Below, piece after piece: positions 1 through 22,454 of a stretch of DNA of 22,454 nucleotides; within the stretch, counting starts at the first letter, position 1, and each line of letters starts with the position of its first letter. The DNA is from a virus, in IMG/VR virus record IMGVR_UViG_3300048837_001433, positions 1 to 22,454 of that record, one strand, 5' to 3'. The notes under the pieces are model-generated. The model ran no database searches and was not told the origin of the DNA. It saw only the letters and a list, made by a program, of their open reading frames with translations. Both the position numbers and the translations under genes were made by a program.

Positions 1-2
1 TT

Positions 3-131
3 AGTGTAGAAATTTGGTTGGTAGATAGATGGATTGAACAGCCTCTTGATCTTACAGCTTTAATTGATTACCTAAGAGAAAATGGTGTTAAACCTAAGGA
101 CATAGTGATAATAGAACATGAAGAAAGATAA
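3..131 (+). CDS. C-terminal end of an unknown protein (5' truncated)
   Basis: The frame is open from the left edge and ends at TAA 129-131, giving the last 42 residues of a protein whose start is outside the window. The tail is charged and ends in EHEER. It overlaps the ATG of the next gene by 14 bases in another frame, as is usual for these packed phage genes. No family is recognisable from so short a piece. It could be spurious, but the overlap with a co-directional gene makes a real gene likely. Confidence 0.55.
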   Translation, partial: SVEIWLVDRWIEQPLDLTALIDYLRENGVKPKDIVIIEHEER

Positions 132-303
132 AGTTAAAAATTCATATATAGATATCTATGGGCATACTTGTAATGATTTAAAAATTGGTAAAAATAAAGA
201 TGATGATGTCTTAGTTATATCTGAAGAAGGATCAAACTATGCAATACTCTTGCATGAAAAGGCTATAGATGAATTCATAGAAACATTAAAAAGGTTTAAA
301 TGA
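118..303 (+). CDS. Small hypothetical phage protein, 61 aa
   Basis: A 61-residue, lysine- and aspartate-rich soluble protein with no recognisable motif, signal peptide or membrane segment. Its C-terminus (about residues 44-60) looks helical and amphipathic. It overlaps the previous gene by 14 bases, and its TGA stop shares the ATGA junction with the phosphoesterase gene that follows, so the two are probably translationally coupled. Function is unknown. The gene call rests on operon packing, not homology. Confidence 0.6.
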   Translation: MKKDKVKNSYIDIYGHTCNDLKIGKNKDDDVLVISEEGSNYAILLHEKAIDEFIETLKRFK

Positions 304-923
304 TAAGAATTTTTGGCGATATACATGGTCAATTAGGTGAGTATTTTACTAATCTAAATACTGCAGAAGAGTCCATTCTAGTTGGTGATGTTGGTATTGG
401 CTTTGTTGGTGGTGAAAAGTTTGATGATTTTTTAAAGGAAACTCTAGAGTTAAAACCTAAGCATAGGTTTATTAGAGGAAACCATGACAATCCAAGTGTA
501 GTAAAAACCTATAAAAACTACATTTCTGATGGTACAGTTGAAGATGATTGGATGTTTGTTGGTGGCGCTTGGAGCATAGATAAGGCTTATCGAAAAGAGG
601 GCTTCGATTGGTGGAGCGGAGAGCAACTTTCTTTACAGGAATTAAATCTTATAAAGAGTACATATTTAACAGTTAGGCCAAGGGTAATGGTAACTCATGA
701 TTGCCCTACCTTAGCTGCTTATTATGTGTTTATAAAACATTTACCAGCAAGAGCTAGATATCTTTACTTAAATGATACAGCTGAAGCTTTTCAAGAGATG
801 TTTGAGCTACATCAACCAGAGCGCTGGTACTTTGGGCACTGGCATCACACTAGAGATGAAACTATAAATGGAACTAAATTTCAATGTATTGGAGAGCAAG
901 AATACATTGACGTGGAGAAATAA
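300..923 (+). CDS. Calcineurin-like metallophosphoesterase
   Basis: The 207-residue protein carries the signature blocks of the calcineurin-like phosphoesterase fold: GDIHG at 6-10, GDVG at 29-32, GNHD at 60-63, THD at 132-134 and FGHWHH at 178-183. Together these give the Asp/His/Asn ligands (D7, H9, D30, N61, H133, H180 or H182) for a two-metal centre. The domain fills the protein, as in small phage-type Ser/Thr phosphatases (lambda PP family), so a cytosolic phosphomonoesterase or phosphodiesterase is expected. The substrate cannot be read from sequence: protein phosphate, cyclic nucleotide and dinucleotide are all possible. The start ATG overlaps the upstream stop (ATGA), with AAAGG a few bases upstream. 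It sits in an operon of small unknown genes ahead of nucleotide-metabolism genes. Confidence 0.88.
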   Translation: MIRIFGDIHGQLGEYFTNLNTAEESILVGDVGIGFVGGEKFDDFLKETLELKPKHRFIRGNHDNPSVVKTYKNYISDGTVEDDWMFVGGAWSIDKAYRKEGFDWWSGEQLSLQELNLIKSTYLTVRPRVMVTHDCPTLAAYYVFIKHLPARARYLYLNDTAEAFQEMFELHQPERWYFGHWHHTRDETINGTKFQCIGEQEYIDVEK

Positions 924-1183
924 TGGAGCAAGAAGAATTTGAAGCCCCTGTAAAAGCAGAAGAAGAAGTGTTACAGTCTGGTTATATTTTAAGGTATAGA
1001 CCACTAGGTGAGGCTCAAGGGGGCTGGAGGTATGCCTATACAGCTAATGGGAATACCAATATACTGCAAATTAAGCTTTATAGTAATAGAGCAAGGGCGA
1101 AAGCAGCTGCTACTACTAAAAACTTAAGAGCAAATTTTCATGAAATACAAATATTAAGAGCAAAACTTATTTTAAATCAATAA
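923..1183 (+). CDS. Hypothetical protein, 86 aa
   Basis: An 86-residue protein that starts in a TAATG overlap with the phosphoesterase stop. The N-terminus (about 1-17) is acidic, with many Glu residues; the remainder is basic, with Arg/Lys/Ala-rich segments around 54-80. The middle contains a WRYAYTANG stretch. No domain is recognised. The charge split (acidic head, basic tail) could fit a nucleic-acid or partner-binding role, but that is speculation. A 26-base gap follows before the Pth2 gene, the largest gap in this early stretch apart from the one before the ribonucleotide reductase. Confidence 0.65.
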   Translation: MEQEEFEAPVKAEEEVLQSGYILRYRPLGEAQGGWRYAYTANGNTNILQIKLYSNRARAKAAATTKNLRANFHEIQILRAKLILNQ

Positions 1184-1209
1184 CTTACCAGTATACACTA
1201 AAGCAGGAT

Positions 1210-1554
1210 ATGAAACAAGTAATTTTAATCAGAACAGACTTGGGTATGAGAAGAGGAAAAGAAATAGCTCAGGGGGCGCATGCTTCTATGGGAGCTGTTT
1301 TAAAAGATCTAAATCATCCTTTTGTTCAAGAATGGCTTTCTTCTTCTTTTAAAAAAATAGTAGTAAAAGCTTATTCTAAAGAAGAATTAGAGGAAGCCTG
1401 TAACTGTGCTAAAGAGCTAGGGCTTCCTTTTTGTTTAATAGAAGACAATGGGGCTACTGAGTTTCATGGCGTTAAAACGGCAACAGCCTGCGCTATAGGA
1501 CCAGGACCGGATGAATTAGTAGATAAAGTAACTTCTAATAAAAGGTTATACTGA
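1210..1554 (+). CDS. Peptidyl-tRNA hydrolase, type 2 (Pth2)
   Basis: The 114-residue protein matches the whole length of the archaeal/eukaryotic Pth2 family (usually about 115-120 residues). It has the N-terminal strand QVILIRTDL, the glycine/lysine segment ending GKEIAQGAHAS (16-26, with K17 and H24 at the conserved catalytic positions), EDNGATEF at 78-85 where the family has D-A-G-x-T, and TATACAIGPGP at 90-100 near the C-terminus. Pth2 cleaves the ester bond of peptidyl-tRNA to recycle tRNA from stalled translation. It is unrelated in fold to the bacterial Pth of the host. Only a close AGG precedes the ATG, so the ribosome site is weak. It overlaps the next gene by one base (TGATG). Family assignment is strong; the role in infection is not known. 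Confidence 0.88.
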   Translation: MKQVILIRTDLGMRRGKEIAQGAHASMGAVLKDLNHPFVQEWLSSSFKKIVVKAYSKEELEEACNCAKELGLPFCLIEDNGATEFHGVKTATACAIGPGPDELVDKVTSNKRLY

Positions 1555-1736
1555 TGGCTAAATGGGGTATTCCTTCTTGGGATTTTGGGCTATACGATAA
1601 TAAAGATGTAAAGAGCTTATTGGAAGATATTCTGAAAGCGCCAATGAAGAGTGTAGATAAGGATAACATGGAGTTTGATGTAAGGTTATCTATTTACCAA
1701 CTTGATAACATTAGAAAGATTTTAGGGGAAAAATAA
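1554..1736 (+). CDS. Small hypothetical protein, 60 aa
   Basis: A 60-residue soluble protein whose ATG shares a base with the stop of the Pth2 gene. The N-terminus is rich in Trp/Gly/Asp (residues 4-16) and the rest looks helical. No motif, signal peptide or membrane segment is visible. It ends in a TAATG junction with the next small gene. Function is unknown; it is called on operon context and on overlap at both ends. Confidence 0.6.
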   Translation: MAKWGIPSWDFGLYDNKDVKSLLEDILKAPMKSVDKDNMEFDVRLSIYQLDNIRKILGEK

Positions 1737-1897
1737 TGAATTTACTACATTGGGTATTCTTAATGCTTCTATACTTTAAGCTAACAGGGACTCTAATTCT
1801 AAGTTGGCTTGTTGTTTTTTCTCCTTTATTAGTCTTAGCGCTAGTTTCTATAGTTAATTTTATGCTTGCAGACTATATTGTAAGGAATAAAAAATGA
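1736..1897 (+). CDS. Small membrane protein, 53 aa
   Basis: A 53-residue protein that begins in a TAATG overlap (TAA 1734-1736) and ends in an ATGA overlap with the next gene. Residues about 3-47 are almost entirely hydrophobic, enough for one long or two short membrane segments, and the tail is basic (VRNKK). It is probably an inner-membrane protein. In phages, small proteins like this placed among early genes sometimes act on host membrane functions, but nothing here identifies a target. It lies far from the lysis cassette, so I do not call it a holin. Confidence 0.55.
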   Translation: MNLLHWVFLMLLYFKLTGTLILSWLVVFSPLLVLALVSIVNFMLADYIVRNKK

Positions 1898-2067
1898 TTA
1901 ATGCTTGTACTTGGGAAAAAGAGTTGGTTAGGAGAAGTACTCTAGAGGGGGTTATCGCTGATCTAAATAGATGCAAGCAGGAGTACCATAGCCCAAATCA
2001 TACTGCTATTATAGTTCCAAATAGGCTGGCTAAAGAGTTGAAAGAGCTATCAAAAGATGTCGAATAA
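1894..2067 (+). CDS. Small hypothetical protein, 57 aa
   Basis: A 57-residue protein beginning at the ATGA overlap with the membrane protein gene and ending at TAA 2065-2067. It is mixed-charge, with probable helices at about 7-30 and 44-56 and two cysteines (C5, C27). No recognised family. It overlaps the next small gene by 11 bases. The gene call depends on the chain of coupled starts and stops. Confidence 0.5.
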   Translation: MINACTWEKELVRRSTLEGVIADLNRCKQEYHSPNHTAIIVPNRLAKELKELSKDVE

Positions 2068-2230
2068 TAGTTTTATTCTTATTCTTCCAAAACCTAAAAT
2101 TGAGGATCCTGTTAAGAAAGAGCTTCTTCAAAATCCTTCCTTTAGAATAAGAAAACTAGAAAATAAGAAAAGAAAAAATAAAGAAAAACCTAAGCATAAA
2201 AGAAGTTATGAGGAGTTAAGTCAAGAATAG
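2057..2230 (+). CDS. Small basic hypothetical protein, 57 aa
   Basis: The frame runs from ATG 2057 to TAG 2228-2230 and overlaps the previous gene by 11 bases. Residues about 12-50 are very rich in Lys and Arg, including a cluster around residues 33-49, so the protein is strongly basic and may bind nucleic acid. The N-terminus has a short hydrophobic strand (FILIL at 6-10). No family is recognised. AAAGAG lies about 10 bases upstream of the start and could serve as a ribosome site. Confidence 0.5.
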   Translation: MSNNSFILILPKPKIEDPVKKELLQNPSFRIRKLENKKRKNKEKPKHKRSYEELSQE

Positions 2231-2305
2231 ATGCTACTTCTGTTAAAATACAATAACGAAATAATTAACTTAATCCAGCTAGGGATTCTGATAATGACAC
2301 AATAA
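2231..2305 (+). CDS. Possible leader peptide of 24 aa before the reductase gene
   Basis: In the 84-base gap ahead of the ribonucleotide reductase, an ATG immediately after the previous stop opens a 24-residue hydrophobic peptide ending at TAA 2303-2305, inside the reductase ribosome site. The only GGAG upstream is about 15 bases from the ATG, which is too far for a good initiation site. It may be a coupled mini-ORF, or merely chance in an intergenic spacer. I list it because nothing else occupies this gap. Confidence 0.2.
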   Translation: MLLLLKYNNEIINLIQLGILIMTQ

Positions 2306-2310
2306 GAGGA
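2305..2310 (+). promoter_or_regulatory. Shine-Dalgarno site deciding the TTG start of the reductase
   Basis: AGAGGA lies here, with 4 bases (atag) between it and TTG at 2315. The spacing and match support TTG rather than the in-frame ATG ten codons downstream, which has no such site. Confidence 0.6.
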
Positions 2311-2314
2311 ATAG

Positions 2315-4516
2315 TTGCAAACAGAAAATATTGATACACGACAAATGCTATCTGACGCTAAGTTCTTTGAGGGGTACTCACGTTGGCAGCAAGAAGATGA
2401 CAGATATGAAACTTGGGAAGAAGCTGTTTCTCGAGTTATGGCTATGCACAAGGACTTTTATAAGGAGAAAATGACAGAGGAGTTAGCAAACCTCATAGAG
2501 ATAGCAGAAAATGCCTACAAGCAAAAAATGGTTCTTGGAGCTCAAAGGGCACTGCAGTTCGGTGGTGAACAACTACTAAAGCATCAAATGCGTTTGTATA
2601 ATTGTACTTCCTCTTATGCGGATCGTATAGAGTTCTTTGGTGAGTTCTTCTATATACTCTTATGCGGGGCTGGTGCCGGTGTATCAGTACAAAAGCATCA
2701 TGTAGCTAAATTACCTAAAATAAGAAAAAGAGATAAGCAGGCAAAGATCCATGTAATAGAAGATAGCATTGAGGGTTGGGCCACCGCCGCTGATGTTCTT
2801 CTTAGTTCATTCTTTGTTGGCGGGGGTAAACACCCTGAGTATGAAGGGCGAAGAATCTATTTTGATGATACTAAAATAAGACCTAAAGGAGCTGAAATTT
2901 CTGGTGGTTTTAAAGCACCTGGACCAGAGCCCTTGAGAATTACTCTGAAAAAAATAACAGAACTTATAGAAAAAATTTTAGAAGAAGGCTTAACTGAGCT
3001 TCACCCTATCCATGTTTATGATATTTGTATGTTTATTGCAGACTCTGTATTGAGTGGTGGAGTACGTAGGAGTGCTACTATCTTCTTATTTTCTGAAGAT
3101 GATGAAGAGATGATGGCAGCTAAAACTGGTTATTGGTTTCTAAAAAATACACAAAGAGCTAGATCTAACATCTCAGTGGTTGTTGTTAGAGATGACGCTA
3201 AAAGAGAGCAATTTCACTCTATTGTGAATAACATAAAACAATTTGGTGAGCCAGGTTTTTATTTTACAACTAATACAGAGCACTGCACTAACCCTTGTGT
3301 AGAAATTGGTATGTTGCCCTCTTATGAGGGAAAAAGTGGTTGGCAAGGTTGCAATCTAACAGAAATAAACGGTGCTAATTGTACTAGCCCAGAAGCCTTC
3401 TACTCTGCTTGTATAGCAGCTTCTGTACTTGGCACTTTACAAGCTGGCTATACTAATTTTAAATTTGTTAATGAAGTTACTAAAAAGATTTTTGAAAAAG
3501 AATCACTAATAGGCGTTTCTGTAACAGGCTGGATGAATAATCCAGAAGTTCTATTGGACAAAGAAGTTTTGCAAGAAGGCGCTAGATTAGTAAAAGTATT
3601 TAATAAAAAAGTTTCAAAACTAATAGGTATTAATCCGGCGGCGAGAACTACTTGTGTTAAACCTGCTGGTAATGCTTCAGTGTTATTAAAGACAGCCTCT
3701 GGTGTTCATGGTGAGCATTCCCCCATATATATTAGAAATGTGCAAATGAACAAAGAAACTGAGGTAGCTAAAATATTAAAGAAACTTAATCCCTATATGG
3801 TAGAAGAGTCTGTTTCCTCTACTACTGATTATGTTATCTCCTTTCCTATTATAGCACCTAAGACTAGTATTTACAGAAAAGATTTACTAGGTATAAATTT
3901 ACTAGAAAAAGTAAAGCTAATACAAGAAAATTGGATAGAATATGGCACTAATGAAAACCTTTGCAATGATCCTACTGTTAGACACAATGTCTCAAATACT
4001 ATATCAGTCCCGGAAGAATCGTGGGAAGAAGTAGCAGATTATATCTTCGATAATCGCTACAGTTTTACTGGAATTTCTCTTTTGTCCACTTCTGGTGATA
4101 AGACCTATAATCAAGCACCCAATACTGAGATATTGTTACAAGAAGATATAGTGAGTACCTATGGCGCTGGTGCAATGTTTGCTTCAGGCTTAATTGTAGA
4201 TTCTTTTTCAGGGTTTAATAACCTTTGGGAGGCTTGCAGTATAGCTCAACTAGGAGAAGACCCCGGCGATCAAGAGCGGGCAGATTTAAGAGCTAATTGG
4301 ATTAGAAGATTTAAGCAGTATGCTAAGAATTATTTTAATGATGATTTAGTTAAGGCAGAACATTGTTTAAAAGCAGTACATCTTCTGCATAAATGGTATA
4401 AAATACAACAAAATTTTAAAAGTATCGATTTTAGTAAAGAGCTTACAAAGAAAGTTTTTACAGATATTGATACTATGGGTGCGCAAGCTTGTGCAGGAGG
4501 TGCTTGTGAAGTTTGA
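2315..4516 (+). CDS. nrdJ: Class II (cobalamin-dependent) ribonucleoside-triphosphate reductase, monomeric type
   Basis: The 733-residue protein has the length and layout of the monomeric adenosylcobalamin-dependent reductase of Lactobacillus leichmannii (739 aa). Conserved features are a redox cysteine in NCTSS (C97), the active-site block NPCVE (N326, C328 as the thiyl radical site, E330), a partner cysteine in GCNLTEI (C346), and a C-terminal swinging pair C726/C731 in ACAGGACEV that re-reduces the active site. It converts ribonucleoside triphosphates to deoxynucleotides in the cytosol and needs no NrdB subunit or oxygen, but does need B12 from the host. Translation starts at TTG 2315 behind AGAGGA. 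Its last 11 bases overlap the glutaredoxin gene, its likely reductant partner. The class II assignment is strong; monomeric subtype is inferred from length and the C-terminal Cys spacing. Confidence 0.92.
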   Translation: MQTENIDTRQMLSDAKFFEGYSRWQQEDDRYETWEEAVSRVMAMHKDFYKEKMTEELANLIEIAENAYKQKMVLGAQRALQFGGEQLLKHQMRLYNCTSSYADRIEFFGEFFYILLCGAGAGVSVQKHHVAKLPKIRKRDKQAKIHVIEDSIEGWATAADVLLSSFFVGGGKHPEYEGRRIYFDDTKIRPKGAEISGGFKAPGPEPLRITLKKITELIEKILEEGLTELHPIHVYDICMFIADSVLSGGVRRSATIFLFSEDDEEMMAAKTGYWFLKNTQRARSNISVVVVRDDAKREQFHSIVNNIKQFGEPGFYFTTNTEHCTNPCVEIGMLPSYEGKSGWQGCNLTEINGANCTSPEAFYSACIAASVLGTLQAGYTNFKFVNEVTKKIFEKESLIGVSVTGWMNNPEVLLDKEVLQEGARLVKVFNKKVSKLIGINPAARTTCVKPAGNASVLLKTASGVHGEHSPIYIRNVQMNKETEVAKILKKLNPYMVEESVSSTTDYVISFPIIAPKTSIYRKDLLGINLLEKVKLIQENWIEYGTNENLCNDPTVRHNVSNTISVPEESWEEVADYIFDNRYSFTGISLLSTSGDKTYNQAPNTEILLQEDIVSTYGAGAMFASGLIVDSFSGFNNLWEACSIAQLGEDPGDQERADLRANWIRRFKQYAKNYFNDDLVKAEHCLKAVHLLHKWYKIQQNFKSIDFSKELTKKVFTDIDTMGAQACAGGACEV
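4496..4500 (+). promoter_or_regulatory. Shine-Dalgarno site for the glutaredoxin GTG start
   Basis: GGAGG inside the 3' end of the reductase gene, five bases before GTG 4506. It fixes the start of the glutaredoxin and couples it to translation of the reductase. Confidence 0.65.
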
Positions 4517-4733
4517 CATTATTATAGTTACAGGGCCTAAATGTCCTTGGTGTGATGCTGCTAAACAACTTTTAAATACAAAAAATATAGAATACACAGA
4601 ATTAGAAGCTACTTCAGATAAGGGTAGTGGCTTACTAAATAGAGAACGAGTTAGGTCTGTTCCAGCTGTATTCTTTAATGATGACTATCTTGGAGGATAC
4701 GAAGCTTTAAGAAATTATGTACAATCTCTTTAA
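4506..4733 (+). CDS. Glutaredoxin / NrdH-like thiol redoxin
   Basis: Counted from GTG 4506 the protein is 75 residues. It has the thioredoxin-fold redox motif CPWC at 13-16, the cis-proline segment SVPAVF at 51-56, and GG at 63-64 before the last helix, all standard for glutaredoxins. I chose GTG 4506 because GGAGG at 4496-4500 sits five bases before it. Longer frames back to an ATG at 4467 would add 13 residues with no counterpart in the family and extend deep into the reductase gene. The 11-base overlap with the class II reductase implies translational coupling, and the obvious job is to reduce the reductase C-terminal cysteine pair. Whether glutathione or thioredoxin reductase recharges it cannot be told. 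Confidence 0.88.
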   Translation: MKFDIIIVTGPKCPWCDAAKQLLNTKNIEYTELEATSDKGSGLLNRERVRSVPAVFFNDDYLGGYEALRNYVQSL

Positions 4734-4950
4734 AACTACAAAAAGAGGGGATATACTATCTATCAATGGAAAAGACAGGATTGTTATTTTTCAATTAGAA
4801 GTAGAAAACTCTATAGTAATAGTATTAGACCACGAAGAGTATTTTGTGGTAAAAGAAGAGGATAAACTAACTACTGAGATACTTTATAAAAATGAAAGTA
4901 TATTACTACCAAAACTAAAAAGATTAGTTTTAACTGCCCAGCAAACCTAG
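4717..4950 (+). CDS. Hypothetical protein, 77 aa
   Basis: A 77-residue soluble protein starting 17 bases inside the glutaredoxin gene. It is rich in Val/Ile strands alternating with charged residues, suggesting a small beta fold (SH3-like or similar), with a basic C-terminus. No family is recognised. Its TAG stop (4948-4950) lies in the loop and right arm of the terminator that closes this operon, so the last codons are part of the hairpin. No clear Shine-Dalgarno site precedes the ATG. Confidence 0.6.
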   Translation: MYNLFKTTKRGDILSINGKDRIVIFQLEVENSIVIVLDHEEYFVVKEEDKLTTEILYKNESILLPKLKRLVLTAQQT

Positions 4951-4964
4951 CTGGGCTTTTTTTT
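4936..4964 (+). terminator. Rho-independent terminator closing the reductase operon
   Basis: A perfect 7-bp stem, GCCCAGC / GCTGGGC, around loop AAACCTA is followed by eight T residues (4957-4964). It overlaps the end of the 77-aa gene and ends nine bases before the ATG of the next operon. The left side is not A-rich, so it appears to act in the plus direction only. Confidence 0.88.
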
Positions 4965-4973
4965 AGGTTTAAT

Positions 4974-5948
4974 ATGAGCAAAGAAAAATTTTTAAAAGAC
5001 TTTTCAGAGGGTATTTATGAAAAGCATAAGCTTTTACCAAAGTCAGGAACTTCAATGGGGGGGTATTTAGTCAACTTTGATGGTACAGAATTTGTAAATT
5101 GGAGTTATAATGCCTGCCATGCAGGGGTTCTTCCTCTTGCCTACAGAGATGTTGTTGTTACTTATTTTCATCCTAATAAGTTTATTCCAGAAGACTTACA
5201 TAAAGGCGCAGAGGCCTACTATAACTGGCTGTTTAATGAAAGTTTTGTAGCTTCTTACTTTTTAGTGAAAGATTTCGAGACTGCTTTTGCTTTTGGAATT
5301 CCAGTAGATACTAATTTGCCCTCTAGTCTTTCCCTCTCCGCTTTTCAGCTTCTCAGAGTTCCTTTTTTAGAGCACTATAATAATTCGTTAGCTATGTTTG
5401 CACTAATAATGAAGGGGGTGCACCCTCTAGAGGCTTTGTTACTTTCTGTAAACTGTTCACTAGTTTATGATGCTAAAGATAAAGCAGTTAGGAGCCAAAG
5501 AGAACGGATAGATCTCGATATAGAGATAAATAAAGTGCCTGATACTGGCCATCTACCTTTCCATGGTCTAGGGGGAAATAAAATTACATCTTTGCTGAAA
5601 TATGTAACCCCAGAAATGGCATTAGCTGCTTATGCAGGAGAAAGAACTCTAAAAGACGCAAGATCTTGGCCAGCCGCCTGCACTTTTAAACTAAACAATG
5701 CTTTAGCTAAAGTTACGAATAATCCAACTCAGTTTAAAGTTTCTAATATACAACTAACAATTAGTGCTAAAAGATTCTTTGATACTATTAATTTTGAAGC
5801 TAAAGAGGGGAAAGTAGCAGAGAATCCTTGGCCTAAATTTTCAGAAAACTTTACTACTCTTTTTGTACAAGCTAAAGAAAATAAATCTATTGATTCAAGC
5901 TATTATAAATACTATTTAGATCCTGCATCCTTAGAGGTAAAAAAATAA
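4974..5948 (+). CDS. Unknown protein, first gene of the amidoligase operon (324 aa)
   Basis: A 324-residue protein of unrecognised family. It has several hydrophobic but not clearly membrane-spanning stretches (around 95-170), scattered aromatic residues, and a PDTGHLPFHGLGGNK segment at about 190-204 that looks like a conserved loop. There is no signal peptide. It starts nine bases after the terminator T-run, with AGG as the only ribosome-binding candidate. It is joined by a TAATG overlap to the class I amidotransferase gene, so it belongs to the same transcription unit as the amide-forming enzymes. It may be an enzyme of that pathway or the protein being modified. Neither can be shown from sequence. 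Confidence 0.8.
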   Translation: MSKEKFLKDFSEGIYEKHKLLPKSGTSMGGYLVNFDGTEFVNWSYNACHAGVLPLAYRDVVVTYFHPNKFIPEDLHKGAEAYYNWLFNESFVASYFLVKDFETAFAFGIPVDTNLPSSLSLSAFQLLRVPFLEHYNNSLAMFALIMKGVHPLEALLLSVNCSLVYDAKDKAVRSQRERIDLDIEINKVPDTGHLPFHGLGGNKITSLLKYVTPEMALAAYAGERTLKDARSWPAACTFKLNNALAKVTNNPTQFKVSNIQLTISAKRFFDTINFEAKEGKVAENPWPKFSENFTTLFVQAKENKSIDSSYYKYYLDPASLEVKK

Positions 5949-6550
5949 TGACTAAAAAACGTATTCTAGTTACAAGAGATGCTGGCATATACACTGGTGG
6001 ATTTAGCTCTCTTAGAGAAGATTACGAATTTGTATACACCTCACACTTACCTGTGCATGCTGTGCTGATACCCGGAGGCGGAGACGTATCTCCTCAACTT
6101 TATGGGCATACTAATCAAGGCTCTAGGGCTTGCAGTGTTGATAGCGATTATAAAGATATGTGCCATATAGCTAATGCCAAGCTAGAGGAAATTCCTATTA
6201 TTGGCATTTGTAAAGGAGCACAACTTTTGCATGTGAGCAATGGAGGCACTCTTATACAAGATATAGAAGGACATGCTGGGGTAGATCATCATGAAATAAC
6301 TTGTATAACACAAAAGGAGCCTGGAAAAGTAGAAGTAAACTCAACTCATCACCAAGCTATACCTATTGAAGAAGCAAAGAAAATGTATGAGATTGTATAT
6401 GCTTCTGCTGATAAGCAGGCTGTTGAAATCTTTATCTGTAATAGAAGAAAGACTTATGGATTCCAATTCCATCCAGAATATACTACCTGTCCAAAATCAG
6501 GCTATGATTTATTTCAGCATTTCCTCAAAGAAGTCATTTTAAAGGATTAA
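5948..6550 (+). CDS. Class I glutamine amidotransferase, peptidase C26-like
   Basis: The 200-residue protein has the full triad of the class I (triad) amidotransferase/gamma-glutamyl hydrolase fold. The oxyanion loop PGGGDVSPQLYG is at 42-53, the nucleophile elbow GICKGAQLL at 86-94 (C88), and FQFHPEY at 172-178 gives H175 and E177. STHHQAI (132-138) matches the substrate-side loop of PuuD-type gamma-glutamyl-GABA hydrolases. The expected reaction is hydrolysis of a gamma-glutamyl amide, or release of ammonia from glutamine for a partner ligase. It is somewhat shorter than PuuD (about 250 aa). It overlaps its upstream neighbour by one base and precedes a second, unrelated amidotransferase. 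Hydrolase versus ammonia donor is not decided by sequence. Confidence 0.87.
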   Translation: MTKKRILVTRDAGIYTGGFSSLREDYEFVYTSHLPVHAVLIPGGGDVSPQLYGHTNQGSRACSVDSDYKDMCHIANAKLEEIPIIGICKGAQLLHVSNGGTLIQDIEGHAGVDHHEITCITQKEPGKVEVNSTHHQAIPIEEAKKMYEIVYASADKQAVEIFICNRRKTYGFQFHPEYTTCPKSGYDLFQHFLKEVILKD

Positions 6551-6554
6551 TTTT

Positions 6555-7691
6555 ATGTGCGGATTAGTGGGGGTTATGTCTTCTATAATTGGTGTCCAAG
6601 AAATAGATGCTTTTAAATGGATGCTTCTTTTTGATACTCTACGTGGAGAAGATGCTACTGGTGTTTATATTTTCGGTAAATCTAAAAAGGAGCATTGTGG
6701 GTTAGGGGTATTGGCTAAGGCAGTAGGAAGACCAGAAGAGCTATACAGAAAATATCCGGCAATTTTCAATGCTAATGGTGTTGTTAATAGAGATTTATTT
6801 TCATCAATAAATCTAATAATGGGGCATAATAGGGCTAAAACTATTGGCTCTAATGTACCCTCTAATGCTCATCCTTTCGTATGTGGTAATATTGTAGGAA
6901 CTCATAATGGAACTATTGCAACAGGTTTAGATTCTCTACCTAAGCTCGCTAGAAAAGACAGTACTGATTCTGAAGCAATTTTTAATGCTATGGATAAAGG
7001 TGCTGAATTTGAAGAAGTTCTTGATAAACTAACTGGCGCAGCTGCTATGGTTTGGTTTGATAAAAAACATAGGACTTTAAATCTTTATCGTAATAGTGAA
7101 AGAACTTTATACTATAACTATGATAAGTCTAGAAGTAATCTTCTTTATTCTAGTGAAGATTGGATTTTAAACAGGTCTGCTTTCAAAGCTATTAGCAGTT
7201 TTGTTTCTGCTTCTACTAAAGATACAATCTTAGTGCCAGAAAATACTCTTTTATCTTTTACTTTCAATGGGCACAAACTAGAAAAGTCAAATGAGAAAAA
7301 AATAGAGGGGCTACGTAAAAGAGGAGCTATTACAGGCCAGCATGGCTATGCTGGTGGAGACTATTATTATAAAAGAGTCTTTAATAAATCTACTGAATTT
7401 GATAGAAGAAGTACAACTACTCCTCCTTACTTGAAAAAAGAAAATCAAGGAGAGCTAGTAGTTCTCCATAACAACAAAGTCACTCCAGTAAGATCTAGTA
7501 GTGGCTTCTTAGATATGAAAGGAATGACTAGAGAAGCATTCAATGCTTCTACTGCTAAATACGGTTGCTCATTTTGCAGTTGTGATCTTACCTATGAAGA
7601 AAATTCTCTAGGACAAGTTCATTGGATTGAGAAAGATGCACCACTTTGTGATAGCTGCAGCAAAAAAGAGTTAGTTAACAATGTTGATTAA
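6555..7691 (+). CDS. Class II glutamine amidotransferase with C-terminal Cys cluster
   Basis: The 378-residue protein begins MCGLVGV, so removal of Met exposes Cys2 as the N-terminal nucleophile, as in GlmS, PurF and asparagine synthetase. Supporting blocks are LRGEDATG (29-36), GHNRAKTIG (90-98), NAHPF (104-108), GTHNGTI (115-121) and TDSE (137-140). The amidotransferase domain covers roughly 1-250. No sugar isomerase or synthetase domain follows; instead there is a linker and a C-terminal CxxC...CxxC group (C338, C341, C343, C365, C368) resembling a zinc ribbon. It would release ammonia from glutamine for a ligase supplied in trans. AAAGGA at 6541-6546 supports ATG 6555. It overlaps the COOH-NH2 ligase gene by 11 bases. 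Confidence 0.9.
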   Translation: MCGLVGVMSSIIGVQEIDAFKWMLLFDTLRGEDATGVYIFGKSKKEHCGLGVLAKAVGRPEELYRKYPAIFNANGVVNRDLFSSINLIMGHNRAKTIGSNVPSNAHPFVCGNIVGTHNGTIATGLDSLPKLARKDSTDSEAIFNAMDKGAEFEEVLDKLTGAAAMVWFDKKHRTLNLYRNSERTLYYNYDKSRSNLLYSSEDWILNRSAFKAISSFVSASTKDTILVPENTLLSFTFNGHKLEKSNEKKIEGLRKRGAITGQHGYAGGDYYYKRVFNKSTEFDRRSTTTPPYLKKENQGELVVLHNNKVTPVRSSSGFLDMKGMTREAFNASTAKYGCSFCSCDLTYEENSLGQVHWIEKDAPLCDSCSKKELVNNVD

Positions 7692-8511
7692 AGACAAAGA
7701 AATACTAATCGGGTGTGATCCTGAAGTGTTTGTTTTCGACACCAAAAAAGAAAAGTTCATAGGTGCACATGGGCTTATAGGAGGAACAAAAGCTGCGCCA
7801 TTGGAAGTTACTAACGGTATGGTGCAGGTAGATGGTATGGCTTTGGAGTTTGGTATAGCTCCAGCTAGAACAGAGGATGAATTTTTCTCAAACATTAGCT
7901 CTGTAATGAATACTCTACAGAATATGTTGCCTAGCCATCTTGAGTTACGAGTAGTTCCTATTGTTGTATTTGATGATGATGTTATAGACTCTGCCCCTCC
8001 TGATGCCTTGATGCTAGGCTGTGATCCTGATTACAATGCCTATACTATGGAAAAAAACAGCCCCCCAATGCTTTCAGACCCTAATATGAGAAGCGCTGGT
8101 GGTCATGTTCATGTTGGATGGTGCAAAGGGGTGGATGCTGAAAGTAAGCAGCATCTAACAGCTTGTGCAGCTCTCACAGCTGTTATGGATCGTAACCTTG
8201 GAGTTCCTTCTTTGTATTGGGATAAAGATTCTACTAGACGGCAGATTTATGGCAAAGCTGGCGCTTTTAGACCTAAGCCCTATGGTATGGAATATAGAAC
8301 TCTAAGTAATCAATGGCTGTTATCTGAGGAGTATATACGAGTAGTCTACCGTAGAACCATTGAAAGTGTTAAAGATTGCCTTAATGACAATCTCCTATCA
8401 ATAAAACCTGTAAAGGTTTATGACAGATACCCACTAGCTTCTCAGTATATAATTGACAACAATATGACAGCGGTAGGAGAGGATTTTTATGAAAGATTTT
8501 GTACCATATGA
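7681..8511 (+). CDS. phiEco32-like COOH-NH2 ligase (amidoligase, type 2)
   Basis: The 276-residue protein matches my knowledge of the phiEco32-like COOH-NH2 ligase type 2 family, a glutamine-synthetase/GCS-like fold that joins a carboxylate to an amine using ATP. Visible blocks are GCDPEVFVFD (11-20), QVDGMALEFGIAPA (49-62), a second GCDPDYNAY (113-121), SAGGHVHVG (138-146) and YGMEYRTLSNQW (201-212). Acidic residues in these blocks are the likely metal/ATP ligands. It is cytosolic and lies directly after two amidotransferases, so ammonia derived from glutamine is one possible amine; an amino acid or protein amine is another. Its last 23 bases overlap the next gene. Family call is confident, substrate unknown. 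Confidence 0.85.
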   Translation: MLIKDKEILIGCDPEVFVFDTKKEKFIGAHGLIGGTKAAPLEVTNGMVQVDGMALEFGIAPARTEDEFFSNISSVMNTLQNMLPSHLELRVVPIVVFDDDVIDSAPPDALMLGCDPDYNAYTMEKNSPPMLSDPNMRSAGGHVHVGWCKGVDAESKQHLTACAALTAVMDRNLGVPSLYWDKDSTRRQIYGKAGAFRPKPYGMEYRTLSNQWLLSEEYIRVVYRRTIESVKDCLNDNLLSIKPVKVYDRYPLASQYIIDNNMTAVGEDFYERFCTI

Positions 8512-9124
8512 TAATGATCTTCGTTATGCTGTTACTCGCATGGTGGGTTCTTTTTTCAAAATAAAAGAGGAAAATAAAACAGTACTCGGTAAAATAATTG
8601 AAATAAATGGCCCCAGTAATAGCCTTAGAACCGCTAAGGTTTTTTATACCCTTAGAGAGTATGAGAACTCTAAAAGTTGTTCTATCTTTGATATCGACTA
8701 CTATCCAGGTAAACTAGGCTATACTTTAGATAAATATGACTATAGTTGGAAGTATTTACAGAGGCTGCCACTAAGGAGAGACTGGAAACAAGGCCTTCGT
8801 AATAATCAGCTAGTTTGGGCAACATCTAACAGAGATGAAAGATCTAGTGTAAATGGTAATTTCCTTGAATTCAACTATGATACTACTCTAAACTGTTTAG
8901 AAAATAAATACCAGGAGTTTGATATCACATTAGAGAATGTAGAAGAGACTGGAATGATTCAAGCATTTTCTAAAAACTTTGCAGTAGATAAAGACTACAA
9001 AGTCCTGTATAAGGCTAATGTGGTGGGGGGTATTAATACTCAAAACAAAGTAAAATTGTCTAAAAAGTTTGAGTTCCTTAAACAAGAATTAGAAGCAGAG
9101 GTCAAAAATGTCTTGGCTGCATAG
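8489..9124 (+). CDS. Unknown protein between two amidoligases (211 aa)
   Basis: A 211-residue protein of no recognised family. It is rich in Tyr, Asn and Lys, with many short predicted strands and a more helical, acidic C-terminus (about 185-211); there is no membrane segment or signal. It begins inside the COOH-NH2 ligase gene behind the strong site AGGAGAGG (8475-8482), and ends overlapping the second amidoligase by 17 bases. Being sandwiched between two ligases suggests a dedicated partner: a substrate, scaffold or accessory subunit. That is inference from position only. Confidence 0.78.
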   Translation: MKDFVPYDNDLRYAVTRMVGSFFKIKEENKTVLGKIIEINGPSNSLRTAKVFYTLREYENSKSCSIFDIDYYPGKLGYTLDKYDYSWKYLQRLPLRRDWKQGLRNNQLVWATSNRDERSSVNGNFLEFNYDTTLNCLENKYQEFDITLENVEETGMIQAFSKNFAVDKDYKVLYKANVVGGINTQNKVKLSKKFEFLKQELEAEVKNVLAA

Positions 9125-9941
9125 CTCAGTCTTTTCTGTTTTTAAAAATAAAGCTAAACAAACTGGAGAAGTAGGTATTGAAGTTGAGATGGAAGGAGCC
9201 CCAACTTGGCTTAGAAATGAGCTAGATACTTCTTGGTTGGCTACTTTAGATGGCTCTTTAAAAGATGCTCATGCACTAGAGTATGTGTTGAAAGCTCCAG
9301 TGGCTAGAAATGATGTTGCTGAAGCAGTCAATCGTCTTTACAGCAACATATCTAAAGTTGGGGGGATTATTAGGCCCTCTATGAGAGCAGGTGTCCATAT
9401 ACATATTAATTGTCAACAACTTTCTATTTTACAGCTAATAAATTTTATAGTAACTTACTATTGTATAGAGGATGCTCTAACTGAAAACTTGGGGGCTGAT
9501 CGTGTTGGTAATCTATTTTGTCTCAGAATCTCTGATGCAGAGGCTCCTCTAAGTAGGCTTAATGGATTTATTCGTTCTAAAAGTATGGGGTACCTACAGA
9601 CGGATGATATTCGCTATGCTGCTTTAAATTTAACTGCACTAGCCAAGTATGGAAGCCTAGAATTTAGGGCATTAAAAACACCTACACAAGGTGCTGAGAT
9701 TATAGAGTGGGTAGACACTCTCTTATCTATAAAAGATGCATCTATGAGATTTGGTTCTCCAGTTCAAATACTAAATGCCTTTTCAGCCAATGGCGTAGAG
9801 GCAATGATAATCAGAATTCTTGGTGAGGAAAGGGCAAAACGCTTAATTTTTAATCAAAGTGATTTTGAACATAAAATCTATAGTAATCTAAGGCAATTGC
9901 AACTTTTATCTTACACAAATAATTGGGATGATAATGACTAG
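9108..9941 (+). CDS. Second amidoligase (GCS-like, Amidoligase_2 type)
   Basis: The 277-residue protein has the signature of the amidoligase branch of the GCS/glutamine-synthetase-like fold: GIEVEMEG (23-30) with alternating acidic metal ligands, DGSL (48-51), EYV (58-60), RAGVHIHIN (93-101) with paired histidines, and YGSLEFRALKTP (181-192) near the end of the catalytic core. It is expected to form an amide or peptide bond from a carboxylate and an amine at the expense of ATP. It differs clearly from the ligase two genes upstream, so it is not a recent duplicate. AGAGG lies about seven bases before the ATG. It overlaps the ATP-grasp gene by 14 bases. Substrate unknown. Confidence 0.83.
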   Translation: MSWLHSSVFSVFKNKAKQTGEVGIEVEMEGAPTWLRNELDTSWLATLDGSLKDAHALEYVLKAPVARNDVAEAVNRLYSNISKVGGIIRPSMRAGVHIHINCQQLSILQLINFIVTYYCIEDALTENLGADRVGNLFCLRISDAEAPLSRLNGFIRSKSMGYLQTDDIRYAALNLTALAKYGSLEFRALKTPTQGAEIIEWVDTLLSIKDASMRFGSPVQILNAFSANGVEAMIIRILGEERAKRLIFNQSDFEHKIYSNLRQLQLLSYTNNWDDND

Positions 9942-10779
9942 TATTTTCATTTACCCCTATAAGGCTGGTTCTAAAAGCACAGTAGCTCTAGCCCAAAAGT
10001 TACCAGCCAAAGTCATAAAAAGGGAAAATTCTAACTTTAAACCAAGCAATAGTAAAATAGTAGTAAACTGGGGGTCTACTAGGCTGCCTGAGGAATTTAA
10101 CAAATGCGCAGCAGTTTTTAATTCCCCTAATGCAGTTAGGGAGTCCTCTAATAAGCTCTCCTTTTTTCAAAAGGTGGCAGCAGCACCAGAAGAAAGACGG
10201 CCAAAGATCCCGCCTTTTACTACTGTAAAAGATATTGCGGCCGAATGGCTACGAGAAGGGGCAAGAATGCTCTTTGCTAGAACTGTTTTGAATGGTAGTA
10301 GCGGCGAAGGAATTGTTAAAGTTACTTCTGAGCAAGAACTAGCTAATATACCTGAAGGCACCCTAATAGTAAAATATATTCCTAAAAGAAGAGAGTTTAG
10401 GCTACACTTTACTTCAGTTAGACCTAATCAGCCCTTTTGTACTCAAGAAAAAAAACTAAGAGTTACTAATAGAGAAGGACAAGTTGATTTTCATATAAGG
10501 AATTTAGATAACAATTTTGTTTTCGTTAGAGACCTTCCAGATTTACCACCTGTAGTACTTAGTGAGGCAGCTAAGGCCTTCGCGCTATCGGGGTTAGACT
10601 TCGGGGCCATTGATGTTATTTATAATGAAAAAGAGAAACAAGCTTATGTCCTAGAGGTCAATACTGCTCCTGGATTAGAGGGCTCTACTCTTGATGATTA
10701 TCAACAAGCAATAGCCGGTTTAGCAAGAAACAAAGGAGTGCCTTTAGATGGAGTCCCAAGAGGAGCTGGAATTATTTAA
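9928..10779 (+). CDS. ATP-grasp ligase (RimK-like)
   Basis: The 283-residue protein has the ATP-grasp pattern: an N-terminal strand-rich domain, a glycine-rich nucleotide loop NGSSGEGIVKV (122-132), the central strand KYIPKRREFRLHF (149-161), DFGAIDV (224-230), and the terminal metal-binding block LEVNTAPGLEGST (242-254), where E243 and N245 hold magnesium. This layout is closest to the RimK / D-Ala-D-Ala ligase type, which activates a carboxylate as acyl phosphate for attack by an amine. It is the third predicted amide-forming enzyme in the operon. The ATG two codons later (9934) has a better spaced GGG and may be the true start. It overlaps the next gene by 32 bases. Confidence 0.87.
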   Translation: MIMTSIFIYPYKAGSKSTVALAQKLPAKVIKRENSNFKPSNSKIVVNWGSTRLPEEFNKCAAVFNSPNAVRESSNKLSFFQKVAAAPEERRPKIPPFTTVKDIAAEWLREGARMLFARTVLNGSSGEGIVKVTSEQELANIPEGTLIVKYIPKRREFRLHFTSVRPNQPFCTQEKKLRVTNREGQVDFHIRNLDNNFVFVRDLPDLPPVVLSEAAKAFALSGLDFGAIDVIYNEKEKQAYVLEVNTAPGLEGSTLDDYQQAIAGLARNKGVPLDGVPRGAGII

Positions 10780-11698
10780 TACTCTAACTGAGTATTTAGA
10801 TCCTAAGTTTTCAAAAAAGTACACTAGTAAAATTGCTAGGGTTATTCCACAGCTAACTTTAAATAAAAGCTTAGAAGAAATTTTTGCTTATCACCATTAT
10901 TGTATGACAATGGGTGGCGCGCTCTCTAGCTGTATTACTATTCTTGATAATATTAACGCCTCGAATTTCATAGGGGTTGATAGCGACACTATTAAAAGAC
11001 TTTTTGTAGAGTACTGTCCTGTACCAGCTAAAGCTATCAATAGAAATATTGTAGCTAGACATGAGCTTGTGGCCCCAATAAAAACATTAAAAGTCATTGA
11101 ACTTGTAGAAAGTATTGCTGAAAAAACAAGAGGTTTACACTATGAAGCTGTGCATGATACGCTTTATAGTTCTCTTAAATTTGTTAGAGAATTATCACAA
11201 GCAATTGAAAAAACAATTATCGCTAGCCTAGTTAATATTTTTAATAATGAAGAGAGCAGAGCCACTTTACAGGAAACTCTATCTCCAGAAGAATGGCTGC
11301 TATGTTTAGATTTTGAAAGTATTATAAAGCTTAGTTTTCTCAATCCTTTTTCAGTTCTAGATGCAGCTAAGACCTTAGAAGATGCAGTCTATAGTATAGC
11401 TACTAATATTTTGTATGCGGATAGGACTATCGGAGAGATCTTAGTAGCCTCTAAGCTTTTTAAGGCTATAAATGAGAAAATGCGTAACAAAGAATCTGCT
11501 TCATTGAAAACGAGGCCTCTAGAAGAGCTGCATGCTGAACTGCAGAGGAGACCTATAAGGCCCATTGCTGAAAGGAACATTCGCCATCATGAGGAAGAGC
11601 CACCAAGACCAGAAGTAGTGGCTCAAGATAATGGAGCTAGAATCTTTCCGAATATAGAGCATGAATTCTTTGCTCCTGGTGGTTTTGTTAGAAGATAA
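10748..11698 (+). CDS. Unknown protein, last gene of the amidoligase operon (316 aa)
   Basis: A 316-residue, mostly helical protein of no recognised family. The first 250 residues are Leu/Ile/Ala-rich amphipathic helices without clear membrane segments. The final 65 residues (about 250-316) differ: they are rich in Arg, Glu, Pro and His and end in APGGFVRR, which looks disordered. AAGGAG at 10733-10738 precedes the ATG, inside the ATP-grasp gene. A helical body with a flexible charged tail, encoded beside three amide-forming enzymes, could be a carrier or modification target, but this is inference. It ends 32 bases before the convergent terminator region. Confidence 0.78.
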   Translation: MESQEELELFNTLTEYLDPKFSKKYTSKIARVIPQLTLNKSLEEIFAYHHYCMTMGGALSSCITILDNINASNFIGVDSDTIKRLFVEYCPVPAKAINRNIVARHELVAPIKTLKVIELVESIAEKTRGLHYEAVHDTLYSSLKFVRELSQAIEKTIIASLVNIFNNEESRATLQETLSPEEWLLCLDFESIIKLSFLNPFSVLDAAKTLEDAVYSIATNILYADRTIGEILVASKLFKAINEKMRNKESASLKTRPLEELHAELQRRPIRPIAERNIRHHEEEPPRPEVVAQDNGARIFPNIEHEFFAPGGFVRR

Positions 11699-11730
11699 TA
11701 ATGTAGACCGTGCAGAAGAATAGACTTAAT

Positions 11731-11782
11731 AAAAAAGGGAACTCCGCTAACTGCGGGGTTCCCACTTTTCTTTTTTTTTTTG
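11731..11782. terminator. Bidirectional Rho-independent terminator between convergent operons
   Basis: An 11-bp stem with one G-U pair (GGGAACTCCGC 11737-11747 with GCGGGGTTCCC 11753-11763) encloses the loop TAACT. Six A residues stand to the left and a long, once-interrupted T tract to the right (11765-11781), so each strand reads A-tract, hairpin, U-tract. It stops the plus-strand amidoligase operon and the minus-strand late operon, whose last gene ends one base from the T tract. Confidence 0.92.
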
Positions 11783-12010
11783 TTAATTACAGCCATCATC
11801 AAAACCAGTAATAACTATCTCAGCTGCAACTATAGTTTTTGGGCCACCATCAACTAAAACTGCATCATTTAAATCATCAATAGGTTTAGAGAGGCCGCTG
11901 CAAAGGGCTGAGTCAACTGCTGCTTTATTAGTTATTAGCTCTAACAGCTTGCCGTTGCCGCAGCCGCTCAGTAGCAGACTCAACACTACGAGGCTTAGAA
12001 ATGCTTTCAT
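11783..12010 (-). CDS. Rz1-like outer-membrane spanin lipoprotein
   Basis: The 75-residue protein starts with a short lipoprotein signal (basic K2, hydrophobic 4-14) and a lipobox L-S-G-C at 14-17, so signal peptidase II would leave a mature protein of about 59 residues lipidated on C17. Its gene begins inside the preceding Rz-like gene in another frame, the classic overlapping spanin layout. As the outer-membrane partner it would bind the Rz-like protein across the periplasm and fuse the membranes at lysis. It lacks the high proline content of lambda Rz1 and has two further cysteines (C37, C74). AAGGA stands eight bases before the ATG. It is the last gene of the late operon. Confidence 0.82.
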   Translation of the reverse strand: MKAFLSLVVLSLLLSGCGNGKLLELITNKAAVDSALCSGLSKPIDDLNDAVLVDGGPKTIVAAEIVITGFDDGCN

Positions 12011-12185
12011 TTATTTTTTCCTTTACAGCTTGTTGTTTAGTGGCTAATTCTCTTTCTATTTGAGTCCTAACTTCATACTTAGCAGCATCTATTGCTCTAT
12101 TAAATAAAAAGAACATAGCACCAAAACCCAAAATTAATACTAGTATAGGAAATAAATTGTTACTTTTTAGGAAGGTTAGCATCAT
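11928..12185 (-). CDS. Rz-like inner-membrane spanin
   Basis: The 85-residue protein has one N-terminal membrane segment (about 11-29) followed by a charged helical region (about 33-82) rich in Glu, Lys, Gln and Arg that can form a periplasmic coiled coil. This is the N-in, C-out topology of i-spanins. Its last 83 bases overlap the lipoprotein gene out of frame, which together with topology makes an Rz/Rz1-type pair likely. It is shorter than lambda Rz (153 aa). AAGGAA about six bases upstream supports the ATGATG start; either Met could be used. It overlaps the holin candidate by 26 bases. Confidence 0.8.
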   Translation of the reverse strand: MMLTFLKSNNLFPILVLILGFGAMFFLFNRAIDAAKYEVRTQIERELATKQQAVKEKINESISKPRSVESATERLRQRQAVRANN

Positions 12186-12378
12186 TGTTGTTCCTTATAT
12201 TCTTAGAATATTCATCTATACTAAAAGCAGCTCCTGCAAAAGTTATAAAAGGTATCAAAAGAGTTTTAACGGCATCAGCCGCTTCGCTACTTGGTTTAAA
12301 AACCCAAACTAAAGAGAGAAAAAGAATAAAGGCTAACAATACCATAGAGACCTCTCTCTTATAAGTTTTGCATCTCAC
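12160..12378 (-). CDS. Holin candidate, two membrane segments (72 aa)
   Basis: I place the start at GTG 12378, eight bases after GGAGG and sharing GTGA with the endolysin stop. A TTG five codons earlier would include the ribosome site in the coding region. The resulting 72-residue protein has a short basic N-terminus, two membrane segments (about 10-28 and 36-53) and a charged C-terminus, the plan of a class II holin. It lies between the endolysin and the spanins, the expected place. Holins share little sequence, so this rests on size, topology and context. The 118-aa membrane protein upstream is an alternative holin. Confidence 0.68.
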   Translation of the reverse strand: MRCKTYKREVSMVLLAFILFLSLVWVFKPSSEAADAVKTLLIPFITFAGAAFSIDEYSKNIRNNNDANLPKK

Positions 12379-12836
12379 GGGTAGTTCCTCCAAGTAAGCT
12401 GGAAATGAGGGCCATCATAGAAGGGTTTTCTCCCTTGTCTTTTACGCTCAGCTACATAAGAAGCTTGAGCAGCACCGGCAGAGGGGTAGTAGTTTATAGC
12501 CATAAGCCAAGCACGACCCCATAGGACTTCTATATTGTATTCTATAGCAGCTGTACGCATAGCATCAGCTATCTTAAAAAAATTTTCTTCTGTTTTCCAA
12601 TCTATAGTGTTGTTAACCCAAGGCGCTAAATCTACTGCATGACCAGTTAAATGCCTAGAATTCATAGTTTTAGAATAACCTTTGTCTACATTTTCTCTTT
12701 GTTTTTCAATAGAACGCAACCCTTCTACTACTGTAAAATCTACTGAAGTTATTTCTATTGCTTTTTTTACTACTTTAACTAGATCAGGATGCACCCCCTC
12801 TAGTCTTTTTAGAGATGTTGTGCCTAGTTTATACAT
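12375..12836 (-). CDS. Endolysin: peptidase M15 (L-Ala-D-Glu or D-Ala peptidase type)
   Basis: The 153-residue protein is a single M15 (VanY/DacZ-like) zinc peptidase. SRHLTGHAVDL (60-70) holds the SxHxxGxAxD motif with ligands H62 and D69, and DGPHFQLTW (141-149) supplies D141 as likely catalytic base and H144 as the third ligand. It resembles the phage T5-type endolysins that cut L-alanyl-D-glutamate bonds in peptidoglycan stems. No signal peptide or SAR segment is visible, so it would depend on a holin to reach the periplasm. It overlaps membrane protein genes on both sides: the upstream gene by 8 bases and the downstream GTG start by 4. Confidence 0.92.
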   Translation of the reverse strand: MYKLGTTSLKRLEGVHPDLVKVVKKAIEITSVDFTVVEGLRSIEKQRENVDKGYSKTMNSRHLTGHAVDLAPWVNNTIDWKTEENFFKIADAMRTAAIEYNIEVLWGRAWLMAINYYPSAGAAQASYVAERKRQGRKPFYDGPHFQLTWRNYP

Positions 12837-13185
12837 TATTATTTCCTTTGCTTATTGAAGTTACTACAGCTACAACTATAGCAATGCCGGGGTTAAAAGC
12901 TACTGCGCCTAAGCCAACAGCTAAACTGTCTATTATTGAGTCTTTAAAGTTACCTTTTTTATAAACTATGTCAAAGAATAACTCTTTTAATACAAACAAA
13001 CTAATTGCCAGAATAGGGGGAAATATATGGGCTAACGCTGCCCCTAATACAAAATGACCTAAAAAAATAAGTAAGGAAGTATAGGGGCTTTCATTTTTAT
13101 TAGAGGGGCTAAATATCTCAGAGATTAGCTCTTTAAGATTATTATACAACCTTGTAGGCTTCAAAAAAAGAATCCATTTGTTCAT
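12829..13185 (-). CDS. Membrane protein of the lysis region (118 aa)
   Basis: A 118-residue protein with a basic amphipathic N-terminus (1-25), a long hydrophobic region (about 36-67) that could cross the membrane once or twice, a charged segment (70-84) and another Gly/Ala/Val-rich hydrophobic stretch (86-110). GGAGGG seven bases before the ATG, inside the upstream gene, fixes the start. It sits directly before the endolysin, so it may be a holin, an antiholin or another membrane component of lysis. No family is recognised with confidence. It overlaps the upstream gene by 44 bases, the second longest overlap in the cassette. Confidence 0.75.
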   Translation of the reverse strand: MNKWILFLKPTRLYNNLKELISEIFSPSNKNESPYTSLLIFLGHFVLGAALAHIFPPILAISLFVLKELFFDIVYKKGNFKDSIIDSLAVGLGAVAFNPGIAIVVAVVTSISKGNNNV

Positions 13186-13492
13186 CAGTTAGCCCTCCAG
13201 CTATTTGGAAAAGTTGTGTCATAGGGTCTAACCTATAGGCGACTGTAAAAGTTGCAACTGTAACCTTTGCTGCAGTTTGCTCTAAAGGAGCCATTGTGTC
13301 AATGATAGCGCTAAGGGCAGCAGGAATATCCCCTGTCTTAGCCATAGCCATGCCCTCAGTCTCTGTTATAAACCCCTCATTTATCATACCGATTATTACT
13401 TGCCGCCTAGTCAACTGTTGTTTACCTCTAGCTTCCAATAGAGCGGCAGCGGCAGCATCTAGTTTTATCTGAGGATCTGCTGTTATTTTCAT
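13142..13492 (-). CDS. Hypothetical tail-associated protein, 116 aa
   Basis: A 116-residue, Ala/Thr/Met-rich helical protein with no signal peptide. The middle (QLTRRQVIIGMINEGFIT, 26-43) and the end (LTDEQMDSFFEAYK) resemble the small helical proteins often encoded just after tail fibre or tip genes in siphophages, though I cannot name a family. It begins in an ATGA overlap with the gene before it. A role in tail fibre assembly, or as a minor virion protein, is a guess from position. Confidence 0.65.
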   Translation of the reverse strand: MKITADPQIKLDAAAAALLEARGKQQLTRRQVIIGMINEGFITETEGMAMAKTGDIPAALSAIIDTMAPLEQTAAKVTVATFTVAYRLDPMTQLFQIAGGLTDEQMDSFFEAYKVV

Positions 13493-13893
13493 GATACTGT
13501 TACCTCACAAGATGCATTTAAATACGGAAATGGAGGTTTTAGTTCTACAAGCCAAGTATCTGCTGCAGGAAAAGAAAGAACTAAGCCAGTGTTGTCCACA
13601 GTGCCAGAGAGTACGCCATCTAGGTATACTTCAGTGTCTTCAGGTATCCCCCCTATGCTCCAGTCAACACCTGCTCCTAGCGCCTTTGTGGCTGGCAGAG
13701 TGGAAAGAGTAGGCCGGGGGGTTACTATACCAGAAAGAATATAGTAGTCTTCCATGGGCGATAAGCTAGAAATAACTTCCATAGCAGCTTCATCTGTATA
13801 AACGGCTTGTGCAGCCACCATATCAGTAGAGATATTGCCTTGTCTTTTTATTTTTCCTGAAATAGAATCAAAAACTAAAAAATAAGTATTCAT
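13489..13893 (-). CDS. Hypothetical tail-associated protein, 134 aa
   Basis: A 134-residue protein, largely beta. The N-terminus MNTYFLVFDSISGKIKRQG is the kind of opening seen in proteins encoded next to tail fibre and tip genes. The region 70-134 looks like a compact beta sandwich (repeated hydrophobic strands with Gly/Asp turns). It follows the gpJ-like gene by nine bases, with AGAGGA before the ATG, and is coupled by ATGA to the next gene. It may be an accessory of the tail tip or a fibre-assembly factor; the sequence does not settle this. Confidence 0.65.
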   Translation of the reverse strand: MNTYFLVFDSISGKIKRQGNISTDMVAAQAVYTDEAAMEVISSLSPMEDYYILSGIVTPRPTLSTLPATKALGAGVDWSIGGIPEDTEVYLDGVLSGTVDNTGLVLSFPAADTWLVELKPPFPYLNASCEVTVS

Positions 13894-13902
13894 TTGTTCC
13901 TC

Positions 13903-16900
13903 TTATTTAAGCATATTGAATACAAATATATCAACATCACTATAGCTGAATGTTCCGTCACTACTAGTGCCATTTACTTCAACAGTAATAGTTCTGTTGC
14001 CGGTTGTTCCAGACTCGTCCACTGCCCAAGCTTCTAAGTCATCAGTTATATAAAAGTTATTACGAGCTGCTTCAATTCTAATAGCGCTCACTTTTATTAC
14101 TGTGAGCCCTATTTTGATTCTTAGCTGAAAAGTTACTCCTACTGTACCTCGATCTATGTTTCCTTTGGTATAGCCAGATAAAGTTCCTTTAGCAAAAATT
14201 AGCATTGGATCTGTTCTGCCCTTATTTACTACTAGAGTTTGAGCTACAACCCAGTTGCTATCTGAACCAGTACCTGCGCCATTTATAGCACTATTGATAC
14301 TAGAAATTGCGTTATTAGCAACTTTAATAGTATCTACTGTAAGATTTGAGATTTTAGCTCCTTGAATAGTAGCATCTACTATTTGAGCATTAGTTATAAG
14401 ACCATTAGCTATTTGAGCAGTATCAGTAATAACAGCAGTTGAAGTAGTAAGATGTTGAGATTCTATAGCACCGGCGGAAATTTTATTAGCAACAATAGAG
14501 CCATCCTCTATTAAAGAGCCATCTATAACTCTTTCAACTATTACATAATCTACTTCCATTTGGCCAGAGGTTGAATTATTAGTTATTAGATTTACAGCAG
14601 GTACTATATAACGCACTGAAGGGTGCATAACTCCTGGAGAGGCTATATCTGGGGCGGGCGCATTAGTACCAGAAGCTGCCCCCCATCCTTTAGTGTAACC
14701 TACAAAAGTTTGCCAAGTACCTATTGAGCCAATATTGCCAGAGATATGGCAGTGGTTGTGTTGGCTGAAATTTGCAGCACCAGCGGGATCAACAGGAGTT
14801 ACCCCATCTGCGGCAAGCCCTACCCAGCCAGCTTTAATTGCGCAGGTACCTGCTACAGCTTGAACTCTAATAGTTATTTTATAGGTAATATTCGGATCAA
14901 AAACTAAAGGTTTGTTATAACGGAGCATTACTCTGTCAGGAGCAGCATTATTACCTGCACGAAGCGCAGTTCCACCTAAGATTGTAGTAGTAGAAGTTAC
15001 AATAGAAGCATTAGCTGAATCTGCTGGGAAGTTAAAGTCCCAGTTATTTAAAGTGGAAAAATCTTCTTCAACTACTCTTTGGAAGCTGCCTACAGCTAAG
15101 TTTTTAGCTAAGATAGTATTGGCTTTTATCTTTTGCCCAGTTATAGTACCATCTACTAGGAGATCTCCATCAATAAAATCGGCTTGAGCAACCCAAGCTG
15201 TACCTGAGTATATATAAGCTGCAGAACCATTTATATGAGTAGTGGCTAAGATGAAAACATCATCCTTAGTAGGAGTTATTCCTACATAAGTATTAAAGTA
15301 AGTATTAACTGCACCTGTAGTCAAACCAACAGCATTATTAGAACCAATATCAGCTCTCCACCAACCCGGACCACGACTTCCTGTAGAACCAGAGGGGCCT
15401 GTTGGCCCAACAAAAGAAGTAAAACTTATACCAGTTCTAATTGGCAGAGTAGGAAGTACACCAGTACTATAAACATAATAAGCTACATAGTTATACCCAG
15501 CTAGCTGCGAGTAAGATTGATTATTTGTAGCTGCATTGGCTGAATCAGCATAAATAACAGCGACTCTATCAGCAGTAGTTCTTTGTATTGAGTAGCTAGT
15601 TGGTGTGCTTACAATATTAGAAACTTTACCGAGTGCATCTCTAGACTGTACATAAAAATAATAAACCCCCGAGTTTAGACCAATTACATCAAAACTAGTT
15701 CTTATTGTCGTGCCAAGAACTGTTTTAGTAGTTCCACCATCATTAGAAGCATAAACTACATAGTCCCTAACAGTAGTATTGGGGTTTATATTCCAAGTAA
15801 CGGTGCCTGAAGAAATCCCTAGAATATTAGTAGTGTTAGGAGTAAAAGAGACATTATAGGGGGCCATTAAAGTAGTTTTAACTACCGGGCGGTTGATATA
15901 AGCAATATCATCATCTACATTCCAAGCTAGACTTGTGTAGGTAAAGTAATAAGCTTTTATCTTTACTTCTAGATTATCTTGTGCTTCTACCTCTTCTACT
16001 TTAAATACCCTATTATTTATTCCAATATTATTTATTGAATTAATTTTAATATAATCACCCGGCTCTAAGGTAAGGGCTCTACGGTTTAGGGTCATTTCGA
16101 CAGTGAAAACAGAGCGGCTGAATCTAACCATTTGTTCAGCCTTAGCTAAAGCATGGTAGGGGTTAGTTATTGCTGTTAGGCTGATCTCTGAGCTAAGTGG
16201 TTGGCCATTATCCTCTGAAAGATAAGTTGTGTAAACAGTATCCAAAGTTTTAGGCCAAGTTACAGAGTCTTCCTTGAAATCTTGAATTTCATTTTGGAAA
16301 CGAACGGTTACTTGATTTAGTTTATCCTGTGAGTTAGGAAAAGAAATATTGACTTCATTTCTGATAATATCATCATCAGTAAAAACATGAGCGGCATTTA
16401 CTAAGGCATTTTCAGCAGCTAAGCTAGTTGGATAAGCTAATTGAAGCTTATATTTGCCAGCAGACCAAACCAAGGCAGCCTCACCCATAGTTTCTAGAAT
16501 AGTATTAATATTTTCTCTAATGTTTTTAGAAGTATCTAGAACAAGACTAGCTACATAACGCTTTACAGGTTTATTTACAACTACACCACCATGGACTTTC
16601 CCACCAAATTTAGCGGAAGGCATTACTTGTGTATCGCAAATTAACTTAGCATTATAAAAACTAGGAAGATCTATTTGAGAAATACTTAGTCCACGTCCAT
16701 AAATAGGGTTACATAAGTAATCTAAAAGTATCTCAGCTGGATTTTCTGAAAAAGAAGTAGAGGCTGAAAGAGTTGTTGAAGAGGTAATAGTCTTTATTTT
16801 TTTACCATCAACATAGAATAAGACTTCAGGGACTCCTTGATAATTTTGCTCATCACGATTTAGACGAAAGGCCATAGATGCATAGGCTGTATTAGTAAAG

Positions 16901-17646
16901 TAGTTGGTAGCTGTGGCTGGATCATTAGCTGTCATCATAGGATCAGCTACGCCACCATCTAGGTATACATGAATTCTTTGTCCAAATAAGTGATCATTAT
17001 CATTATAAGGCTTACCATTGACATCTATATTGTAAACTTTGCTAATTCCATCAAAACAAATAGCTTGTTGGACAAAAAGAAACTCATTTGTGGTATTAGA
17101 GACATTGGAGTTTAAATTGTTTATAAAGAGATTAGAAGCAATACTTACTGGTGTTCTAGCTAGTCCAAATTCACCATAGGTTAGATCTGTATCTGTATTT
17201 GTTCGTTGATCGCCTCGCTCATAAACATACCCGCCAATCTCTACCCTATTTGTGTCTATTAGAGCAGTTCCTTCATCGTAGTTAGTAGAGCTGCTGCTAT
17301 AAACTAGCGTTCCACCCCAAGTAATTTGTAAGGAATAAGTTGTGCCAACCTTATTTGAGATCCACTTATCTGTAGCTCCATAGTTATAGCCAGCCAAGGG
17401 GGACCTAGTGTTTACCGCAGTAGCATGGTTTGCATTAATATAATTGCTCTTAATTGAATGATAAGTACGCGCTCCACCTATTTTAGCTTTACCGTAGACT
17501 AGAGGTAAATTAGTAGCTTCACCAGAAGTTACAAAGGTTGTCCCTTTTCTTTTCTCTGCTTCTTCTGCTAATTTTCTTTTTAGCTTGTTTTGTTGTATAA
17601 CTTGGTAGGCTACAGAGAAGATAAATAGAAAGAAATTAAAAGGCAT
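13903..17646 (-). CDS. Central tail tip / host specificity protein (lambda gpJ-like)
   Basis: A 1247-residue protein, the usual size for gpJ-type tip proteins (lambda gpJ is 1132 aa). The N-terminus has a hydrophobic helix (about 3-17), a basic linker and a TSGEATNLPLVYGKAKIGG block typical of these proteins. Residues about 20-590 form the tip core, including NPIYGRGL. Then come a fibronectin type III domain (about 593-685), a short collagen-like GPTGPSGSTGSRGPG (about 747-761), a DGTITGQKIKANTI segment, a jelly-roll or carbohydrate-binding-like domain (about 855-1040), repeats of the DGSIVANKISAGAI kind, and a C-terminal beta domain. It would contact the host receptor. I use ATG 17646 behind GGGGGA rather than TTG 17661. 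Confidence 0.88.
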   Translation of the reverse strand: MPFNFFLFIFSVAYQVIQQNKLKRKLAEEAEKRKGTTFVTSGEATNLPLVYGKAKIGGARTYHSIKSNYINANHATAVNTRSPLAGYNYGATDKWISNKVGTTYSLQITWGGTLVYSSSSTNYDEGTALIDTNRVEIGGYVYERGDQRTNTDTDLTYGEFGLARTPVSIASNLFINNLNSNVSNTTNEFLFVQQAICFDGISKVYNIDVNGKPYNDNDHLFGQRIHVYLDGGVADPMMTANDPATATNYFTNTAYASMAFRLNRDEQNYQGVPEVLFYVDGKKIKTITSSTTLSASTSFSENPAEILLDYLCNPIYGRGLSISQIDLPSFYNAKLICDTQVMPSAKFGGKVHGGVVVNKPVKRYVASLVLDTSKNIRENINTILETMGEAALVWSAGKYKLQLAYPTSLAAENALVNAAHVFTDDDIIRNEVNISFPNSQDKLNQVTVRFQNEIQDFKEDSVTWPKTLDTVYTTYLSEDNGQPLSSEISLTAITNPYHALAKAEQMVRFSRSVFTVEMTLNRRALTLEPGDYIKINSINNIGINNRVFKVEEVEAQDNLEVKIKAYYFTYTSLAWNVDDDIAYINRPVVKTTLMAPYNVSFTPNTTNILGISSGTVTWNINPNTTVRDYVVYASNDGGTTKTVLGTTIRTSFDVIGLNSGVYYFYVQSRDALGKVSNIVSTPTSYSIQRTTADRVAVIYADSANAATNNQSYSQLAGYNYVAYYVYSTGVLPTLPIRTGISFTSFVGPTGPSGSTGSRGPGWWRADIGSNNAVGLTTGAVNTYFNTYVGITPTKDDVFILATTHINGSAAYIYSGTAWVAQADFIDGDLLVDGTITGQKIKANTILAKNLAVGSFQRVVEEDFSTLNNWDFNFPADSANASIVTSTTTILGGTALRAGNNAAPDRVMLRYNKPLVFDPNITYKITIRVQAVAGTCAIKAGWVGLAADGVTPVDPAGAANFSQHNHCHISGNIGSIGTWQTFVGYTKGWGAASGTNAPAPDIASPGVMHPSVRYIVPAVNLITNNSTSGQMEVDYVIVERVIDGSLIEDGSIVANKISAGAIESQHLTTSTAVITDTAQIANGLITNAQIVDATIQGAKISNLTVDTIKVANNAISSINSAINGAGTGSDSNWVVAQTLVVNKGRTDPMLIFAKGTLSGYTKGNIDRGTVGVTFQLRIKIGLTVIKVSAIRIEAARNNFYITDDLEAWAVDESGTTGNRTITVEVNGTSSDGTFSYSDVDIFVFNMLK

Positions 17647-18212
17647 TAGAATTTCCCCCAATTTGATTCTATAGATGTATCTACAAGAACTGTGTCAAAA
17701 GCAGTATCAGTCGCTGATACTTGATCCATTCCATCTGGCGATATTATAAAAGTTTTTACAAGGTCTAAAGAAGCCATTGGTGAGGCGCACTCTATTTTTG
17801 CTTTCTTAGTTTCCCAGTCATTCGCAATGCCAACACCATCTATAACGCCTTCGTAGCCTACAATTACATCATTTATTCCGAGTAAAGGTTGCTTATTGGC
17901 ATCAAGAAAACTAAAATAAACAGTTACTAAACCTCCTGTATATTGAGAGGAAAGAAATTCATTTAGAAGGGTGTTGTCTACATCGTTGAGCACTATAGAG
18001 TAAAGCTCTCTATCAACAACAGAAGAGTATCTTGGACCAGCAAAACTATCAATGATATCATTACTAAGATAGAGATCTCCAGCAAAAGTAACGTTATAAG
18101 GCAAACTAGTTAGAAAAAATTGTGTAGAGCCTAAATCAACTTTTATTAAAACAAAATAATCGATCTTATCCTGTAGCAGAACAGTTTGTATTGCAGAGCT
18201 AAAAGTCCTCAT
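17646..18212 (-). CDS. Tail tip assembly protein (188 aa)
   Basis: A 188-residue, mainly beta protein placed directly before the gpJ-like gene, where siphophages carry a tip-complex component such as gpL or a DUF2163-like baseplate hub protein. The N-terminus (residues 1-60) has the pattern of strands and SNDIID-type turns I associate with that group. There are no transmembrane segments. It starts in an ATGA overlap with the NlpC/P60-like gene and ends in TAATG with the tip gene, so expression is coupled across the tip module. Exact family not certain. Confidence 0.7.
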   Translation of the reverse strand: MRTFSSAIQTVLLQDKIDYFVLIKVDLGSTQFFLTSLPYNVTFAGDLYLSNDIIDSFAGPRYSSVVDRELYSIVLNDVDNTLLNEFLSSQYTGGLVTVYFSFLDANKQPLLGINDVIVGYEGVIDGVGIANDWETKKAKIECASPMASLDLVKTFIISPDGMDQVSATDTAFDTVLVDTSIESNWGKF

Positions 18213-18625
18213 TTAAACCTCACTGCTAAATCAATTGTTATTGGTTGTTTTACAAAATCATTTTCTATATTTTTGTTTGCATAGCTAGTTACAAAACCTC
18301 TATTTGAAAGCAAATAAAAAGAACTTTCTTTAAAGGAAATACACACGTCTCCAAAAAGAATATCTTTTGGTTTAACTTTCTCTGCTTGTATTTCTTCTAG
18401 AAAAGAATCTAAATCTTTTACTAACCTCATAAAGGATTGGTATTTAGCATAGTTTTTAAAATCCTTATTATATAAAAAAGAAGTATTACGAAGTTGTTTT
18501 TCATACTCGCAAACGAGGCCCCAGCAATCGCTGAAGCCTCTTTGCCAGCCAACTTCTTTTTTTCTTTTTGCTATAATAGAATGGGCGGCTTTAATAGCCT
18601 TTGAATATTGTTTAAATGTATACAT
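18209..18625 (-). CDS. NlpC/P60-like tail assembly protein (gpK-like), possibly without full catalytic set
   Basis: The 138-residue protein has FSDCWGLVCEYEK at about 31-43, matching the D-C-x-G-L-V nucleophile block of NlpC/P60 cysteine peptidases (C34), and a later FGDVCI (91-96) matching the G-D-x strand. Position before the tip genes fits the lambda gpK class of tail assembly peptidase-like proteins. The family's histidine is not evident in the strand after GD-V-C-I: this stretch runs ISFKESSFYLLSNRG with no His. The enzyme may be inactive or use another residue. No good Shine-Dalgarno site precedes the ATG; coupling to the gene two bases upstream may supply initiation. Confidence 0.72.
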   Translation of the reverse strand: MYTFKQYSKAIKAAHSIIAKRKKEVGWQRGFSDCWGLVCEYEKQLRNTSFLYNKDFKNYAKYQSFMRLVKDLDSFLEEIQAEKVKPKDILFGDVCISFKESSFYLLSNRGFVTSYANKNIENDFVKQPITIDLAVRFK

Positions 18626-18627
18626 AT

Positions 18628-19251
18628 TTATATTGATTCTATTAGTGTTATACTTTGCATTTCTGTAAGAATGCCATCAGAATACCGTAGCCCCGGTAAA
18701 GAATTTTCTATACTTTTTAAATAAGTAAATACGGGTTTAGTATTTGATAGTGGGTTACGTATGCCATTGCCTGCCACAACTCCAACCCTTAATGTTGGGA
18801 AAAAGTGCATTGTAGTAGAAACAGAAGAATTAAAATCTTGAGTTAAAGCATAAATCTTACTATGGTTAGAAAACTGTATAAAAGCACCTTTTCTTATAAA
18901 GGCTGAATACCCATTTAAATTTACAACCACAGAGGACACTCCAGCAGAAGCTCCACCAGAAACTAGAAAATTTACATCACCACTACCTGAGACTTTATAG
19001 CTTTTAGAGTTAACAGAGTTAAGTTGCGGCATGGTCATTGTGGAAGGAGTAAGACTATTTATAACATAGTCTAATAGTAGATCTTCTTCATTATCGTTAA
19101 CTGTTATATCAAAAATTAAACGCCAACGTTGTGCTGCTTGTGATAGTGTGTATCTTTTTAAGGAGACAGATTCTGAAATAAATGCTGGCTCTTCACTCTC
19201 AAAAGTTATTGGGGCCGCAATAGGGCAGTTGTTAAAATAATAAACTGTCAT
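18628..19251 (-). CDS. Minor tail protein (207 aa)
   Basis: A 207-residue, mostly beta protein between the tape measure and the gpK-like gene, where siphophages encode a minor tail protein (gpM-like position). The N-terminal third contains SLKRYTLSQAAQRWRLIF, a motif-like stretch I associate with tail proteins at this locus in several siphophages. The middle is Ser/Gly/Val-rich. It starts in a TAATG overlap with the tape measure stop and is preceded by AGAGGG. It is probably part of the distal tail or tip adaptor; family assignment is by context. Confidence 0.68.
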   Translation of the reverse strand: MTVYYFNNCPIAAPITFESEEPAFISESVSLKRYTLSQAAQRWRLIFDITVNDNEEDLLLDYVINSLTPSTMTMPQLNSVNSKSYKVSGSGDVNFLVSGGASAGVSSVVVNLNGYSAFIRKGAFIQFSNHSKIYALTQDFNSSVSTTMHFFPTLRVGVVAGNGIRNPLSNTKPVFTYLKSIENSLPGLRYSDGILTEMQSITLIESI

Positions 19252-22200
19252 TATCTTGACCCTCTTTCTTTATTTACAATATTTACACCAGTTGCAATTT
19301 CAGGCAGCATTCTTGCGATTTCTTGTCTAGTTTGAGAAGAAACATCCCCAGTTATATTGATAACAAATTGCTGAGAAGATTCACTTCTGCTTGGAATATT
19401 TCTCATGATAGAGCTATTTTTACCAATTCCAACTTGACCACCTTTAGCAAAAGCAGGTATTTTCTTATTATAATTCATAGCATCTAATATTGGTTTAAAT
19501 TGCTTAGCAGCTTGAGCATTTACGACATACTCACCATTACTTAATGCAGCTAAAATAGAATCAGAAGTTCCTGATCCGGGGCCTCTAACGAGCCCGCCAG
19601 AAGCAAAACCTAGAAAGCTAAAAAAGCCAGTAAATATACTATTAAAGAAGTTACCAATACCTGAGAATATACTAGAGAAAATTTTACTAAGATCAAAGCC
19701 ACCACCAAGTGGTATTCCACCACCAGCATTAGCACCTGAAGCTGATATACTTTCACCTATATTAGCAAAAACCTTGTCAAGACCTAGTTTCTTAAACATA
19801 GATTTTGTAAAAGTATCAACAAAGGCATCTATGATCCCTGATGCAAAAGTATCTAGTATAGAACCTATCATATTTTTAAATGATGACTTCCCTTTTAAGA
19901 AATCAGAGATAGAAGAATTAAATGAATCCCTCATACTCTGAGCAAATTCAACTCCTTTCTCTTTAAATGAAAGAGAGTCAGTAAAAGTTATATTCTTAAA
20001 AGCTTCATCAAGCTGTTCTCTTCTATTTTTAAGTGATTCTATAGCTTTATTTTCAGAATCACTAAGACCCTTGGCTGCAGAAGTTAGCCCATTAGTTGTA
20101 CTTGCAGCTTTTGAGGCACTATCCCCCAAACCTATAACAGACTGGGCAGTTTCTTCTAGATATTGCCCAACATTACTATCTTTCCAAGCTTTTACAAGTC
20201 CATCAAAGAATTTACCTTGAGTCAGCTTATCCAAGGTTGCAGATGTAGGCGCACCATAGTCAAAGTTGCCACTGGCAGGAGTATTAACTTTACCACCAGT
20301 TGCATAGCCTACTAAACCACCATTTCTATAACCATTTATCTTATCCAACAGAGGTCTAAAGCGCTTAGTAGATTTAGAATTTATTACATATTCTCCATTC
20401 GATAGTCTGGCTAGAATAGAGTCTGAAGTTCCAGTGCCTGGACCGGAGATATATCCGCCTGATGCTTTTTTAATAGGTGGTAGAAAATCAGAAGAAGAGA
20501 AGTAAGGATTGGTGTTTTTAGGTATTGTTATTTGGTTAGCAGTAGAGCTTAATTTAAGCACCTTATCTATAATTAGATCTAAAGTACTTGTAAAACCATA
20601 ACCGAAATCACTCCAAAACTTTTTAGATTGTGCATCTAGTTCCGTAGCAGCTTCATCAAAATTAAATAGTCTTAACCAGTACTGAGTAGTAAAAGGGCTA
20701 GTGATAAAAGTTGCGCTATCTACAATACCTCTCCAAACATTTGTCCAAAAAGCATTACTTTGTGATTCAACAGCTACTGCTAGATCATTTAGCTCAAGTT
20801 TTTCTAACCAGAAAGAAGTTGTAAAAGGTGCGACAGCCCAATCAATAGTTTTATCTGCAACAGTCTTACTTGTTTCAAGCAATGCTGCGCTATTCGACCC
20901 GCCACTTTCAGTTTTATTTTTCTCGAATTCTTTAGCTATTGCTGAAAAATCAATAGTAAAGAGTTCCTTAATATATTCATAGAACTCATGGCCTACTGAT
21001 TTAACACCTTCAATGAAAGATTTAAAAGCTTTAACGCCAGTATCGAATAGATCAATCTCGCCTATAACTACTTTAACCCACCATTCTTCAGAAAAGATGG
21101 TTTCTTTGAGTTTTGTTATGGCATTTCTTATTGTGTTTAACCACTCTTCTACTTTAGCTTCTAATTCAGGGAAATCTTTCATTCCCTTTAGTAGAAGTCC
21201 AACTATAGCTCCTCCGAGTGCACCCCAAGGGCTTTTGGTTAAAAAAGCACCTGTAACTGCGCTAGTTAGTGCGGCAGCTGCATAACTTAGAGCGGGACTA
21301 TCGCTTATTTTAAAAGCTTGCATACCAAAAACTATAGAACCCATAATGAGTGTACCTATAATTTTGAATTTGCCTCCACCAAATACTATTTTTGAGCCTA
21401 AGGCAAACAGAGTAGTATTAATAATAGTATCAAGCAAACGACCTATAGTATCGCCTTTACCTAAATAAGCTTCAACAAAGCCAGTATTGTTAAGAGATTG
21501 TGTCACTCCTTGTAGGATAACTAATCCTATAGGTAGGGCAACTTTCCAACCACCAGAAGATAGTAGAGAAGTTACAATAGGTATTGCTCTTTTTAGTGAT
21601 CTTCCTAGTGAGAAAGCTAAAAAGGCAGCTACACCACCAACTATTGCAGAATTAGTAACAAGGTTTTGGCTAGCCTCAGCAGATAAGCCATTTCCTGTCC
21701 TTCTAAGAGTTTCATCAATAGCTACTCCTATTAAAAAGCCAATTCCGGCTCCTGCAAAGGTCACTCCCAGCATTTTACCTAGAAGAACTTTAAATGCAGA
21801 TTTACCAAAAATAATAGCTCCTACTTTTTGACCAACTTTTGCAAAAGACGCAAAAATTTTAACACGAAGTGCGCTAACAAAAGAATAAGTCCATAAGCTC
21901 AAAGCCTCAATAAATGGCACTAATAGAATGCTAGAAAGAATTGATGCAATAGTTATAGACCAGCCAGCGAGAGAGTTATCCGCTATCCCTAAATTTTTCT
22001 TTAATTGTTGGGCAAAACTGTAGCCTACAAAGCCAGCAAAGATATAGCTAACAGCTAAAATCGAAGTCCTAAGTAGCCTTTTTGAGAAGTTACTTCCAAA
22101 GGCCAAGGCTAATGCAGAATTTACAGCTGAGAGAACCTTTTTTCCAGGACCTGAAGCTAAAATAGCATCTAGAAAACCTGCACCTAGAGCAGTAGCTATG

Positions 22201-22454
22201 GTTGTTGCTACAAAGACTATTCCAGGATTATTTTTGAAAATTTCACTTCCTGGGCCAGAATAGTAATCTGTAAGATAAGTAGTTACAAGTTTGCCAAGAA
22301 CAACTGCAGGAATTAAGAAGGAAATTGATCTTGCTATTCTAGCAGTAAAGGCTAAAGTTTTAGTCTGGCTTTCTCTACTTAGGAGACCAGCTCCAAGAGC
22401 ATTGAGGTAATCAGCTACAAAAGCCCCACCAATGGAGGTTCCCGCTTTAACTAA
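19251..22454 (-). CDS. Tail tape measure protein (N-terminus outside the window)
   Basis: The frame stays open from TAA 19251-19253 to the right edge, giving at least 1067 residues. The true N-terminus lies beyond the window, since the first internal start-like codon (TTG 22106) lies in the middle of continuous coding sequence. The protein is long, with extensive hydrophobic Gly/Ala-rich stretches in the visible N-terminal half, amphipathic helices and a KNRREQLDEAF coiled-coil-like region. Two near-repeats of the SGP/RGPG...GTSDSILA..LSNGEY block, typical of tape measure C-terminal regions, flank this. It would set tail length and be delivered into the host envelope on infection. The start of the minor tail gene overlaps its stop. 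Confidence 0.9.
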   Translation of the reverse strand, partial: LVKAGTSIGGAFVADYLNALGAGLLSRESQTKTLAFTARIARSISFLIPAVVLGKLVTTYLTDYYSGPGSEIFKNNPGIVFVATTIATALGAGFLDAILASGPGKKVLSAVNSALALAFGSNFSKRLLRTSILAVSYIFAGFVGYSFAQQLKKNLGIADNSLAGWSITIASILSSILLVPFIEALSLWTYSFVSALRVKIFASFAKVGQKVGAIIFGKSAFKVLLGKMLGVTFAGAGIGFLIGVAIDETLRRTGNGLSAEASQNLVTNSAIVGGVAAFLAFSLGRSLKRAIPIVTSLLSSGGWKVALPIGLVILQGVTQSLNNTGFVEAYLGKGDTIGRLLDTIINTTLFALGSKIVFGGGKFKIIGTLIMGSIVFGMQAFKISDSPALSYAAAALTSAVTGAFLTKSPWGALGGAIVGLLLKGMKDFPELEAKVEEWLNTIRNAITKLKETIFSEEWWVKVVIGEIDLFDTGVKAFKSFIEGVKSVGHEFYEYIKELFTIDFSAIAKEFEKNKTESGGSNSAALLETSKTVADKTIDWAVAPFTTSFWLEKLELNDLAVAVESQSNAFWTNVWRGIVDSATFITSPFTTQYWLRLFNFDEAATELDAQSKKFWSDFGYGFTSTLDLIIDKVLKLSSTANQITIPKNTNPYFSSSDFLPPIKKASGGYISGPGTGTSDSILARLSNGEYVINSKSTKRFRPLLDKINGYRNGGLVGYATGGKVNTPASGNFDYGAPTSATLDKLTQGKFFDGLVKAWKDSNVGQYLEETAQSVIGLGDSASKAASTTNGLTSAAKGLSDSENKAIESLKNRREQLDEAFKNITFTDSLSFKEKGVEFAQSMRDSFNSSISDFLKGKSSFKNMIGSILDTFASGIIDAFVDTFTKSMFKKLGLDKVFANIGESISASGANAGGGIPLGGGFDLSKIFSSIFSGIGNFFNSIFTGFFSFLGFASGGLVRGPGSGTSDSILAALSNGEYVVNAQAAKQFKPILDAMNYNKKIPAFAKGGQVGIGKNSSIMRNIPSRSESSQQFVINITGDVSSQTRQEIARMLPEIATGVNIVNKERGSR
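19514..19604 (-). repeat. Tape measure internal repeat, copy 2 (GPGSGTSDSILA block)
   Basis: Encodes an ASGG-xx-x-GPGSGTSDSILAALSNGEYVVNA type block, near-identical at protein level to a block about 860 bases upstream in the same gene (GPGTGTSDSILARLSNGEYVIN). Each copy is followed by a Lys/Arg-Phe-x-Pro-hydrophobic helix and a Gly-rich GG loop. It is a protein-level repeat; the DNA has diverged. Confidence 0.85.
20381..20465 (-). repeat. Tape measure internal repeat, copy 1 (GPGTGTSDSILA block)
   Basis: First copy in protein order of the repeat described at 19514-19604. Shared residues include ASGG, GPG, GTSDSILA, LSNGEYV and the following RF/QF-x-P motif. The block is common in tape measure proteins of lambda-like siphophages, where its role is unclear. 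Confidence 0.85.

Follow-up and report, generated by a model that had tools for sequence, protein, structure and literature searches.

We have followed up an initial annotation of 22,454 nt of viral DNA, referred to here as the window, which had described an operon of eight overlapping genes lying between two terminators. All eight ORFs and both hairpins were confirmed, at the following positions in the window.

4936..4964, plus strand: 5' terminator-like hairpin (GCCCAGC..GCTGGGC, 4936-4956), then a T8 tract
4974..5948, plus strand: g1, 324 aa, conserved first core gene with no Pfam or NCBIfam family
5948..6550, plus strand: g2, Peptidase_C26-like protein with Cys88-His175-Glu177 and an HHQ motif (Pfam Peptidase_C26 1.9e-23)
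6555..7691, plus strand: g3, Ntn (class II) glutaminase domain (GATase_6 8.5e-18)
7681..8511, plus strand: g4, phiEco32-type COOH-NH2 ligase, a GCS-like carboxylate-amine ligase (COOH-NH2_lig 3.4e-9; phrog_3815 4e-77)
8489..9124, plus strand: g5, 211 aa, conserved partner (phrog_11055 2.4e-17; alignment)
9108..9941, plus strand: g6, Amidoligase_2 (GCS-like) ligase (Amidoligase_2 1.3e-9; phrog_7469 1.7e-60)
9928..10779, plus strand: g7, ATP-grasp ligase (phrog_2599 3.3e-66; alignment)
10748..11698, plus strand: g8, 316 aa, no detectable relatives
11737..11782, plus strand: strong terminator-like hairpin closing the operon (11737-11763), then a T-rich tail

Successive ORFs from g1 to g8 are spaced by -1, +4, -11, -23, -17, -14 and -32 nt, giving an overlap at six of the seven junctions and a 4-nt gap at the remaining one. 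Hairpins recur at the same two operon ends in related contigs, the 3' hairpin facing late genes on the minus strand and the 5' hairpin lying ∼10 nt upstream of the g1 start codon, a position kept in relatives L007, L008, L009, L013, L015 and L016. Terminator-like sites number 14 in the scanned region, compared with 7.1 ± 2.0 in shuffled sequences. The 5' hairpin adjoins the g1 start and leaves a promoter little or no space. The operon is therefore not insulated, and its earlier description as self-contained is doubtful. Ribonucleotide reductase and glutaredoxin genes lie directly upstream, a DNA-metabolism neighbourhood that is one of the marks of the cassette described below, and tail genes on the minus strand confirm that the genome is of siphovirus type. 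No Rfam match and no tRNA were detected in the window, PADLOC returned no defence match, and a search for tail-protein relatives, made to obtain a cassette-free sister, returned none.

HMM searches place COOH-NH2 ligase type 2, Amidoligase_2, ATP-grasp, peptidase C26 and class I and class II glutaminase-type proteins at the locus, bearing out the amide-bond-forming families proposed for it, and the gene order is found in phages. All three ligase types are present together, g7 being assigned by PHROG and profile matches, and are accompanied by a class II GATase (g3) and a C26 protein (g2) in conserved order on a single strand. Profile comparison detects no homology between g4 and g6, which are thus not the result of a recent duplication. 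In three bacilli, a single protein of 868-902 aa joins COOH-NH2_lig to a YheCD ATP-grasp. Its gene adjoins a Mur-ligase gene, and the fusion implies a common substrate for the two ligase types. This Bacillus-group fusion resembles the present operon in joining the same ligase family to an ATP-grasp ligase but is chromosomal and a single polypeptide, with no GATase or g5 in the set.

The nearest solved relatives of g7 are RimK alpha-L-glutamate ligases (profile versus PDB, RimK-type 1.6e-12). Its Pfam and NCBIfam matches all fall under the curated cut-offs and its score against TIGR00768 (rimK_fam) is 24.9 bits against a cut-off of 143.4, so that g7 is RimK-like only. RimK, the closest relation of g7, glutamylates ribosomal protein S6, which argues for an explanation in which g7, as a RimK/TTL-like enzyme, would with g4 and g6 glutamylate a host or phage protein, the residues being removed by g2 and g3. 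Cassette proteins are also found in the SU10 virion proteome, although they are listed there as early gene products (PMC4281155). Protein tagging is nevertheless unlikely in our estimation, considering the low RimK family score, the lack of a conserved small substrate peptide in the operon and the fact that g8 is not conserved. Several g6 proteins have an acidic C-terminus in '-EF', which was considered as a tubulin/TTL-type tag site and dropped, because in most cases these termini lie in purine-rich DNA beside the g7 start and they are absent from this lineage.

The catalytic residues C88, H175 and E177 of g2, together with H134-H135-Q136, are invariant in 20 sequences. The initial annotation favoured a class I amidotransferase for this protein; its nearest solved relatives are instead Lin1909, PauD-type proteins and PuuD, which are gamma-glutamyl-amine hydrolases and not ammonia-feeding GATases. 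A match to the NCBIfam gamma-glutamyl-CDP-amidate hydrolase (2.9e-11) lies under the family cut-off and the score against the curated equivalog PRK11366 (gamma-Glu-GABA hydrolase) is 31.8 bits against a cut-off of 266; g2 is therefore PuuD-like, not PuuD, and is probably a gamma-glutamyl hydrolase as judged from its motifs and relatives. The g3 protein begins with Met-Cys2 and continues through a variable linker to a C-terminal CxxC...CxxC, a zinc-ribbon-like tail. Its profile matches PurF/GlmS glutaminase domains (1.8e-17) and, weakly, EgtC (0.0035). Of the earlier description as a class II amidotransferase with a Cys cluster, the glutaminase domain and the zinc-ribbon-like tail stand, but Pfam recognises no acceptor or synthetase domain (PRTase, SIS, Asn synthetase) in g3, and PF00733 is absent across the window.

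Two kinds of characterised system offer comparisons. In the gamma-glutamyl-polyamine pathways PuuA/PuuD and PauA/PauD, a ligase is paired with a C26 hydrolase. The same pairing is found here and g2 matches the PuuD and PauD structures; however, g4 and g6 are GCS-like and not PuuA-like by the families found, and the likeness lies in the genes. In the ergothioneine (EgtA/EgtC) and butirosin (BtrJ/BtrG) systems, a ligase adds a gamma-glutamyl group which an Ntn hydrolase or a gamma-glutamyl cyclotransferase (GGCT) takes off. Its weak EgtC match notwithstanding, g3 is nearer to the PurF/GlmS domains and differs from EgtC in its tail.

The remaining three proteins are g1, g5 and g8. Six columns of g1 (C48, W85, S90, A123, R128 and H193) are invariant in 18 sequences, and the uncharacterised protein, whose invariant residues include a Cys and a His, is probably an enzyme. 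Its AlphaFold model has a low pLDDT of 57.8, at which the fold is not resolved, Foldseek gave no usable match to solved folds, and a profile match to Shulin among solved structures (0.029) was likewise not usable. The g5 model (pLDDT 90.9) is predicted to combine helices with an SH3/Tudor-like beta domain; it shows no recognised enzyme fold, and the SH3/Tudor-type matches are partial and non-significant. A weak asparaginase stretch in g5 (0.8) was dropped as chance after the model gave this domain. For g8 the homologue search returned 0 matches; genes of similar size follow g7 in related contigs and have no homology to g8.

Matches to g4 occur in 317 phage records. The proposed phiEco32 relationship is supported, and the cassette genes are known from >300 phage records, close relatives keeping the order seen here. 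The exact order g1-g2-g3-g4-g5-g6-g7 is seen at 29 of 93 non-redundant loci, the others being rearranged or incomplete. Because they are conserved across phages, the ORFs are not chance. By this comparison the conserved core is seven genes, g1-g7, including the 324-aa and 211-aa proteins, and not the eight of the initial annotation. Among 50 cassette records, C26 is present in 43, GGCT in 23 and at least one of the two in 48; phiEco32 and phi14:2 carry GGCT without C26. GGCT is rare among all phages (tblastn, 143 of 50,697 records, Bruynoghevirus for the most part); the seven divergent GGCT carriers that were examined all have an amidoligase nearby. Mutual replacement of C26 and GGCT was considered, and is suggestive only (Fisher one-sided p ∼0.06, on records that are not independent).

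In 84,980 bacterial and archaeal genomes, the g4 family gave three distant fusions and six strong matches, the latter all on MAG contigs where other cassette genes lie nearby. On these counts the cassette is almost confined to viruses, which is unlike borrowed host metabolism and makes it improbable that the genes serve auxiliary nitrogen and amino-acid metabolism by raising host glutamate and amino-acid supply, as proposed for a Planctomycetes phage with amidoligase, GATase, glutathione-synthase-like and GGCT genes (PMC10945688).

The operon is a copy of a known cassette and not a new type of system. A seven-gene 'peptidoglycan modification cassette' was described in RIO-1-like podoviruses and listed also for phiEco32, PA11, tf, LUZ24, PaP3 and CW02 (PMC5498523). 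As in the podovirus cassette, a COOH-NH2 ligase, an amidoligase and an ATP-grasp protein occur together with a class II GATase and with C26 and/or GGCT (here C26); the gene order is identical in PA11 and CW02, with g5 in the matching place, whereas in LUZ24 and phiEco32 the order is different and GGCT replaces C26. What sets the present operon apart from the podovirus cassette is its siphovirus-type carrier lineage, where ribonucleotide reductase and glutaredoxin genes are its neighbours, and an extra, lineage-specific eighth gene. New here are this carrier lineage, g1 and g5 as core parts, the g5 fold prediction and the conserved hairpins. The earlier statement that no function had been assigned to such clusters holds for experiments but not for hypotheses, which have been published (PMC5498523; Iyer et al. 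2009, as cited in PMC10580990).

In the published hypothesis, cytoplasmic peptidoglycan precursors have their stem peptide altered by the ligases, and the newly made wall then keeps out superinfecting phages or withstands foreign lysins. Beyond the RIO-1-like set, cell-wall modification was proposed for phiEco32 (Iyer et al. 2009, as cited in PMC10580990); the Mur-ligase neighbour of the bacterial fusion relative is consistent with it, as is the fact that hosts ranging from Pseudomonas and Cellulophaga to a cyanobacterium all have peptidoglycan. However, the literature covered reports no measured change of the wall, the cassette is without a transporter, glycosyltransferase or lipid-carrier gene, and expression in PaP3, where the g4 relative is named p48, is middle and not early: ORF32-48 reach their maximum at 10-30 min, as do DNA polymerase and primase (PMC4707531). 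We regard this as a possible but doubtful explanation. It differs from the pathway set out below only in fixing the acceptor.

The cassette genes sit with replication genes and, in PaP3, are expressed with them, and this, with the zinc-ribbon-like motif at the end of g3, could fit DNA hypermodification, in which a DNA base would receive an amide or amino-acid side chain built by the operon. RsaI, HpaI, EcoRV, SmaI and HaeIII nevertheless cut the DNA of the carrier tf, a relative and not the present phage (PMC3517423), and the cassette holds no base-modifying enzyme. Quantitative DNA modification is disfavoured, and hypermodification in general is the least probable of the explanations weighed here.

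From the genes, their motifs, their conserved order and their co-occurrence, which are observed directly, we infer all activities, the substrate and the benefit. We consider it rather probable that the cassette encodes a virus-only pathway which adds and removes glutamyl-type amide bonds and is made in the DNA-replication phase, on an acceptor that is a candidate only. The GCS-like g4 and g6 and the RimK-like g7 would work one after another, using ATP to link carboxylates, of which glutamate is the likeliest, to amines. The PuuD-like g2 and the stand-alone Ntn glutaminase domain of g3 would act on the gamma-glutamyl side, either cleaving gamma-glutamyl amides (deprotection, glutamate recycling) or supplying a ligase with ammonia taken from glutamine; g5 may be a non-enzymatic binding or scaffold subunit, and the product would be formed during DNA replication. 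The catalytic motifs and families of five enzymes, the conserved gene order, the nearest solved relatives of g2 and g7, the C26 and GGCT counts, the bacterial ligase fusion and the timing of the PaP3 genes support the pathway; as a counterpoint, g2 and g3 could simply be ammonia-feeding glutaminases. In our ranking, the acceptor is most likely a cytoplasmic peptidoglycan precursor or, about equally, a small cytoplasmic amine or metabolite, ahead of a protein and, last, DNA. A peptide-like product attached to something, as first proposed, is likewise something we infer, and the earlier reading as a whole is partly supported.

A bolder and quite tentative proposal is that the product is a soluble, previously unknown glutamyl-amide compound needed by phages during DNA replication, neither a wall change nor a simple nitrogen supply. 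The cassette would then be a virus-only natural-product pathway common to podo-, sipho- and crAss-like phages, in which g1 would supply a novel enzyme fold or activity and g5 would serve as carrier or scaffold.

The same core cassette is present in hundreds of phages from unrelated groups, including well-studied Pseudomonas and Escherichia phages, and devoting ∼6 kb to it presumably brings a phage much benefit. With the present evidence the chemistry is narrowed to glutamyl amides and the core is defined as g1-g7.

Eight open reading frames, g1 to g8, occupy the plus strand of the operon in this virus record of 22,454 bases, with six of the seven junctions overlapping by 1–32 nt and the remaining one being a 4-nt gap. 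The region had been read in the initial annotation as a self-contained operon bounded by two terminators, and all eight genes and both hairpins are indeed present.

Features of the operon and its surroundings
1210-1554, phage-encoded Peptidyl-tRNA hydrolase 2 (PTH2, 9.2e-31), upstream of the ribonucleotide reductase gene
4936-4956, hairpin with T tract, before g1
4974-11698, plus strand, g1-g8, encoding 324, 200, 378, 276, 211, 277, 283 and 316 aa
11737-11763, hairpin with T tract, after g8
11783-12185, minus strand, two small overlapping ORFs adjoining the M15 endolysin gene, one carrying a lipoprotein-like signal and the other an N-terminal membrane segment, resembling an overlapping spanin pair

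Ribonucleotide reductase and glutaredoxin genes lie upstream of the operon and minus-strand genes for an endolysin, a central tail fibre J-like protein, tail and distal tail proteins and a tape measure protein lie beyond it, the tail genes supporting a predicted siphovirus-type tail. The g1 start codon is located only ∼10 nt beyond the 5' hairpin. Seven related contigs were folded, and six of them also show a hairpin just before g1, leaving ∼20–30 nt ahead of the gene, with a CTAGCTAAGAGGT-like segment common to several of them at this site. A strong terminator likewise ends the operon in the relatives examined; conservation of hairpins at both ends is a new observation. A promoter scan returned 32 candidates vs 32.9 expected. 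Because a promoter would not fit after the 5' hairpin, g1 transcripts must begin upstream of or inside it. The 5' element would thus be a partial terminator, an attenuator or a site of processing rather than an insulator.

The proposed families were borne out. g4 falls among the phiEco32-type COOH-NH2 ligases and g6 in Amidoligase_2. Acidic and H-x-H motifs are retained in both, and profile comparison of the two detected no homology. g7 is of the ATP-grasp type; it comes closest to glutamate ligases of the RimK type, with a score under the RimK family cut-off. A second ATP-grasp type, ending EINSAPSQTSPYRQEC and not EINTAPGLEG, sits upstream in the cassettes of L020, L021, L024, L027, L030 and L033, replacing the usual g7. 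g2 belongs to Peptidase_C26 (1.9e-23), with Cys88, His175, Glu177 and an HHQ motif invariant across 20 homologues, and among solved structures it matches Lin1909, a PauD-type protein and PuuD best (6.5e-23 to 7e-13), with carbamoyl-phosphate synthase behind (5e-8). g3 has a class II glutaminase domain (GATase_6), and no acceptor domain was found in it; Cys2, HNR, HPF, HNGT, DS and a C-terminal CxxC...CxxC are kept in nearly all of 25 homologues. New here is a re-labelling that moves the putative roles of both g2 and g3 in the direction of gamma-glutamyl chemistry.

For the remaining genes, structure prediction and fold search gave no fold for g1, in which Cys48, Trp85, Ser90, Arg128 and His193 are invariant. 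The high-confidence g5 model (pLDDT 90.9) is predicted to comprise a small beta domain resembling SH3/Tudor folds plus helices, the matches being partial and not significant, and no enzyme fold was recognised in it. A search for relatives of g8 found none. Related siphovirus-type contigs encode a family of 252–308 aa at the same position after g7, with no detectable homology to g8, which suggests that the eighth position may hold a fast-changing or swapped gene.

Members of the post-g7 family
L006, 4532-5290
L007, 13026-13796
L008, 13067-13993
L009, 13035-13880
L013, 13026-13868
L015, 13033-13854

The seven-gene core counting g1 and g5, and the predicted g5 fold, are new here. In L032 (8182-12591), two divergent g5-g6 copies facing away from each other flank g3-g4, apparently a local inverted duplication within the cassette.

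Matches to g4 were detected by tblastn in 317 of 50,697 phage records. The gene-order comparison called for by the initial annotation revealed the exact g1–g7 order in 29 of 93 non-redundant loci, most others being variants in which the ATP-grasp gene is moved, g1 or g2 is missing or lies outside the contig, or a second ATP-grasp is present. Carriers include Zobellviridae, Bruynoghevirus, Kuravirus phiEco32, a Rhizobium phage, a cyanophage and a crAss-like phage. The cassette is already published in phages, the window operon being a further example, and the novelty initially claimed was too high. What is new is the carrier: L005–L009, L013, L015 and L016 share the window's ribonucleotide reductase/glutaredoxin side and/or its tail/endolysin side, so the cassette would belong to a whole siphovirus-type lineage. 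A g4 search of 84,980 genomes of bacteria and archaea gave just six strong matches, each in a MAG contig that also has cassette neighbours; in addition, three bacilli encode a COOH-NH2_lig/YheCD ATP-grasp fusion, its gene adjoining one for a Mur ligase. At the sensitivity used, the g4 family thus appears almost purely viral, a near-absence from cells also new here.

The Mur ligase beside this fusion fits the hypothesis that altered peptidoglycan peptides block superinfection (PMC5498523; PMC10580990), although a measurement of wall change was not found in the literature. Full base modification of DNA by the cassette is spoken against by phage tf, a cassette carrier whose DNA is cleaved by RsaI, HpaI, EcoRV, SmaI and HaeIII (PMC3517423). 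Similar genes are treated as nitrogen metabolism helpers in an eLife paper (PMC10945688), in which no gene-level test was found. In the carrier PaP3, ORF32–48, including DNA polymerase and primase, peak at 10–30 min (PMC4707531); p48 is a g4 relative according to the PA11 annotation.

A frequent companion, also new here, is gamma-glutamyl cyclotransferase (GGCT). Among 50 cassette records, GGCT is present in 23, Peptidase_C26 (C26) in 43 and at least one of the two in 48; of the remaining pair of records, which have neither, one is a fragment of 21 kb. phiEco32 and phi14:2, both chosen via g4, lack C26 and carry GGCT. Within records chosen via g4, which are mutually related, GGCT occurs in 7 of 9 C26-less vs 19 of 45 C26-bearing records (one-sided p 0.056), suggestive, not proof, of a trade-off. 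GGCT is rare across phages (143 records), and each of the seven divergent carriers examined via GGCT also encodes an amidoligase. In the source contigs of L008, L009 and L015, siphovirus-type relatives of the window, the GGCT gene is ∼16–21 kb away from the cassette. Bacillus phage 022DV001 (L112, 6006-8414) has amidoligase and GGCT only, with an annotated poly-gamma-glutamate hydrolase nearby, and may carry a reduced version of the pathway. A ligase is paired with a gamma-glutamyl hydrolase in polyamine breakdown (PuuA/PuuD), ergothioneine (EgtA/EgtC) and butirosin (BtrJ/BtrG) pathways, which the cassette would resemble by analogy and not by membership. GGCT co-occurrence and the PuuD-like and RimK-like relationships point to glutamyl amides as the currency on which the chemistry of this phage cassette may centre.
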